From: Myxococcaceae bacterium | GTDB taxonomy: Bacteria > Myxococcota > Myxococcia > Myxococcales > Myxococcaceae | Direction: 5' to 3' | NCBI GenBank assembly: GCA_017881265.1 | Contig: JADGRA010000055.1 | Coordinates: 1 to 62,800 of the forward strand | Length of the DNA stretch: 62,800 nt | In this document: positions 1-62,800 of the stretch, piece after piece | Numbering within the stretch: the first letter of the stretch is position 1 | How the letters are laid out: each line of letters begins with the position of its first letter | Translations under genes and position numbers: made by a program | Notes under the pieces: model-generated | Seen by the model: only the letters and a program-made list of their open reading frames with translations | Databases searched by the model: none | What the model was told of the DNA's origin: nothing

Positions 1-2
1 AA

Positions 3-302
3 TCCTCAATTGCGGGTGCCCAAAAGATGGGCTGGGCCCTGGTACAGAACATCCGGCGCGACCCCTTCGAGCAGGCCGTGGGCGCGGAGCAGAAGACCGT
101 GATGGGGTACGGTGGCACGTTGGCCGCGCCCAGCACCGCCTACATCTACAACTGGAACATGCTGCCGCTCGGCCAGCAATTGTGGCTGCGCGAGCTCGAG
201 TCCTTCGTTGAGTTCCCGCCGCTGCAGGCGCCGGAAACCTATAACCTCGATCAGGTTTTGGCACAGGTCAGGGCCATGAACTCCAAGCATCCGAGCGAGT
301 GA
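3..302 (+). CDS. arylsulfatase-like protein, C-terminal fragment
   Basis: The reading frame is open from the window edge to TGA at 300-302, so the gene begins outside the window; the ATG at 27 is internal. The visible 99 or so residues resemble the C-terminal tail of large bacterial arylsulfatases. A stretch reading 'NIRRDPFEQA' near the start is followed by a hydrophobic tyrosine/tryptophan-rich segment, then 'FVEFPPLQAP' and 'YNLDQVLAQV', as in the usual ending of that family. The catalytic Cys/Ser-formylglycine region would lie upstream and is not visible, so activity cannot be judged. It could be host DNA flanking the mobile element or cargo of the element. The family call is by recognition of the tail only. 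Confidence 0.6.
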   Translation, partial: SSIAGAQKMGWALVQNIRRDPFEQAVGAEQKTVMGYGGTLAAPSTAYIYNWNMLPLGQQLWLRELESFVEFPPLQAPETYNLDQVLAQVRAMNSKHPSE

Positions 303-470
303 TCCGCGAGACGCGCGCGTTTTGATGCATGGATGACGAAGTCATGATCCCGGTTGGAGGGCCGCTCTCCCCAGAGTTCTCGGGGCCTGAGTGGCCCTCT
401 AGCCGCAATGCTGGTCACTTAGCAGCCGGGCGCCGGGCCGACTTCTTCGCGTAGGTCGACATCTTCAGCT

Positions 471-2378
471 TCACGACGCGTGGGTATGCACGTTCGGACC
501 GTCGCTCGGGTAGCAGCAAGTGCCCGAGCTGATCGTGCGCGAACTCTCCTGCGAGGAATTGGAACTTGCTGTCCCTCTCCAACCCCTATCAAGGCGTAGC
601 CCTGGCGCTGTCGACTGGTCGATACGACGCAATGAATTCGTGGACGGCACCGGCAGCTGCCCTAGGCTTCCATAGGCGATGGGTACCGCCGTCATTCCGC
701 TGCGGCGCGACGCGAACAGGTAGCCCTGCCCGCGCGAAGCCAGCGACTTGAGCCGGTTGGGGTGTAGTCGGTACGCCTCGACGGCCCGCGTCGACAGCAT
801 TCCAGTTGGCAGGACGGTAGAGAGAATGCTTCGCTCCTGCTGAAGGGTGTTTTCAAGACGCGGCATTGTGCCGAGACTGCGTGCCATGCGCTCGCACAGC
901 TCCGGGTTGTCCTGGGCCAGGATGTCCTTCGTCCGCGTGTTGTCCCAGACCGCCTGGGCGAACTGCTTCGAGACAATCTCCAGGTCCGCCATCGACTGGT
1001 GGGACAGCGTGAATTGAATGTGCGCGTCGCGTAGCTTGTTGAGCGAGTCGACTATGGACATGTCCGCGAACGTCCCGAATTCATCCACGCAAACCGAAAA
1101 TGGCCGTTGGTTGCGCGTTTCCCGGAAAACTTGCCGCAGCGACGCCTCCTGCTGGAGGTCCATCAACATGCATTTCCCCAACGCCGGCGCCTGCAGCTTG
1201 AAGAGATTGGACGGGAGCTGGACGTAGACGAGGCGATTTCTTTCCAGGACGTCGTCGAAGCAGATTTCCGGTGCGTACGCATTGACGAGGGGCGACTGAA
1301 ACCTGTCCACCGCGCCGAGGAGACCCGAAAGGCACTGAGCTGCGTCCCGCCCCAGCGAGAGTGACTGGGCGCGTAACTCCTCGACCGCTTCGCGGTCTTC
1401 AGACAGCAGAAGACATCGCTTGAATGTCGTTCCCCACTCCGAGTCGAGTGCGGACACCCCACGCAGGCAGACGGCCACGTCGCGCAGGTTGAAGGGAAGA
1501 CCATACCCCGCCGAACTCACCCAGCTGTGCAGCACCCGGCAGATGCGGCTGAAGGCCAGGTAGGCCTGGGTGTTGTAGTAGGCGTTGTCCCCGAGGTTGA
1601 AGACGGAGAAGACGCGCTCGGCCATGGCCATGACGTCCCCGCCCGGGTCGCCCGGCGTCCGCGGCTTCACGTAAACCAAGTTGTAGGCGTGCGAGAACAG
1701 CTGAGGCCGGTTCCACGCTGGCAATGCGAAGAGACGTAAGTCGTCTGGGCGCCCGGCAATGTGGGCGATGCTTCTCATTGTCTTGGCGTTCTCGTCGGAC
1801 CCCTTGGCGTCAATGACGAGAACGCCCTTCCCGTCCAGCGCGTCCTGCAACACTTCGGGCCAGAGAATGCTTGTCGTCTTGCCCGAACCCGTCTTCCCGA
1901 GGACATGACGGTGCATGCTCCTCTCTTCTTGGGAGAGGTACACGGGACGCCAGGACAGGCCCCAGGGCGGAAGGAGTCGCCGCCCGGGCGTCAGCCCGAC
2001 GAAGGTGCGGCCGCCGCGGTTCACCATGTACTTCATGGCCAGGAAGGAACGTGTCGGGAAGCGGCGCCCTTCAAGCTCATCCGCCATGCCGGTTGTCTTC
2101 GCGGTGAAGCGCTTGTTCCGGAAGACGACCCAGCCCCGGTACACAAGAAAAAGCATCAGCAGGCCACCGGCCAGCGCCGACAGCGCGGCCTCGGGGTACC
2201 GCATTGCCAGCCGGTCAAACATGGCCAGCGTTTCAATGTAGCGCCCGACTGGTTGGCCTCGGAAAGGGCCTCGCGCCACGCCGAGCTGGTAGCCCATGGT
2301 GACGTGGTTGAAGAAGAGGAAGACGGCGACTAAAAGCAGTAGACGGGGGACGAAGGCAGAGGACCGGGTGGTTTGCAT
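471..2378 (-). CDS. VirD4/TraG-like type IV coupling ATPase
   Basis: A 635-residue membrane-anchored ATPase. Two hydrophobic segments (about residues 12-28 and 64-82) anchor the N-terminus in the inner membrane. Walker A 'GKTGSGKTT' is at 161-169 and Walker B 'VCVDEFG' at 429-435, followed by a TraG/TraM-recognition type C-terminal half. Such proteins recruit the relaxase-DNA complex to a conjugation channel. The open frame extends 42 codons further upstream, but that part is basic and low-complexity. The ATG at 2378 gives a clean cytoplasmic N-tail before the first membrane span, so I chose it; its ribosome site is weak. No relaxase or mating-pair gene is visible nearby, so it may be a remnant or act in trans. 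It could also be a TraG-like ATPase of a non-conjugative element. Confidence 0.85.
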   Translation of the reverse strand: MQTTRSSAFVPRLLLLVAVFLFFNHVTMGYQLGVARGPFRGQPVGRYIETLAMFDRLAMRYPEAALSALAGGLLMLFLVYRGWVVFRNKRFTAKTTGMADELEGRRFPTRSFLAMKYMVNRGGRTFVGLTPGRRLLPPWGLSWRPVYLSQEERSMHRHVLGKTGSGKTTSILWPEVLQDALDGKGVLVIDAKGSDENAKTMRSIAHIAGRPDDLRLFALPAWNRPQLFSHAYNLVYVKPRTPGDPGGDVMAMAERVFSVFNLGDNAYYNTQAYLAFSRICRVLHSWVSSAGYGLPFNLRDVAVCLRGVSALDSEWGTTFKRCLLLSEDREAVEELRAQSLSLGRDAAQCLSGLLGAVDRFQSPLVNAYAPEICFDDVLERNRLVYVQLPSNLFKLQAPALGKCMLMDLQQEASLRQVFRETRNQRPFSVCVDEFGTFADMSIVDSLNKLRDAHIQFTLSHQSMADLEIVSKQFAQAVWDNTRTKDILAQDNPELCERMARSLGTMPRLENTLQQERSILSTVLPTGMLSTRAVEAYRLHPNRLKSLASRGQGYLFASRRSGMTAVPIAYGSLGQLPVPSTNSLRRIDQSTAPGLRLDRGWRGTASSNSSQESSRTISSGTCCYPSDGPNVHTHAS

Positions 2379-2547
2379 GGCGGGGCAGTAGTGCAAGCGC
2401 CGTGACGGCGGTGCAGCCCACCGCGCCAACCTTCCGACGTCCCTTCTCCCAGGCTGCCACGGGCCCCCACGGGCCACGCGAAGTGGCCAGGCCTTCAGCA
2501 CCAAGCCGCCGCCTGTCAGCTTTGACTGGCATTCCTGACAGGCATTG

Positions 2548-2574
2548 TTGACGCCACGGGGAGAGGCCTACAGT
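2548..2574 (+). promoter_or_regulatory. sigma-70 type promoter for the FHA activator
   Basis: TTGACG (2548-2553) and TACAGT (2569-2574) are separated by 15 bases, slightly short. The predicted transcript start lies a few bases before the ATG at 2608, which suits a leader of about 27 bases for the upstream reading frame. The site lies in the 229-base gap between the divergent coupling-ATPase gene and the activator. I saw no sigma-54 -24/-12 element with correct spacing in the gap. Confidence 0.4.
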
Positions 2575-2607
2575 TCCCGAAGAACCGACGCTCAACAGGC
2601 GGCTGGT

Positions 2608-2715
2608 ATGCCCACAGTGGAAGGCCAGGAGACTCTCCCCCCGGACGCCGTCCCGACGGCTGGCCCTGGAGATGACTCCATCGGGAGGTCACTGCGCGTG
2701 CCCTCGGAGAAATAG
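2608..2715 (+). other. amber-terminated 5' segment of the FHA activator gene
   Basis: ATG at 2608 opens 35 codons in the same frame as the downstream FHA activator and ends at TAG 2713-2715. After the TAG the frame continues without any other stop through 'ALRILRQGRPP' straight into the FHA domain. That stretch looks like the first beta strand of the domain. The arrangement (promoter at 2548, ATG at 2608 with AGGCGG upstream) suggests this was the original start. The amber codon is then a nonsense mutation in a linker ahead of the domain, or less likely a read-through signal. A sequencing error is also possible. Confidence 0.55.
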
Positions 2716-2772
2716 CTCCAGAAGGGCCCCTGCCCCAAGGCCCTCCGCATTCTTCGTCAGGGCCGGCCCCCG

Positions 2773-4116
2773 GTGGCCATCCCGCTCGACACCCGCCGCG
2801 TGTACACCCTCGGCCGCGCCGAGAAGGCGGACGTGTGGTTCGAGGACGAGGCAGTGTCCAGACAGCACGCCCTCCTCTTCTACGTGTCGGAGGTTTCCGC
2901 CTGGGCCATTCGCGACAATGGAAGCGCCAACGGCACCTTCCTTCAGGCGGGCGTTGGGGCGCCGCGGAGGCTTCCGCACGGCGGTCCAAGAGGCTTGGCC
3001 GCGGGCCTGACGCTACAGCTTGGGGCGACAGACAACCGTCTCGAGTTTCTTGCCGAGGTTCCGGAGGCGCCAGCGGGGCCCCCCAGGGTGAGCGAGTGGA
3101 AGTCTCCAGCCGCGAGGGCGCTGGAGGTGGCCATCCACCGGGCGAGCCGTGTGGACAGGCCTGCCTTCCTCCTCGGCATCTCCGGCACGGGGAAGATGTA
3201 CGCGGCCCACCTCCTTCACGAACTCAGTGGGGCCAGGGGGCGCTTCGTCTACGTCAACTCCGGCGGGCTCCCGGCCGACCGCACGCATCTCCACAGCCAG
3301 CTGCTCGGCCACTTGAAAGGAGCTTTCACTGGCGCCACCGACAAGCGGGTTGGACTCCTGTTCGACGCCGACGGTGGGACGCTCTTCCTCGACGAGGTGG
3401 AGTCCCTGGTGCCCGAGGCCCAGGTCTTCCTTCTCGACCTTCTGGAGGGAAGGGAGGACCTGGTGCCACTCGGCGCCTCGACGTCCAAGGCGCTGCCGCG
3501 CCCGGCGTTCCGCCTCATTTCCGCGTCCAAGCAGCCGTTGCAGCTGTCCCCACTTCGGCAGGACTTCGCCCAGCGGTTGGCCCGGGGCGAATTTATTCAC
3601 CTCCCCTCCCTGCGTGAACGCCGCGAAGACATTCCCCTGATGGTCGCGACTTTCCTCTCAGCGCTGGCGAAGGGACCTCGACAGCTTGAAGCGGAGGTGT
3701 CCGACAAGGCCCTCGCCTTCCTTGCGGACCAGCCGTGGCCCGGCGAGGTCCGGGAGCTGGAAGCCACCGTCGAAACGGTGGCCGAGCGCGCCCGGGCCGA
3801 GCGAGAGGCCGACGGCCGACACCATGGACGCCTCGTCCTCGGGGTCAGGGAGTTTCAGGAGTACCTCGACTCCCGCGCGGCGGCCTTCGGCCGTCCGGCG
3901 CCTGCGGTCAGGCCACCAGAAGGAGGAGGCCTGGTCAGCGCTGCCGAAACGCTGGCCCCGAGGAAGCGACCCGGCGACTTGACGCGGGAGGACGTCGAGG
4001 GGGCGTTGGTGTCAGCCAAGGGCAACAAGACGCGCGCCGCCCAGGCCCTTGGCGTTGCGCTCAACACCCTGAAACGCAAACTTGTGGAAATGGGCTTGGC
4101 GCGCGACTCACGCTGA
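2773..4116 (+). CDS. FHA-domain sigma-54-dependent transcriptional activator
   Basis: From GTG 2773 this encodes 447 residues with three domains. An FHA phosphothreonine-binding domain is at about 1-95, with 'GRAEKADVWF', 'SRQHA' and 'NGSANGTF' motifs. An AAA+ sigma-54 interaction domain is at about 110-350. A Fis-type helix-turn-helix is at about 405-445. Walker A is 'GISGTGK' (135-141), slightly altered from the usual GESGTGK. The sigma-54 contact loop 'GAFTGA' (183-188) and Walker B 'GGTLFLDEVE' are intact. Such activators, common in myxobacteria, respond to Ser/Thr kinase signalling through FHA binding. GTG 2773 is the first usual start after the in-frame TAG at 2713, but it removes the first FHA strand, so the protein may be defective. 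The gene is divergent from the coupling-ATPase gene. Confidence 0.8.
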   Translation: MAIPLDTRRVYTLGRAEKADVWFEDEAVSRQHALLFYVSEVSAWAIRDNGSANGTFLQAGVGAPRRLPHGGPRGLAAGLTLQLGATDNRLEFLAEVPEAPAGPPRVSEWKSPAARALEVAIHRASRVDRPAFLLGISGTGKMYAAHLLHELSGARGRFVYVNSGGLPADRTHLHSQLLGHLKGAFTGATDKRVGLLFDADGGTLFLDEVESLVPEAQVFLLDLLEGREDLVPLGASTSKALPRPAFRLISASKQPLQLSPLRQDFAQRLARGEFIHLPSLRERREDIPLMVATFLSALAKGPRQLEAEVSDKALAFLADQPWPGEVRELEATVETVAERARAEREADGRHHGRLVLGVREFQEYLDSRAAAFGRPAPAVRPPEGGGLVSAAETLAPRKRPGDLTREDVEGALVSAKGNKTRAAQALGVALNTLKRKLVEMGLARDSR

Positions 4117-4132
4117 CGCCCGTAATGGCGTC
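4115..4132. terminator. short stem between convergent genes
   Basis: A perfect 6-base-pair stem GACGCC/GGCGTC with a 6-base loop spans the TGA of the activator gene and faces the stop of the convergent DUF1993 gene. There is no T tract on either strand, so termination is only a suggestion from its position. Confidence 0.25.
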
Positions 4133-4152
4133 GTTGGCTGCTGTCGCCACCG

Positions 4153-4671
4153 CTATGCCGACTGGTCGAAGGTGGGCGGCAGCTGGCCAAGGAAGTCCGC
4201 CTTGCCAATCTCCACACCCCCAGCGCGCAGCAGCGCGTACGCCGTCGTCACGTGGAAGAAGAAGTTCGAGACCATTCGGCTCAGCACCCAATCCTCTGCA
4301 TGCATGGCCTTTCCTGCCGGCTTGGGAAGCCTAATCTCCGTCTTCGCGGTCACCCCGGCGAAGTCACCCGGCTTGAACGTGGCCAGGTAGGCCAGGCATT
4401 TCTGGATGCGCTCCCGCAGCTGCGCCACCGTCTGCTCGGTGTCCTCGTGTACGGGCGCCTCCTTGCCGACGAGGCTGGCCGCCGTCCGCTTGGCGGTGTC
4501 GCAGGCAATCTGTACCTGCTTGCTGAAGGGAAGCATGTCCGGCGCGAGTCGGGCCGTCAGGAAGTTGTCGGGGTTGAACTTCCGGGCCTCGGCGTAGGCG
4601 ACGGCCTTCGCGAGGATGGCGTCCAGTGCGTGAAGCGTCCGCTGGAACTGCTGGATGACGGCGAAGTACAT
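4153..4671 (-). CDS. DUF1993 family (DinB-like) protein
   Basis: A 172-residue soluble protein resembling the DUF1993 family, predicted to form a DinB-like four-helix bundle. Conserved-looking features are the N-terminal 'QFQRTLHALDAILAKA' helix, 'ARLAPDMLPFSKQV' and the C-terminal 'FFFHVTTAYALLRAGGVEIGK'. The family is widespread in bacteria and fungi and has no assigned reaction. I chose ATG 4671 because an AGAGAG ribosome site precedes it and the family starts there; the frame is open 23 codons further upstream. It is convergent with the FHA activator and looks like passenger cargo rather than a transfer function. Confidence 0.75.
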   Translation of the reverse strand: MYFAVIQQFQRTLHALDAILAKAVAYAEARKFNPDNFLTARLAPDMLPFSKQVQIACDTAKRTAASLVGKEAPVHEDTEQTVAQLRERIQKCLAYLATFKPGDFAGVTAKTEIRLPKPAGKAMHAEDWVLSRMVSNFFFHVTTAYALLRAGGVEIGKADFLGQLPPTFDQSA

Positions 4672-4827
4672 GGGTCTCTCTTCTGTGGTTGGGCGTCTGG
4701 AGCGCGGCAGTGTGCCCGCGGCGCTCAGGACGCGCAACACGCCCCGCGCCTCCTCCGTGAACGGCAGCGAGTGCGCCTGCCCACCGTTGGGATGAACTAC
4801 TGCGGCACGCGTCCCCGTTGCTCCGAC

Positions 4828-5975
4828 TTACGCGAGGACCGCACTCTCGAGCCGCTCGAGCAGGGAATACATCCGGTCGTAGACCGACGGGTACTGGGGC
4901 AAATCCACGCGTCCCATGGTTCGGAACGCCGCGCGCGCCGACTTGATGGACGCGACCGACTGGTGCAGGTACTGCCGCACCACGGCCACATCCTCGTGAC
5001 TCAGCCGAGTCCCGGCATGCGGCGCCTCAAGCCGAACCTCTGCTTCCCGCTGATGCCCGAGAACTGGAAGCCCGGCAAGTTGCCGGAGCTCCGTCGCAGC
5101 TTCACCGAAGGTGACGGCCCGCATCGCGGCTGGCTTTCGGGCCGCTGCCTTCCTGCGCCAGGAACCGAGCGCGGCGTTGACGGAGTCTGCGCGGCCACCG
5201 CCCAGCACCAGAAAGAGAACCTCCGGTGCTAGCCCGTCGGGGTACTGGCTTTCATAGTGCGTCCGGCGACCGTCCAGGCCGGACGCGTCGCCGAGGAACT
5301 TCTGGTAGCGGTCGGCCTTCGCAAGCGTCGCCCCGGGCGGGTTGCCCTGCTTTGGCGCAATGGTGTGCGTCCCCATCTCGCACTCGAGGAAGTACCGACG
5401 CTTCTGCCTCGGGACTTCGAGGACCGCGTCGGGCTGGATGACGCGCTGTTGCCGGCGCCCCTCCCGCATCTCCCATTCCCCCCACACCGGGCGCACCCTG
5501 TCCGACGGGACCCACCGGAAGGCCGGGTGCGCTGCTCGCGGACACCGCGCACCGCTCTGCCACAGGGCGACCAGCAATTCGTTGAGCTGCACCAGTGCTC
5601 GAGAAACTGGGCGCCGACGTCGTGCTTCGGCAACTCCGGCAGTGGCGCTGAGCGCGAAAGCGCTGCCTGCATGGCGTACGGCGTCGGCGCCCACACGGCG
5701 AGTCGATTGCCGTCATAGTCCCGGAAAAAGCGCTGCCGGACGAACGCTGGCTGACCCTCTTCCCGGGAAAGCCGTAGCAGACGCCGGTACGCCAGCGAAG
5801 GATGCTTCCCAGCAAATGCCAGCTGGTAAACCTGGGCCGCTGTCAGGTACCTCGCCAATACCAGGAGCCCCAGCACGTCCCTGTCTCTATCCGTCAGCTT
5901 CACACCTGCTCTGCGCCTCGCCGTGACCGCGCTCCCGCTCGTCCACCCTCGCCCGCTCTCAATCTCCTCACTCAT
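4828..5975 (-). pseudogene. replication-relaxation family protein, frameshifted
   Basis: Two overlapping frames together make one replication-relaxation (Replic_Relax) family protein. The N-terminal frame (from ATG 5975) carries a winged-helix-like region, 'LTDRDRDVLGLLVLARYLT', and runs to 'DVGAQFLEH'. The C-terminal frame resumes at 'ALVQLNELLVAL', contains 'PDAVLE' and 'FLECEMGT' and ends at TAA 4828. The switch lies near 5595-5600. Restoring one GCAC next to the existing GCAC would rejoin the frames, so loss of one copy of a 4-base tandem repeat is a simple explanation. Members occur on plasmids and integrative elements of actinobacteria and others and are linked to replication or transfer. 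As it stands the gene should be inactive. Confidence 0.65.
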
Positions 5976-6413
5976 CCGTCAACACCTCTGCACCGCACTG
6001 ACAGCTCGGTCTCGGCCGCAAGCCCCCCGCCTCTAGAACTCTTGGAACTCATCTCTTCCAACCCCCTCCAGTCCTGAATTCCAGATGCTTTGAAAAGTCC
6101 CTGAACCCCCCCGCCACGCCGCCGAAAAATGGGGGAAAAATAAAGGAGCACGAACCAACCACTCCATCCCGTCTTCTGTCGTTGGGAGGAAGTGGTTGGT
6201 TCGGGCGACTGGCCCGGGCCGCATTGACGCCGTCTTTCGGCGGCGGGGCGGGCGCGGCGAATTCCGGGCACTTCTCGCGGAATGCCTGCCGAACGTGGTG
6301 CCACCTGAAGTGACTGCTGCGGGGCCGAAACCGAGTCGGCAAGCCGTTCGGCAGGCAGCCCGGCGCCAACTTCGGCACCTTGAGCAACGTTGCTCTCAGG
6401 CATGGGGCGATTT
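5976..6413. other. 438-base gap with A-rich block and long inverted repeat
   Basis: No convincing gene is visible; the short open frames here lack family resemblance and start signals. The gap holds an A-rich block (about 6123-6147) beside a long imperfect inverted repeat (6151-6203), described separately. It lies downstream of the parB-like gene and upstream of the replication-relaxation gene, both on the minus strand. It could therefore hold a promoter for the latter, a terminator for parB, or an origin-type site of the element. Confidence 0.5.
6151..6203. repeat. long inverted repeat next to A-rich block (origin, oriT or terminator candidate)
   Basis: A perfect 13-base arm CGAACCAACCACT (6151-6163) pairs with AGTGGTTGGTTCG (6191-6203). 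Pairing continues inward with two mismatches to give a stem of about 20 base pairs around a 13-base loop (6171-6183). On the minus strand the stem is followed after a few bases by a T-rich stretch (complement of 6123-6147), which would suit a terminator for parB. The length and location next to partition and replication-relaxation genes also fit an oriT, replication origin or ParB-loading site. It does not match the usual parS palindrome. Confidence 0.6.
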
Positions 6414-7364
6414 TCATGCCGAGAGCTCGGCGACGAGCGCCTTCAGCAGCTCGAGCAGCGCTGCTCGTTCCTCCGGCATGGACGCCTTCAGTTGTGCGCG
6501 CCGGACGCGTAGCTCGGCTCCGTCATTGAAGAGGGCGCACCTCCGTACGAATGCGTCTTGCCCTCCGTCGTCTCTGTCGGGCGCCGAGCCTGTCATGGCC
6601 GAGCGGCAGAGCGCTTGAACGCGTTTAAAGCTCCAACGTTCGGACAGCGCCCGCTGGATGGCTTTTGCGGTTCGCTCGTCAGCCTTCTTCGGCGCGGTCT
6701 TTGCCACCGTGGCATGGAACCTCGCGAACTCAAGCGCCGCCATGAGCTCGAGGCGGGCTCGCTCATGCTTGGGCTTGCCGGAGGCAAGCAGCTTAACTGT
6801 CCCGTTTTCGTCTACCTGCGAAATGAGGACGCCCTCGTGACATGCGTCCTGGACCACCTTGGGCGCCCGCGCGAGCCGAAGCAGACGTTTTACGCGGTCG
6901 ACCTCCAAGCCGGTGCGTTGAGCGAGAACGTCGGTCGATAGCTCGTTCGCCGCTTGGAAGCTCGAGAGACCCAGAGCAGCGTCCAGGGGTGACAGGTCCT
7001 CGCGCTGAAGGTTCTCGACCAAGGCGAAGAGCGCCATCTCCTCGTCGCTGACGTTGTACTTCTCATGTGCTGGAATGTTTTCGTACCGCTCCCTTAGCTC
7101 CTTGTTCTCGGCGCTAGCGAGAAGACGTCGGTAAGCTTCGAGTCGACGGTGTCCGGCGATGAGCTGGTAACGGCCTCCTGAGATGCGGCGGACGGTAATT
7201 GGTTGAAGCAGCCCGTGGTTACGAATGCTCGCAACGAGCTCCGAGAGGGCGCCTTCGTCCAGGTCTCGACGTGGCTGATGGGGGTTAGGCTCGAGCAGCT
7301 CTAGACGGATGCGCCAGGTCGGAGGTGGTGCATTTGGGTCGGTGACTTCAGGCAGGATGGCCAT
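6414..7364 (-). CDS. ParB/Spo0J-family partition protein (orphan)
   Basis: A 316-residue ParB-family protein. The N-terminal CTP-binding domain (about 20-125) shows 'NPHQPRRDLD', 'GHRRLEA' (71-77) and 'ENLQREDL' (117-124). A central helix-turn-helix DNA-binding region follows at about 130-165, then a less conserved C-terminal part. ParB proteins load on parS sites and slide as CTP-dependent clamps in chromosome or plasmid partition. An AAGGAG ribosome site lies 6 bases before ATG 7364. There is no ParA gene next to it, which is unusual. It lies 128 bases downstream of the DprA-phosphoribosyltransferase operon on the same strand. It may serve element maintenance or regulation rather than host segregation. 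Confidence 0.88.
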   Translation of the reverse strand: MAILPEVTDPNAPPPTWRIRLELLEPNPHQPRRDLDEGALSELVASIRNHGLLQPITVRRISGGRYQLIAGHRRLEAYRRLLASAENKELRERYENIPAHEKYNVSDEEMALFALVENLQREDLSPLDAALGLSSFQAANELSTDVLAQRTGLEVDRVKRLLRLARAPKVVQDACHEGVLISQVDENGTVKLLASGKPKHERARLELMAALEFARFHATVAKTAPKKADERTAKAIQRALSERWSFKRVQALCRSAMTGSAPDRDDGGQDAFVRRCALFNDGAELRVRRAQLKASMPEERAALLELLKALVAELSA

Positions 7365-7492
7365 CGGAGCTCCTTTGGAGGAGTGGCCGCTCGCTGCATG
7401 AAACGTGCAAGGCTACATAGCCAATGCGGGGCGGAACACCCGCCGTATTGAGGTCCGAGCATCCGTTCGTCGGCCCGTCCCACCGGAGTGCT

Positions 7493-8155
7493 CTACTTTT
7501 CGCCTTGGTCTTCGGCTGGTGGCCATTCGTCAGCCGCTGGGACACGGCGGGCCAAAAAGAACCCGACCACATTTTCGAGGCTAGAAAAGCGACGCTGCAG
7601 TCGAGCTTTGGCAGCGACGAATTGTGCACCAGTCACCAGAACATCATCGAATAGCACGACACGCGTCGGCGCAGGCGAGCTCAGCTTCTCGTCAATCTCC
7701 AAGTTGGCGAAGTGCTCTTCCGGCTTCGGTCGCTGTCCGGTGTGCGCCGCTGGTGTGCTCTTTGAGCGCACGAGCAACTCGCGCACATCCAGGCTCGGCT
7801 CGGCCTGCTGCATTCTCAGAAGGACCTGAACCATGCGGTCGTCGTAGAGCGGATCGGTCTTTGATTTTGAAGGTGGCATCGGCACAAACGTAACGCCAAC
7901 CATTTTCTTTAGGTCAATGGCAGCTGCGAATTCTCTCGTTATTTGATCGATGGCATAGATCTTGTGCCGCCACTCCGGCTTGCCCTTCTTGTCGGGCTGC
8001 TTCTTAAAGTTGAGCACCAGGTTGTTGGTGTCGCTGGCAACGTAGCCCTGCCCGGGCGTGTATTCGCGTGTGAAGATGCAGTCAGCGCTCTCACCGAGGT
8101 ACCAATGGTCGCGGCGAATCAGCGCGTCGACCTTTTGGAAGAGGGGCCGATTCAC
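7493..8155 (-). CDS. phosphoribosyltransferase-like protein paired with DprA
   Basis: A 220-residue protein with a type I phosphoribosyltransferase PRPP loop, 'VVLFDDVLVTGAQF', at 166-179. A ComF-like upstream segment 'VPMPPSKSKTDPLYDDR' lies at about 91-107. The N-terminal 60 residues ('LIRRDHWYLGESADC', 'NNLVLNFKK') are unfamiliar. Start is GTG 8155, 8 bases after the dprA-like stop, so the two genes form an operon. The substrate is unknown; nucleobase salvage is possible, but the constant pairing with a DprA-like protein on mobile DNA suggests a conflict role. The DNA is visibly less GC-rich than the chromosome: 7861-7920 has 26 G or C of 60, a sign of separate ancestry. Confidence 0.75.
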   Translation of the reverse strand: MNRPLFQKVDALIRRDHWYLGESADCIFTREYTPGQGYVASDTNNLVLNFKKQPDKKGKPEWRHKIYAIDQITREFAAAIDLKKMVGVTFVPMPPSKSKTDPLYDDRMVQVLLRMQQAEPSLDVRELLVRSKSTPAAHTGQRPKPEEHFANLEIDEKLSSPAPTRVVLFDDVLVTGAQFVAAKARLQRRFSSLENVVGFFLARRVPAADEWPPAEDQGEK

Positions 8156-8163
8156 AAACGACG

Positions 8164-9078
8164 TCAGGCTACAGCCGGCGTCGGAAGAGCCGCCCGCATG
8201 TCCTCATAGCCCTTTACGCGGACTGCACCCTGTTCAAGAAACCTCTCCGGCCACTTCAAACCCCGTTCGAAACAGCTGTCGAGGACGAAGAGCTTCCGGC
8301 CCTGATGCAACGCCGCACGTGCCTGGATAAGCGTCCCGGAAGTCTCCCCGGCCTCTACGATGACGGTGGCGTCGGTTAGCGCCGACATCGTGAGGTTGCG
8401 CTCGGGGAAAAAGAGGCGGTTCCACTTCGGACCCCGCGTTGAATAAATGCAAACCGGAACCTGGCTGACAACGAGAAACTCGCGGGCGATGCGCTCCTGA
8501 AGCTCACGATTCTCCGCCGGATAGACCCAGCCCAGCGGAGTTCCGATTACGGCAATCGTGCGCCCCTTGGCCTGTAGCGCGGTGGCGTGGGCTACCGTAT
8601 CGATGCCAGCAGCAAGACCGGAGACGACTGTGCGGTCATCGTCGACCAATTCGCGAACAAGTCGCTGTGCGCGCCGAATGCCGTTCGGCGACGGCTTCCG
8701 CGTTCCGACTACGGCCACGCTGGGCGACTCGGTGAGGTTCCACCATCCCTGGAAGTAAAGGAGCTCGACCGGGAAGCGTGCGTCCCGCAGCTTGGCCGGA
8801 TATTCGCCGGCCTGGTGAATCCGCACGCCAAAGCGCTTGACGCCCCTTTGCTGGAAGAGCTCAACCGCCTTCTGGGCCATCTCTTGGGCAGCGCTGGGGT
8901 TCCCGAGGACCTCTGACGGGAGAGCACCGGGATGCGCGCGGAACAAATCAGCGAGTTTCTTGAAGCTCGTGCCCCCTGCCCAGAGTGCCTCGTACGCTCC
9001 CATCTCGACTAGCGGTGAGATGAGCTGGGCGACGACACTGTGCGGAAGACGGTCCAGCGCTAGAGCGGTTTGACTCAT
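8164..9078 (-). CDS. short DprA/Smf (SLOG-fold) protein
   Basis: A 304-residue DprA-family protein with Rossmann-like motifs 'VAVVGTRKPSPNG' (121-133), 'SGLAAGIDTVAH' (153-164), 'FPERN' (224-228) and 'SGTLIQARAALHQGR'. It lacks the C-terminal winged-helix domain of housekeeping DprA, and its N-terminal 110 residues are divergent. Classical DprA loads RecA on incoming single-stranded DNA in transformation. Other SLOG-fold relatives act in nucleotide-based immunity. ATG 9078 is chosen because GGAGGG precedes it at suitable spacing; the frame is open 31 codons further upstream. It is the first gene of an operon with the phosphoribosyltransferase and faces away from the integrase. I regard it as element-borne rather than the chromosomal competence gene. 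Confidence 0.85.
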   Translation of the reverse strand: MSQTALALDRLPHSVVAQLISPLVEMGAYEALWAGGTSFKKLADLFRAHPGALPSEVLGNPSAAQEMAQKAVELFQQRGVKRFGVRIHQAGEYPAKLRDARFPVELLYFQGWWNLTESPSVAVVGTRKPSPNGIRRAQRLVRELVDDDRTVVSGLAAGIDTVAHATALQAKGRTIAVIGTPLGWVYPAENRELQERIAREFLVVSQVPVCIYSTRGPKWNRLFFPERNLTMSALTDATVIVEAGETSGTLIQARAALHQGRKLFVLDSCFERGLKWPERFLEQGAVRVKGYEDMRAALPTPAVA

Positions 9079-9222
9079 CGGTGCGGCCCTCCAGCCCGGC
9101 TCGCGCGAACGGCGAACGCGGAAGCTAGCAAGTCCCCATGACGTGATTCGGGTTTTCAGGCGCGCCAGCAAAGCTCATACCGAGCCAGGCTCAACGCACA
9201 CGGGGGAACCCGTCGACGATTC

Positions 9223-9248
9223 GGTCGAACGTGGCGCGGCGTTCGACC
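9223..9248. repeat. 9-base perfect inverted repeat, possible operator
   Basis: GGTCGAACG (9223-9231) and CGTTCGACC (9240-9248) form perfect arms around an 8-base spacer in the divergent gap. The spacing puts the arm centres about 17 bases apart, about one and a half helical turns. It could be an operator for either operon or an arm site for the recombinase. Confidence 0.4.
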
Positions 9249-9373
9249 ACGCGGGGGTCCTCGCGTCCGAGCTGGCCTTCCAGTTCCCCTTTTCGGACGC
9301 GGGGGCGTCTCGTCAAGCGGAATGGCCGCCGGTTTGAGCCAGGCACCGCTGGCCTTCCTCCTGCATGACGAGT

Positions 9374-9395
9374 GTGAGACCTATTTAGGTCTCAC
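9374..9395. promoter_or_regulatory. 22-base palindrome upstream of excisionase-integrase operon
   Basis: GTGAGACCTA, two T bases, then TAGGTCTCAC form a perfect palindrome ending 28 bases before the ATG at 9424. Its tight symmetry and position suggest an operator bound by a dimeric repressor, perhaps the small helix-turn-helix protein encoded just downstream. The DNA around it is less GC-rich than the neighbours. Confidence 0.5.
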
Positions 9396-9423
9396 TCGAC
9401 TATCAATGCAAGGCAGGCGCCTC

Positions 9424-9756
9424 ATGGCCGTCAGAATCAACGCGCTTCAGGACGTTAGTTCGCAGGTCGACCGAGCGTCACGCACGGCCTACCCAAACCG
9501 CACAGGGCCGAAGCAGCCCCCTCGCGCAGCCGAGGAGCCTGCTGAGGGGCCGAGCCCTCAGCCCGAAATGCTCACGCCCGATGAAGCTGCGCGCTTGCTC
9601 CGCGTGAACCGCAAGACAATCTACGCGGCCATTCGCGACAAGAAGTTGCCCGGCGTCTTGCAACTCGGCCCGCGTGCGGTCCGGATTCGTCGCTCGGCCC
9701 TGCTAGGGTCCGGACTCGGACAACCCGTCGGCTCGCTCAACAGGAGTGGAGTGTGA
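9424..9756 (+). CDS. excisionase-like helix-turn-helix protein
   Basis: A 110-residue protein. The first 48 residues are rich in proline, alanine and charged residues and probably disordered. Residues 49-95, beginning 'MLTPDEAARLLRVNRKTIY', match the excisionase/MerR-like helix-turn-helix family. Its stop overlaps the integrase start by four bases (GTGA), so the two are translationally coupled. Such proteins set recombination direction or regulate the integrase. ATG 9424 is preferred because AGGC-rich sequence precedes it; ATGs at 9322 and 9406 are in frame, but the 22-base palindrome lies between 9322 and 9406, which would put a likely operator inside the gene. Confidence 0.75.
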   Translation: MAVRINALQDVSSQVDRASRTAYPNRTGPKQPPRAAEEPAEGPSPQPEMLTPDEAARLLRVNRKTIYAAIRDKKLPGVLQLGPRAVRIRRSALLGSGLGQPVGSLNRSGV

Positions 9757-10853
9757 GCGTCCGGCAACGCAGATGGAAGGACAAGAAGGGCCGCATGCAG
9801 AACTCGTGGCAAGTGCACGTCTGTTTTCCTCGGCCTGACGGTCACGTGCGGGAAATCCGGCGGACCTCGCCCGTGAACACCCGTCGTGGCGCAGAGGAAT
9901 ACGAGCGCCAGCTACGTACCGGTCTGCTCGACGGAAGCCTCGAGCGGGCGAAGACAACAGCTGAGACGGCTACGGTGGCACAGTTCGCGGACCGGTTTCT
10001 GGACTGGGCCGAGGTCAACAACAAGCCGTCTACGCTGTACGCGAAGCGCATCATCGTCCGGGAGCACCTGCTCCCGGCCTTTGGCGCCCTCCGCCTCGAC
10101 GCAGTCCGCTTCGCCGCCATCGAGTCCTACAAGGCGAAGAAGCTGCGCGAGAAATTCTCCGCGAAGTCCATCAACAACCACCTCGCAGTGCTCGGGAAGC
10201 TGCTGAACCTCGCCGCAGAGATGGGCGAGGTCGACCACGTTCCCCGGGTGAAGGGCCTCCGTGTCCAGAAGTCCGGCTTCAATTTTCTCGACTTCGAGGA
10301 AGCAGACCGGTTCCTCGGAGCAGCAGAACCCGGATGGTTCGCGCTGTTACTCGTCGCACTCCGCACGGGGCTGCGCGTCGGCGAACTTCTGGCGCTGCGC
10401 TGGGAGGACGTGGACCTCAAGGTCGGCCGCCTCGTGGTCCGCCGCACACTCTGGAACGGCCAGGAGGGCTCGCCAAAGGGTGGCCGGGCGCGCGAAGTGC
10501 CGCTTGGCGACGAGGTTCTCCGGGTGCTTCAAGAGCATCGCCACCTTCGTGCGCACGTCTTCTGCCACGAGGATGGTTCGCCCTTCACGCATTCGGAACT
10601 GAAGGACGTCGTGCCGCGCACCTGCCGCCGAGCGGGGCTGGCGAAGCGGCTAACAATGCATGACCTCCGACACACTTTCGCGAGTCACCTGACGATGCGC
10701 GGAGTGACGCCGGTGGCGGTGAAGGAGTTGCTGGGTCACGCCGACCTGACGACGACCATGCGGTACGCGCACCTCGCGCCGAGAATCACGCGAGATGCGG
10801 TGCAGCTGCTCAACAGCCGCCCGCACAGCACATGGACAGCACACGGGCCCTAG
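9753..10853 (+). CDS. tyrosine recombinase (integrase)
   Basis: A 366-residue phage/ICE-type tyrosine recombinase. An N-terminal arm-binding region is followed by a SAM-like core-binding domain (about 72-165) and the catalytic domain (about 175-350). The active-site set is visible: R208 in 'RTGLRVGELLAL', K242 in 'SPKGG', H303 and R306 in 'HDLRH', H329 in 'LLGHAD' and nucleophile Y338 in 'MRYAHL'. GTG start has AGGAG seven or so bases upstream. The gene ends 37 bases from the 3' end of tRNA-Gly, the classic layout for an element integrated into a tRNA gene. All catalytic residues are present, so it should be active. Confidence 0.95.
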   Translation: MSVRQRRWKDKKGRMQNSWQVHVCFPRPDGHVREIRRTSPVNTRRGAEEYERQLRTGLLDGSLERAKTTAETATVAQFADRFLDWAEVNNKPSTLYAKRIIVREHLLPAFGALRLDAVRFAAIESYKAKKLREKFSAKSINNHLAVLGKLLNLAAEMGEVDHVPRVKGLRVQKSGFNFLDFEEADRFLGAAEPGWFALLLVALRTGLRVGELLALRWEDVDLKVGRLVVRRTLWNGQEGSPKGGRAREVPLGDEVLRVLQEHRHLRAHVFCHEDGSPFTHSELKDVVPRTCRRAGLAKRLTMHDLRHTFASHLTMRGVTPVAVKELLGHADLTTTMRYAHLAPRITRDAVQLLNSRPHSTWTAHGP

Positions 10854-10858
10854 AAGCG

Positions 10859-10886
10859 AAAAAAGCCTCGGCGTTACCGAGGCTTA
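10859..10886 (-). terminator. Rho-independent terminator of tRNA-Gly
   Basis: Read on the minus strand, an 8-base stem (AGCCTCGG/CCGAGGCT) with a 5-base loop is followed by six T residues. It begins a few bases beyond the tRNA 3' end and just clears the integrase stop. It would end tRNA transcription and also shield the integrase gene from antisense transcription. Confidence 0.85.
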
Positions 10887-10890
10887 GAGG

Positions 10891-10962
10891 AGCGGGAAAA
10901 GGGATTTGAACCCTCGACCCTCGCCTTGGCAAGGCGATGCTCTACCACTGAGCTATTCCCGC
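10891..10962 (-). tRNA. tRNA-Gly (anticodon GCC)
   Basis: A 72-base cloverleaf reads from GCGGGAATAGC at 10962. Acceptor stem GCGGGAA pairs with TTCCCGC and the discriminator is T. The anticodon stem TCGCC/GGCGA encloses loop TTGCCAA with anticodon GCC at 10928-10930. The T-loop TTCAAAT is standard. CCA is not encoded (the next bases are CCT). A promoter lies upstream and a hairpin-plus-T terminator downstream. The integrase gene points at its 3' end, so this gene is the likely attachment site; it remains complete after integration. I found no second copy of its 3' end to the left in this window. Confidence 0.96.
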
Positions 10963-10988
10963 ACGGCACTGCTGGTGAGGCGCCGAGC

Positions 10989-11018
10989 CTTGTAGCGGCC
11001 CGGTGACATGGACGTCAA
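10989..11018 (-). promoter_or_regulatory. promoter of tRNA-Gly
   Basis: On the minus strand TTGACG (11018-11013) and TACAAG (10994-10989) are separated by 18 bases. The predicted start is about 20 bases before the mature tRNA 5' end. The -35 element overlaps the stop codon of pgsA. Confidence 0.6.
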
Positions 11019-11695
11019 GCGCCCTCTGGGCCCTCGGGGTGCCCCCTTCGGGAGAGCATCTGCCCGAAGGCCCGGAAGTAGCCCACGCCGCTCCACACGC
11101 TGAAGAAGACCGAGACGTAGAGCAGCACCTGCCCCACAGCGTTGTAGTTAACCGGGACCGTCCAAAAGATGAGGTCGAGCGGGTGGGTGTAGTGCACGCA
11201 CAGCGCGATGATGCCGGTCAGCTGCAGGCTGGTCTTCCACTTTCCCTCCTGGCCCGCCGCAATCACCATCCCCTCCGACGCGGCGATGGTCCGCAGCCCG
11301 GTCACGAGGAATTCGCGCGCCAGCAGGACGATGACGACCCACGCGGCGACCCGGCCGAGGCGCACCAGCATCACCAGGGCCGCCATGACGATGAGCTTGT
11401 CGGCCAGCGGGTCGAGGAATTTCCCGAGCACGGTGACAAGATTCATCCGGCGGGCAAGCACGCCGTCAATGACGTCCGTCACCGCCGCCAGGGTGAAGAG
11501 GAAGGCAGCGAGGAAGCTGTCGAGCGGGTCGGCCTTGTAGGTGAGCCAGATGAAGAGCGGGATGATGAGAATCCGCCCGAGCGTGAGCATGTTCGGGAGG
11601 GTCCACAGCTCCTTCAGCAGCACGCTCGGGTGACGCGCCGCCTGGCGCACCCGGCGCGCTTCGCGTCGGCGCTGTTTGCGCGTCCGCCGGTCCAC
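11015..11695 (-). CDS. pgsA: CDP-diacylglycerol-glycerol-3-phosphate phosphatidyltransferase
   Basis: A 226-residue inner-membrane enzyme that makes phosphatidylglycerophosphate from CDP-diacylglycerol and glycerol 3-phosphate, the committed step to phosphatidylglycerol and cardiolipin. The CDP-alcohol transferase signature is intact: 'DGVLARRMN', then G, then 'FLDPLADK', matching DG-x2-AR-x8-G-x3-D-x3-D. About five hydrophobic spans follow a basic N-terminal tail of about 25 residues ('RKQRRREARR'), longer than usual. Start GTG 11695 follows the stop of the TPR gene by 10 bases, so the genes are probably cotranscribed. Another CDP-alcohol transferase such as cardiolipin or phosphatidylserine synthase is less likely from motif spacing and size. 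Confidence 0.9.
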   Translation of the reverse strand: MDRRTRKQRRREARRVRQAARHPSVLLKELWTLPNMLTLGRILIIPLFIWLTYKADPLDSFLAAFLFTLAAVTDVIDGVLARRMNLVTVLGKFLDPLADKLIVMAALVMLVRLGRVAAWVVIVLLAREFLVTGLRTIAASEGMVIAAGQEGKWKTSLQLTGIIALCVHYTHPLDLIFWTVPVNYNAVGQVLLYVSVFFSVWSGVGYFRAFGQMLSRRGHPEGPEGA

Positions 11696-11705
11696 GAAGC
11701 CGGGT

Positions 11706-13178
11706 TTAGCCCATTCCCACGCAGAGCAGCGCGAAACCTTCGCCCGTCAGTTCCACAGCGACGGCCGCCCCACCCCGCGGGTGGTCCCAGGGCATGGCCA
11801 GCACACGGGGCGCAATCTGCCCCTGCCAGCCCACCCAGTGCTCGAGGGGCACCGTCACCGGAGCATCGGCCCGGACTTCCAGTGAGCGCAGCGTGCCCGG
11901 CAGGCTGAGTAGCACCTGCCCCACGCCTGCCAGGTGGACGAGGTCCAGGTCCGGCGCGACGTCCGAGGGGACGCGGCCATTCTCAAAATTCACCTGCTCC
12001 TCGAAGCCAAATACCATCGGCTCCCGGAGGTATGCGCCCTCGTCCCCGAGGCTGACGGCCAGGAAGCGTCGGCCCTCCCGGGCCACCCAGGCGGCGCCCG
12101 TGCCGAGGACGCGCTGCATGCGGTCTGAGCCCTCCCCGAAGGGGCGGTCCGTCACCCGGCCCCGGAAGCGCTTGAATTCGGGGCGAAAGTCCAGGGTGCC
12201 GGTGAAGCCAATCATCCCCGCCGTGCGGACAATCAGCTCGCCCCGCACCGTCACCAGCACGGAGTCCTCGTGCAGGGCGAAGGGGGAGGCCTCTCCCTCG
12301 CCGACAAGGCGCAGGCTGGCGGCGAGCTCGGACAGCTCGGCGCTCGTCCCCGCGGCATGCGTCTCCACGGGTGCCGGTGGCTGCTCCGGGGGGGCGTCCA
12401 GCACCGGAGGCGGGGGCGGCGGCGCCATGTCGAGGGGCTCGTCCTCTGCCGGGGGGACGGGTGGCGGCACGCGCTGCTCCAGGACGAGGGGGATGGGGGC
12501 CGGCGGTGGGGGTGCGACGCGGGCCAGTGGTGGCGCGCCACTGGCGTTCAACCCTTGCGCCAGCATGGCGTCGTAGGGCCGCGCCGAGGCGGTCGCCGGC
12601 GCGGGGGGCGGTGCCGGGGCCGCGGCGGCCACCATCCCGACAAAGGTTTTGGAGGCGGCGAGGGTGAGGGCCGCCGGCGTCGGGTTGGAGGTGGGGCGAG
12701 CCGCGCGGTCGGCGGCGAGGGCCCGCGCCATTTTCTCGGCCATGACGTCCGAGCCGGCCTGCAGGAAGGCCTCGCGCGCCCGCCCATACTCGCCGGCCTG
12801 CGCCAGGGCGAGGCCGAGGTAGTTGTGGGCTTTGGCGTGGTCCGGCGCCAGCTCCACCGCGCGCTCGAATTCGCGGATGGCGCGCGGCAGCTGTCCGGAC
12901 TTGAGGTAGACGAGGCCGAGGTTGACACGAAGGGTGGGGTCCGACGCGTTCTCCCGCACCAGTCCCTCGTAGATTTCGGCCGCCCGGTCGAAGTGGCCCA
13001 GCTTGAAGTAGGCCAGCCCGAGGAGATTCTGGCCCTTCTCGTTGTCCGGCTGCAGCTGGTAGGCGGCTTCCAACTGGGAGCGAGCGTCCTCCAGTTGGCC
13101 CGCCTGCAGCAGCTCTCCACCCCGGTATAGGAGCGTCAGGAAGGCATCGTCCCCGCCGGTCCCCGGAATCACTGCCAT
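11706..13178 (-). CDS. TPR protein with C-terminal AIM24 domain
   Basis: A 490-residue protein with no signal peptide. Residues about 12-165 form four or so tetratricopeptide repeats ('LLGLAYFKLGHFDRAAEIYE', 'VNLGLVYLKSGQLPRAIREF'). A long alanine/proline linker follows (about 175-300). The C-terminal 190 residues are an AIM24-type beta domain ('FALHEDSVLVTVRGELIVRT', 'GFTGTLDFRPEF', 'LVHLAGVGQVLLSLPGT'). AIM24 proteins have TRAF-like folds of unclear function. TPRs usually mediate protein assembly. ATG 13178 overlaps the transglycosylase stop by 10 bases, so the pair is translationally coupled; pgsA follows. The context suggests an envelope-related scaffold, but that is inference. Confidence 0.75.
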   Translation of the reverse strand: MAVIPGTGGDDAFLTLLYRGGELLQAGQLEDARSQLEAAYQLQPDNEKGQNLLGLAYFKLGHFDRAAEIYEGLVRENASDPTLRVNLGLVYLKSGQLPRAIREFERAVELAPDHAKAHNYLGLALAQAGEYGRAREAFLQAGSDVMAEKMARALAADRAARPTSNPTPAALTLAASKTFVGMVAAAAPAPPPAPATASARPYDAMLAQGLNASGAPPLARVAPPPPAPIPLVLEQRVPPPVPPAEDEPLDMAPPPPPPVLDAPPEQPPAPVETHAAGTSAELSELAASLRLVGEGEASPFALHEDSVLVTVRGELIVRTAGMIGFTGTLDFRPEFKRFRGRVTDRPFGEGSDRMQRVLGTGAAWVAREGRRFLAVSLGDEGAYLREPMVFGFEEQVNFENGRVPSDVAPDLDLVHLAGVGQVLLSLPGTLRSLEVRADAPVTVPLEHWVGWQGQIAPRVLAMPWDHPRGGAAVAVELTGEGFALLCVGMG

Positions 13179-13807
13179 GAGGAATGCCCGGCCGAACTCG
13201 AGCTGGCCGAGGCCTGCTCCTGCTGCTTGTACTTGAAGTAGAGCGCCAGCACCTTGCGGACGTAGGCTTGCGTCTCCTCGTAGGGGGGGACGTTGTCCTC
13301 GAAGCGGTGCACCGCGTCCGGGCCAGCGTTGTAGGCGGCGACGATTTTTTCCATCTGCCCGCCAAACTCGTTCGCCAGCACGCGCAGGTAGCGGACGCCG
13401 CCGTATATGTTCTCCTTCACGTCGAAGAGGTCGTGCACGTACATGTCCCGCGCGGTGCCGGGCATGAGCTGCATCAGCCCGCTGGCCCCCTTGGACGAGA
13501 CGGCGTAGCGGTCGTAGTTGCTCTCGGCATGCACCACCGCGCGCACCAGCGGCAACGGGATTTGGTACTTGGCCGACGCCTTGGCCATCCACTCCTCGAT
13601 GAGGGAGTCCGCAATTACCATCGGCGCCGGCACCTCGGACGCGCGCGCGGTGCTGCGGGACAGCCGGCCGAGCTTGCGCGCCTTGACGCCCGAGGGGGGG
13701 ACGTTGGTGTAGACGATGGTGCCGTCTTTCAGGGTGTACGTGTAGATGTCGCTGGCCAAGGCCGGCGCGGCGAGGAACAGCAGTAGAAGCAGGACGAGGG
13801 GACGCAC
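13169..13807 (-). CDS. secreted lytic transglycosylase with DUF4124 segment
   Basis: A 212-residue exported protein. A signal peptide (about 1-19, 'LLLLLFLAAPALA') precedes a short DUF4124-like segment ('IYTYTLKDGTIVYTNVPP') and an SLT domain (about 75-195). The catalytic glutamate is in 'VVHAESNYD', followed by 'SSKGASGLMQLMPGTA' and 'IVAAYNAGPDAV', the standard Slt motifs. It cleaves peptidoglycan glycan strands in the periplasm, leaving anhydromuramyl ends. It lies first in an operon with the TPR-AIM24 gene and pgsA and is divergent from nadB across about 90 bases. The C-terminal tail is serine-rich. Confidence 0.9.
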   Translation of the reverse strand: MRPLVLLLLLFLAAPALASDIYTYTLKDGTIVYTNVPPSGVKARKLGRLSRSTARASEVPAPMVIADSLIEEWMAKASAKYQIPLPLVRAVVHAESNYDRYAVSSKGASGLMQLMPGTARDMYVHDLFDVKENIYGGVRYLRVLANEFGGQMEKIVAAYNAGPDAVHRFEDNVPPYEETQAYVRKVLALYFKYKQQEQASASSSSAGHSSWQ

Positions 13808-13900
13808 GGAGTTCGGGGGCTTCCAACTTATCGCCCCCGCCCGGGTCCCTCAAGAAAGGGCCTTGTTTCCAGGACTTGTGAAGATTACGAGCGCTGTTGC

Positions 13901-15490
13901 ATGCCACAGCGTTTCGACTTCCTCGTCGTCGGTGGCGGAGTGGCAGGGCTTTCCTTCGCCCTGGAGGCCAGCCAGGCGGGCTCGGTGTGCGTCCTCACCA
14001 AGCGCAGCCGCAGCGAGTCCAATACGGTGTACGCCCAAGGGGGCATCGCCTCCGTCCTGTCGGCCCGGGACTCCTTCGCCCAGCACGAGGAGGACACCCT
14101 GACGGCCGGAAGCGGGCTGAACCACCGGGACGCCGTGGAAGTCACCGTGCGTGAAGGGCCAGACCGGGTGCGGGAACTGGTGGCGCTGGGCGCGGACTTC
14201 AACCGGCGGCCGGACGGGGAGTGGGACCTGACCCGGGAGGGCGGGCATTCGCGGCGCCGGATTGTGCACAGCGGGGACATTACGGGCCGGGAAGTGGAGC
14301 GGGTGCTGCTGGCCGCCTGCGACGACCGCCCCAACATCCACTTCGTCTCGGACAGCGCGGCCATCGACTTGGTGCTGCAGCGGCGCTCCGGCCACGGGGC
14401 AGCGGCCCGGGCGCTGGGCGTGTACGTGCTACTGCCGACAGGGGAGATTGAAACCTTCCTCGGCCGGGCGGTGGTGCTGGCCACCGGGGGCGCGGGGAAG
14501 GTGTACCTGTACACCACCAACCCGGACGTGGCGACGGGGGACGGGGTGGCCATGGCGTACCGGGCCGGCGCCCACATCGCCAACATGGAGTTTTACCAGT
14601 TTCACCCCACTTGCCTTTTCAGCCCGGAGGCCAAGAATTTCCTCATCAGCGAGGCCCTGCGGGGCGAGGGGGGCCGGCTGCGGCTGCGCAGCGGCGCTCC
14701 CTTCATGGACCGCTACAGCCCGCTCAAGGAATTGGCCCCCCGGGACGTGGTGGCCAAGGCCATCGACAGCGAGCTCAAGCGCACCGGGGATGACTATGTC
14801 CTTCTGGACATGACGCACCTCGGGCGGGCCTTCCTCATTGAACGGTTCCCCAACATCTATGAAGTCTGCAAGCAGTTCGGCGTGGACATGGCCGTCCAGC
14901 CCATTCCCGTCGTCCCGGCGGCCCACTACCAGTGTGGCGGCGCGGTGACGGACCTCGACGGCCGCACCACCATTCCCGGGCTGTACGCGGTGGGAGAGGT
15001 GGCGCACACCGGGCTGCACGGCGCCAACCGCCTCGCCTCCAACTCCCTCTTGGAGGGGCTGGTGTTCGGCCACCGGGCGGCCCGCGCGGCGGCGCACGAG
15101 ATGAAGGGCCAGGGCTTTCCGGACGAGGACGTGCCGGCGTGGAACCCGGGGGCGGCGGTGGACCCCAATGAAAGCGTCATCGTCACCCACAACTGGGAGG
15201 AAGTCCGCCGCCTGATGTGGAACTACGTCGGCATCGTCCGCAGCGACAAGCGGCTCATGCGGGCGCGCCGGCGGCTCGACCTGTTGCGCGAGGAGATTCG
15301 CGACTACTACTGGCGATTCAAGGTAACGCGCGACATCATCGAATTGCGCAACATCGCCGACGTCGCGCACCTGATTGTGGAGTGCGCCACGCGGCGCAAG
15401 GAGAGCCGGGGCCTGCACTACAACCTCGACTACCCCAACCGCGACGACCACAACTGGGCCAAGGACACCGTGGTGTTTCGCGAGGTGTGA
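13901..15490 (+). CDS. nadB: L-aspartate oxidase
   Basis: A 529-residue flavoprotein that oxidises L-aspartate to iminoaspartate, the first step of de novo NAD synthesis. The FAD site 'VVGGGVAGLSFA' is at the N-terminus. 'SNTVYAQGGIA', 'EGGHSRRRIVHSGDITG', 'EFYQFHPT' and 'GLHGANRLASNSLLEGLVFG' are typical NadB segments. The C-terminal helical domain ends in 'RRKESRGLHYNLDYP'. Length is normal. It is the first gene of a plus-strand run with rhomboid, LOG and TonB-family genes (12-base gap to the next). nadA and nadC are not in the window. Succinate dehydrogenase flavoprotein is excluded by these motifs. Confidence 0.95.
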   Translation: MPQRFDFLVVGGGVAGLSFALEASQAGSVCVLTKRSRSESNTVYAQGGIASVLSARDSFAQHEEDTLTAGSGLNHRDAVEVTVREGPDRVRELVALGADFNRRPDGEWDLTREGGHSRRRIVHSGDITGREVERVLLAACDDRPNIHFVSDSAAIDLVLQRRSGHGAAARALGVYVLLPTGEIETFLGRAVVLATGGAGKVYLYTTNPDVATGDGVAMAYRAGAHIANMEFYQFHPTCLFSPEAKNFLISEALRGEGGRLRLRSGAPFMDRYSPLKELAPRDVVAKAIDSELKRTGDDYVLLDMTHLGRAFLIERFPNIYEVCKQFGVDMAVQPIPVVPAAHYQCGGAVTDLDGRTTIPGLYAVGEVAHTGLHGANRLASNSLLEGLVFGHRAARAAAHEMKGQGFPDEDVPAWNPGAAVDPNESVIVTHNWEEVRRLMWNYVGIVRSDKRLMRARRRLDLLREEIRDYYWRFKVTRDIIELRNIADVAHLIVECATRRKESRGLHYNLDYPNRDDHNWAKDTVVFREV

Positions 15491-15502
15491 GGGGCTAGGC
15501 CA

Positions 15503-16210
15503 ATGGTTCTCCGCCGCGACGACGCTTTCGGCCCCACCCCGGGCCCAACGCCTGAGGAACGCCCTCCCCCGGTGGCGCCCGCCGGGCGCCGGCCCCTGCC
15601 GCCCTTCTGCACCGCCGTCATCGCGACGTGCGTGGCCGTCTTCGTGGCGCAGGCCCTGGGCGTGGAGGCCTTCAGCGTGCAGCACTGGGCCCTCTTCGGC
15701 CCCTCGGTGCGCGCCGGGCAGTGGTGGCGCGTGCTGACGACGGTGCTGGTGCACGGAGGGATTCTCCACATCGTCTTCAACATGATGGTGGTGGTGAATC
15801 TGGGCTTCGCCGTTGAAAGGCTTCTGGGCACGCCCCGCATGGCAGCCGTCTCCCTCGTCTCGGCGCTGGGGGCGGCGGCCCTGGTGATGGCCTTCGCTTT
15901 CCGGCTGCCGACGGTGGGAGCCTCCGGGATGATTCTGGGCTGGGCCGGGGCGCTGCTGCCAGTCGTCAACCGCCAGGGGCGGCAAAACCTGGCGTGGCTT
16001 CTCTTCCAGGTGGCCGTCATCAGCCTGCTGCCGGGAGTCAGTTGGCAGGGCCACCTGGGGGGCTTCCTTGCCGGGCTGGCCTGCGGTGGGCTGCTGCGCC
16101 TGGGCGGCAACCGCTTCAACCAGCTGTGGCCGCTTCTGGCGGTGGGGCTGGCGCTGGCCATTGCGCAGCTATCACGGATGGGCGGCCTGGTGCTGCCGCC
16201 GGGCGTGTGA
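15503..16210 (+). CDS. rhomboid-family intramembrane serine protease
   Basis: A 235-residue polytopic membrane protein with about six transmembrane spans after a proline-rich cytoplasmic tail (1-35). The oxyanion-side histidine/asparagine are in 'ILHIVFNMMVV', the catalytic serine in 'VGASGMILG' and the catalytic histidine in 'WQGHLGGFLAG', so the Ser-His dyad is complete. Rhomboids cut single-pass proteins within the membrane; the substrate is unknown. It follows nadB by 12 bases with a GAGGGG ribosome site and precedes a LOG gene by 18 bases. The 'GH' before LGG replaces the more common 'AH'. Confidence 0.9.
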   Translation: MVLRRDDAFGPTPGPTPEERPPPVAPAGRRPLPPFCTAVIATCVAVFVAQALGVEAFSVQHWALFGPSVRAGQWWRVLTTVLVHGGILHIVFNMMVVVNLGFAVERLLGTPRMAAVSLVSALGAAALVMAFAFRLPTVGASGMILGWAGALLPVVNRQGRQNLAWLLFQVAVISLLPGVSWQGHLGGFLAGLACGGLLRLGGNRFNQLWPLLAVGLALAIAQLSRMGGLVLPPGV

Positions 16211-16228
16211 GGGACGGGGCGCACGGGC

Positions 16229-16777
16229 ATGGGCCGCTTCTGCGTGTGCGTCTTCTGCGGGGCCAAGGCCGGCACCGGCCCGCGCTTCCGGGAGGCCGCG
16301 CGGCAGCTGGGGCAGCGGCTGGGGGAACGGGGGCTGGGACTGGTGTACGGGGGGGCACAGGTGGGGCTGATGGGAGTGCTGGCCGACGCGGCCCTCGCCG
16401 CGGGCGCCCCCGTCACCGGGGTGCTGCCCGAGGCCCTGGCCGGCGCTGAGGTGGCGCACCCAGGCCTCAGCGAGTTGCTGCTGACGGAGGGGCTGCACCG
16501 GCGCAAGGCGGAGATGGCGGCCCGGGCCTCCGCCTTCCTGGCGCTGCCGGGAGGTTTCGGGACGCTGGACGAAGTCTTCGAAGCCCTCACCTGGCAGCAG
16601 CTGGGCCTGCACAGCCGGCCGGTGGGCCTTCTGGATGTGGACGGCTACTTCGCCCCGCTTTTGCGCTTCCTCGACGGCGCGGTGGACGCGGGCCTGCTGG
16701 CGGCAAGGGACCGGGCACGCCTTCTGACAGACGCGGACGCGGACACCCTGCTGGACGCCCTGGGCGCCCCGCGGTAG
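16229..16777 (+). CDS. LOG family nucleoside-5'-monophosphate phosphoribohydrolase
   Basis: A 182-residue Rossmann-type protein of the LOG/TIGR00730 group. The N-terminal 'VFCGAKAGTGPRFREAA', 'GLVYGGAQVGLMG' and the catalytic signature 'PGGFGTLDEVFEALTW' are present. LOG enzymes release free base from N6-modified AMP (cytokinin activation in plants); bacterial members have broader or unknown nucleotide-hydrolase roles. It sits inside the nadB operon, possibly linked with nucleotide turnover. The length is typical of the short type I group. 'Lysine decarboxylase' labels for this family are historical errors. Confidence 0.88.
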   Translation: MGRFCVCVFCGAKAGTGPRFREAARQLGQRLGERGLGLVYGGAQVGLMGVLADAALAAGAPVTGVLPEALAGAEVAHPGLSELLLTEGLHRRKAEMAARASAFLALPGGFGTLDEVFEALTWQQLGLHSRPVGLLDVDGYFAPLLRFLDGAVDAGLLAARDRARLLTDADADTLLDALGAPR

Positions 16778-16837
16778 CGCCCTGCCCGCCCGCGGTTTGG
16801 CGCACCCCCACCGCTTGGGAGTAAGGCTGCGGACAAG

Positions 16838-17827
16838 GTGCGCCCCCGGCTTCTCCTCGCGCTTGGGCTGTCGCTGGCCCTGCACGCCCTGCTTCTGCTG
16901 GGGCTGGCCCGGCTTGCCGACAGGCCGGTGCTGCGTCCGCCGGGCCGCCCGCTGGCGGTGGAAGTGCTGCAGCAGCCCCCGCGGGCACCCGGGGCGCACA
17001 GGCCGGCCCGGGTGCCGAAAGTGCCCTCCGCCGGTGCGCCCGCGCGGGGCGTGGCGGCACCTGTCACCGGCCCGGCAGCCTATGGGCTGCCGGCCGGCCG
17101 CCCGGACGCGCCCGTGGCCCCGCCCAACCTGTTTCCCCTGGCGGCCCTGGCGGCCGGAGTGCCGCCCGAGGTGGAAGCGGAAGCCCCGGACGCGGGCACG
17201 CCGGCCCAGGCGCTGGCCGGGCGCATTCAGGCCTGGCGGCTGGGCGCCCTGGCCGAGGCCCGGGTGGCAGTGGGCGTGGACAGCTACTTTTCCACGTTGA
17301 CGCACGCGCTGCGGGACGGGCTGGGCGTGCCGCCCCCACGCGGCGCCGCGCGCCAGGGGACCCCGTCTGGCACGCAGCGCTGGCTGCAGGGGTGGCTGGC
17401 CAGCCTGGCCGAGGCGGAGGGGCCAGCGGACGCCCCGCCCAAGGGGGAACCTCTCCCCGTCACGCAGATGCACGACATGGGCGGGCGGGAGGGGGACTTG
17501 CTGCGGCGGCAGCTGGGCCCCATGGCGCCCACCCAGGAGTCGCTTCTGGCCCCCTTCGAGTTGTTCAGAAAGACGCAGGTACCGCCGGCGGCAGTGCTGC
17601 GCATCGAGCAGGACGCCGAAGGGCGCGTGGTGCGCGTGCAACTGCTGGCCTCCTCCGGCGACGCCACCTTTGACGCCTGGGCGCAGCGTTCCGCTGCCCT
17701 GGCGCTGGCCGCCGTGCCGAAGCCCCCGGCCCACGGCGCGGGGCTGCACCCGGACGGCACGCGCAGCGAGTGGGCCTTCTACCGCTCGGGCGACGCTGCC
17801 CAAGTGCTGCTTTTGCGCGTCTACTGA
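16838..17827 (+). CDS. TonB-family protein with C-terminal TonB domain
   Basis: A 329-residue protein. The basic N-terminus and one hydrophobic span (about 5-25, 'LLLALGLSLALHALLLLGLA') anchor it in the inner membrane, with a long proline/alanine-rich periplasmic part. The C-terminal 90 residues look like a TonB domain ('PPAAVLRIEQDAEGRVVRV', 'SSGDATFDAWAQRSAALAL'). It could transmit energy to outer-membrane receptors or act as an envelope spacer; no receptor or exbBD gene is adjacent (exbBD-like genes lie at 36523-37684). GTG start; the last 7 bases overlap the stop of the convergent lipoprotein gene. Confidence 0.8.
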   Translation: MRPRLLLALGLSLALHALLLLGLARLADRPVLRPPGRPLAVEVLQQPPRAPGAHRPARVPKVPSAGAPARGVAAPVTGPAAYGLPAGRPDAPVAPPNLFPLAALAAGVPPEVEAEAPDAGTPAQALAGRIQAWRLGALAEARVAVGVDSYFSTLTHALRDGLGVPPPRGAARQGTPSGTQRWLQGWLASLAEAEGPADAPPKGEPLPVTQMHDMGGREGDLLRRQLGPMAPTQESLLAPFELFRKTQVPPAAVLRIEQDAEGRVVRVQLLASSGDATFDAWAQRSAALALAAVPKPPAHGAGLHPDGTRSEWAFYRSGDAAQVLLLRVY

Positions 17828-18459
17828 GTCGGCAGCGGAAACTCCGCCTTTCCCAGCGAGGAGGCGAGCAGCACGGTGAAGGTGGACAGCTCGGGCGGCA
17901 CCACGGCGCGGGCCTGCACCAGCTTGGGGAAGCGCACCTGGTACACCGTCCAGAAGTCCCCCATGTACGGGTAGTAGGCGCGCGTGTTGACGTCCGCGTG
18001 GCCTACCCGCTTGACAAGCGTAGGGGCCACCTGGCCCAGCGGCGTCACCAGCGCGAGGCGCCAGATGCTGCCGGGCAGGCCCAAGTCGTCGAAGCGCGGG
18101 TTCTGCATGTAGACGCCCAGCGTGAATTCGTAGAAGTCCTCCCCCTCCACCCGCGCGGCCTCGACGTCACTCTCCACCTTCGCCGGGGGGTCGGCCTGAA
18201 AGGCGTCGCGGCGGCGGATGCGTGCCTCGCGAAAGGTCGGGCTTTCATACGTCACCCCGCCGAAGCAGATGGTGTCGAGGCCGACGTAGATTTGGCGCTG
18301 CGCGCTGTAGCGCTGCAGCAACGCCTTGTACTGGGCGTTGGCCTGCCCATCGCTCAGCTCCGGGCCCGCAGAGCCAATCATGGGGGGAGGCAGCCCGCTA
18401 CAGCCGGCGGCGAGCCCGAGGACGAGCGCCAGTAGAAGCTGCCCGCGAGCTGCTTTCAC
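17821..18459 (-). CDS. lipoprotein of unknown function
   Basis: A 212-residue protein with a type II signal peptide: 'LLLALVLGLAAGC' gives a lipobox with cysteine at about residue 20. The mature part is mixed alpha/beta with aromatic-rich segments ('YESPTFREARI', 'YYPYMGDFWTVYQVRFP', 'AVVPPELSTFTVLLASSLG'). I do not recognise a family. GTG 18459 overlaps the pyrE stop by four bases (GTGA), so it is translationally coupled to pyrE. It is convergent with, and overlaps by 7 bases, the TonB-family gene. It likely sits in the periplasm or outer membrane. Confidence 0.75.
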   Translation of the reverse strand: MKAARGQLLLALVLGLAAGCSGLPPPMIGSAGPELSDGQANAQYKALLQRYSAQRQIYVGLDTICFGGVTYESPTFREARIRRRDAFQADPPAKVESDVEAARVEGEDFYEFTLGVYMQNPRFDDLGLPGSIWRLALVTPLGQVAPTLVKRVGHADVNTRAYYPYMGDFWTVYQVRFPKLVQARAVVPPELSTFTVLLASSLGKAEFPLPTQ

Positions 18460-19022
18460 GGCAGGAAGTCCTTGCGAGTGAAGAGGCAGGACAGCCCGTA
18501 GCCCTTCTCGGTGATGGCGGCGCGTCCGCCCTCCATCCGGTCGACTAGGGCGAAGGCGCAGCGGACGGTGAGGCCCTCGGCCTCGGCCCTCTCGATGGCG
18601 CGCAGCGTGGAGGCGCCGGTGGTGACGACGTCCTCGAGGATGGCCACCTCGGCGCCGTCGGCGATGAGCGTGCGCCCCTCCATCCACTGCCCGGTGCCGT
18701 GGCCCTTCGGCTCCTTGCGCACGATGAAGGCCGGCAGCGGCGTGCCGGCCAGGTAACTCATCAGGCTGACGGCGGAGGCCAGGGGGTCGGCCCCCAGGGT
18801 GAGGCCGCCCACGGCGGCGGCAGCCGGGGCGAGGCGCTGGATGTCCCGCAGCAGGAGGCGGCCGATGAGGAAGTGGCCCTCAGCCGTCAGCGCAGTGCGC
18901 TTGCAGTCGATGTAGAAGTCACTCTCGAGGCCGGAGGAGAGCGTCACCCGCCGCTTCTCGAGGGACAGCCGGGTGAGCAACTCGAGGAGACGTGCACGGT
19001 CCCGCGCCAGCGCGCCCTCCAT
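18456..19022 (-). CDS. pyrE: orotate phosphoribosyltransferase
   Basis: A 188-residue enzyme converting orotate and PRPP to orotidine 5'-phosphate in pyrimidine synthesis. The start 'RVTLSSGLESDFYIDCKR' and the PRPP-binding loop 'VAILEDVVTTGAST' are diagnostic, with 'RKEPKGHGTGQWMEG' forming the catalytic loop region. The length suits the short pyrE type. It lies directly downstream of padC (2 bases) in the bactofilin operon and upstream of a coupled lipoprotein gene, so pyrimidine synthesis shares a transcript with cytoskeletal genes. Confidence 0.95.
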   Translation of the reverse strand: MEGALARDRARLLELLTRLSLEKRRVTLSSGLESDFYIDCKRTALTAEGHFLIGRLLLRDIQRLAPAAAAVGGLTLGADPLASAVSLMSYLAGTPLPAFIVRKEPKGHGTGQWMEGRTLIADGAEVAILEDVVTTGASTLRAIERAEAEGLTVRCAFALVDRMEGGRAAITEKGYGLSCLFTRKDFLP

Positions 19023-19024
19023 GC

Positions 19025-19813
19025 TCAGCTTTCCTCCAGGTAGGCGACCAGCTCTGCCGCGTAGCGCAGCTGCGTCAACAGCTCCGCCTTCCTGTCCTCC
19101 TCCAGCGCCCCGAAGACGGGCACCAGCAGCGCCAGGTCCTGGTTGGCGTCCCCCAGGGCCTGGGTGAGGGAGAAGGCCAATTCATCGGCGTCAATCTCCT
19201 GCTCCGGCTCCTCCGGGGACAGCGCAGCGCCGCCGAGGGCCTGCTCCAGCATGTCGCTGGCGGCAGGCCCCAGCCGGTCCTCGGCGGCCAGCCGCTCGCG
19301 CAGCGCCACCAAGTCCTCGGCCGACAGCGGCTCGGCGTGCAGCGCGTCGGCCAGGGCCACCAGGAGCGCGTCCGCGTCGGAGAGGCCGGTGTGGATGCGC
19401 GCCAGCACCTTGTCGCGCTGCAGGAAGCGCAGCGCGGCGACGCGGCGGAAGCCGCATACCAGCTGGAAGCGTTCGCCCTGGGCGCGCACGTCCACGGGAA
19501 ACAGCTGGCCCAAGCGGGCAATGTCCTGGGCGAGCCGGCTGACGTCCCCCTCGTCGCGGAGCCGGAAGGCGTCGTCCGTGTCCAGCTGTTCCAGCGCCAG
19601 AAGGCCCTGCTCGACGTGGATGGGACGGGACAGCAGCGGTTCGGCGGGGACGACGCGCGGGGGCAAGGAGGGCCCTGGCCCTTCGAAGGCGGCGCCTTCA
19701 GCCTCCTCCACCTGGATTTCGGGGAGAAGCTCGGCCGGCCGGGCCTCCGCCGCGGGCTGCCCCGGCGTCTCGGCGCTCTCGGCTGCCGGGCTGTCTTGCT
19801 CGGGCGTCTCCAT
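19025..19813 (-). CDS. padC: PadC-like ParB-domain adaptor of the bactofilin scaffold
   Basis: About 262 residues. An acidic, proline-rich N-terminal region (about 1-75) precedes a ParB/Srx-like domain (about 80-160) with '[12 protein letters not shown]' and '[11 protein letters not shown]', the latter corresponding to a CTP-binding motif of ParB proteins. There is no helix-turn-helix. The C-terminal half is acidic and helical. The gene order bacN-bacO-bacP-padC is that of M. xanthus, where PadC is a ParB-like CTPase that links ParA to the bactofilin filaments. ATG 19813 was chosen; an in-frame GTG at 19831 has no better ribosome site. The call rests on synteny plus the ParB-like motif. Confidence 0.85.
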
Positions 19814-19868
19814 CGCTTCGTGCCATCCCACACCGGCGTGGTGACGCCGGGTCGGGCTCCCGAGGGCT

Positions 19869-20453
19869 TTACCGCTTCTTCTTCACGACGATTTTCTTCT
19901 TCGCCCCGGCGGCCACGGTGGGCGGGGCGGGAGGCGGCGCCGGCGGGGCCTTGGCCGACTCAGCCGGACGCGAGGAGACGAAGGCCGGGCCGGGGGCCCG
20001 CCCAGCGGGCCGGGGCGGCAGCACCGGCGGACGGGCCGGCGTCAGCGCCGCGCGGACAGCGGGGCGCACCTGGGTGCGGGGGCGCTCCGGCAGGGGGCGG
20101 CCCGGGGGGAGCTCGCCCATGTCCACCCGGCCGCGGAAGCTCGCGCCGTCGACGATGATGACGCGGGGCGAGCGGATGTCGCCCACCATGCGGCCATCGC
20201 GGGTGAGCTCGACACTTTCGGTGGCTGCGATGTTGCCCACCACCACGCCGCTCACAACCGCGTTTTTGACCGAGACGTTGGCCTTCACGACGCCCGATGG
20301 CTCGACGATGAGGGTGCGCGTCAGCGACAGCTCGCCCTCGACGCGGCCGCGCACGGTGAGGTCCTCGTCACCGCTCAGCTTGCCGTTGATGAGGATGGAC
20401 GGACCGATGACGGTGTTTCCGGCCGGGCCGGACAACTCCTTGGGGCTGGCCAT
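19869..20453 (-). CDS. bacP: bactofilin BacP-like with long C-terminal tail
   Basis: A 194-residue bactofilin. The right-handed beta-helical core (about 15-112) shows repeated short beta segments such as '[13 protein letters not shown]' and '[15 protein letters not shown]'. The tail (about 115-194) is proline/alanine-rich and ends in a basic run, '[10 protein letters not shown]'. Bactofilins polymerise without nucleotide into filaments. In M. xanthus BacP joins BacN and BacO in polar filaments that position the ParABS system and SofG. The extra-long tail is the feature that separates BacP from its neighbours and is the likely docking surface. It starts 4 bases after the bacO stop. Confidence 0.9.
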
Positions 20454-20457
20454 GGGC

Positions 20458-20778
20458 TTAGCCCTTCACGTCCATGTCGACGTTGCCCTTGAAGGAGGCA
20501 CCGTCGGCAATGAGGATGCGGGGGGCTTTGATGTCGCCGACGACGCGGCAGTCGCTCTTCAATTCCACCTTGTCGGTGGCAGCGATGTTGCCGGTCACGC
20601 GGCCGGCGATTTCGACGTTCTGGGTCTCGATGTCGGCCTCGACCACGCCCGAGCCCTCCACGAAGAGGCTCTCGCGGAGCGAGATTTTCCCCTTCACCGT
20701 GCCCTGGATGACCAGGTCCTCGTCGCCCGAGATTTCTCCATCAATAATCAGGCTCGAACCAATGACTGTATTTGCCAC
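20458..20778 (-). CDS. bacO: bactofilin BacO-like
   Basis: A 106-residue protein that is nearly all bactofilin core, built from short beta repeats ('LVIQGTVKGKISL', 'VVEADIETQNVEIAG', 'CRVVGDIKAPRILIADG'). Start is GTG 20778 with GAGAGG upstream; no better ATG exists. It is the middle gene of the bacN-bacO-bacP-padC run and would copolymerise with the other two. The naming follows gene order as in M. xanthus and not sequence alignment. Confidence 0.88.
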   Translation of the reverse strand: MANTVIGSSLIIDGEISGDEDLVIQGTVKGKISLRESLFVEGSGVVEADIETQNVEIAGRVTGNIAATDKVELKSDCRVVGDIKAPRILIADGASFKGNVDMDVKG

Positions 20779-20828
20779 GTGGGCATCCTCTCCAGAGGGC
20801 TCTATAGCGAGGTAATTTGCCGGGGCAG

Positions 20829-21173
20829 TTAGATGTCGTCCGGCAGCTTCACTTCCATGTCGATGGACCCGTTGAAGACCGCTCCATCCTCAATCACCAC
20901 CCGGGGAGCCTTGATGTCGCCGGCCACCTTGGCCGAGGTGTTGATGGCCACCCGGGACGAGGCGTCGATGTTGCCGCTCGCTTCCCCGTTGATGGTCAGC
21001 TCCTCGGCCCGGATATCCGCCTCCACCTTGCCGGTGGTCTCGATGGTGAGGTGATTCTTCAGGGCGATTTGCCCCTCCACCCGACCTTCGATGACGAGGT
21101 TGCCGCCGCCACTGAGGCTGCCCTTGATGATGATGCCCTTGCCGATGATTCCGACCTGGTCGGCCTGTGCCAT
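20829..21173 (-). CDS. bacN: bactofilin BacN-like
   Basis: A 114-residue bactofilin and first gene of the scaffold cluster. The core repeats are clear ('LVIEGRVEGQIALKNH', 'KVEADIRAEELTING', 'AKVAGDIKAPRVVIEDG'). There is no membrane segment or long tail. It is separated by 50 bases from bacO. Promoter elements for the cluster probably lie between it and the hydrolase gene, but that gap is only 27 bases, so cotranscription with the hydrolase is likely. Confidence 0.88.
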   Translation of the reverse strand: MAQADQVGIIGKGIIIKGSLSGGGNLVIEGRVEGQIALKNHLTIETTGKVEADIRAEELTINGEASGNIDASSRVAINTSAKVAGDIKAPRVVIEDGAVFNGSIDMEVKLPDDI

Positions 21174-21200
21174 CCCGTGCCCTCTCAGGGAAAACGTACG

Positions 21201-22034
21201 CTACAGATGCTCGGAGATCCAGCGACAGATGTCGCGAAACACTTCTTCCTTGCCCAACTCATTCAGCAACTCATGCCGCATGCCCGGGTATTCGTGCACC
21301 GTCTTGTCCTTCGTCCCCAGGGTGTCGAAGAACTGCCGCGCAACTGTTGCGGAGGCAATGCGGTCGTCGGTGCCAAGCAGCAGGAGGACAGCGCACTGGA
21401 TGGCGGCCCCTTTGGCCAGCACGTCGGCCTGGGCCTTGTTGGATTCGATGAGCCAGCGCGGCGTTCCCACGCGGTTGTAGAGCGGGTCAGCGTTGGTGGA
21501 GCGCACCCAGGCCTCGTCCCGGGAAAGCCAAGAAAGCTCGAGGTCGAGCGGGATGCGCATTTTCGGCAGCAGGCCCTGCAGGCCGCTGGCGAGGGCCAGC
21601 TTCCACGCCGGCGGCGCGAAGGCGAGCGCGAGGTACGGTGCGGACAGCACCAGCCCGTCCACCAGGGGCGTGGCCCGCCGCTGCAGCGCGGCCAGGGCTT
21701 CCAGCCCTCCGTGGCTGTGGGCGATGACGAAGGTGCGGGTGTTTCCCCCTTGGGCCCGCATGCGCGCCAGGGCGCGGTCGAAGTCGTCGAGGTAGTCCGA
21801 GAATTTCTGCACGTGCCCGCGCGGACCGGCCGTCTTGCCGTGGCCCCGCTGGTCATAGGCGTGGACGCCAAAGCCCTCCGCCACCAGCGCGTCGCGCAGG
21901 GCCCGGTAACGTCCCAGGTGGTCGGCGTAGCCGTGCAGCATGAGGACGTGGGCGCGTGCCCCGGTGGGCACGTCGTCCTCGGTCCACAGGCGCGCACCGT
22001 CGACGTCGAGGAAGCCTTCCTCGTGATGGACCAT
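21201..22034 (-). CDS. alpha/beta hydrolase, monoacylglycerol-lipase type
   Basis: A 277-residue cytosolic alpha/beta hydrolase of the serine-aminopeptidase/monoacylglycerol-lipase group. The oxyanion motif 'LHGYADHLGRY', 'YDQRGHGKTAG', nucleophile serine in 'AHSHGG', acid in 'LLGTDDRIAS' and the histidine in 'GMRHELLNE' give a complete catalytic triad. The second residue before the serine-glycine is histidine, as in GHSHGG-type esterases. It probably hydrolyses monoacylglycerols or lysophospholipids; the exact substrate is not visible. It lies 17 bases downstream of the TPR gene. Confidence 0.88.
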   Translation of the reverse strand: MVHHEEGFLDVDGARLWTEDDVPTGARAHVLMLHGYADHLGRYRALRDALVAEGFGVHAYDQRGHGKTAGPRGHVQKFSDYLDDFDRALARMRAQGGNTRTFVIAHSHGGLEALAALQRRATPLVDGLVLSAPYLALAFAPPAWKLALASGLQGLLPKMRIPLDLELSWLSRDEAWVRSTNADPLYNRVGTPRWLIESNKAQADVLAKGAAIQCAVLLLLGTDDRIASATVARQFFDTLGTKDKTVHEYPGMRHELLNELGKEEVFRDICRWISEHL

Positions 22035-22051
22035 GGCGGTAGCTACAGAAC

Positions 22052-23902
22052 TTAGCGGTCCGCGACGTCCGAGGACAGTCCCTTGAGCTTGGCTTCCACC
22101 CGGGGCCGAAGCGCGGCGGCCTCGGGGTCGGTGGAGGTGCGAGCCGCCTCCAGGGCGCGGCGGTAGGCAGCGAGCGCCTCCCGGGGCCGCTGGACGCCAA
22201 GGTAGGCGTCGCCCAAGTGCTCAGCGATGACCGGCTCATCCGGCTCCAGCGCCGCGGCATGCTCGAGCGTGCTCACCGCCTGGCCATAGTCGCGCCGGTG
22301 GAAAAACAGCCAGCCGAGGCTGTCCAGGAAGGCGCCCGTCTCCGGCCGTAACTGCAGTGCCCGGTGCAGCAGGCGCTCCGCCTCGTCCAAGTCCTGGTCC
22401 TGCTCGGTGAGGGTGTAGCCGATGAAGTTGAGTGCCGAGGCGTTGTCCGGGTTGAGGGCCAGCACCTCGCGCATGCGCGCGATGCCCTGGGCGTGGTCCC
22501 CGGCCCTTTCGTACGCCGCAGCCAGGTTGAAGAGCAGCGACTCCTGGTGGGGGCGTCCCTGCACTTCCCGGCTGAGGAGGGCGATGGCCTCGGCCGTCCG
22601 CCCCTGCCGCTCCAGAAACAGGGCCAGGGCCTCGGCCAGCTCCGGCGCGCCGCGGGCTAGGGCAGCCTCGCGCAAAAAGCGCTCCCCCTCGGCCGGCTTG
22701 CCGCTCGCCTGCAGGGCCTCGGCGTAGGCGGGGTACAGGGTGAGGTCCTCTGGCGTCGCCACCAGGGCCGCCCGCAACAGGGCTACGCCCTCGCCCGGAC
22801 GTCCGGCGCGCGCCAGGGCCGCCGCCCGGCGCAGCCGCGCATCGCGAAACAATTCCGAGGATGGGCCCACTTCGGCGTAGGCCCGCACCGCCTGTTCCCA
22901 GCGCGCGCCCCGCTCATGCAGCAGCCCGGCGTAGAAGGAGATGCGCGGGTCGCCCGCGCCGGAGCGGCGCGCCTCGTCGAGGACCTGGCAGGCCTCGGCG
23001 GCGTGCTGGGCCGACAGCCAGGTGAAGGCGACGCGCAGGGTGAGGTCCGGGTCCTCGGAGAGGCCGAGGGCGCGGTCGAGGTAGGCGCGGGCACGCCCGG
23101 GGGCGCCGGCGCGCAGCGCCAGGCGCCCGGCGTCCAGCAGGGCGTTGCGGTTGTCGGGGTCGACTTCCAGCGCCCGGGCCAGACTCTCCTCGGCCACCGC
23201 CGGCTTGCCGAGCGCCTCCTGGACGCCGGCCAGGGACACCCACGTCTCCACCTCCCCGGGGTCCAGGCGCGCGGCCCGCACAAGAAGTCCCTCGGCGCGG
23301 GTGGGGTCCCCCTTCTCGGCCAGGGCCTGGCCGAGGCGCTTCAGCCCGAGTGGCTCCTCGGCCGCGTCGGCCAGCGCCTGCACCACGTGGACGGCCTCGT
23401 CCACCTGGCCGGACTCCAGCGCCATCTCCGCCAGCAAGAGGTAGCTGTCCGGGTCCTTCGGCCGCTGCGCCTGGGCCCGGCGCAGCACGACGCGCGCCTT
23501 GGGAAACTGGTGGACTTCGTACAGGACGCGGGCGAGGAGGAGTTCCGCGGCGAAGTCCTCCGGGCGCCGGTCCAGGACGGCCCGCGCCTGCGCCTCGGCG
23601 CGGCCCCAGTCCTGCAGCCGGACGTAGGCCTCACCGAGGGCCACCTGCAGGTAGGGGTTTCTCTCATCGGTGGCCAGCGCCAGCCGCAACTCATCCACCA
23701 CGTGCCGCTCGTCCCCTGCGTGGTGGGCCATGCGTGCCAGCAGGAAGTGGGCGTAGGCGGCGGCGGAGGCAAACGTCCCGGGCTCGGCCTCCATCGCCTC
23801 CCGCATGGCCGAGATGTCCACCGCCGGCCGGTGCGCGTCCGCCGTCCGCCCCGCGGGCGCAGCGGACAACAGGGCGAGGAAGACGAGGGACGGGGCAGCC
23901 AC
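22052..23902 (-). CDS. exported multi-TPR protein
   Basis: A 616-residue protein made almost wholly of tetratricopeptide repeats, with more than a dozen recognisable helix pairs ('YLLLAEMALESGQVDEAVHV', 'LFNLAAAYERAGDHAQGI', 'LDSLGWLFFHRRDYGQAVST'). The first 20 residues ('PSLVFLALLSAAPAGRT') look like a weak signal peptide, so it is probably periplasmic. Such proteins resemble PilW/BamD-type or cellulose-synthase-associated scaffolds but have no enzyme motif. GTG start at 23902. The gene is upstream of the hydrolase and bactofilin genes on the same strand. Confidence 0.82.
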   Translation of the reverse strand: MAAPSLVFLALLSAAPAGRTADAHRPAVDISAMREAMEAEPGTFASAAAYAHFLLARMAHHAGDERHVVDELRLALATDERNPYLQVALGEAYVRLQDWGRAEAQARAVLDRRPEDFAAELLLARVLYEVHQFPKARVVLRRAQAQRPKDPDSYLLLAEMALESGQVDEAVHVVQALADAAEEPLGLKRLGQALAEKGDPTRAEGLLVRAARLDPGEVETWVSLAGVQEALGKPAVAEESLARALEVDPDNRNALLDAGRLALRAGAPGRARAYLDRALGLSEDPDLTLRVAFTWLSAQHAAEACQVLDEARRSGAGDPRISFYAGLLHERGARWEQAVRAYAEVGPSSELFRDARLRRAAALARAGRPGEGVALLRAALVATPEDLTLYPAYAEALQASGKPAEGERFLREAALARGAPELAEALALFLERQGRTAEAIALLSREVQGRPHQESLLFNLAAAYERAGDHAQGIARMREVLALNPDNASALNFIGYTLTEQDQDLDEAERLLHRALQLRPETGAFLDSLGWLFFHRRDYGQAVSTLEHAAALEPDEPVIAEHLGDAYLGVQRPREALAAYRRALEAARTSTDPEAAALRPRVEAKLKGLSSDVADR

Positions 23903-24057
23903 CGGTGCACGTGTCCCCGGGGCGGTGCATGGGCCGCCCCGCCCGGGGCCTAAGAAGCAACCCAGAAGTCTACCAGGCCCGGGGGCGCTTGCTGGAGGCC
24001 CCCACCCCGTCCCAAGGGGGCGCTGGGCGCCTAGCGTCCAAGCCGTGTGGGGAGACG

Positions 24058-26217
24058 TCAGCCCAGAAGACGCTGCAGCACCGCCTCCGGCATCTCCCGG
24101 GGTGGCACCTCTGCCACGTCCACGTCACAGCGCTGGGCGCCCTGGCGAAGCAAGTCCGACTCCACGCGCCCGAAGACGCTTTGTGCCTGGGCAGCGGTGC
24201 ACTCCGGCAGGACGGCAGCGAAGATGCCGCTGCCGAGGTGGGCCAGGACGTCCGGGGCGCGCAGCCGCTCGCGCATGCGGGCCGCGCAGACGCGCAGGGA
24301 CTCGGCGTCGTGCGCGCTGGTGCGCACCACGGCCAGGGCCAGCGGGCGTCCATAGCGCCGGGCGCGGGCCGCTTCTTGGGTGAGTCGGATGACGAGGCCG
24401 CGGCGGTCCAAAAGCCCGGTGGCCGCGTCGGTGGGGCCGGCCGCCCCGGTGGGCACCGGAAGCGAGGCGCCACTGGACTTAAGGGAGAGGGCGCGCTCGG
24501 TGCGTTCGAGGAGCTCCGAGGAGCGGAAGGGCTTGGCCAGGTAGTCCACCGCGCCGAGGTTGAGGGCCCGGACGCGGTCGGCGACGCCCACCTGGGCGGA
24601 GACGAGGATGACGGGGATGTCCGCCGTGTCCGAGGAGGCCTTCAGGGACAGCACCGCGTCCAGGCCGTCCATGTGGGGCAGGAAGACGTCCATCACCACC
24701 AGGTCCGGGTGCAGCGCGCGGGCCTTGGCCACGCCCTCCGCGCCGTCGCGGGCGAGCTCCACCCGGTAGCGCTTGCGGAGAATTCCCTCGAGCACCGCGG
24801 CGATGTCCGGCTCGTCCTCCACCACCAGCACCCGCGGTTGCTCGCCCGGCGTGGGCAGCACGCCCGACCGCTGCCGGGGCACGTCCTGGCTGGCCAGCGG
24901 CAGGGTGAAGACGAAGGCGCAGCCGCCCTCGGGTGGACGCTCGGCCCAGATTTCGCCGCCGTGCAATTCCACGAAGTCCTTACAGATGGCGAGGCCGAGC
25001 CCGGTGCCGCCGGGGCCGTGCCGGTAGCGGTCGAAGACAAGATGCAGCTGGTCCTCGCTGAGGCCCTTGCCGTCGTCCTGCACCACCACCTTCGCCACCG
25101 GCCCGTCGGGCCGGGCCAGCACGCGCGCCTCCACCTTCACCACGGCCGAGGCGTGGGAGAGGGCGTTGGAGATGAGGTTCTGCAGCACCTCGCGCAGCTT
25201 GAGCTCATCCCCCATCACCGGCAGGCGCTCCGGGGCCAGCACCGACAGCTCGAGCGAGCGTCCGCGGGCAAGAATGTCCATCTCCGCCACGCAGTCGCTC
25301 GCCACCTGGCGCACGTCCACCAGCTGGACGTCCAGCGCGACGCGGGAGTGCTCTCCCTTGCCCTTCTCCAGAAGGGACTCCACCAGTTTGAGGATTTTGC
25401 GAGCCTGGCGCACCACCGCACCGGCCGACTCGTGATGCTCAGCCGGAAGCTCCGCGTCCTCCAGCAGCCGCCCGTGGCCGATGACGACTTGCAAGGGAGA
25501 GCGCAAGTCGTGGCTGGCGATGGCAATCAATTCGTCCTTGAAGCGGGCGAGCTCGCGCAGCCGGCGGTTGGCCTCGGTCAGCTCCCGGTAGCGGTCGACG
25601 TACTTGAGCTCGAGGTCCTCCCGCTTCTTCTGCAGGGCGGCGTGCAGCCGGGCGTTGCGGACCGAGTTGGCGAGCGCGGCCGCCACCGCCCGGGCGAATT
25701 CCTGCTCCTCGCGCCCGAAGGCGCCGCTGCGCCGCGACAGGCGGAGGAAGAGCGCGCCCACCAGGTCGTCCTGGCTGATGAGGGGCTGGACGAGGATGCT
25801 CTTCACCCCGAGCGGCGCGATGAGGGGCCGCACCTCGGCCATCAGCGGGTCGACGAGCGCGTCCTCGACGTAGGTGGCCTCGCGGGTGCGCAGCGACTGG
25901 CGCAGCTCCGGGTAGCGGGCCAGGTCGATGGGGAGCGGCTGCAGGTCCGGCCGCTCGAAGGTGGCCATCACCGTGGCGCTCGCGTTCGACTCGCCGGTAC
26001 CGTCCACCAGCACCACCGAGCAGCGGTCCATGGGCAGCACCCGGCCCACCTTCTCCACCGCGATTTTCAGAATTTCGCCGAGCTCCAGCGAACTCGTCGC
26101 CGCCTGGGTAATCTCAAGCAGCATCGCCATGCGCTCGGCGAGCCGTTCTTTGGCCCCTTTGCGACCTTGCACCGGTCCCTCCACCGCAGGCCCGGTCGGC
26201 GAAATCTCCCCTTTCAT
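24058..26217 (-). CDS. GAF hybrid histidine kinase with receiver and degenerate GGDEF
   Basis: A 719-residue soluble signalling protein. Domains in order: GAF (about 30-190), coiled segment, HisKA with phospho-His 236 in 'IASHDLRSP', HATPase (about 335-440, N box 'LQNLISNALSHA', 'DDGKGL', 'GGTGLGLA'), receiver (about 462-578, D510 in 'VVMDVFLPHMDG', K562) and a C-terminal GGDEF-like domain (about 597-705). In the last domain the catalytic GGDEF motif is replaced by a sequence around 'HLGSGIF', so cyclase activity is unlikely. ATG 26217 has GCGAGG before it; the longer open frame is basic low-complexity. It is divergent from the OmpA-family gene. Confidence 0.88.
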   Translation of the reverse strand: MKGEISPTGPAVEGPVQGRKGAKERLAERMAMLLEITQAATSSLELGEILKIAVEKVGRVLPMDRCSVVLVDGTGESNASATVMATFERPDLQPLPIDLARYPELRQSLRTREATYVEDALVDPLMAEVRPLIAPLGVKSILVQPLISQDDLVGALFLRLSRRSGAFGREEQEFARAVAAALANSVRNARLHAALQKKREDLELKYVDRYRELTEANRRLRELARFKDELIAIASHDLRSPLQVVIGHGRLLEDAELPAEHHESAGAVVRQARKILKLVESLLEKGKGEHSRVALDVQLVDVRQVASDCVAEMDILARGRSLELSVLAPERLPVMGDELKLREVLQNLISNALSHASAVVKVEARVLARPDGPVAKVVVQDDGKGLSEDQLHLVFDRYRHGPGGTGLGLAICKDFVELHGGEIWAERPPEGGCAFVFTLPLASQDVPRQRSGVLPTPGEQPRVLVVEDEPDIAAVLEGILRKRYRVELARDGAEGVAKARALHPDLVVMDVFLPHMDGLDAVLSLKASSDTADIPVILVSAQVGVADRVRALNLGAVDYLAKPFRSSELLERTERALSLKSSGASLPVPTGAAGPTDAATGLLDRRGLVIRLTQEAARARRYGRPLALAVVRTSAHDAESLRVCAARMRERLRAPDVLAHLGSGIFAAVLPECTAAQAQSVFGRVESDLLRQGAQRCDVDVAEVPPREMPEAVLQRLLG

Positions 26218-26291
26218 CCTCGCTTCATCTTTCCGCAATTCCGGCCGCCGTACCAGCCAGGCCATTCGGGGCGGCCGTCTTGGCGGGTTCG

Positions 26292-26319
26292 TTGTGACCC
26301 CGAAGGGCAGGCATATACT
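26292..26319 (+). promoter_or_regulatory. sigma-70 promoter of the OmpA-family gene
   Basis: TTGTGA (26292-26297) and TATACT (26314-26319) lie 16 bases apart, a strong match. It lies in the 76-base gap between the divergent kinase and OmpA-family genes. It overlaps the only upstream GTG start candidate (26294), which conflicts with that start. Confidence 0.55.
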
Positions 26320-28327
26320 CCCGTATGCTCTGACGTTTCCGCGCGCGCACTGCCCTGCCCTTCTGGCCGGCCTCGGGCTTCTCCTGGGCGCGCCCGCCGC
26401 GGCGCAGACGCCCGCCGGCGACGTCCCACCCGTCTCCCCGGCCTCCACGCCCGCCCTTCCGGAGGCCGCCCCCGGCACGCCCGTGGTGCAGGTGTTGCCC
26501 GGAAGCCCGCCCCCCGGCCCCTCCACGCTGGGCAATGCGTTTGTAGACGCGGCCAACGCCCGGCTCTCCCAGGCCCTCTTCGGCGGGCTTGGCACCCTCA
26601 GCGTTTCGAGCGCGGACATTGGCCACAAGGGCCTGCTGCGCTTGGCGGCCTTCGGGCAGTACTACGACACCACCAACTGGCCGGCGGGAGGAGAACAGAC
26701 AAGCCGCACGGCGGGCCTCCTCGCGGTGGACTTCGTCCCGCTGGACTTTCTCGAGCTGTACGCGAGCGTCTCGACGGCAACGGCCACCAGCACCACCGAC
26801 ACCACGCGCCGCACTGCCTCCACCGACGGGGACTTCGGCCTCGGGGCCAAGCTGGCCTGGCGCCTCTCGCCGGCCTTCGCCCTCGCCGTGGACGTGCGCG
26901 TCATGCACCTTGCCGGCGTCGGCACGGCGCCGGCCGGCCACCGGCTGTCGCCCTACCTCCTCTTCGCTTGGACGCCGCCCTGGCCGCTGCGCGTCGGCCT
27001 GCAGCTTGGCGCCCAGTGGCAGTGGAACACCGTCGACGTTTCCTTTCCTACCGGCGGGGCGGAGTTCGCCCTGTCCAGCACGGCGTACAACCAGCTTGTG
27101 GCCGGCCTGTCGCTGGAATTTCCCCTCCCCGGCGTGACGCCCTTCTTCGAGTACACGACCGGCTACCCGCTGGACGTTCCCGGGGGCACCCTGGTCGGCC
27201 TCGGCGGACTGCGCTTGCCCATCCACGCGGCGCTGCCGCACCAGATGAGTGCCGGCCTCAAGTTCACCCTGGTGGAGAACCTCACCCTGCTTTTCGCCGG
27301 GCAATTCAGCCTGCAGTCCAACGTGGCCCTGGGCGTGCCGGCCATCCCACCGTGGAACTTCGTCTTCGCCGCCACCTACGCGGTGGACCTCTTCCCCACG
27401 CCCGCGACGCGCGTGGTGGTGCAGCACCTGGACGTCCCGAGGGCGGCACCCCCCACCACCTTTGCCGTGGCCGGACTGGTGGTGGACGCCGCGACGCAGG
27501 CCCCGCTGGGCGCGGTGGTGGTGACGGTGGATGGCGGGCAGGAAAGTCCGGTGGCCTCGGACACCGCCGGGCACTTCCTCACCCGCCCGCTGCCGGCAGG
27601 GCCGGTGCGGCTTCGGCTTCAGCGCGACGGCTACCAGGACGGCCTGGTGGAGGCGGTGGTGGAGTCGGAGCAATCCGCGCCGCTGCGGGCGGCCCTCACG
27701 CCAATGGTGCCGCGCGCGCGCTTCCTGCTCAGCACCACCGCCCGGCGGCACCCCATCGCGGCACACGTGCAGCTGACGGGCGCGGAGACGCAAGCCTTGG
27801 ACACCCAGGCCGACGCGGCCCCGACGCGTCTGTCCGTGCTGCCGGGCGTCTACCTGGCGGAGGTGACGGCAGAGGGCTACCTGGCGCAGCTGCGCGAGGT
27901 GGCGGTGAGCGCCGGGGCGGAGTTGCAGCTCGCCTTCGAATTGCAGCCCGCGCCCAGGCGCAAGCACGTGGTGCTGCGCGACGACCGGCTGGAATTGCTG
28001 GTGCAGGTGCACTTCGCCCCGGGCAGCGCCGTGCTAGGGGCCGACAGCGGCCCGCTTCTGGACGAGGTGGTGGACGCGGTGGTGCGCCTCTTCCTGAAGC
28101 GCGTCCGCGTCGAGGGTTACACCGACGCCACGGGGTCCCACGCCGCCAACCTGCGGCTGTCCCAGGCCCGCGCCGAGGCGGTGGTGGACTACCTGGTGCA
28201 GCACGGCATGCCCCGGGGCCGGCTGGAGGCGAAGGGCTACGCGGAGGCGCGGCCGCTGGCCCCCAACATCACCGCCCGCGGGCGGGAGCTCAACCGGCGG
28301 GTGGAGATAGTGGTGCTGGAGAAGTAG
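26294..28327 (+). CDS. OmpA-family outer-membrane protein with carboxypeptidase-like insert
   Basis: About 677 residues from GTG 26294, or 665 if initiation is at CTG 26330. A signal peptide ('ALLAGLGLLLGAPAAAQ') precedes a beta-rich domain (about 70-370) that looks like a porin-type barrel. Then come a carboxypeptidase-regulatory-like domain ('VVDAATQAPLGAVVVTVDGG') and PEGA-like segments. A C-terminal OmpA peptidoglycan-binding domain (last 120 residues) carries 'VEGYTDATGSHAANLRLSQARA' and 'NRRVEIVVLEK'. The protein would tie the outer membrane to peptidoglycan. The start is uncertain because GTG 26294 lies inside the promoter. The 3' end overlaps the convergent tlyA gene by 38 bases. Confidence 0.85.
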   Translation: MTPKGRHILPYALTFPRAHCPALLAGLGLLLGAPAAAQTPAGDVPPVSPASTPALPEAAPGTPVVQVLPGSPPPGPSTLGNAFVDAANARLSQALFGGLGTLSVSSADIGHKGLLRLAAFGQYYDTTNWPAGGEQTSRTAGLLAVDFVPLDFLELYASVSTATATSTTDTTRRTASTDGDFGLGAKLAWRLSPAFALAVDVRVMHLAGVGTAPAGHRLSPYLLFAWTPPWPLRVGLQLGAQWQWNTVDVSFPTGGAEFALSSTAYNQLVAGLSLEFPLPGVTPFFEYTTGYPLDVPGGTLVGLGGLRLPIHAALPHQMSAGLKFTLVENLTLLFAGQFSLQSNVALGVPAIPPWNFVFAATYAVDLFPTPATRVVVQHLDVPRAAPPTTFAVAGLVVDAATQAPLGAVVVTVDGGQESPVASDTAGHFLTRPLPAGPVRLRLQRDGYQDGLVEAVVESEQSAPLRAALTPMVPRARFLLSTTARRHPIAAHVQLTGAETQALDTQADAAPTRLSVLPGVYLAEVTAEGYLAQLREVAVSAGAELQLAFELQPAPRRKHVVLRDDRLELLVQVHFAPGSAVLGADSGPLLDEVVDAVVRLFLKRVRVEGYTDATGSHAANLRLSQARAEAVVDYLVQHGMPRGRLEAKGYAEARPLAPNITARGRELNRRVEIVVLEK

Positions 28328-29090
28328 GCCCCGCTGCCGCCGCAGTCCCGGGCCTTCGGGCGGCGAGAAGGGCCTCGCGGTTTCCCGCCGGCCCGAGGAT
28401 GGGCGAGTCCACCACCCCCAACAGCTGCAGCCCCAGGGCCTCGGCCGCCTTCTGCACGCGCTCCACGGCGGCCGCGCGCACCGCCTCGTCCCGCACCACC
28501 CCGCCCTTGCCCACCCGGCCCTTGCCCACTTCAAACTGCGGCTTCACCAGCGCCACCAGAAGCCCGCCCGGGCGCAGCAGCGGCAGCACCGCCGGCAGCA
28601 CCAGCGTGAGGGAGATGAAGCTGACGTCTGCCACCAGCACGTCCAACGCCTCCCCCAGCGCGTGGGCGTCCAGGTGGCGGGCATTCTTCCGCTCGTGCAC
28701 CACCACCCGCCCGTCCGCGCGCAGCCGCGCATGCAGCTGCCCGTAGCCGACGTCCACCGCATGGACGCGCGCCGCGCCCGCCTGCAGCAGGCAGTCGGTG
28801 AAGCCGCCGGTGCTGGCGCCAATGTCAGCGGCGACGGCCCCCGTCACGTCCAGCTGGAAGTGCTGCAGGGCATGGCGCAGCTTCAACCCGCCCCGCGAGA
28901 CGTACGGCAGCACCTCGCCCTTCAGACGCAAGGGGGCGTCCACGCTGACGCGCGTGCCGGGCTTGTCCACCCGGGCCTCGCCCACCACCACCTGCCCGGC
29001 GAGGACGAGGGCCTGGGCGCGGGCGCGCGTGGGCGCCAGCCCCGCCTGCACCAACAGCACGTCCAACCGTTCCTTCTTGACGCCACTCAT
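28290..29090 (-). CDS. tlyA: TlyA-family rRNA 2'-O-methyltransferase
   Basis: A 266-residue protein with an N-terminal S4 RNA-binding domain ('ERLDVLLVQAGLAPTRARA') and a FtsJ-like methyltransferase domain ('VSRGGLKLRHAL', 'ADIGASTGGFTDCLL', 'VDVGYGQL', 'LVADVSFISL', 'LVKPQFE'). TlyA methylates cytidine 2'-OH in 16S and/or 23S rRNA and affects capreomycin sensitivity in bacteria studied. The older hemolysin label is not supported by the fold. ATG overlaps the dxs stop by four bases (ATGA). The C-terminal 20 residues are low-complexity and overlap the convergent gene. Confidence 0.93.
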   Translation of the reverse strand: MSGVKKERLDVLLVQAGLAPTRARAQALVLAGQVVVGEARVDKPGTRVSVDAPLRLKGEVLPYVSRGGLKLRHALQHFQLDVTGAVAADIGASTGGFTDCLLQAGAARVHAVDVGYGQLHARLRADGRVVVHERKNARHLDAHALGEALDVLVADVSFISLTLVLPAVLPLLRPGGLLVALVKPQFEVGKGRVGKGGVVRDEAVRAAAVERVQKAAEALGLQLLGVVDSPILGPAGNREALLAARRPGTAAAAGPTSPAPLSPPAG

Positions 29091-30829
29091 GCGGACAGAA
29101 GCGCGCGCAGGGCGTCCGCGATGCCGGCGGCGTCCAGCCCAAGCGCCTGGCGCTGGGCCCGCGCGTCGCCATGGCGGACGAAGGCGTCCGGCAGGCCCAA
29201 CAGCCGGACGCGGGGGCGGCGGCCAGTGTGGGCGGCGCGTTCCAGCACCGCACTGCCGAGGCCACCGTGGGTGGTGCCCTCCTCCACCGTCAGCACCCGC
29301 CCCGTGTCACAGGCGGCGTCCAGGGCGGCCACGTCCAGGGGCGCCAGCAGCCGGGCGTCCAGCACCGCCACGTCCGGGACGCTGCGGGCGGCCTCCCACG
29401 CGGCCAGGGCCAACGGCCCCAGGGCCACCACGCAGGCCCGGGGGGCCTCTGGCCGCAGCAGCCAGCGCGCCGTCTGCACCGGCGCGACAGAAGGGGGAAA
29501 GTCCGCCGGCACATCGGGCAGCGTCCCGCGCGGAAAGCGCAGCGCGGCCGGGCCCGGCCCGGCCAGGGCGGTGGCCAGCAGCGCGTCCATGTCCTCCCCC
29601 ACCACGGGCGCGTACAGGCGCAAGCCCGGCAGCGGCCGCAGCAGGGCCATGTCGAAGGCTCCCTGGTGGGTGGCGCCGTCGGCGCCCACCAGTCCGGCCC
29701 GGTCCAGCGCCAGGGTGACGGGCAGGCCCGGCAGGACGACGTCGTGCACCACCTGGTCCATCGCCCGCTGCAGGAAGGTGCTGTACAGAAGGCACACCGG
29801 CCGGGCGCCGCGGGCGGCCAGCCCGGCGGAGAAGGCCACCGCGTGCTGCTCCGCAATGCCGACGTCATGGACGCGGGTTGGGAAGCGAGCCTTCAGCCCC
29901 ACCAGGGCCGAGCCCTCCAGCATGGCCGGCGTCACCGCCACCACCCGGGCGTCCGCCTCCATGGCGCGGCCCAGGGCGTCGGCGAAGGCCTCGCTGAAGG
30001 TGCGCTTGCCCCGGCGGCTTCGCACCAGCTTCCCGTCCCGCAATTCGTAGGGGCCCATGGCGTGGCCACGCGTCTGGGCGTCGGACTCGGCCGGGAGGAA
30101 GCCGCGCCCCTTCTCGGTGCGGACGTGCACCAGCGCTGGCCGGCGGGCGCGCCGCGCCTCGGCCAGGGCCGGCAGCAGCGCCTGGAAGCTGTGGCCGGAC
30201 ACCGGCCCCAGGTAGGTGAAGCCCAAGGCCTCGAAGAAGGCGCGCGCGGCACTGGAACGCAAAAGGCGTGCGACGGCACCGACGTTGCTGGAAATGGACA
30301 TGCCGTTGTCGTTGAGGACCACCACCAGCGGGTGGGGTGAGGCCCCGGCGTTGTTGAGACCCTCGAAGGTGAGGCCGCCGGTGAGGCCCCCGTCGCCCAC
30401 CACCGCCACCGCGCGGTGTAAGCCCTGGCCGGAGGCGGCCATCGCCTCGGCCATGCCGAGGGCCACGCTGACGGCCGTGCAGGCATGGCCCGCGCCGAAG
30501 GCGTCGTGCACGCTTTCGCGCGGGTCCAGGAAGGGCGCCACGCCCCCTTCTTGCCGCAGGGTGTGCATGGCCGCCCGCCGTCCCGTCAGCAGCTTGTGGG
30601 CGTAGGCCTGGTGGCCGACGTCGAAGACGAGGGCATCCTGGGGCGAGTGAAACACCCGGTGCAGCGCCACCACCAATTCCACCGCGCCCAGCGAGGCGCC
30701 CAGGTGGCCGCCGACACGGCCGCAGACAGCGACAATCTCCTCGCGCAGCGCCTCGGCCAGGACTGGGAGTTCCGCTTCTGGCAGCGCGCGCAGCGCCTCC
30801 GGGGAATCCACCCGGGCCGGCGGCGTCAA
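29087..30829 (-). CDS. dxs: 1-deoxy-D-xylulose-5-phosphate synthase
   Basis: About 580 residues, a little shorter than the usual 620-640. It makes deoxyxylulose 5-phosphate from pyruvate and glyceraldehyde 3-phosphate, the entry to the MEP isoprenoid pathway. 'GGHLGASLGAVELVVALHRV', 'DVGHQAYAHKLLTGR', the thiamine diphosphate motif 'GDGGLTGGLTFEGLNNAG' with a later 'NDNG', and 'GIAEQHAV' are present. TTG 30829 overlaps the ispA stop by four bases; GTG 30808 is an alternative start. It lies between ispA and tlyA, a common grouping that couples MEP entry to prenyl chain synthesis. Confidence 0.95.
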   Translation of the reverse strand: MTPPARVDSPEALRALPEAELPVLAEALREEIVAVCGRVGGHLGASLGAVELVVALHRVFHSPQDALVFDVGHQAYAHKLLTGRRAAMHTLRQEGGVAPFLDPRESVHDAFGAGHACTAVSVALGMAEAMAASGQGLHRAVAVVGDGGLTGGLTFEGLNNAGASPHPLVVVLNDNGMSISSNVGAVARLLRSSAARAFFEALGFTYLGPVSGHSFQALLPALAEARRARRPALVHVRTEKGRGFLPAESDAQTRGHAMGPYELRDGKLVRSRRGKRTFSEAFADALGRAMEADARVVAVTPAMLEGSALVGLKARFPTRVHDVGIAEQHAVAFSAGLAARGARPVCLLYSTFLQRAMDQVVHDVVLPGLPVTLALDRAGLVGADGATHQGAFDMALLRPLPGLRLYAPVVGEDMDALLATALAGPGPAALRFPRGTLPDVPADFPPSVAPVQTARWLLRPEAPRACVVALGPLALAAWEAARSVPDVAVLDARLLAPLDVAALDAACDTGRVLTVEEGTTHGGLGSAVLERAAHTGRRPRVRLLGLPDAFVRHGDARAQRQALGLDAAGIADALRALLSA

Positions 30830-31716
30830 GCCTGCCGCTCCACGCTGTAGTGGGCCAGCGCCGCCAGGGGCCCAGGCACGGGTTCCAGTTCCTGCACGGC
30901 CTGCACCGCCGTCTGCACCAGCGCCCGGGCCTTCTGCAGGGAGGCCTGCAGTCCCAGCACCGCCGGGTAGGTGTGGCGTCCGGCTTCGGCGTCCGCCCCG
31001 GCGGGCTTGCCGAGGGCCTCGGCCGAGGCGGTGACGTCCAGCACGTCGTCGGCAATCTGAAAGGCCAGCCCCACCGCCTCGCCGTAGGTGGAGGCAGCCC
31101 GCAGCTGCGCCGCGGTGCCACCGGCGGAGGCCACCCCCAGCGTGCACGCCGCGCGCAGCAGGGCGCCCGTCTTCAGCGCATGCAGGCGGCTGAGGTATGC
31201 CTCCTGCGCCGGCCTGTCCCCGGCAATGTCCAGCACCTGGCCGCCCACCATGCCAGCGGCGCCGGCCGCGCAGGCCAGCAGCTGGCAGAGGGCGCCGCGG
31301 ACGGGGTCCGGCCCGGTGGAGAGGAGGGTGAAGGCCTCCGTCAGCAGCGCGTCCCCGGCGAGGATGGCCAGCGCCTCGCCGTACACCACGTGGCTGGTGG
31401 GCTTGCCGCGGCGAACTTCATCATCGTCCATGGCCGGCAAGTCGTCGTGGACGAGGGAGTAGGTGTGCACGTATTCCACGGCGCACGCCGCATCCAGCGT
31501 GGCGGGTGGCACGGGCCCGTGCGCGACGGCCTCGGCGAAGGCCATGCAAAGCACCGGACGCAGCCGCTTGCCCCCGGCCAACAGCGAATAGGCCATGGCG
31601 TCGCGCAACACCGGCGGCGTCGTCTCCCCGAGGCGCTCGAGGCTTTTTCGCAGGAGGGCCTCCACCCGCGCGCCTTGCGTGCCGAGGTAAGCCTCGAGCG
31701 AGAAGGGTGCGTCCAT
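30826..31716 (-). CDS. ispA: polyprenyl (farnesyl/geranylgeranyl) diphosphate synthase
   Basis: A 296-residue trans-prenyltransferase. The first aspartate-rich motif is 'DDLPAMDDD' and the second 'DDVLD', with 'GGKRLRP' near the N-terminus and the 'GDALLTEAF' helix. It condenses IPP with allylic diphosphates to give C15 or C20 chains; chain length cannot be read safely here. It starts 8 bases after xseB and is coupled to dxs, the classic xseB-ispA-dxs order. It could supply carotenoid, quinone or lipid-carrier synthesis. Confidence 0.93.
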   Translation of the reverse strand: MDAPFSLEAYLGTQGARVEALLRKSLERLGETTPPVLRDAMAYSLLAGGKRLRPVLCMAFAEAVAHGPVPPATLDAACAVEYVHTYSLVHDDLPAMDDDEVRRGKPTSHVVYGEALAILAGDALLTEAFTLLSTGPDPVRGALCQLLACAAGAAGMVGGQVLDIAGDRPAQEAYLSRLHALKTGALLRAACTLGVASAGGTAAQLRAASTYGEAVGLAFQIADDVLDVTASAEALGKPAGADAEAGRHTYPAVLGLQASLQKARALVQTAVQAVQELEPVPGPLAALAHYSVERQA

Positions 31717-31724
31717 GCCCGGCG

Positions 31725-32015
31725 CTAGAAGGGGATGTCCTCGTCTTCCCCGGCCGCGGCGGCCAGGCGGCCCGGGGCCGCCTTCGTCTCCAGCGGCACG
31801 GTGCGTTCCTGTCCCTGGTGTTCCAGCAATTCCTGCACGCGCTTGTCCGCCTGGTTCAGCAACTCCTCGCCCCGCTGGACAAGGCGGATGCCCTTCTCAA
31901 ACTCGGCCAGCGTGTCCTCGAGGCTGAGCTGTCCCGTCTCCAGCTTCTTCACCACGTCCTCGAGACGCTCCACCACCTCACTGTACGGCTGCGCCTTCTC
32001 TGTGCTGGTCGCCAC
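31725..32015 (-). CDS. xseB: exodeoxyribonuclease VII small subunit
   Basis: A 96-residue subunit. The conserved helical core is 'YSEVVERLEDVVKKLE', 'LSLEDTLAEFEKGIRL' and a second helix ('GEELLNQADKRVQELL'). The last 30 residues are a lower-complexity acidic tail ending 'EDEDIPF'. GTG 32015 is chosen because GGAGG lies 9 bases upstream. An in-frame ATG 11 codons further up lacks this. The product assembles on XseA in exonuclease VII, which trims single-stranded DNA. The xseA gene lies 108 bases upstream. Confidence 0.93.
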   Translation of the reverse strand: MATSTEKAQPYSEVVERLEDVVKKLETGQLSLEDTLAEFEKGIRLVQRGEELLNQADKRVQELLEHQGQERTVPLETKAAPGRLAAAAGEDEDIPF

Positions 32016-32123
32016 GGCTTTCCACCTCCCCTGCCCAGGGCTGCCCATCCCTCCTACCGGACGGCGGCTGCCCCGCGCAAACTGCTGCCCAGTCCGCCCC
32101 GGGGGGGGGCACCAGAGCGGACC

Positions 32124-33953
32124 TCAGCCTTGGGTGCTGGGCAGCCGGACGTGGGTGACGGTGGCGTCCACTTCGCCGCACTCGGCCAGCGAGCGGCTTC
32201 CAGGCGGCGCCCAGCGCAGCTGCAGCGCCAAGCCGACGGCCGCCTCCTCAGCCCGGGCCAGCAGCGCGCCGGTGTCCAGCCGGTAGGCGACAGCATAGCC
32301 GCGGGCCATGACTTTGAGGGGACTGAGCGCGTCCAGCTTGGCGGCCGCGCCGTATAGACGCTGGCGTTCCGTGCCCACCCGGGCCAGGCCGGCGGCCTGC
32401 AGCTGTGCCCGCAAGGACGCCAGTTGACGGTGCCCCTCGGCAAGGGAGGCCACCGGGCTGCGGCGTTCCAGCGCCCGCCGGCCGCGTACCAGGGCCTCGC
32501 GCTCGCGCACCAGGCGGCGCTGCACGGCCTGCACCATCCGGCCGCGCAGTGCGTGCACCACCTGGCGGCGCTGGGCAAGCAGGACCTCCGGACGGAAGCG
32601 GTCCAGCCGCTCGCGCAGGCGCCGGACGGCCTCGCCGTAGGCCCGGACCGCGCGTCTGGTGGAGGCCTCCAGCCTGTCCTCCAGCGTCACCAGCTCCTGG
32701 CGCAAGTCCGCCACGGCGTGCCTTGGACTCTCCAGCTGCCGGCGCAGTTCGGCCAGGGCGTGCCGCCGCTCGGCCAGTGCCGCCTGCAGTGCCCGGCGCA
32801 GGCGCAGCCGGCCCTGCGCCATCTCCGCTTCCAGCTCCGCCAGCACCGGCACCACCAACTCCGCCGCGGCGCTGGGGGTGGGGGCCCGGACGTCGGCGAC
32901 GAAGTCGGCGATGGTGACGTCCGTCTCGTGCCCGACGGCCGACACCACCGGGACGGGGAAGGCGGCGATGGCGCGGGCCACCACCTCCTCGTTGAAGGTC
33001 CACAAGTCCTCGGCCGAGCCGCCGCCGCGGGCCACCACCACCACGTCGACGTCCGTGCGGGAGAGTCTGCCGAGGGCCCGCACCACCTCCTCGGCAGCGC
33101 CGGGGCCCTGCACGCGCGCGTGGCAGAGGAGGATGGAGGCGCGGGGGTGCCGGCGCAGCACAATGCGCAGGAAGTCCTGCAGCACGGCGCCGGTGCGGCT
33201 GGTGACGATTCCGATGCGGTGGGGCAGTCTGGGCAGCGCGCGGGGCGGTCGCCGCCGCTCGCCCATCAGGCCCTCGGCGGTGAGGCGCTCCTTCAGCTGG
33301 GCGAAGGCCAGCGCCAGGGCGCCCGCTCCGGCCGGCTCAATGCGCTGGACGATGAGGCTGTAGCGCCCGGCCCGCGCGTAGACGTCCAGGTAGCCCTCGG
33401 CGAGGACTTCCAGGCCTTCCTCCAGGCGGAAGCGGACGTTGCGTGCGGCGGAAGCCCAGATTTTCACGTCCAGCGTGGCGCCCGCGTCCTTCAGGGAGAA
33501 GTAGAGGTGCCCGGTGGCGTTGGGGCCGCGGAAGCCAGACACCTCCCCGCGCACCAGCACCTTGCGGAAGCTGGACTCGAGGGTGCCCTTCACCAGTTCC
33601 GTCAGCTCGCTCACCGTGAAGACGGTGGGCTCGAGCGGCCGGGCCCGGGTCGGCTCGACGTCCACCCTCTGCATGGCCTCGGGCGAAGGCCGCAGCACCC
33701 GGGGCGGCGGGGCCACAGGGGCGGCCCGGACCTCCGGCGCTGGCGCTGGCACAGGCCGCCGCCGGCCCGGCGCCTCGGGGGCTGGCACCGGGGCACCCCC
33801 GCGCGGCAGCTCCACCGGCGGCGGCGGGGCCGCGGGCACCGGCGGGGCCTCGGCTGAGCCCGGGCGCACCGGGGCGGACTCCGCCTGGGCGAAGAGGTCT
33901 CCCTGTTCTATTCGGCCGAGCGCGCTGGCGCTGGCCGGCCGTCCCTTGCGCAT
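32124..33953 (-). CDS. xseA: exodeoxyribonuclease VII large subunit with long N-terminal extension
   Basis: A 609-residue XseA (usually about 400-460). The first 110 or so residues are proline/alanine-rich and unfamiliar ('PPVPAAPPPPVELPRG'). The N-terminal OB fold ('FTVSELTELVKGTLESSF', 'VRGEVSGF', 'GHLYFSLKD') and catalytic core with 'RIGIVTSRTGAVLQDF', 'VDVVVVARGGGSAEDLWTFN', 'SAVGHETDVTIADFVAD' and 'RAPTPSAAAELV' follow. Long coiled coils and a C-terminal beta part ('LSPLKVMARGYAV') complete it. ATG 33953 is the start; open frame upstream is arginine-rich. It acts with XseB on single-stranded DNA ends. Confidence 0.92.
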   Translation of the reverse strand: MRKGRPASASALGRIEQGDLFAQAESAPVRPGSAEAPPVPAAPPPPVELPRGGAPVPAPEAPGRRRPVPAPAPEVRAAPVAPPPRVLRPSPEAMQRVDVEPTRARPLEPTVFTVSELTELVKGTLESSFRKVLVRGEVSGFRGPNATGHLYFSLKDAGATLDVKIWASAARNVRFRLEEGLEVLAEGYLDVYARAGRYSLIVQRIEPAGAGALALAFAQLKERLTAEGLMGERRRPPRALPRLPHRIGIVTSRTGAVLQDFLRIVLRRHPRASILLCHARVQGPGAAEEVVRALGRLSRTDVDVVVVARGGGSAEDLWTFNEEVVARAIAAFPVPVVSAVGHETDVTIADFVADVRAPTPSAAAELVVPVLAELEAEMAQGRLRLRRALQAALAERRHALAELRRQLESPRHAVADLRQELVTLEDRLEASTRRAVRAYGEAVRRLRERLDRFRPEVLLAQRRQVVHALRGRMVQAVQRRLVREREALVRGRRALERRSPVASLAEGHRQLASLRAQLQAAGLARVGTERQRLYGAAAKLDALSPLKVMARGYAVAYRLDTGALLARAEEAAVGLALQLRWAPPGSRSLAECGEVDATVTHVRLPSTQG

Positions 33954-34011
33954 TGCCACGACGGCCACCGTAGCCAGGCCCCCCGACGCCGTGCCAGGGG
34001 GGCCCCGTTCC

Positions 34012-34977
34012 CTAGGGCGGCGACGGGGCTGGCCCGAGGCGCTGCAGCGCCGCCCGGGCAGCGGTGGCCTCAGGCGTCCCCGGGTAGCCTTCCACGACTT
34101 TCGTGCAGGCCGCCCGCGCCTCGCCCGCATGCCCGAGGCGCTCCTCCAGGGTACACAACTGCCAAAGCAGCGGCAGCGCCTCGCCGGGGGAGGCTTCCTT
34201 CAGCCGAAGCAGCAGGGCCTTTCGCTGCGCCTCGTCCTGCGTGCGCTGGGCGGCCGCCGGTAGCGGGGCGGCAGTGTCAGCCGATGCCCCCACCGCTGCG
34301 CCCGCGGTGGACGGCACCGACGCGCCGGCTGCCCCCACCCGGGCGGCCGCCGGCAGAGAGAGGTTGGGTGCCGCGCCTGCCGCTGCCTGCGGAAGCGGCG
34401 ACTGGGCCTTCTTCGCCTCCAGCGCCTGGGCGGGGGCTGCGACGACGACGTCGCGCCGGGCCAACGCCTCGGCCGGGGCCGCCTTGGCGCGCGCAGTCTT
34501 CGCCGGGACACCAGCCGGGCGCGCGACGTCGTCGACTTCCCGGCGGGCCGGCCTGTCCTCCGGGCGCGGGACGGTATTGAGGGCCAGCGCGCCCGGGGGC
34601 ACGGGGACGGCTGCCGGGGCGCTGGCCACGGCGGCGGTGCTTTCCGGGGCCCGGCTTGGGCGCAGCGCGAAAAGGGCCAGCGCCGCCGCGGCCGCACCTG
34701 CGAGGAGGGAGCCCGTCCACTGGGTGCGGCGGCGGCGCCGGGCCTTGTCCGTGGCGGCCTGCGCGGCCAGGAGGAGGGGCTCCACCCGGGCGGCAGCCGG
34801 TAGCTCCCGGGGCAGCGCCCGGACCGCCTCCCGCACGGCGCGGTAGCCGGACAGGGTGGCGGCGCACTCGGCGCAGCCGTCCAGGTGGGCCTGGACGCTG
34901 CGCGCCTCCTCGGCGGGCAGTTCCCCGTAGGCGAGGGAGAGGAGCGCGTCGGCCGGGTGGGAAGCGGGGGCATTCAC
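34012..34977 (-). CDS. zinc-finger anti-sigma factor
   Basis: A 321-residue membrane protein. The N-terminal anti-sigma zinc finger is 'HLDGCAEC' (H-x3-C-x2-C). One transmembrane span (about 90-107, 'GSLLAGAAAAALALFAL') follows a basic stretch. The periplasmic part is a long alanine/proline-rich linker and a helical C-terminal domain ('ALPLLWQLCTLEERLGHAGEA') resembling TPR-like packing. It should hold the upstream ECF sigma factor at the membrane. GTG start overlaps the sigma-gene stop by four bases. Confidence 0.88.
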   Translation of the reverse strand: MNAPASHPADALLSLAYGELPAEEARSVQAHLDGCAECAATLSGYRAVREAVRALPRELPAAARVEPLLLAAQAATDKARRRRRTQWTGSLLAGAAAAALALFALRPSRAPESTAAVASAPAAVPVPPGALALNTVPRPEDRPARREVDDVARPAGVPAKTARAKAAPAEALARRDVVVAAPAQALEAKKAQSPLPQAAAGAAPNLSLPAAARVGAAGASVPSTAGAAVGASADTAAPLPAAAQRTQDEAQRKALLLRLKEASPGEALPLLWQLCTLEERLGHAGEARAACTKVVEGYPGTPEATAARAALQRLGPAPSPP

Positions 34978-35627
34978 GGGACTGTCCTCCGTCCCGGGCC
35001 CGCATCGCCCTCGACGCCGGCGCGGGTGAGGTGTTTGCGCAGTGCCTCCAGCGCGTAGCGCATGCGACTCTTGACGGTGGGTTCCGGCGCGCCAGTGACG
35101 GCGGCAATCTCCGCGAAGGGGACGCCCGCCATCTCGCGCAGAAGAAACACCTCGCGCTGCTCGGGCGGCAGCGCGGCGACGGCCGCCTCCAGGTGGCGGC
35201 GCAGCTCGGCGGAGCCCGCGCTGCGCTCGGGGCTACTCCACGGCGTGCCGGCGTCCGGCGGGTCCTCCTGCAGCGTCTCCGCAGCGCGGTGCTGCTCGCG
35301 CCGCACCCCGTCCACGCAGGCGTTGCGCGCAATGGTGTACACCCAGGTGGTGAATCGTGCCGTGGGCGTGTAGCCCGCCGCACCGCGCACCACCCGAAGC
35401 CAAGTTTCCTGCAAAACGTCCTCCGCTCGGGCGCTGTCCTGCGTCAGCCGAAGGACGAAGGCGAAGACGCGGGCCCGGTGGCGCTGCACCAGCACGGCGA
35501 AAGCTCCGCCGTCCCCCCTCCGGTAACGCCCCATCAACTCTTCGTCCGAGGGCTCCACTTGGGTAAACGCACCGGGGGGCCGGGAAGTTTTAGCCGTCCG
35601 GCCCAACGGTTGGTGTGCGTGCAGCAT
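34974..35627 (-). CDS. ECF-type RNA polymerase sigma factor
   Basis: A 217-residue sigma-70-family factor with only regions 2 and 4. Region 2 includes 'ELMGRYRRGDGGAFAVLV', 'AEDVLQETWLRVVRG' and 'FTTWVYTIARNACVDG'. Region 4 includes 'ALPPEQREVFLLREMAGV' and the helix-turn-helix 'FAEIAAVTGAPEPTVKSRM'. It would be released from its cognate anti-sigma by an envelope signal. ATG 35627 was chosen; the open frame upstream is arginine-rich. It is translationally coupled to the anti-sigma gene and 52 bases downstream of the LolB-like lipoprotein gene. Confidence 0.93.
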   Translation of the reverse strand: MLHAHQPLGRTAKTSRPPGAFTQVEPSDEELMGRYRRGDGGAFAVLVQRHRARVFAFVLRLTQDSARAEDVLQETWLRVVRGAAGYTPTARFTTWVYTIARNACVDGVRREQHRAAETLQEDPPDAGTPWSSPERSAGSAELRRHLEAAVAALPPEQREVFLLREMAGVPFAEIAAVTGAPEPTVKSRMRYALEALRKHLTRAGVEGDAGPGRRTVP

Positions 35628-35679
35628 GGCAGGCCGGCAGACGAGCTGCCACGCGGCAACGGGGGGCCTGGGCGTGCCG

Positions 35680-36468
35680 TCAGCCCGCGCCGGGGGCCGT
35701 TCCCTGCACCTCGACGGTGCGGACGCCCGGCGGGGCATGGACGCTGAAGAGGGCCGCGTCCGGGGGGCTGTCCACGTCCACGTCCTCGGTGTTCCAGCGC
35801 AGCACCACCGTGGCGCTCGCGTCGCTGAAGGTCACCTTCCGGGCGAAGGGGATGCCTCCGGCGGTGAGGGGGCTTTCGAAGAGCAGGCTGTAGCCGCCCG
35901 GGCCCTCGAGGACGCTCTTCAGGACGCGCCGGCTGACGGCGTGCACCCACAGCGTCTGGCGGCGCTGGCCCTGCACCAGCGTCAGCCGGTACGCGTCGAG
36001 GGACGGGTCCTGTTCAATGGAGACGGGCGGCCCGGGCAGCCGGGGCGTGCGGCCGAGGAGAATGGCCACCAAGTCCACGGCCGAGAGGTCCACCGGCAGG
36101 ACGCGGGCGATGGCGGCTGCGGTGGCCGGGCCGGTGAGGTAGGTGGCCTTGTCCCTCTGGTACAGGCCGAAGGTGTGCCCGTCACAGACGAGGACTTGCG
36201 TCGGGGCGCCGAAGAAGTTGAGGAATTCGAGGTGCACCTCGGCCGGGGCGCGGGCGGCGATGAAGGCCCCCACCTCGCCATTGCCCTGCTTGGACTTGGC
36301 CTGGACGCGGGCCGAGCCCTTCACCTGGGTGATGTGGCTTTCCAGGTCGTCGACTTCCTTCAGCAGGGCCGTTGCGTCAGGGGTCGGGAGCTGCTTCAGG
36401 TCGACGTGCGCACACCCCAGCGCGACCAGGGTTAAGCCGAGGAACAACGGCCGGGCGGGGCTGTTCAT
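35680..36468 (-). CDS. LolB/DUF4292-like lipoprotein
   Basis: A 262-residue lipoprotein. The signal peptide ends in lipobox 'LVALGC', cysteine about residue 19. The mature beta-rich domain has 'VKGSARVQAKSKQG', 'VHLEFLNFFGAPTQVLVCDG', 'TFGLYQRDKATYLTG' and 'RVLKSVLEGPGGYSLLFES', which recall LolB and DUF4292 lipoproteins of outer-membrane biogenesis. Localisation should be the outer membrane, or the inner membrane if sorting signals retain it. ATG 36468 gives the shortest proper signal peptide. It is divergent from exbB across 54 bases and upstream of the ECF sigma pair. Confidence 0.78.
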   Translation of the reverse strand: MNSPARPLFLGLTLVALGCAHVDLKQLPTPDATALLKEVDDLESHITQVKGSARVQAKSKQGNGEVGAFIAARAPAEVHLEFLNFFGAPTQVLVCDGHTFGLYQRDKATYLTGPATAAAIARVLPVDLSAVDLVAILLGRTPRLPGPPVSIEQDPSLDAYRLTLVQGQRRQTLWVHAVSRRVLKSVLEGPGGYSLLFESPLTAGGIPFARKVTFSDASATVVLRWNTEDVDVDSPPDAALFSVHAPPGVRTVEVQGTAPGAG

Positions 36469-36522
36469 GGCAAAGCAAAAAGCACGTACTGTGCGGCCTC
36501 CACAAGGGTTAGAGATGAATTC

Positions 36523-37224
36523 ATGAGTCCGAGCGAGCTGCTCCACTACCTCCGCCTAGGCGGCCTCACCCTCATCCTCATCCTGTTCGCCTCGGTACTG
36601 AGCCTGGGCGTGGCGGTGGAGCGCTGGATGGCGCTGTGGAACGTCAGCGCCGAGAGCCGCGCGCTGAGTGACATCATCAGCCGGCACCTTCTGCGGGGGG
36701 ACCTCCCGTCGGCCCGGGGCGCCGCCGAGCGCTCGCCGGCCCTCATCGCCGACCTGTTCCGGGTGGCCTTCGAGCGGCTGGAACACACGCGCGTGGTGAC
36801 GCCGGCCCTGGAGGCCGCGGTGGAGCGCGAGCGCGCCCAGCTGGGGCTGCGGCTGAAAAAGAATCTGTGGATTCTGGGCACCGTCGGCGCGACGACACCC
36901 TTCGTCGGCCTCTTCGGTACGGTGGCCGGCATCATGCGCAGCTTCCGGGACCTCGGCCTGGACGTCTCCGCCGGCGGAAGCGGCGGCAGCGCGGCCGTGA
37001 TGACCGGCATCAGCGAGGCTCTCGTCTCCACCGCCGCCGGCATCCTGGTGGCCGTGCTGGCGGTGGTGCTCTACAACTACTTCCAGTCGCGCATCGGGCG
37101 CATCAGCATCGAGATTCGCCTACTGGCCGAGGAATTCGTCGAGACGCTGCGCGAGCGGCCGACGACGCCGCTGGCGCTGCAGGTGGAGCCGGCTGCGCAG
37201 AGCGCCACGGCGGAGGCGAACTGA
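36523..37224 (+). CDS. ExbB/TolQ/MotA-type proton channel
   Basis: A 233-residue inner-membrane protein with three spans (about 12-32, 116-140, 160-188). The conserved central segment is 'LGTVGATTPFVGLFGTVAGIM', with 'GISEALVSTAAGILVAVLAVV' as the third span. With ExbD it forms a proton-driven motor that energises TonB-family proteins or gliding/outer-membrane systems. It is followed 4 bases later by exbD. No TonB gene is adjacent; the TonB-family gene at 16838 is a possible partner. Confidence 0.9.
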   Translation: MSPSELLHYLRLGGLTLILILFASVLSLGVAVERWMALWNVSAESRALSDIISRHLLRGDLPSARGAAERSPALIADLFRVAFERLEHTRVVTPALEAAVERERAQLGLRLKKNLWILGTVGATTPFVGLFGTVAGIMRSFRDLGLDVSAGGSGGSAAVMTGISEALVSTAAGILVAVLAVVLYNYFQSRIGRISIEIRLLAEEFVETLRERPTTPLALQVEPAAQSATAEAN

Positions 37225-37228
37225 CGCC

Positions 37229-37684
37229 ATGGCGATGGGGAAAATACCCGCGGGCGACGGGGACGAGGCGGACGCCGTTTTCTCGGACATCAACATCACC
37301 CCGCTCACCGACATCTTCCTGGTGCTACTCATCATCTTCATGGTGACCAGCTCGGTCATCGTCAATCAGGGCCAGGGCGCGGCCAAGGCCGGGTTGAAAG
37401 TGAATCTGCCCAAGGGCAGCGCTTCGGACGTGACGCCGGCCACCACTGACCTGTCGGTGGCGGTGCTGTCCGACGGCCGGCTGGTGCTGGCCGGCGACGT
37501 GGTGACGGCCGACGAGTTGAAGAAGGCCCTCCTGGCCACCCAGGCGAAGAACCCCGCCACCCTCGTCATCATCCAGGCCGACGAAGGCGTCCCCCACGGC
37601 AAGGTGGTGGAAGTCATGGAGATGGCCAAGGGCGCCGGCCTGGCCCAGCTGGCCATCGGCGTGCGCGAGGCCCCGACGAAGTAG
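37229..37684 (+). CDS. ExbD/TolR-family protein
   Basis: A 151-residue single-span protein. The membrane segment 'DIFLVLLIIFMVTSSVIV' contains the conserved aspartate that carries protons ('TPLTDIFLVLL', Asp about residue 28). The periplasmic domain ('VKVNLPKGSAS'-type start, 'SVAVLSDGRLVLAGDVV', 'TLVIIQADEGVPHGKV') is typical ExbD. It pairs with the preceding exbB-like gene. It ends beside a strong GC stem before the convergent acyl-CoA dehydrogenase gene. Confidence 0.92.
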   Translation: MAMGKIPAGDGDEADAVFSDINITPLTDIFLVLLIIFMVTSSVIVNQGQGAAKAGLKVNLPKGSASDVTPATTDLSVAVLSDGRLVLAGDVVTADELKKALLATQAKNPATLVIIQADEGVPHGKVVEVMEMAKGAGLAQLAIGVREAPTK

Positions 37685-37689
37685 CGCCC

Positions 37690-37714
37690 CCCCGGGGCCG
37701 GTGGGGCCCCGGGG
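37690..37714. terminator. bidirectional stem between exbD and acyl-CoA dehydrogenase genes
   Basis: A perfect 10-base-pair GC stem CCCCGGGGCC/GGCCCCGGGG with a 5-base loop lies in the 39-base gap between two convergent genes. It lacks a T tract but its strength and place make termination in both directions likely. Confidence 0.55.
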
Positions 37715-37723
37715 ACTTGGGCT

Positions 37724-39565
37724 TCAGCCGGCGCCGAAGCCCGCGTCCGGGATGTCCAGCGCCGAGGCGTCCTGCTCCAGAAGCAGCTTGGCCTCGGCCT
37801 CCACCTTGGGCAATTCATTGCGGGCAAACCACAGCGCCGCCTGCTTCTTGCCCTCGTAGAAGGCGCGGTCCGCGTCGCCCTCGGGAAGCTTCTCCTGGGC
37901 CGCGTCGGCCAGGACAGCCCCGTCCAGCAGCAGCCAGCCGACGGCCAGGCGCGCCATCATGTTGAGGAAGCGGTTGGCGTTCAGGCCGATGACGCCGAGC
38001 TGGCCGGATTGGCTCCAGCCGAACAGCCCCATGGCCGCGGACATGAGGTTTTCCTGTCCCGAGGCGAGGGTGGCCACCGCCTTGCCCACCACCGGGTGGC
38101 TTCGGTGCGCCTCGACGAAGGCGCCGACGTCGGCGAGGAAGGCTTGGAAGTACTGCCCGCCGGCCTGGCCCAGCTTCCGGCCCACCAGGTCCATCGCCTG
38201 CACGTGGTTGGTGCCCTCGTAAATGCTCGTAATCTTCACGTCGCGGACGGACTGCTCCACCGGGTGGTCCTTCAGGTAGCCGGCGCCGCCGTAGACCTGC
38301 AGCGCCGTGGCGCACACCCGGAAGCCCTCGTCGGAGGCGAAGGCTTTGACGAGCGGAGTCAGTAACTCCACCTGGCCATGGTGGTAGCTGGCTTTCTCGT
38401 CGTCCTTGCCCCGCAGCGCCCGGGAGAAGTCCACGTGGCGGGCCAGCTTCATGACGAGGGCCCGGGTGCCTTCCACGTGCGCCTTCATGTCAAGCAGCAT
38501 GCGCCGCACGTCCGGATGTTCCAGGATGGACACGCGCGGCACGGTGGGGTCCTTCCACTTGGTGTAGTGCGGGCCCTGCTTCCGGTCCTTGGCGTACTCC
38601 AGCGCGTTGAGGTAGGCGCTCGAGGCGGCGGCGAGGCCCTGGATGCCGACGGCGATGCGGGCGCCGTTCATCATCCGGAACATCTGCGCCATGCCGGCAT
38701 TCTCCGCCCCGCCCACCAGCTCGCCGACGCAGCCGTCCGCCTCGCCGAAGTTGAGGACGCAGGTGGCCGAGCCATTAATCCCCATCTTGTGTTCGATGGA
38801 GGCCACCTGGACGTCGTTGTTGTCCCCCAGCGTCCCGTCGGCGTGCACCCGGTTGCGCGGGACGATGAACAGGGACAGTCCCTTGGTGCCCGGGGGGGCG
38901 CCCTCCACGCGTGCCAGCACGAGGTGGATAATATTTTCGGCGAGGTCATGGTCCCCGCCGGAGATGTAGATTTTGGTGCCCTTCAGCTTGTAGGTGCCGT
39001 CCGGCTGGCGCGTGGCAGTACTTTTCGCCGCCCCGACGTCGGTGCCGGCATGCGGCTCCGTCAGGCACATGGTGCCGCCCCAGGTGCCGTTGAACATGCG
39101 CTCCACGTAGCGCTTCACCTGCTCGGCCGTGGCGCACTCGCGGATGAGCTCCGCGGCGCCGAAGGCCAGGCCCGGGTACATGGCGAAGGCGGGGTTGGCG
39201 CCACTCAGCATCTCCTCGCTGAGGACGGTGAGCATGACGGGTGCGCCCTGGCCCCCGTGCTCCGGCGAGACGCCCAGGGACTTGAAGCCATTCTCATACA
39301 GCTGCTTCCACGCGTCCGGAAAGCCCGCCGGCGTGCGCACCCGGCCATTCTCCAGCCGGCAGCCGGTGCGGTCCGCGCTGGCATTCAAGGGGCCCAGCAC
39401 CTCGCGGCAGAAGCGGTACGTCTCCTGGAGGATGCTCTTCGCCTCCTCTGGCCCCCACGCCTCGTAGGGCGGCTGGCCGGTCAGCTCGGCCAGCTTGAAT
39501 TGCTCGAGGAGCAGGAAGGACAGTTCCCGCAAGTCATTTCGGTACCAATTCAGCGCAGCAGCCAC
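37724..39565 (-). CDS. acyl-CoA dehydrogenase (FadE-like, long form)
   Basis: A 613-residue acyl-CoA dehydrogenase with N-terminal extra domain, FAD-binding core and a C-terminal extra domain, as in long-chain FadE types. Segments include 'TEPHAGTDVGAAKSTAT', 'YKLKGTKIYISGGDHDL', 'MRMMNGARIAVGIQG'-type core and the catalytic region 'YGGAGYLKDHPVEQSVRDVKITSIYEGTNHVQ'. The catalytic glutamate of the family is in the IYEGTN part. It oxidises acyl-CoA to enoyl-CoA in fatty acid degradation. GTG 39565 has GGAGG 8 bases upstream, preferred over the longer frame. A palindrome pair at 39621-39658 lies just upstream. Confidence 0.9.
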   Translation of the reverse strand: MAAALNWYRNDLRELSFLLLEQFKLAELTGQPPYEAWGPEEAKSILQETYRFCREVLGPLNASADRTGCRLENGRVRTPAGFPDAWKQLYENGFKSLGVSPEHGGQGAPVMLTVLSEEMLSGANPAFAMYPGLAFGAAELIRECATAEQVKRYVERMFNGTWGGTMCLTEPHAGTDVGAAKSTATRQPDGTYKLKGTKIYISGGDHDLAENIIHLVLARVEGAPPGTKGLSLFIVPRNRVHADGTLGDNNDVQVASIEHKMGINGSATCVLNFGEADGCVGELVGGAENAGMAQMFRMMNGARIAVGIQGLAAASSAYLNALEYAKDRKQGPHYTKWKDPTVPRVSILEHPDVRRMLLDMKAHVEGTRALVMKLARHVDFSRALRGKDDEKASYHHGQVELLTPLVKAFASDEGFRVCATALQVYGGAGYLKDHPVEQSVRDVKITSIYEGTNHVQAMDLVGRKLGQAGGQYFQAFLADVGAFVEAHRSHPVVGKAVATLASGQENLMSAAMGLFGWSQSGQLGVIGLNANRFLNMMARLAVGWLLLDGAVLADAAQEKLPEGDADRAFYEGKKQAALWFARNELPKVEAEAKLLLEQDASALDIPDAGFGAG

Positions 39566-39620
39566 AGGGCAGCCCTCCTCGGGGCGAAACCGTCCGCTAC
39601 CCATGGAAGTCTGTCGGCTG

Positions 39621-39658
39621 TTGACTCGAGAGTCAATCGAGAATAACGCCTCGCGTTA
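39621..39658 (-). promoter_or_regulatory. two adjacent palindromes upstream of acyl-CoA dehydrogenase gene
   Basis: A 16-base perfect palindrome, TTGACTC, GA, GAGTCAA (39621-39636), is followed by TAACGC, CTC, GCGTTA (39644-39658). The first contains TTGACT, a -35-like hexamer, so a dimeric regulator bound there could block transcription. TetR-family fatty-acid regulators use palindromes of this size. No regulator gene is adjacent. Confidence 0.45.
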
Positions 39659-39752
39659 GAGGGTTGCTTTCGCCCCACAAGGCCTCCTCACGCCCCGGGG
39701 CCGGAGAGGGCCGTCTCGGGCCCCGGGGGGCACGGCGGTGCGGGGGCCCCGC

Positions 39753-40370
39753 TTATTTGCGGGCGGACTTCTTCGGCGGGGCCTTGCGCGCCGCGCTGGC
39801 GGCCTTCTTGGCGGGGGCCGCGGCGGGTGCGGGCGGCAGGCGGACCTCGGGCGGCTTGGGCGGGGGCTGGCGCAGGCTTTCCTTGGGCGCCGGCACGAGC
39901 AGCGGCGGCTGGCCCGCGCGCTGGCGGTTCTCGTCGTCTGCCGAGAAAAACAGCTGCACCAGCGCTGCGCCGCGCAGCACCAGCTCTCCCTTCTGGTTCT
40001 CCACCCAGAGGTCCACCTCGGCGAAGTACTTGCCCGCCTCGCCCCAGCGCTCCATCACCCGGCCCCGGGCCGTCAGCGTGTCGCCGGGCCAGACGGTTTT
40101 CGAGAAGCGCACGCTGAAGCGGCGCGGCTGCGCGCCGCGGGCCCAGTCGGACAACAGCTGCCCCAGCATGCCCATCACCAGCATGCCCGGCGCGTACACC
40201 GACGGCATGCCGAGGGAACGGGCGTGGACGTCGTCCACGTGCACCGGGTTGAAGTCCCCCGAGGCGCCGGCGTAGCGGGCCAGCTGCACGCGGTCCACCG
40301 GCCCCTTGGTGAGGGGCGGCACCTCGTCGCCGAGGCGCACCGCTTCGAAGTAGAGCTTTCGCGTGGGCAT
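39753..40370 (-). CDS. MaoC-like dehydratase with lysine/alanine/proline tail
   Basis: A 205-residue hotdog-fold protein. The hydratase-2 motif 'YAGASGDFNPVHVDDV' includes the catalytic aspartate and histidine. 'YAPGMLVMGMLGQLLSDW' and 'FSVRFSKTVWPGDTLTARGR' are typical. The last 45 residues are rich in proline, alanine and lysine ('APAKKAASAARKAPPKKS') and probably disordered or nucleic-acid- or complex-binding. It is followed upstream on the same strand by a second MaoC-type gene (17-base gap). The pair probably makes a heterodimeric (3R)-hydroxyacyl dehydratase or enoyl hydratase, as HadA/HadB do. Confidence 0.85.
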   Translation of the reverse strand: MPTRKLYFEAVRLGDEVPPLTKGPVDRVQLARYAGASGDFNPVHVDDVHARSLGMPSVYAPGMLVMGMLGQLLSDWARGAQPRRFSVRFSKTVWPGDTLTARGRVMERWGEAGKYFAEVDLWVENQKGELVLRGAALVQLFFSADDENRQRAGQPPLLVPAPKESLRQPPPKPPEVRLPPAPAAAPAKKAASAARKAPPKKSARK

Positions 40371-40387
40371 GGGCAGTGCTGGCCTCT

Positions 40388-40834
40388 TCAGGGCTCCCGG
40401 GAGGAGCGCACCACCAGGGTGCGGCGCGAGCGGAAGACGAGGGCTCCCTCCTCATCCCGCCCCTCGTCCTCCAGGACGGCCACGTCCATGCGCCCGGCCG
40501 GGCCGGTGCGCTCCTGGACGTCGGCGACGCGCGTGGCGACGAAGATGCGGTCGCCGGCGAGGATGGGCCTCTCGTACTCGAAGGTCTGCTCGGTGTGCAG
40601 AAGACTCTTCACTGTCACACCCAACAGCTCGCGCAGGTCCGCCGAGGAGTGGAAGCAGGCCGGGAAGGTGGGGGGCGCCACCACCGTGGGGTAGCCGGCG
40701 GCGCGGGCGTACTCCTCGTCGTAGTAGACGGGGTTGAAGTCGCCGAGGGCCTCGGCAAACCGCCGGATAGCGCCCTTCTCCACCTCGTTCAGGGTGGGCG
40801 GCGAGGTGCGTCCCACCGCATTCTTGTCGAGCAT
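40388..40834 (-). CDS. FAS1/MaoC N-type dehydratase
   Basis: A 148-residue hotdog protein matching the MaoC-dehydratase N-terminal (FAS1-like) family. 'NEVEKGAIRRFAEALGDFNP', 'AAGYPTVVAPPTFP' and 'HTEQTFEYERPILAGDRIF' are characteristic. This type usually lacks the catalytic histidine loop and pairs with a catalytic MaoC subunit, here the next gene. Together they likely dehydrate hydroxyacyl thioesters. ATG 40834; the gene begins after a 44-base gap from the preceding oxidoreductase gene's stop. Confidence 0.85.
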   Translation of the reverse strand: MLDKNAVGRTSPPTLNEVEKGAIRRFAEALGDFNPVYYDEEYARAAGYPTVVAPPTFPACFHSSADLRELLGVTVKSLLHTEQTFEYERPILAGDRIFVATRVADVQERTGPAGRMDVAVLEDEGRDEEGALVFRSRRTLVVRSSREP

Positions 40835-40878
40835 GGCGATGGCGTCTGTCCTCCCTTTCCTATGTCCCCTGGGGGGGG

Positions 40879-41859
40879 CTACCGCCCCGCGGGCAAGTCC
40901 AGCACCGTGAGAAGCCCCGGACTGGCGGCGGTGAGGCGTGGGGCGGCGTGCACCACCAAGTGGGCCGTGGCGTCGCAGGGAATGCCCCCCGGCACCTCGA
41001 GGGTGAGGCGGCCCTCCGCCTCCAGCACCAGCCGGTCCAGCCCGGTGGCACCCAGCGCCAGCGTCAATTCCAGGCGCACGCGCTCCTGCCCGTCCTCCAG
41101 GCCCACCGCCGTCTGGTGCACCCCGGCCACCTGGCCCCGGGCCACCCGCACCGCGGAGGACGGGTAATCCTCCTCGGCCAGCAGCGGAAACAGTTCCTCC
41201 TCGAAGTCGTCACAGTCCAGCCCAAGGCCCAGGGCACACAGGGCCGCGGACTCGACGAGGCCGACGTGCCCCACGCTGTCCTTCTCCGCCAGGTCGGCGA
41301 AGGCCGCCTCGGTGAGGCCCGCGCCCACCTGGCGCTGGAAGGCCTCCGGGCGCGTCCCGGCGTCGACGCTACGGCTGGCGTGCAGGTGCCGCACCGCCCC
41401 CACCGTCTGCCCCAGAAGGGCCGCCAGCCTGTCCAGGACGAAGCCCGGGTTGACGCCGGTGCCCACCACCGAGACGCCAGCGCGCACCGCCGCGCGCTCC
41501 AGGCGCTCGGCCGCCTCCGGGTGGCGGAGGAAGGGGAAGCTGAGTTCCTCGCAGCTGGACACCACCGGGTGGCCCTGGCGCAGGGCCTCCAGAATCTCCT
41601 CCAGCACCGCCTCCAGCCGCGCGGCCCCGGTGTGCAGCACCACCGCACCTGGGGCCTTGGCCCCGCGCAGCGTGTCGGCCACGCGCAGGCGAGACTGCAG
41701 GCCGTAAGCCTCCTCGAGGGACGTCCCGGCAAGGCCCGCGTCCACCGCCCCCACCAGTTCCACTTCCTCGGAGGCGAGCGCCGCCCGGGCGATGCCCTGT
41801 CCCAGCTGGCCCAACCCCATCACCACCACAGGCACCCGCCCGGAGGGGACTCTGCCCAT
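40879..41859 (-). CDS. dihydrodipicolinate reductase-like / diaminopentanoate dehydrogenase-like protein
   Basis: A 326-residue NAD(P)-dependent Rossmann protein. 'VVMGLGQLGQGIARAAL' is the nucleotide-binding loop and 'VVSSCEELSFPFLRHPEAA' and 'VVGTGVNPGFVLDRLA' match the dihydrodipicolinate-reductase N-domain and the 2,4-diaminopentanoate-dehydrogenase group. It is not the lysine-pathway DapB, which is shorter. Substrate unknown; oxidation of an amino acid-like compound is a guess. It is in a minus-strand series with the MaoC genes but with larger gaps. Confidence 0.7.
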   Translation of the reverse strand: MGRVPSGRVPVVVMGLGQLGQGIARAALASEEVELVGAVDAGLAGTSLEEAYGLQSRLRVADTLRGAKAPGAVVLHTGAARLEAVLEEILEALRQGHPVVSSCEELSFPFLRHPEAAERLERAAVRAGVSVVGTGVNPGFVLDRLAALLGQTVGAVRHLHASRSVDAGTRPEAFQRQVGAGLTEAAFADLAEKDSVGHVGLVESAALCALGLGLDCDDFEEELFPLLAEEDYPSSAVRVARGQVAGVHQTAVGLEDGQERVRLELTLALGATGLDRLVLEAEGRLTLEVPGGIPCDATAHLVVHAAPRLTAASPGLLTVLDLPAGR

Positions 41860-41987
41860 CGCGAGGAATCTCCTGTTTTCAGGGGGGGTTGCCTTTGTCC
41901 CCGGGGGCCGCGGAACGCCGCTTTCAAACCTAAGACAGCGTCTCCGTCACCCGCAAGGAGAAAGGCCTGTGCGGTGGGGGTTTGGCC

Positions 41988-44081
41988 TCAACGGTGCGAC
42001 AGGCCTGTGCCACCCTGCACCGCGTCGAGGGTGCCCATGCTGTCCCCCTCCAGCACGCCATCGAGCGCCTCCATGCCGGACACCACCTCGCCAACAATGG
42101 TGTAGCGCCCTTCCAGGTGGGGCTGCGGACTCAAGGCGATGAAGAGTTGGCTGCCGCCCGTGTCCTTGCCGGACAGCGCCATGCCCACCGTGCCCCGACG
42201 GTAGCGCAGGGGGCTCACCTCGCACGGCAGGGTGAAGCCCGGGCCCCCTTCCCCGTCGCCGCGCGGGTCTCCCCCCTGCACGACGAAGTCCGGCACCACC
42301 CGGTGGAAGGTAAGGCCCTGGAAGTAGCCGGCCCGGGCCAGCCGGGTGAGTTGCGCCACCGTCTCCGGGGCAGCGTCCACGGCCGGCTGAATGACGACGA
42401 CGCCGCGGGCGGTGGGAAGGCGCCAGGCCACGTCCAGGGAGACGTCCGGCGCGTGCGGGAAGCCCAGCGGCGCGTCCGGCCCCGTGCCCGGCCCCCACAC
42501 GGCCTTTCCCTCCAGGGTGGTGAGGGCCTTTTCTGCGGCGTGGCGCAAGTGCGGGTGCGCCGCCGACAGCCAGCGGTGCAGCAGGGCCTGTCCGCCGTCG
42601 GGCTTGAGGGCGACGAGGGCGTCGGCCCAGGCGTCTGCCTGCTCGGGCTCGGCAGCGGCCGCCTCCGCCCTGCGCAGCACCGCCTCGCCCGAGGCGACGT
42701 CCTTCAATTCGCCCAGGGCGGCGGCCGCCGCGGCCGACAGCACGGCGTCCTTGCTGCTGACGTAGCCCCGCACGTCCTCAGCCGCCTCCGGGTGGTGGCT
42801 TGCAGCCACCAGGTTGACGGCCGCCACCTGCACCGTGACGTCGTCGGAATGCAGGTAGCGCTGCACGGCCGCCCGCTCGAAGCCGCTCTGCAGCGCGGGC
42901 GCCTGCGCCACCTCCTGCAGGCCCAGTCGCAGCCGGCGCGCCTCCGGCACCAGGCCCGCCCCACAGGACAGCGTCTCCTCCAGCCACCCGCTGCTTCTGT
43001 CCTCCGCCGCGGCCAGCCGGCAGTCCAGCCACGCGAGGTCCACCCGGGCAGCCGAGGAAGCCCCTTGGAAGTCCTCGCGCAGCCGGGCGCGCAGCGAGAC
43101 GAGGAGGGGCTGGCCCGACGGGGGCAGGCCCGCCTGGGCCACGGCCACAAGCGGCGGGGCGCCCAGGCGCACCTCCCCGTGCGAGACGCGGTCCACAGAC
43201 GCGGTCAGGGCGGACAGGACGTCCAGCGGCGGGCACGCCCCGGAAGGGTCACAGCGCGCGGCCAGCTTGGCCAGCGTGCGCGCCGCCTCGGCCTCCACGC
43301 CGGGGGAGGCATCCGTCAACAGCGGTCGCAAGGCCGGGGCGTCCTTGGGCGTCCCGCGCTCGGCCAACCCTTTGGCGGCGACGGCCCGGACTTCATCGGA
43401 GTCGTCCCGCAGCGCCTTCAACAGGGCCGTCCGCGCCTCGGCGGCGCTGGCGAAGCCCAAGGCGTAGGCCGCCGCCCAGCGCAGCGGCCGCGGCTCACCG
43501 GGCGCAAGGCGACTGGCGAGCAGCGCGGTGGCCACCTCCGGCCAGGGGGCCTTGCCCCGCGCGGCGACGCCGAGGGCCAGGGCGGCCGGCTCGGCGACGT
43601 CCGGCGCGGCGGCCAGGCGCTGCACCAGCCTGTCCAAGGCAGCCTGCGTGCGCAGCCGGCCCAGCGCCGTCAGCTGCTGGGTGCGCGCCTTCTCATCCAA
43701 CTCATGCGCCTCCGCCGCCAGCACCGCGTCCGAAAGCTGCGCGCGCACCGCGTCCGGAATGCCGTCCCAGGCAAGGCCAATCTCTCCGGCAGCGAAGGCC
43801 GCCATGGCCCGCGCCTCGGCGTCCGGGTCCGCGCACGCCGCCACCACTGTGGGGGCGGTGTCGGCGTCCTGCAGACGGGCCAGGGCCAACAGCGCCCGGG
43901 CGCGCACCGCCGGCGGCTTCATGGCGTCGGTGGCCCAGGCGGGCAGCGTCCCGGCGCCCAGGCTTCGGTGCTGCTCCCACGCCGCAATGCGCGCCACCGC
44001 GTGGCCGTCGGGCTGGCCGCAGCGGGCCCCGCCGCAGCCGCCAGCGGCGACGACGAGCGCAACGGAGAGAGCGGGACGCAC
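41988..44081 (-). CDS. lipoprotein with HEAT repeats and C-terminal cyclophilin domain
   Basis: A 697-residue lipoprotein. The signal peptide 'ALSVALVVAAGGC' ends in a lipobox with cysteine about residue 17. About 500 residues of HEAT/ARM-like helical repeats follow. A C-terminal cyclophilin-type peptidyl-prolyl isomerase domain (about 540-690) carries 'YFQGLTFHRVVPDFVVQGGD', 'GTVGMALSGKDTGGSQLFIAL' and 'GRYTIVGEVVSGMEALD'. The isomerase R, F and Q residues of 'FHRVVPDFVVQGGDP' are present, so it should be active. It is likely a periplasmic or outer-membrane folding scaffold. GTG 44081 was chosen because it alone gives a lipobox. It is divergent from the helicase gene. Confidence 0.87.
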   Translation of the reverse strand: MRPALSVALVVAAGGCGGARCGQPDGHAVARIAAWEQHRSLGAGTLPAWATDAMKPPAVRARALLALARLQDADTAPTVVAACADPDAEARAMAAFAAGEIGLAWDGIPDAVRAQLSDAVLAAEAHELDEKARTQQLTALGRLRTQAALDRLVQRLAAAPDVAEPAALALGVAARGKAPWPEVATALLASRLAPGEPRPLRWAAAYALGFASAAEARTALLKALRDDSDEVRAVAAKGLAERGTPKDAPALRPLLTDASPGVEAEAARTLAKLAARCDPSGACPPLDVLSALTASVDRVSHGEVRLGAPPLVAVAQAGLPPSGQPLLVSLRARLREDFQGASSAARVDLAWLDCRLAAAEDRSSGWLEETLSCGAGLVPEARRLRLGLQEVAQAPALQSGFERAAVQRYLHSDDVTVQVAAVNLVAASHHPEAAEDVRGYVSSKDAVLSAAAAAALGELKDVASGEAVLRRAEAAAAEPEQADAWADALVALKPDGGQALLHRWLSAAHPHLRHAAEKALTTLEGKAVWGPGTGPDAPLGFPHAPDVSLDVAWRLPTARGVVVIQPAVDAAPETVAQLTRLARAGYFQGLTFHRVVPDFVVQGGDPRGDGEGGPGFTLPCEVSPLRYRRGTVGMALSGKDTGGSQLFIALSPQPHLEGRYTIVGEVVSGMEALDGVLEGDSMGTLDAVQGGTGLSHR

Positions 44082-44181
44082 GGGGCTGGGGAAGCTTCGC
44101 CGACACCGGCCCGTCAACGCCAGCGCGCCGTGTCGCTCGGGCCCAGGGAAGCGCGGCCCCGGCGTGTAGACTGCCCGACGC

Positions 44182-46824
44182 TTGGCCTCCCTGACGCGCT
44201 TCCACACCCGGCTGTTGGCCGAGGAACTCACGCTGCGCACCGGCCGGGGGGCGGACCGCGTCGTCCCCACCCTGTCCGAGGCCCGGGTGGACTTGCATCC
44301 GCACCAGGTGGAGGCCGCCGCCTTCGCCCTGGACAGCCTGGCCCGCGGCGGGTGCCTTCTGGCGGACGAGGTGGGCCTCGGCAAGACCATCGAGGCAGGG
44401 ATTGTCCTCGCGCAGCTGTTGGCCGAGGGCAAGGAACGCATCCTCATCCTCACCCCCGCCACGCTGCGCGCGCAGTGGCAGGCCGAGCTGCGGGAGAAAT
44501 TCGACGTGGACGCGGTGGTGGTGGACGGCCGCGCCGACAAGGGGACGGGCAACCTCTTCGACCGGCCCTACCCCGTCATCGCCAGCCTGCCCTTCGCCGC
44601 GGCGCGCCCGGAGGCCCTGGCCGCCCTGGCTTGGGACGTCGTCGTCATCGACGAGGCGCACCGGCTGCGCAACGCCCACCGCCCCGGACACAAGACGGGC
44701 CGGGCGCTGCGGACGGCGCTGGCTGGCCGGCCGAAGCTGCTCCTCACCGCCACCCCGCTGCAGAACACCCTTCTGGAACTGTTCGGGTTGCTCAGCTTCC
44801 TGGACGAGGCGCTGCTCGGCCCGGAACATGCCTTCCGCAGCCGCTACACGCGGGCCGAGGACGGCACGCTGCAGGGCGCCGCCTTGGCGGAGCTGAAGGA
44901 GCGCCTCGGCCCGGCCGTCCACCGCACCCTGCGGCGGCAGGTGCGCGAGTACGTCCGCTTCACCAACCGCCACAGCGTGGTGGAGGACTTCGCCCCGACG
45001 GAGGCCGAGGAGGCGCTCTACCAGAAGGTGAGCGAGTACCTGCGCCGCACCGACGCGGTGGCCATCGACGCGGGCAAGCGCACGCTCTTGACACTGGTCT
45101 ACCGGAAGCTGCTGGCGAGCTCCACCTTCGCCATCGCCCCCACCTTGCGCAAGCTGGCCGAGACGCTGCGCCGCCGGCAGCAGGCGCACGCCGAGGCCGT
45201 CCTGGAGGCGGACGACCTGCGGGGCTTCCAGGAGGAGGCGGAGGCCTGGCAGGACGGGCCCGGGCGGCCGGTGTCGGCCAAGGCGCTGGAAGCGGAGGCG
45301 TTTGAGTTGGAGGCCTACGCAGCGGCGGCGGAGAAAATCTCCGTCAACGCCAAGGGCGAGGCGCTGAAGCGGGCCCTGGAGCGCATCTTCACCGTGGCCC
45401 GGGCCCACCAGTGGCCTGAGAAGGCCGTCGTTTTCACCGAGTCGAGAAGGACGCAGGTCTACCTGGCCGAGCTGCTGTCGGCCCATGGCTTCAAAGGCAA
45501 GCTGTCGCTCTTGTCCGGCGACGCCGGGACGCCCGAGCAGCGCGCGGCGCTGGTGGAGGAGTTCCGCACGAGGACGCAGGTCCTCCTCTCCACCGAGGCC
45601 GGGGCGGAGGGCCTGAACCTGCAGTTCTGCAACCTGGTGGTGAATTACGACTTGCCGTGGAACCCCCAGCGCATTGAGCAGCGCATCGGCCGCTGCCATC
45701 GCTACGGGCAGCAGCGCGACGTGCTGGTGCTCAACTTCCTCAATCGGCGCAACGCCGCCGACGCCCGCCTGTATGAATTGCTGGAGGCGAAGCTCAACCT
45801 CTTCGACGGCGTCTTCGGCGCCTCGGATGAGATTCTGGGCGCGCTCGAGAGCGGCCTCGACTTCGAACGGCGCGTGCTCGACATCTACCAGGGCTGCCGC
45901 ACCACGGAGGAGATTACCGCCGCCTTCGACGCGCTGCGCTCGGACCTGGAAACGCGCATCGACCAGCGCATGACGGAGGCCCGCTCGCTCCTGCTGGAGC
46001 ACTTCGACACGGACGTGCGCAAGCGGCTGAAGCTGTCCGGGGAGGAAGTGACGAAGGCCCTGCAGCGCCGGCGGGGGACGGCGCGGCAGCTGACGTCGGT
46101 GGTGCTGGGCACCGAGGCCTCCCGGCACACTGCGGTGGCCGAGGCGGCGGCGCTGGCGCGCACCCGGCCGCTGGACGCCGTCAACTACCTGCAACTGGAC
46201 GCCGCCGCGCTGCCGCCGCGGCTGTCCCGCCTGGCCGGCGCGGAAGGCTGGTGGTTTGCGTACCGCTTCTCCACCGGGGGCCTCGCCCCGGAGGAGAGGC
46301 TTCTGCACCTGGTGCTGGTGCGGCAGGGCGAAGGCTTCCTGACGCTGCCGCTGCAGGACGCCGACACCCTGGCCCGCCTTCCGGCCCAGGAGGGCCAGCG
46401 CGGCGCCCCGCCGGCCGTCTCGGTGACACAGGCGCACGAGCGCGCCCTGGAAGCCGCCCGGGCGGAACTCGTCCGAGAGGCCGAGCGCCGCAGCGCGCGG
46501 GCCCTGGACGCGACCAGAGAACGGGCCGACCGCTACGCCGAGGACTGCCTGCTGGAGGCGCGGGAGACCGTGGAGAAGGCCCGCCAGGGCTGGGCCGAGG
46601 CACGCGCTCGCCTCGGGCCGGTGGATGAGCCGACCGAGCGCGCCCGGGCGCGCAGCGACGCCGAGCGCGCCGAGCGCGCCTACCGGCGTGCGCTGGCCGC
46701 CCTGCACAAGGAGGAGGAGAGCCGCTACGCGGCCAAGGACAAGGAGTTGCAAGCGCTGGCCGCCACGGCGCGCGTCCAGGACAGCCGGACGGCCGTCGGC
46801 ACGGCGTACTTCTGGGTGGTGTGA
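44182..46824 (+). CDS. Snf2/RapA-type DEAD/DEAH ATPase
   Basis: An 880-residue superfamily-2 ATPase. Motif I is 'DEVGLGKTIEA' (62-72), the DEAH box is 157-160 in 'VVIDEAHRLRN', with 'LLTATPLQN' and a C-terminal helicase half ('STEAGAEGLNLQFCN', 'RIEQRIGRCHRYGQ'). A long C-terminal region has coiled coils. It resembles RapA/HepA-like proteins and the DrmD helicase of DISARM, but no methylase or other DISARM genes are near, so a remodelling or nucleic-acid repair role is equally possible. The start is TTG 44182. It is divergent from the cyclophilin lipoprotein gene across 100 bases. Confidence 0.85.
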   Translation: MASLTRFHTRLLAEELTLRTGRGADRVVPTLSEARVDLHPHQVEAAAFALDSLARGGCLLADEVGLGKTIEAGIVLAQLLAEGKERILILTPATLRAQWQAELREKFDVDAVVVDGRADKGTGNLFDRPYPVIASLPFAAARPEALAALAWDVVVIDEAHRLRNAHRPGHKTGRALRTALAGRPKLLLTATPLQNTLLELFGLLSFLDEALLGPEHAFRSRYTRAEDGTLQGAALAELKERLGPAVHRTLRRQVREYVRFTNRHSVVEDFAPTEAEEALYQKVSEYLRRTDAVAIDAGKRTLLTLVYRKLLASSTFAIAPTLRKLAETLRRRQQAHAEAVLEADDLRGFQEEAEAWQDGPGRPVSAKALEAEAFELEAYAAAAEKISVNAKGEALKRALERIFTVARAHQWPEKAVVFTESRRTQVYLAELLSAHGFKGKLSLLSGDAGTPEQRAALVEEFRTRTQVLLSTEAGAEGLNLQFCNLVVNYDLPWNPQRIEQRIGRCHRYGQQRDVLVLNFLNRRNAADARLYELLEAKLNLFDGVFGASDEILGALESGLDFERRVLDIYQGCRTTEEITAAFDALRSDLETRIDQRMTEARSLLLEHFDTDVRKRLKLSGEEVTKALQRRRGTARQLTSVVLGTEASRHTAVAEAAALARTRPLDAVNYLQLDAAALPPRLSRLAGAEGWWFAYRFSTGGLAPEERLLHLVLVRQGEGFLTLPLQDADTLARLPAQEGQRGAPPAVSVTQAHERALEAARAELVREAERRSARALDATRERADRYAEDCLLEARETVEKARQGWAEARARLGPVDEPTERARARSDAERAERAYRRALAALHKEEESRYAAKDKELQALAATARVQDSRTAVGTAYFWVV

Positions 46825-46868
46825 AGGCGAATGCCTCACGCCCAGGGCCCAACGGGGGGCCCCAGGCG

Positions 46869-46894
46869 GGCTGCCTTTTGGGCTTCAGGCAGCC
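46869..46894. terminator. hairpin after the helicase gene
   Basis: A perfect 7-base-pair stem GGCTGCC/GGCAGCC with a 12-base loop lies 45 bases beyond the helicase stop and before the convergent small membrane-protein gene. No T tract, so termination is only a suggestion. Confidence 0.35.
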
Positions 46895-46940
46895 ACAACG
46901 TCCCCCGGGGCTCCCGCGCCTTTTGGGCAGAGAAGTAGGG

Positions 46941-47063
46941 TTACAGAAGGGCCGCCAGGAAGACGACGGCACCGATGAGGTAGCCGGCGGCGGTGAGCGC
47001 CGTGGCCACCAGGAGTTCTACGTCTTGCGTCTCGTCGAGGATGCTCTGCATGGCGTTGGCCAT
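46941..47063 (-). CDS. 40-residue small membrane protein
   Basis: An open frame of 40 codons reads 'MANAMQSILDETQDVELLVA', then 'TALTAAGYLIGAVVFLAALL' as one transmembrane helix with a short acidic N-terminal part. Third codon positions are mostly G or C, as in the neighbouring genes, supporting that it is coded. A GTG 6 codons upstream could give 46 residues. The ribosome site is weak. I recognise no family. It lies in the gap between the helicase and the lipid kinase, and a small hairpin (47081-47096) precedes the start. Confidence 0.5.
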   Translation of the reverse strand: MANAMQSILDETQDVELLVATALTAAGYLIGAVVFLAALL

Positions 47064-47284
47064 CCGCCGAAGAAGCGCCACCCCCGTGTGTGGGGGCAGT
47101 CCTTAAAGGCCAGCAGCCGCTTTCCATCGGCGCCCGGCTCTCCCTCGCGGTGGTGCACCTTGTGTACAGCCGAGGCGGAAGCCAGGCCAGCACAGTTGGA
47201 CCGCAAATAATTGAAATTCTTAGCTTTTGTGACGTTACGGTGACGCTGCGCGTCATCCAAGTGCCTGAAACCAGGCCGTGGGGG
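47064..47284. other. AT-rich 221-base gap, possible promoter
   Basis: No protein gene is visible. The block 47195-47235 is strikingly AT-rich for this genome and may be a promoter for the small membrane-protein gene on the minus strand, but I could not assign -35 and -10 boxes with confidence. A small stem CCCCC/GGGGG lies at 47081-47096. Confidence 0.35.
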
Positions 47285-48208
47285 CTAGCCCTGAAGCCGC
47301 AGGGCCGAAGGGAGGAGTTCCACCTTCACGGGGAGGCGTCCGGGCTGCTCGCCGTCCACGTCCAGCAGGACTTCCTCGTCGCTTTCGGCCTCCAGGGTAC
47401 GGGCGCGAAACGTCCGTGTCCCTGCCAACTCCACGTGGGTGCCGTCGTAGATGTGGCGCGACTGCAGCGCGAAGTCCTTCAGCGTGTAGCCGCTCCACAC
47501 GGTGACGTCGAATTGGCCGTCGCCGGGGTGCGCGGTGGGCGCCACGCGCATGCCGCCGCCGAAGTACTGGCAGTTGGCCACTGCCACGGTGGTGATGGAC
47601 AGCTCCTCCCACTGCCCCCCGTCCGCGCGCAGCCGGACGCGCTGGTCGCGGAAGCGCCACATGGCCTTCACGGAGGCGAGGAAGAAGGTGGCCTTGCCGC
47701 CCAGGCCCTTGCTGGCGCGGTTGACTTCCCGGTCCACCTGGCCGCTGACGCCGAAGGAGACGACGTTGACGAAGTAGCGATGCTGGGCCTTTCCTTCTGC
47801 GTCCAGGAAGGAGACGCGGCCCACGTCCAGGGGCCGCGTCTGCCCGGCGCGGATGCGCGCGCACGCGCTGCGCAGGCTGGTGGACCAGCCGAAGGTGCGG
47901 CGGAAGTCCCCGCCCGTCCCGCGGGGGATGATGGCCAGCGTCGCGCCGGACGGCGGCCCTCCGGGCACCTGGAAGAAGCCATTCACCACTTCATTGAGGG
48001 TGCCGTCGCCGCCCACCGCGACGATGCACTGGTAACCGTCGGCCAGCGCCTTGGCGGTGAGCTGGGCGGCATGCAGCGGCGACTCGGTGAAGGCCGAGGC
48101 GACGTCTCCCATGGTGGAGCAGGCCGTCGAGAGGATGTCCGGCCAGCGTCGTCCGGTGTCTCCGTTGCCACTCCGGGGATTCACCACCAGAAAAGTGCGC
48201 ATGCGCAT
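47285..48208 (-). CDS. diacylglycerol/lipid kinase family protein (YegS type)
   Basis: A 307-residue protein with the diacylglycerol-kinase catalytic domain. The nucleotide-binding site 'VVNPRSGNGDTGRRW' and 'IVAVGGDGTLNEVVNGF' (the GGDGT signature) are present, followed by 'PRGTGGDFRRTF' and the double beta C-domain ending 'VLLDVDGEQPGRLPVKVELL'. It phosphorylates a lipid or sphingoid base; the lipid is unknown. ATG 48208 has GGAGGAG 12 bases upstream. It is divergent from the receiver gene and may share a control region with it. Confidence 0.9.
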   Translation of the reverse strand: MRMRTFLVVNPRSGNGDTGRRWPDILSTACSTMGDVASAFTESPLHAAQLTAKALADGYQCIVAVGGDGTLNEVVNGFFQVPGGPPSGATLAIIPRGTGGDFRRTFGWSTSLRSACARIRAGQTRPLDVGRVSFLDAEGKAQHRYFVNVVSFGVSGQVDREVNRASKGLGGKATFFLASVKAMWRFRDQRVRLRADGGQWEELSITTVAVANCQYFGGGMRVAPTAHPGDGQFDVTVWSGYTLKDFALQSRHIYDGTHVELAGTRTFRARTLEAESDEEVLLDVDGEQPGRLPVKVELLPSALRLQG

Positions 48209-48307
48209 CTGTCTCGCAGTCTCCTCCAGGCGGGTTGAAAAGGTCACCACAGAATGCGTGAAACAGCGCGTCGTGACGACCGAGGGTAGGCTTGGGGGCG
48301 ACTTCCC

Positions 48308-48733
48308 ATGGGCCCCGCAACCAACACCGGATGGGTGCTGCTGGCCGAGGACGACCAGGCCCTCCGCACCCTCCTCTCCTCGCTGCTGGAAAAGGACGGG
48401 CACCACGTCATCGTCGCCCGCGACGGGGATGAACTTGTCCTCGCCCATGCCAGTCTCCCCCAGGACCGCCAGGGACGCACCGTGGTGGTGAGCGACTTGG
48501 CCATGCCCAACCGCGGAGGCCTCGAGGCGTGCGAGGAGATTCTCTCCAATGAGGCCGGAGCGGCGGTGGTGCTGATGGGGGCGTTCAGCGAGGTGGACGA
48601 CGAGGTGCGCGCGCGGGCGCTGCGCGCGGCCATGCTCGTCAAGCCCTTTGAGTTGTCGCGCCTCCGGGCGCTTGTGCGCGCGCTGCTCGACGACCCCTCG
48701 ACGACCGCGAGCGCGGTCTTCGCCCAGCTGTAG
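48308..48733 (+). CDS. single-domain response regulator
   Basis: A 141-residue CheY-like receiver with no output domain. Acidic residues in 'LLAEDDQALRTLL', phosphoacceptor aspartate in 'VVVSDLAMP', and lysine in 'MLVKPFELSRL' are in place. It probably relays phosphate to an unlinked protein. It is divergent from the lipid kinase and convergent with a lipoprotein gene. No kinase is adjacent. Confidence 0.9.
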   Translation: MGPATNTGWVLLAEDDQALRTLLSSLLEKDGHHVIVARDGDELVLAHASLPQDRQGRTVVVSDLAMPNRGGLEACEEILSNEAGAAVVLMGAFSEVDDEVRARALRAAMLVKPFELSRLRALVRALLDDPSTTASAVFAQL

Positions 48734-48754
48734 GCGCCCCCGCGGCAGGGCGCC
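48733..48754. terminator. stem between receiver gene and convergent lipoprotein gene
   Basis: A perfect 7-base-pair stem GGCGCCC/GGGCGCC around an 8-base loop overlaps the last base of the receiver stop codon. No T tract follows on either strand. Position between convergent genes supports a terminator. Confidence 0.45.
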
Positions 48755-48766
48755 GCGGCGTCTCCC

Positions 48767-49561
48767 TCAGGGGAAACAACCACAGATGAGCGACCGCCCG
48801 TCGAACGCCTCGCACCCACCTCCAGGTGTCGAGCCACAGAGACTGGCCGACGGGAGGTCGCAGTTGCCGCAGCTCGGAGCACCCGTACAGCTCGGCGCCG
48901 GGGCGCATTCGCGCCCGGCGCCGTCGCAGCTGCGAACGCAAACCTGGTTGGGCGCACAGCTCGCGGCACCGCACGTCGGTGCGGCATCGCACAGCTCGCA
49001 CAGCGGCGCCTCGAATGCTCCGTCCTCGACGAGCTCACCGAGGGAGCCGGTCCCGTTGGGCCCCCCACCGCTGATGCCACCTCCACCGAAGTCCAGGTGG
49101 TAGGTGCCCTGGATGCCCTCGGACGAATCCACGCGTACCAGCGTCAATGTCCCGGACTGTGGAACATCCGCATAGCCACCGTAATAAGGGCTCGAGAACG
49201 AATACTCCGCGGAAAACGCGGCGCCCGCGTCGGCCGACAGCTGGTAGGTGCCTGGCCCGAGGCCCGGCGCGAGCTTCAAGCGGATGCTGGCGGACTTGGT
49301 GGGGCTGGCACTGGACCCAAGGGACGTCTCGAGTGCGCAGCCTTCCGCGATGGACCTGACCAGAAGGACCCTCGAGCCGAGTGCAGAGAAGCCACTCGTC
49401 GCGATGGCCTGACCCGCTGAGCCCCCCGCCAGCAAGCCCCGACTCACCTGGACTTGGCCGGGGCAGGTTCCCGTGAGAGCCGGAGGGCCATCTTGCTGCG
49501 AGGGACAGCCCGACGCGAGCCAACCGACGACAAGGCAGCAACTCGCAAGACCCGCTCTCAT
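48767..49561 (-). CDS. cysteine-rich lipoprotein
   Basis: A 264-residue exported protein. The signal peptide ends in a lipobox near 'WLASGC', cysteine about residue 19. The mature protein has a beta-rich middle and a strikingly cysteine-rich C-terminal part with repeated C-x-x-C and C-x(4-8)-C ('CELCDAAPTCGAASC', 'CTGAPSCGNC'), presumably disulfide-bonded. No family recognised. It is likely surface or periplasmic. It is convergent with the receiver gene and lies downstream of aspS on the same strand. Confidence 0.75.
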   Translation of the reverse strand: MRAGLASCCLVVGWLASGCPSQQDGPPALTGTCPGQVQVSRGLLAGGSAGQAIATSGFSALGSRVLLVRSIAEGCALETSLGSSASPTKSASIRLKLAPGLGPGTYQLSADAGAAFSAEYSFSSPYYGGYADVPQSGTLTLVRVDSSEGIQGTYHLDFGGGGISGGGPNGTGSLGELVEDGAFEAPLCELCDAAPTCGAASCAPNQVCVRSCDGAGRECAPAPSCTGAPSCGNCDLPSASLCGSTPGGGCEAFDGRSLICGCFP

Positions 49562-49658
49562 GGACCTCCCCGACCATGGGCGGGCGCCCTTACCAACGCA
49601 AGCCGCTCGCAACTCAGTCCGTGTCGACGGACCCCGCCAGCCGACCGGAGGAACGCCG

Positions 49659-51479
49659 TCAGCCTTTCGGCGGGTGGACAATACGCACGTGCAGTTCCTC
49701 CAGCTGACTCGGGTCCACGTCCCCCGGGGCGCCCGTCATGAGGTCCGCCCCCGTCTTCGTCTTAGGGAAGGGGATGACGTCGCGGAGCGAGTCGGCCCCG
49801 GTGGCCAGCATGACCAGGCGGTCCATCCCGAGGGCAATGCCCCCGTGCGGCGGGGCGCCGAACTTCAGGGCGTCCAGCAGGAAGCCAAACTTCTCCCGCG
49901 CTTCCGCCTCGGGGATGCCGAGGGCGGAGAAGACTTCCGACTGCACCTTCGGGTCGTGCAGCCGGATGCTGCCGCCGCCAATCTCGAAGCCGTTGAGGAC
50001 GACGTCGTAGCGGTGGCACTTCACCCGGCCCGGCTCGGTCTTCAAGAAGGGCAGGTCCTCGTCATGCGGACGGGTGAAGGCGTGGTGGGCGGCCACCCAG
50101 CGCCGCGACTCCTCGTCCCACTCGAAGAGGGGCGGGTCCACCACCCACAGGAATTCCCAGCGCCCGCCGCTGCCCACCTCCGGGATGAGGCCCAGCTTCT
50201 TCGCCAGGTGCACCCGGAGGTTGGCCATGACGGTCTGCACCAGCGCCTCGCGCCCAAACTGGAAGAGGAGGAGGTCGCCCGGCTTGGCGCCGCAGGCCTG
50301 GTTGATGGCCACCCGCAACTCGGCCGAGATGGTTTTCGACAAGGGCGACTGGGTCCACTCGCCCGACTCCCCCAACTTGGCGCGGGCCAGCCCCCGGGCC
50401 CCGCTGCCCTTGGCGAACTCCTCCAACTTGTCCGACTCGGCGCGGGACAGTGCCTGCGCGGCCGGGAGCACCATGGCCTTCACCATGCCCCCCTGCTCCA
50501 CCGCCTCCCACAGCATGGGCACGCCGCCGTCGGGCCCCCGGGCCTTCACCAGCTGCGTCAGCTCCACGTGCTCCAGCCCGAAGCGCATGTCCGGCTTGTC
50601 GTTGCCGAAGCGTCGCATGGACTCGTCGAAGGGCAGGCGGCGGAAGGGCGTCTTGACCTCCACCCCCAGCACCTCCTTCCACACCTTTTGGAGTAGCCCC
50701 TCGACGACGCCGAAGACGTCCTCCTGGGCGACGAAGCTCATCTCCAAGTCGACCTGGGTGAATTCCGGCTGGCGGTCCACCCGCACGCCCTCGTCGCGGA
50801 AGCACTTCACAATCTGGAAGTAGCGGTCGAAGCCCCCCACCATGAAGAGCTGCTTATACAGCTGCGGGCTCTCCGCCAGCGCGTAGAATTTCCCGGGGTT
50901 GGTGCGGCTCGGGACGAGGAAGTTGCGCGCCCCGCCCGGCGTGTACCGGCCGAGGAAGGGCGTCTCCAATTCCAGAAACCCGGTGTCCACCAGGTACTGC
51001 CGGGTGAGGGTGTTGACGCGGCTGCGCTGCGTCAGCATCGCCTGCAGAGGCCGGCGGCGCAGGTCGAGGTAGCGGAAGGCCAGCCGCTTCTCCTCGGTGG
51101 TGTCCACCGCGTCCTCGATGGGAAACGGCACCGGCTCGCTGCGGTTGAAGATGGTGAGGGCCGTGGCGCGCACCTCAATCTCCCCCGTCTTCATCTTCGG
51201 GTTGATGTTGGCGCCGCGCGAGGCCACCGTGCCCTGGATGCCGATGCAGAATTCCAGGCGCAGCGCGCCGGCCTGGCCGTGGGCCTCGGCGTCAATGTCC
51301 GGCTCGAACACCACCTGCGTCAGCCCCTCGCGGTCGCGCAAGTCGATGAAGACGGCGCCGCCGTGGTCGCGGCGGTTCTGCACCCAGCCGAAGAGGACGA
51401 CTTGCTTGCCCACGTCGGCGGCGGTGAGTTGCCCGCAGTTGTGGGTGCGCTTCACCTGCGTGATGAACGGGACGGACAT
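49659..51479 (-). CDS. aspS: aspartyl-tRNA synthetase
   Basis: A 606-residue class II synthetase of bacterial type. The OB anticodon-binding domain ('KQVVLFGWVQNRRDHGGAVF'), catalytic motif 2 ('KCFRDEGVRVDRQPEFTQVD') and motif 3 ('GIALGMDRLVMLATGADSLR') are present, with an inserted GAD domain. It charges tRNA-Asp; whether it also charges tRNA-Asn cannot be told here. ATG 51479 is the family-like start. It is followed by the lipoprotein gene and preceded by recJ on the same strand. Confidence 0.97.
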   Translation of the reverse strand: MSVPFITQVKRTHNCGQLTAADVGKQVVLFGWVQNRRDHGGAVFIDLRDREGLTQVVFEPDIDAEAHGQAGALRLEFCIGIQGTVASRGANINPKMKTGEIEVRATALTIFNRSEPVPFPIEDAVDTTEEKRLAFRYLDLRRRPLQAMLTQRSRVNTLTRQYLVDTGFLELETPFLGRYTPGGARNFLVPSRTNPGKFYALAESPQLYKQLFMVGGFDRYFQIVKCFRDEGVRVDRQPEFTQVDLEMSFVAQEDVFGVVEGLLQKVWKEVLGVEVKTPFRRLPFDESMRRFGNDKPDMRFGLEHVELTQLVKARGPDGGVPMLWEAVEQGGMVKAMVLPAAQALSRAESDKLEEFAKGSGARGLARAKLGESGEWTQSPLSKTISAELRVAINQACGAKPGDLLLFQFGREALVQTVMANLRVHLAKKLGLIPEVGSGGRWEFLWVVDPPLFEWDEESRRWVAAHHAFTRPHDEDLPFLKTEPGRVKCHRYDVVLNGFEIGGGSIRLHDPKVQSEVFSALGIPEAEAREKFGFLLDALKFGAPPHGGIALGMDRLVMLATGADSLRDVIPFPKTKTGADLMTGAPGDVDPSQLEELHVRIVHPPKG

Positions 51480-51512
51480 TGGGCGGCGCACCTTAGACGA
51501 GCTTGAAGCGCC

Positions 51513-53222
51513 CTAGGAAGCCACTCGCAAGTCCTTCAGCTTCAGGGCGACGCGCCGCTGGCCGCGGTACTCGTCCACCGTCGCCTGGAAGGCCAGGTCC
51601 ACCCGGCCGTCGGTCTCGCCGGCCCGCTCCGCCATGCCGAAGCCGATGGCGTCCAGCCCGGGAGCCTCGGGAAGCGACAGCTTCAGGTGCCCGGCGCCCC
51701 CGCGCTTGCTCTGCAGCACCCGGGAGCGCGCCCGCAGGCCCCGAGCCGCCAGCACCGGCTCCGGGTTGCCCTGGCCGAAGGGCCCCAGCACCGCCAGGCC
51801 CTCCACCGCCCGTTCCGTCAACTCAGAGGGCTCCACCAGCGCGTCCACCCGGCAGCGCGGCTCGAGGTCCTCCGCGGTAAGTAATTGCGCCGCCACGCGG
51901 CCAAACGCCTCCCGGAAGGCGGGAAGGCGCAGGCCCTCCACCGTCACCCCGGCCGCGGCGCGGTGCCCCCCGTACCGCAGCAGGTGCTCGGCGCAGCTGT
52001 CCAGGGCCTCCACCAGGTGGAACTTCTCAATGCTGCGCGCACTGCCCTTCCCCTGCCCGGCGTCCAGCGCCACCACCACCGTCGGCCGGTGCAGCCGTTC
52101 CACCACCCGGGCGGCGACAATGCCCACCACGCCTGGGTGCCAGTCCTCGCCCCACAGGACAAGGCCGCGCGCCGCTCCTTGCGCCTCCGCCTGTACCATC
52201 GCCGAGGTGAGGATGCGCTGCTCAATCAGTTGCCGCTCCTGGTTGGCCACGTCCAGGGCGTGCGCCAGCGGCCGCGCCTCCTCCAGGGTGGTGGCCCGCA
52301 AAAGCCGCAGGCCCAACGCCGCGTCGTCCAGGCGCCCGGCAGCGTTAATTCGGGGGCCCAGGCGGAAGCCCACCAGGCCACTCGTCACCGGTTGCTCCGG
52401 CAGCAACCCCGCCGCTTCCTTTAGAGCGCGGATGCCCGGGCGTCCGGCGCGCGAGAGGGCCACAAGGCCATGCTTCACCAGCACCCGGTTGACGCCGGTG
52501 AGGGGCACCACGTCGGCCACCGTGGCCAGCGCCACCAGGTCCAGCAGGGCCTTCAGGTTGGGCTCCGGCCGCCTCTCGAAGTGACCCGCCTCCCGCAGGG
52601 CCTTGCGCAGGGCCATGCACAGGGTGAAGGCCACCCCGGCCGCACACAGGTGGCGGGTGGGGTAGCCGCAGCCGTCCTGGTGTGGATTGAGCACCGCCAG
52701 CGCCGGCGGCAGCAGCGCCGGCACGCTGTGGTGGTCCACCACCACCACGTCCAGCCCCAAGTCCTTGGCCCGGCCCACCTCGGCCGCGGCAGTAATTCCA
52801 CAGTCCAGCGTCACCAGGACGGCCGTCCCGTCTTGGGCAATCCGCTCGGCCGCCGCCCGGTTCAGGCCGTAGCCGTCGCGGATGCGGTGGGGAATGCAGG
52901 TGGCCACGCGTGCCCCGCACTCCTCGAGGAAGAGCGAGGTGAGGGCGGTCGAGCACACCCCGTCCACGTCGTAGTCCCCGTACAGCGTCACCAATTCGCG
53001 GGCCCGGACGGCGCGCACCAGGCGGTCCACCGCCGGGCGCATGCCGCGCATGAGGAACGGGTCCGGCAAGGCCGAAAGGGTGTCGGCGAGGAATTGCGCC
53101 GCCGCCTCTGGTTCCCCGAGGCCGCGCGCCACCAGCACCCGGGCCGCCAGGCGGTCGACGCTGAGCGCCGTGGCGAGACGGTCCGCCTGAGCAGTGTCGA
53201 GACTCGGCAGAATCCAGCGCAG
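51513..53222 (-). CDS. recJ: single-strand-specific exonuclease RecJ
   Basis: A 5'-to-3' single-stranded DNA exonuclease of the DHH family. 'TLYGDYDVDGVCSTALTS', 'VLVTLDCGITAAAEV', 'VVVDHHSVP' and the DHHA1 motif 'RYGGHRAAAGVTVE' are intact. The conserved RecJ N-terminus 'RWILPSLDTAQADRLATALS' is readable in frame upstream of GTG 53138, but there is no ATG, GTG or TTG before it. The nearest start in line is CTG 53222, which gives 569 residues and begins at the family-like position. Purine-rich AAGGAGAGG lies 11 bases upstream. Otherwise the gene would start at GTG 53138 and lose about 28 residues. Confidence 0.93.
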   Translation of the reverse strand: MRWILPSLDTAQADRLATALSVDRLAARVLVARGLGEPEAAAQFLADTLSALPDPFLMRGMRPAVDRLVRAVRARELVTLYGDYDVDGVCSTALTSLFLEECGARVATCIPHRIRDGYGLNRAAAERIAQDGTAVLVTLDCGITAAAEVGRAKDLGLDVVVVDHHSVPALLPPALAVLNPHQDGCGYPTRHLCAAGVAFTLCMALRKALREAGHFERRPEPNLKALLDLVALATVADVVPLTGVNRVLVKHGLVALSRAGRPGIRALKEAAGLLPEQPVTSGLVGFRLGPRINAAGRLDDAALGLRLLRATTLEEARPLAHALDVANQERQLIEQRILTSAMVQAEAQGAARGLVLWGEDWHPGVVGIVAARVVERLHRPTVVVALDAGQGKGSARSIEKFHLVEALDSCAEHLLRYGGHRAAAGVTVEGLRLPAFREAFGRVAAQLLTAEDLEPRCRVDALVEPSELTERAVEGLAVLGPFGQGNPEPVLAARGLRARSRVLQSKRGGAGHLKLSLPEAPGLDAIGFGMAERAGETDGRVDLAFQATVDEYRGQRRVALKLKDLRVAS

Positions 53223-53331
53223 GCGGGGGGCGTCCTCTCCTTCTACGGGCAGAAGAGTTAGCCAACCAGTCTGACAGCCAGCGCCCTAGGCAGCCGGAGG
53301 GCTGGCATTGGGTGGGACGGACGGGACTGGT

Positions 53332-53805
53332 ATGGCTGTTTCCATGCACCTCGTCACCGAGCGACTGCAGCTTCGCCCGTGGACCACTGCAGACTTGGAT
53401 GCACTCCACCAGCTGTGGAGCGACCCGACCACCATTTGGTGGGGAGCGCATGTGTCGCTCGAGCAGACGCGCGAATTGCTGCAGCAAATCGAGCGTGAGG
53501 GCGGATGGTGGGCGGTCGAGTACGCGGGACAGGTCGTCGGAAACGTCTTCCTGCGGCCCTCCCATCACGACCCGGAGGCGCTGGAACTCGGCTACCACCT
53601 CCGTTCCCCGTACTGGGGCCAGGGCTTCGCGACCGAGGCAGCGCGGGCGCTCCTGGCGACGACTTCCGGGAAGCTCATCGAAGCCATCGTCGTTCCCGAC
53701 AACGCTCGCTCACAAGCTGTGGTGCGAAAGCTGGGCTTCACCGTCGGAGGACAACGCACGCACGCAGGAGCCCTCCACGACGTTTGGCAGCTCCAGCGGA
53801 GCTGA
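53332..53805 (+). CDS. GNAT-family N-acetyltransferase
   Basis: A 157-residue GNAT of the RimJ/RimL type. The N-terminus 'TERLQLRPWTTADLDALHQL', 'GNVFLRPSHHDPEALELGYH' and the acetyl-CoA loop 'YWGQGFATEAARALL' are visible, ending in 'NARSQAVVRKLGFTVGGQ'. Substrate is unknown: ribosomal protein, peptide or small amine. ATG 53332 chosen; ATG 53344 is 4 codons later and also possible. It is divergent from recJ and convergent with secF. Confidence 0.85.
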   Translation: MAVSMHLVTERLQLRPWTTADLDALHQLWSDPTTIWWGAHVSLEQTRELLQQIEREGGWWAVEYAGQVVGNVFLRPSHHDPEALELGYHLRSPYWGQGFATEAARALLATTSGKLIEAIVVPDNARSQAVVRKLGFTVGGQRTHAGALHDVWQLQRS

Positions 53806-53807
53806 CG

Positions 53808-53826
53808 TCCGGGGGCCCCGCCCGGA
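53808..53826. terminator. stem between GNAT and secF genes
   Basis: TCCGGG/CCCGGA form a perfect 6-base-pair stem around a 7-base loop in the 29-base gap between two convergent genes. No T tract. Confidence 0.4.
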
Positions 53827-53834
53827 GCGGCACA

Positions 53835-54995
53835 TCAACCGGCGTGGATGACGCCCGTGGACTTCGCCGCGCGGGCCCGGGCCGCGGCGCGCTGGTCAAT
53901 CCAGATGGTGAGGGGGCTCGCGATGTACACCGAGGAGTACGTGCCGACGATGATGCCTACCAGCATGGCCATGGCGAAGTCCCAGATTTCGCCCACCCCA
54001 AAAATCAAGAGTCCCACCAAACTCAACGCGGTGACGCCCGAGGTGAGGATGGTGCGGGACAGGGTCTCATTGACGGCAATGTTGATGATGTCCGGCAGCG
54101 GCTTGCCGCGATACTTCGCCATCTCCTCGCGGATGCGGTCGTAAATAACAATCGTGTCGTTGATGGAGTAGCCGGTGACGGTGAGGAGCGCGGCGATGGA
54201 GGTGAGGTTGAACTCCCGGCGCGTCACCAGGTAGTAGCCGGCGACCATGATGACGTCGTGCACCATGGCCAGCACCGCGCCCGGCGCGAACTTGAGGTCG
54301 AAGCGGAAGGCCACGTACAGAAGAATGGCCACCATCGAGTAGACGAGGGCGGCCAGGCCCTTGTTCCGCAACTCCTTGCCCACCTGCGGCCCGACGTAGT
54401 CGATGCGCTGGGTGGTGAAGTCCGGCGCGGGAAGGCCCTTGCTCAGTCCCTGCGTAATGCGGTCCGCCATGCCCGAGGCCACAATCTGGTAGTCCTGCCC
54501 GCCGCCCTGCGCCGGGCCGAGGTCCCGCACTTCCTTGACGCCCAGGCCGGCCGCGGCGACGGCCGCGCGCACCGTCTCCGGCTGCAGCTTGCTCGTGCTG
54601 CGGAAGTTGATGAGGCCGTTCTCGACGTCGGTGAAGAAGTTGCTGGTCTCCCCCATCCCCTGCAAGGCCTTCAGCACCGCCTGCGCATTCTCCGCCGTCA
54701 GCTGGGTGGTACCCCCCAGCCGCAGCAGGAAGCTGTTCTCGCTCGCCGCGCCGATGCCCTGCACGCTGACGTCCTTCAGGCCCGCCGCCTCCGCCCGGGC
54801 GCGCACCTCGTCGGCCCGCACCGGGTGGTTGAACTTCAGCTCCACCACCGTGCCGCCGGCGAAGTCGACGCCGAAGTTGAAGCCCACCGTCAAGAGGCCC
54901 ACCAGGATGGCCAGGTTGAGGACGGTGGAGATGAAGACCGCCGGCCGGCGCTTGCCGATGAAGTCGATGTTCGGGGTTTTCTTGAGAATCCGCAT
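53835..54995 (-). CDS. secF: protein translocase subunit SecF
   Basis: A 386-residue inner-membrane protein with six spans. 'FNFGVDFAGGTVVELKF' marks the first periplasmic part. 'RIDYVGPQVGKEL', 'SIAALLTVTGYSINDTIVIYDRIR' and 'NETLSRTILTSGVTAL' are SecF hallmarks. With SecD it uses the proton gradient to help pull proteins across the membrane. It starts 5 bases after the secD stop, so yajC-secD-secF is one operon. Confidence 0.97.
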   Translation of the reverse strand: MRILKKTPNIDFIGKRRPAVFISTVLNLAILVGLLTVGFNFGVDFAGGTVVELKFNHPVRADEVRARAEAAGLKDVSVQGIGAASENSFLLRLGGTTQLTAENAQAVLKALQGMGETSNFFTDVENGLINFRSTSKLQPETVRAAVAAAGLGVKEVRDLGPAQGGGQDYQIVASGMADRITQGLSKGLPAPDFTTQRIDYVGPQVGKELRNKGLAALVYSMVAILLYVAFRFDLKFAPGAVLAMVHDVIMVAGYYLVTRREFNLTSIAALLTVTGYSINDTIVIYDRIREEMAKYRGKPLPDIINIAVNETLSRTILTSGVTALSLVGLLIFGVGEIWDFAMAMLVGIIVGTYSSVYIASPLTIWIDQRAAARARAAKSTGVIHAG

Positions 54996-55000
54996 GCGGG

Positions 55001-56767
55001 CTAGACCGAGACCGTCTGGGCGTTCCGCCCGTGCACGAGGTAGGTGGTGATGGTGCGGGTCACCACGATGGAGGTAAAGAGCGAGGCCAGGATGCCGATG
55101 ATGAGGGAGGTGGCGAAGCCACGCACCGGCCCCGTCCCGGTGAGCAGCAGGATGACCCCGGCGATGAGGGTGGTCACGTGCGCGTCGAAGATGGTCCAGA
55201 AGGCCCGGTCATACCCCTGGTCCACCGCCGCCCGCGGGCTGCGGCCGTGGTCCAGCTCCTCGCGGATACGTTCATTGATGAGGACGTTGGCGTCGACGGC
55301 AATCCCCAGCGTGAGCACGAAGCCGGCGATGCCCGGAAGGGTGAGGGTGGCGTTGAAGAGCGCCAGCCCGGCCAGGATGAGCAGGCCGTTGAGGAGAAGC
55401 GCCGCATCGGCGATGAGGCCTGCGCCGCGGTAGTAGACGGCCATGAAGACCACCACCAGGGCCAGGCCCACCACCGCCGCCAGGCTCCCCTTGCGGATGA
55501 GCTCATCCCCCAGGCTCGCCCCCACCTGGCGGATTTCGCCCACTGTCACCGGCGCCGGAAGCGCGCCCGCCTTGAGGACCAGGGCCAGATTGTCGGCCTC
55601 CTGGCGCTGCTCGTTGTAGGACTTGCTCGTGCCGCGGCCCAGCGTAATCCGCGCCCGGCCGTTGGGAATCTTCTCGTTGATGCGCGGCGCGGAGTTGACG
55701 TTCTCGTCCAGGACAATCGCCATGCGCTTGCCGACGTTGGCCTCGGTGAGCCGGCCGAACTCCAGGCCGCCTTGGGTGTCGAAGGAGAGGTTGACTTCGA
55801 ATTCCCCCAGCTGTCCCACCGACGCGTCGGCCCCCGCCAGGCTCTCGCCGGTCAGCGGCACCGTCTTGTCCACCAGGTAGGTGCGGTAGGCCTCGCAGGC
55901 CCCCTTCTTCGTCCGGGAGGGCACGCATTCCAGCAGCACCTCGCGGCCGGCGGGCGTCTTCGGCCGCGCGTAGGCGAGCAGCGGCTCGCGCTCCGGGCCC
56001 TGCAGCTGCTCAAACCCCTCCACCTGGGTGAGGGTGATTCCCGAGTCGGCCGGCGGCGGCGTCTGGGCGTACAGCTGCTTGAAGTACGGGCTGGCGTCGT
56101 CCACCATCCGGAACTCCAGCTGGGCGGTGGTGCCAATCAGTTCCTTGGCCTGCTCCGGGTCCTGGCGGCCGGGAAGCGAAATCTGGATGGAGTCCGTGCC
56201 CAGCTTGCGCACGTCCACCTCGGCCACGCCCCACTTGTCGATGCGCCGGCGGATGACGAGCATCGCCTGGTCGACCGACTCCTCCTTGAAGCGCGCCACC
56301 TGGGCGTCCTTCAGCCCCAGGACCAGCTTCGGGCCCTCGCGCGAGACGACGCTGAAGTCCTCGAAGCCTTTGAGCTCCTTCTCCATGCCGTCCATCTCGG
56401 CGGCGTCCTTCGCCACAATCGTCAGCTGCAGCCGCTCGCGGTTCGCGTCGATGCTGACCGGGGCCAGGCCCTTGTCCCGCAGGTAGTTGGAGATTTGCAC
56501 CCCGCGCCGTTCCACCCGCTTCTGCAGCGCGGTCTTGGTGTCCACCTGCAGCACCATGTGGATGCCGCCCTGCAGGTCGAGCCCGAGGTTCAGCCGGTGG
56601 TTGGGGAAGCGGTCCCAGGCGGGCAGCTTCTCGGCGAGCAGCTTGAGGTCATTGCGCTGCGCCCGGGGCAGGACGAAGAAGGAGTAGTAGCTGGGCACCA
56701 GGTACCAGACCGACCCGGCCGTCACCAGAAGGATGATGAGGACGTTCCGCCACCAACTGCGGTCCAT
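55001..56767 (-). CDS. secD: protein translocase subunit SecD
   Basis: A 588-residue inner-membrane protein. 'LNLGLDLQGGIHMVLQVD' opens the first periplasmic domain. 'LIGTTAQLEFR', 'LVLKAGALPAPV' and the C-terminal membrane half 'LTLGIAVDANVLINERIREEL' are SecD signatures. Six spans are predicted, one at the N-terminus. ATG 56767 overlaps the last base of the yajC stop (TGATG), implying translational coupling; a GTG one codon earlier is also in frame. It works with SecF and YajC as an accessory to SecYEG. Confidence 0.97.
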   Translation of the reverse strand: MDRSWWRNVLIILLVTAGSVWYLVPSYYSFFVLPRAQRNDLKLLAEKLPAWDRFPNHRLNLGLDLQGGIHMVLQVDTKTALQKRVERRGVQISNYLRDKGLAPVSIDANRERLQLTIVAKDAAEMDGMEKELKGFEDFSVVSREGPKLVLGLKDAQVARFKEESVDQAMLVIRRRIDKWGVAEVDVRKLGTDSIQISLPGRQDPEQAKELIGTTAQLEFRMVDDASPYFKQLYAQTPPPADSGITLTQVEGFEQLQGPEREPLLAYARPKTPAGREVLLECVPSRTKKGACEAYRTYLVDKTVPLTGESLAGADASVGQLGEFEVNLSFDTQGGLEFGRLTEANVGKRMAIVLDENVNSAPRINEKIPNGRARITLGRGTSKSYNEQRQEADNLALVLKAGALPAPVTVGEIRQVGASLGDELIRKGSLAAVVGLALVVVFMAVYYRGAGLIADAALLLNGLLILAGLALFNATLTLPGIAGFVLTLGIAVDANVLINERIREELDHGRSPRAAVDQGYDRAFWTIFDAHVTTLIAGVILLLTGTGPVRGFATSLIIGILASLFTSIVVTRTITTYLVHGRNAQTVSV

Positions 56768-57105
56768 CACTTCTCCTCTTTCTTGTCCTCGGCCTTGGGC
56801 GCCTCGACGTTGGACGTCACCCGCTGCACGCTGGACTTCAGGACGCGGAGTTTCACTCCCTGCGCCACCTCCAGCTTCAACTCCCGGTCGGAGATTTCAG
56901 CGATTTTTCCAATCAGGCCCCCGGAGGTCTCCACGCCATCGCCCTTCTTGAGTCCGGCCAGCAGCGCTCGGTGCTCCTTGAGCTGCTTCTGCTGCGGCCG
57001 AATCATCAGGAAGTACATGATGGCAATCATTCCCCCGAAGAAGACGAAGGTCATGTAGCCCTGCGCTCCGCCCGTCTGGGCGAGCAGCACGAAGTCGTGG
57101 TGCAC
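56767..57105 (-). CDS. yajC: preprotein translocase subunit YajC
   Basis: A 112-residue single-span protein. The membrane helix is 'GYMTFVFFGGMIAIMYFLMI', followed by 'RPQQKQLKEHRALLAGLKKG' and a beta-rich part. The C-terminal tail is charged ('EDKKEEK'). GTG 57105 was chosen because GGAG precedes it 9 bases away and the family start is short. It is the first gene of the yajC-secD-secF operon. The upstream gap (57106-57379) holds a strong stem. Confidence 0.92.
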   Translation of the reverse strand: MHHDFVLLAQTGGAQGYMTFVFFGGMIAIMYFLMIRPQQKQLKEHRALLAGLKKGDGVETSGGLIGKIAEISDRELKLEVAQGVKLRVLKSSVQRVTSNVEAPKAEDKKEEK

Positions 57106-57267
57106 GGTGGGTGTCTCCTCCCAAGGGGCTGCCCCCGGGGGAAAAATGGCGGGGGCAGCGTTTACCGGAGGTGGCTGCCCAGCACAAGACACGCAGCGGT
57201 GTTTCCGGCGCAGGCCTTGCAGCGGATCAGCGGTGGATCAGAAGCCCGCCCCCGAACGGCCGTTCAG

Positions 57268-57306
57268 CCCGCGCGCTTTCCCCAAGGGAAGGGCCCCGCG
57301 CGCGGG
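57268..57306. terminator. stem-loop in the gap between SDR and yajC genes
   Basis: CCCGCGCGC (57268-57276) and GCGCGCGGG (57298-57306) form a perfect 9-base-pair stem around 21 bases that include a smaller nested stem. Both flanking genes are on the minus strand, so it could end the SDR transcript or lie in the yajC leader. It has no T tract. Confidence 0.4.
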
Positions 57307-57379
57307 TGGCCCCGGCGCAGGGCCCCTAGGGCGAGGGGACGTCCGGGGCGGATCAGCTTCTCCCCCCGGGGCAGAAGCG

Positions 57380-58129
57380 TCATTGCGCGGTGAGGCCGCC
57401 GTCCACCGTCAGCAGCTGCCCGACGACGAAGGGGGCCGAGGCCAGGTACAGCACCGCCTCAGCAATGTCCTCCACCCGGCCCGGGCTGCCCGCCGGCACG
57501 GCCGACTTGGCGAAGGCGCGGAAATTGTCCTGCGAGCCGAACATCCGCCCCGTCATGTCCGTCAGGGTAGGTCCGGGCGAGACGGCATTCACCCGCACCC
57601 CGGACTTGATGAACTCGATGGCGGCCGTGCGCGTCAGCGTGTGCACCGCGCCCTTGCTGGCCGAGTACAGCGTCGTCCCGGCCATGCCGATGTCCGCGAC
57701 GACGGAGCCGTTGTTGACGATGGCTCCCTTCGTCTTGGCCAGGTGCGGCAGCGCGTGTTTCATGAGCAGCCAAACCGCCTTCACGTTGGTGAGGAAGGTG
57801 GCGTCGAAGTCCACGCCGGAGAGTTCCGCGATGGGGCCATTCTTCCCCTCGATGCCGGCGTTGTTGAAGAGGACGTCCAGTTGCCCGTACGTCTTCACCG
57901 CGTGGGCCACGGCCGCGGTGATGTCCGCTTCCTTGGAGACGTCCGTCCGGACGAAGCTGGCCGTGCCGCCGGCCGCCTGGATGGCCTTCGCCACCTTGAC
58001 GCCCTCCTCCTCGCGTCGCGCGGCGATGACCACCTTTGCCCCCTCCCGGGCGAAGGCCAGCGCCGTCGCCTCGCCGATGCCACTGCTTCCGCCCGTCACC
58101 AGCGCCACTTTTCCGTCGAAACGCTTCAT
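57380..58129 (-). CDS. short-chain dehydrogenase/reductase
   Basis: A 249-residue classical SDR. The cofactor motif is 'VTGGSSGIGEA', with an 'AARREEEG' segment that fits NADP preference. 'NNAGIEG' is the structural motif and the active site is Ser in 'NGSVVAD' and Tyr/Lys in 'YSASKG'. ATG 58129 has AAGGAG about 9 bases before it. Substrate is unknown. It is divergent from a TetR-family regulator whose operator lies in between, so it is likely controlled by that regulator. Confidence 0.92.
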   Translation of the reverse strand: MKRFDGKVALVTGGSSGIGEATALAFAREGAKVVIAARREEEGVKVAKAIQAAGGTASFVRTDVSKEADITAAVAHAVKTYGQLDVLFNNAGIEGKNGPIAELSGVDFDATFLTNVKAVWLLMKHALPHLAKTKGAIVNNGSVVADIGMAGTTLYSASKGAVHTLTRTAAIEFIKSGVRVNAVSPGPTLTDMTGRMFGSQDNFRAFAKSAVPAGSPGRVEDIAEAVLYLASAPFVVGQLLTVDGGLTAQ

Positions 58130-58204
58130 CTGCCTGCTCCTTGCCAAGGGGTTTCACTCCGGCCTTTCCAAAAGGGCACGGAAGCCACACACCTTGTAAG
58201 AGTT

Positions 58205-58222
58205 ATGGAACGTTCGTTCCAT
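58205..58222. promoter_or_regulatory. TetR operator between SDR and TetR genes
   Basis: A perfect 18-base palindrome, ATGGAACG, TT, CGTTCCAT, lies in the 171-base divergent gap. Symmetry and size suit a TetR-family dimer. It should control the SDR gene and probably the regulator itself. Confidence 0.75.
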
Positions 58223-58300
58223 TCAATCGACGTGACAGCCCTGACGCCCGTGTTTCCAGGGCGTTAGACTGGGGGGCAATCCCTTTGGGGACGCTGCGCC

Positions 58301-58897
58301 ATGGCGAGACCGAAAGCCTTCGACACCGAGCAGGCCCTGGACGCGGCGGTGCGCCTCTTCTGGGAGCGCGGCTACGAGGCCACCAGCGTCCAGGACCTGG
58401 TGGACACCCTGGGCATCAACCGGGCCAGCCTCTACAGCACCTTCGGCGACAAGGCCCGCCTCTTCGCGGCCGTCATCGAACGCTACGGCCACCAGGTGCG
58501 GGCCGTCGTGGCTGGGGAACTCGCCCCCCCGCACGCCGGGCGGGAGGCGGTGGCCCGTTACCTGGAGGCCGTCATCCAGGTGGGCAGCCGGCCCAGCAGC
58601 CCGCGCGGCTGCCTCCTGTTGAATACGGCCCTCACCTGCACCACCGCCCCGCCGGAGCTGCTCGAGCGGGCCGCGGCCTCCGTCCGGGGAAGTGAGGGCG
58701 CCCTGCTGGCGGCCCTCCGGCGGGACCCGCAGCTCTCCGGGCGCAAGGACGTGCGCGCCCTGGCCCGCTTCTTCGCCGCCGAAAGCCACGGCCTGGCCGT
58801 GCTGGCCCGGGCCGGCGTCAAGCCGGCCCAGCTGCGCGAGGCGGCCGCCGTCGCCCTGCGCGTGCTGGACGCGCCCGGCCCCGGGCCAACGCACTGA
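58301..58897 (+). CDS. TetR/AcrR-family transcriptional regulator
   Basis: A 198-residue repressor-type protein. The N-terminal helix-turn-helix is 'RPKAFDTEQALDAAVRLFWE' followed by 'YEATSVQDLVDTLGINRASLYSTFG', the classic TetR pattern. The C-terminal ligand domain includes a 'GCLLLNTALTC' cysteine pair, as in the AcrR subgroup. It is divergent from an SDR gene with a palindromic operator between. Ligand unknown. Confidence 0.93.
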   Translation: MARPKAFDTEQALDAAVRLFWERGYEATSVQDLVDTLGINRASLYSTFGDKARLFAAVIERYGHQVRAVVAGELAPPHAGREAVARYLEAVIQVGSRPSSPRGCLLLNTALTCTTAPPELLERAAASVRGSEGALLAALRRDPQLSGRKDVRALARFFAAESHGLAVLARAGVKPAQLREAAAVALRVLDAPGPGPTH

Positions 58898-58937
58898 CGG
58901 CCCCGCCCCCGGGTTTCACCCCCCCCCGCCGGCCTGT

Positions 58938-61165
<2,228 letters not shown>

Positions 61166-61209
61166 GGGCAGACCGCTGCTTTTACCCCACCCACTCCCAA
61201 GGGGAGGCC

Positions 61210-61933
61210 TCACCTGGACGCCGACACGTGCTTGCTCCCGGCGCGACCGCCGTGCGGGCCTGCGCCTGGCGCCGCTGAGGGACAGTCTGCGGACAACGGG
61301 CAGGCGTCACAGCGCGGCCGGCTGCGTGTGCACAGCGTCTGGCCGTGATGGCGCAGCACCAGGTGGGCGCGCAGGGCAAAGGGAACCGAGTCGCCGGCTT
61401 CCGGGGACACGCGCGCGGTGACTTCCCTCCAGGTGCGCGCGTAGTGCGGGTGGTCCTGGCCGAAGCCTAGGCGGACCAGCACCCGAAGGCCGTTCGACTC
61501 CAGGCCCAGCAGCGGACGGGCTCTGGAGAACAAGAGGAGACGGTCCGCCCCCGGCTCGCCCACCCCAGGAAAGCGCCGCAGGATGCGGCGGGCCTCGAGG
61601 AGCGGGCGCTTCACCACCTTGGACAGGGGCGCCTCCAGCACGGCCGCCAGCGTCGCCGCGCGAAGCAGCTTCTCCACCCTCCCGTCCGGCAGCATCCCCC
61701 CCGGGGAGAATGGCCTCGCGGAGCTCGCGGCGCGGGGCGGCCAGCAGCTGCTGCGGCCGCACGCCGACGCGTGACTTCAGTCGCTCGAACGTCAGCCGTC
61801 GACGCGCGTCGTCCACCAGGTACGCCGCGTTTTCCCAGAGGACCAGCTCAAACGGGTCGCGCGTCGGCGGAGAAAGCGGACGCCCATGCTGGCGCTCGAG
61901 GGCGGTGACCACCGCTTTCAGAGACAGACCCAT
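61210..61933 (-). pseudogene. endonuclease III-like protein, frameshifted in a G7 tract
   Basis: The N-terminal frame starts at ATG 61933 ('MGLSLKAVVTALERQHGRPL') and runs to 'REAILPGG'. The frame then shifts at a run of seven G, and the C-terminal part continues from 'MLPDGRVEKLLRAATLAAV' to the stop at 61210. With six G instead of seven the two halves join in one frame as 'LPGGMLPDG'. The [4Fe-4S]-type cluster 'CTRSRPRCDACPLSADC' is present. In the helix-hairpin-helix region 'FPGVGEPGADRLLL' lacks the usual catalytic lysine and the expected aspartate is replaced by 'LESNGLRV', so even intact it may not be a normal lyase. The frameshift may be real or a homopolymer sequencing error. Confidence 0.65.
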
Positions 61934-62017
61934 TGTTTGCCCGGGCGGGGAATTGAGGGGCCTTCGGTCCAGAAAGGCAAGGCCGCGGGGGGCGACCGGC
62001 GCTGGCGGCACCCCGTT

Positions 62018-62800
62018 TCAGTACAGCGTCTGCAGCTCGGTGCCCGGGTAGTAGTGCAGCAAAATCTCCTGGTAACTCTTCCCCGCGTCGGCCATCAGCT
62101 TGGCCCCCCACTGGCAAAGGCCCGCGCCATGGCCGAAGCCCCGGCCCACCAGGCGCACCCCACCCTTGCCGTCCGCCATCACCTCGAAGAGGAGGGAGCG
62201 CACGCGCTCGTACCCGAAGCGCTGCCGGAACTCGACGCCCTCCAGGGTGCGGCTTCCCACCGACAGCCTGCGGACGCGGCCGGTGGACGTCCGGGCCAGC
62301 ACCCGCACCTCGCCGCGCGCCTCCCGGCCCAGCACCTCCTCCAGCTCCTTCGCGCTCAGGCTGGTCGACCACTGCGTGGCCGGATGCTTGCCGCACGGGC
62401 ACGTCACCGCCTGCAGGTACGGCAAGTCGCGCTGGAGGGCCTGCAGCCCCGTCTCCGTCTGGCCCCCGCAGGAGGAGTGGAAGTAGGCCTCGATGGGTTC
62501 CAGTTCAAAGGTCAGCACCTGCCCGCGGGTGCTGGCCGTCGCCTCGCGCGTCTTGGGGTTTTCCCGCTCCAGGCCTCCGTACACCTGGGCCAGCACGCTG
62601 CTGCCCAGATGAAAGGGCTCGTCCAGGGCCTCCAGCTTCTTGTTGAGGGCGTAGGTGCGCGCCGCCACCGCCTGGGCGCGCAGCGCCTCCAGCGGGAAGC
62701 TGGGCGGCATCTCCCCGCCCAGCACCGCCACCACGTAGTCCTCCAGGGGAAGGACATTCACCAAGAGCAGCCGCCCCCGGTGCACCAGCGCCACCACGTC
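62018..62800 (-). CDS. SpoIID/LytB-domain protein (5' truncated by window)
   Basis: The visible 260 or so residues are the C-terminal portion of a SpoIID/LytB-domain protein. 'LPLEDYVVAVLGGEMPPSFP', 'LEALRAQAVAARTYAL', 'YFHSSCGGQTETG' and 'GRGFGHGAGLCQWGA' are characteristic. SpoIID-type proteins are peptidoglycan hydrolases (lytic transglycosylases) important in sporulation in Bacillus. Homologues in other bacteria act in cell-wall remodelling, and a role in myxobacterial spore wall is only a guess. The frame continues past the window end, so the start is not visible. Confidence 0.9.
   Translation of the reverse strand, partial: DVVALVHRGRLLLVNVLPLEDYVVAVLGGEMPPSFPLEALRAQAVAARTYALNKKLEALDEPFHLGSSVLAQVYGGLERENPKTREATASTRGQVLTFELEPIEAYFHSSCGGQTETGLQALQRDLPYLQAVTCPCGKHPATQWSTSLSAKELEEVLGREARGEVRVLARTSTGRVRRLSVGSRTLEGVEFRQRFGYERVRSLLFEVMADGKGGVRLVGRGFGHGAGLCQWGAKLMADAGKSYQEILLHYYPGTELQTLY

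Follow-up and report, generated by a model that had tools for sequence, protein, structure and literature searches.

The locus described here raises the question of why a short DprA-family gene should lie directly upstream of a small phosphoribosyltransferase (PRTase) gene on mobile DNA. A sequence-only reading of the window (the whole stretch of 62,800 nucleotides that was analyzed) had taken the two genes for a possible immune operon acting through nucleobase or PRPP chemistry, and had linked them, without naming a system, to DprA-PRTase pairs listed as candidate defence genes. Such defence pairs on mobile DNA have already been published, under the name ShosTA (PMC9122126, PMC11878078, PMC12593503). 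The previously unannotated operon in the window is a ShosTA (DprA-PRTase) pair. It is another copy of an already described system, and its novelty is limited to an additional copy of the compact form.

The operon and the element that carries it

Both genes lie on the minus strand, and both were found intact and full length, with the coordinates and the spacing that the sequence-only reading had given. The upstream, shosA-like gene (8164-9078) encodes a DprA-family protein of 304 aa, the probable antitoxin; it runs from an ATG at 9078 to a stop codon at 8164-8166 and is preceded by a GGAGGG ribosome-binding site (9087-9092, minus strand). The downstream, shosT-like gene (7493-8155) starts with a GTG at 8155 and encodes a compact PRTase of 220 aa, the probable toxin. 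A gap of 8 bases (8156-8163, minus strand) couples the two as an operon, whereas in relatives with the same gene order an overlap of about 4-80 bases is usual. The operon has a GC content of 60.3%, lower than that of all 252 segments of the same size to the right of the tRNA gene described below (mean 71.3%, minimum 64.3%). This agrees with the earlier description of the DNA as less GC-rich than the chromosome, and the count of 26 G or C among the 60 bases of 7861-7920 was exact.

The contig begins on its left with about 11 kb of lower-GC DNA, and the pair lies in this part. Also encoded in this stretch are a TraG/TraD-like conjugation coupling protein (471-2504, minus strand; Pfam TraG-D_C, 32.8 bits), a Replic_Relax mobilization protein (4828-5975, minus strand), a ParB-family protein directly downstream of the pair (6414-7364, minus strand; Pfam ParB_N, 76 bits), an excisionase-like HTH_17/AlpA-like protein (9322-9756, plus strand; Pfam HTH_17, 43.5 bits) and the tyrosine integrase of the element (9753-10853, plus strand; Pfam PF00589, 117.9 bits). 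The ParB and integrase neighbors named in the sequence-only reading were thus both recovered by Pfam. About 35 bases separate the end of the integrase gene from a tRNA-Gly(GCC) gene detected by ARAGORN (10889-10962, minus strand), whose 3' end points toward the integrase. This tRNA gene is probably the integration site, a classic one for integrases, and a CDP-alcohol phosphatidyltransferase gene lies beyond it.

The presence of the coupling protein supports a mobilizable or conjugative element. Its Replic_Relax gene continues from one reading frame into another (5229-5975 and 4828-5694), so that it looks broken, or the frame change is an assembly error. On its left side the element extends past the contig, and that end is absent from the assembly. 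We considered a 34-bp tRNA-like match on contig C26 as the left attachment site and rejected it, as it represents a piece of another tRNA and not an att copy.

Family identity, pairing and distribution

The DprA-like protein matched the PADLOC ShosA profile PDLC03961 with 308.7 bits (E = 1e-92) and Pfam DNA_processg_A with 184.9 bits, and the PRTase matched the PADLOC ShosT profile PDLC03962 with 150.5 bits (E = 1.6e-44). AlphaFold models of the two proteins had pLDDT values of 93.7 and 93.9, respectively. The three best Foldseek matches of the PRTase model in the PDB were the ShosT structures 8zvd, 8zvc and 8zvb (E = 2e-4 to 6e-4), and VIA aligned residues 1-207 of the model with ShosT over 177 residues (Z 12.9, about 10% identity). 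The VIA score against ComF was level with this (Z 13.4), and the PRTase had no significant match to the ComF sequence family (TIGR00201, 14.2 bits, E = 0.032; cut-off 233.6). Because the N-terminal residues align structurally with both ShosT and ComF, the first 60 residues of the PRTase, previously thought to look novel, are not a novel domain.

The DprA-like model aligned equally well with ShosA (8zva; VIA Z 28.3, 262 residues, 27% identity in the structural alignment) and with S. pneumoniae DprA (Z 28.4). Its Rossmann core comprises residues 84-288 (8215-8829, minus strand; PF02481 match). The DprA fold stops at about residue 295 of the 304, leaving no C-terminal winged helix, as had been noticed from the translation. 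The earlier label of a short DprA/SLOG protein was right as to the DprA family; the protein is not merely SLOG, as the usual DprA N-terminal helical domain is present (structural alignment from residue 18-26 on).

We ran a profile of the toxin alone against the genomes of 84,980 species and kept 80 loci. A ShosA-family ORF was present directly upstream on the same strand in all 80, six of which had first been scored as unpaired owing to an over-long start call, and the toxin was also paired in genome G162. The 80 loci include one with a broken ShosA (L091) and one with a truncated ShosT (L114). Distances between toxins and distances between partners were correlated (r = 0.66, against a shuffle maximum of 0.14), which reflects shared descent as a unit. 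In DprA trees, the window protein fell into the clade of short ShosA partners with support of 100/98; the housekeeping DprA of the loci from 29 relatives and E. coli Smf lay outside this clade. Short and long ShosA were well separated on the tree. The upstream partner in every locus and the tree placement together indicate that the pair is obligate and that its DprA is not a competence DprA. Neither of the two outcomes that would have spoken against the sequence-only reading, homologs mostly separate from each other or a DprA that groups with competence DprA, was observed.

An AU test that rejected short and long ShosA as one clade (p = 0.00017) had pointed to two independent origins of DprA antitoxins, but its outcome depended on how the DprA proteins of L194, L170 and L200, all encoded beside PRTases, were labelled. 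When these were left free, short and long ShosA fell on one side of a branch, with no firm support, and we therefore make no claim of two origins. The DprA of L200 (phage phi OH2) is the nearest outgroup of the compact ShosA clade. In that locus (1476-3942), the DprA-like gene precedes a gene whose product of about 400 aa is predicted to be an amidophosphoribosyltransferase; the two are perhaps one more type of DprA-PRTase pair. In L170, from the relative G028, a HAD-PRTase gene adjoins a DprA-like gene in an arrangement that resembles Pf-phage ShosTA.

At least one DprA-family gene was present in 59 of the 60 genomes searched, the window's own genome included. In that assembly (95.7% complete), no DprA-family gene other than the window shosA was found; the housekeeping dprA of this genome is missing or lies in an assembly gap.

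With a family-specific profile, the compact toxin was detected in 2 of 193 related genomes, the window genome included, and all but one of the other 192 were empty. Weaker PDLC03962 matches in these relatives (<50 bits) were set aside because they look like generic PRTase loops. The 80 genome loci come from seven phyla. The compact type is carried by the P2-like phage Mana, by phage Riah, by IMG/VR viral contigs and by prophages, and also by enterobacterial and alphaproteobacterial plasmids. The PRTase, used as a single query protein, returned no relatives from viral contigs; those on viral contigs were recovered by a DprA query and then by alignment. A plain listing of locus neighbors included integrases, resolvases, phage and conjugation genes, RosmerTA antitoxins, methyltransferases and other PADLOC families, and no constant housekeeping neighbor was seen beside the genome loci. 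Relatives are situated in the cargo region of a P2-like phage near cos and beside other defence genes. The sole exception to the gene order that we saw was on a viral contig (L138, 4986-6622), where ShosT and ShosA are convergent instead of tandem, possibly through an inversion or an assembly artefact.

Compact and long types of ShosTA

The pair of phage P2_4C9 is of the long type (ShosA of 349 aa, ShosT of 424 aa) and is identical or nearly so to the proteins of PDB entries 8zva/9vzo (ShosA) and 8zvb-8zvd (ShosT). The window pair resembles the long E. coli ShosTA in gene order (DprA-like gene, then PRTase), in the ShosT fold and in carriage by phages and plasmids. However, its toxin measures 220 aa against about 424 aa for the long E. 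coli ShosT, and no sequence similarity between the two was found beyond the PRPP loop (BLASTP E = 0.40; hhalign, 28 columns). As it has no sequence homology to the ShosT family of 8zvb beyond this loop, we filed the window copy as a compact subtype, with typical sizes of about 300 and 215 aa for the two proteins. Judged by these alignments, the compact toxin appears unrelated in sequence to the solved ShosT outside the PRPP loop. PDLC03961 and PDLC03962 match both the compact and the long type. The compact pairs of Burkholderia phage Mana, Pseudomonas phage Riah and plasmid B of E. coli strain M11 have the same sizes, order and sequence family as the window pair (52-63% identity for ShosA, 29-39% for ShosT) and differ from it only in host and element, with no structural difference. 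The ShosTA calls of annotation tools thus also cover a widespread compact subtype; the PRPP loop is the only sequence that its toxin has in common with the experimentally studied ShosT.

The PRPP-binding loop of the window PRTase is VVLFDDVLVTGAQ (residues 166-178; 7622-7660, minus strand). In 99 aligned sequences, D170, D171 and G176 were invariant, T174 was found in 98 and H178 in 94. The window toxin has the DD and TG of the loop, and K65, P94, D105 and R107 are intact alongside D170, D171 and G176. In place of the family T and H it carries V174, unique among the 99, and Q178, which is rare; with these atypical residues, activity of the window PRTase is not certain. The intact acidic pair appears compatible with the PRPP chemistry that had been proposed for the protein.

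Several other systems combine the same two folds. In RqlHI of E. coli F11, too, the antitoxin is DprA-like and the toxic domain is a PRTase, but there the PRTase forms a fusion with a RecQ-like helicase and the toxin gene comes first in the operon (PMC4670107). Most of the toxicity of that PRTase disappears when its PRPP pocket is mutated, and the PRTase and its DprA-like partner interact (PMC4670107). The Pf-phage ShosTA (PfAC02a) and the similar G028 pair share the pairing of PRTase with DprA, but their toxin is a HAD-PRTase fusion of about 410-480 aa, and in PfAC02a the toxin gene is first. Competence or housekeeping DprA and ComF have the same folds as the window proteins; however, they belong to another clade and are not paired on mobile elements, and the window DprA lacks the winged helix.

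Islands with two DprA-PRTase pairs are recurrent. A compact pair lies beside a long ShosA/ShosT pair in three Rhizobiaceae plasmids (L027, L028 and L029), where the two are convergent, and in two Rhodospirillales loci (L119 and L120), where they are in tandem. In Rhizobium ACO-34A, an IS66 element is located between a long-type ShosA gene and a compact pair.

Proposed function and alternative explanations

A sensor role of the DprA part, implied by the sequence-only reading, is hypothetical; published work on ShosTA assigns it the role of antitoxin. A DprA-PRTase pair carried by a P2-like phage gave E. coli protection from T7 and lambda (PMC9122126). The passages of PMC12593503 that cite Pu et al. 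2025 describe ShosT as a phosphoribosyltransferase and pyrophosphatase that disturbs purine and PRPP metabolism, resulting in DNA damage, DNA duplications, filamentation and death. According to the same passages, ShosA counters ShosT, binds DNA and likely promotes recombination, and Gp0.7 of T7 acts as a trigger of ShosTA (PMC12593503).

We put at roughly 0.78 the probability that the window pair is a compact-subtype ShosTA toxin-antitoxin and anti-phage module on a mobile element integrated at tRNA-Gly. For the window copy we infer ShosTA chemistry by analogy with the published system: the PRTase would use PRPP and, as the toxin of the pair, perturb purine or nucleotide metabolism, and its toxicity would lead to DNA damage and then to growth arrest or death. 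The DprA-like antitoxin would probably work through DNA binding and recombination or repair, together with or instead of direct binding. Phage takeover may then disturb the balance, such that the infected cell would be killed or arrested before phage release. The pair probably also helps to keep the element in its host.

It may be that this last role is the principal one, with the same toxin-antitoxin chemistry mainly retaining the element and phage defence being incidental. Toxin-antitoxin systems are able to stabilize mobile DNA, and the element has an integrase, a ParB and a coupling protein, with relatives of the pair on plasmids and prophages. The position of relatives in the cargo region of a P2-like phage near cos and beside other defence genes, and the protection by a related DprA-PRTase pair against T7 and lambda (PMC9122126), make it rather unlikely that retention predominates; addiction and phage defence are in any case compatible and not exclusive. 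Far less probable is a function of the DprA and a ComF-like PRTase in transformation or DNA repair instead of immunity. The closeness of the folds to S. pneumoniae DprA and to ComF would suit such a function, as would the status of the gene as the sole DprA-family member in this assembly, but the tree places the DprA among ShosA partners and away from the DprA proteins of relatives of the host, the distribution is sporadic (2 of 193) and mobile, and the ComF sequence match (TIGR00201, E of 0.03) is far below the cut-off.

V174 and Q178, along with the neighboring Replic_Relax gene in two frames, could also mean that the PRTase is inactive and the operon a decayed copy on a decaying element. 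We consider this improbable, as both ORFs are full length, the conserved residues listed above are intact and both folds are predicted with high confidence. Valine is, moreover, tolerated at the equivalent position of the general PRTase signature. A different acceptor or trigger for the small ShosT is a possibility that we hold tentatively, and with it the idea that compact ShosTA is functionally distinct, its toxin being a minimal PRTase of a single domain that would have an acceptor substrate and a trigger of its own. Since the sequence of the compact toxin has only the PRPP loop in common with the studied ShosT, the two toxins may differ in substrate and trigger; the tree separates the two ShosA types well, and the two types side by side in the same plasmids would be redundant if their functions were equal. 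Set against this are the fold, partner type and gene order that the compact pair shares with the P2_4C9 pair. A distinct compact subtype could account for the plasmids that hold both types, and if it uses other chemistry, conclusions from E. coli ShosTA are not transferable to it without a test.

Within E. coli, a segment consisting of the pair and adjacent DNA matched 686 genomes, 37 of them with at least 80% of the segment; some of the partial matches are flanking DNA only. In E. coli O157:H7 JEONG-1266, only a decayed remnant of a compact ShosTA is left, in which shosA has been lost and shosT is without its first ~58 codons, the pattern to be expected of a toxin that does harm in the absence of its partner. 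This remnant is flanked by IS66 and an IS30 fragment, and similar partial matches are found in many E. coli genomes.
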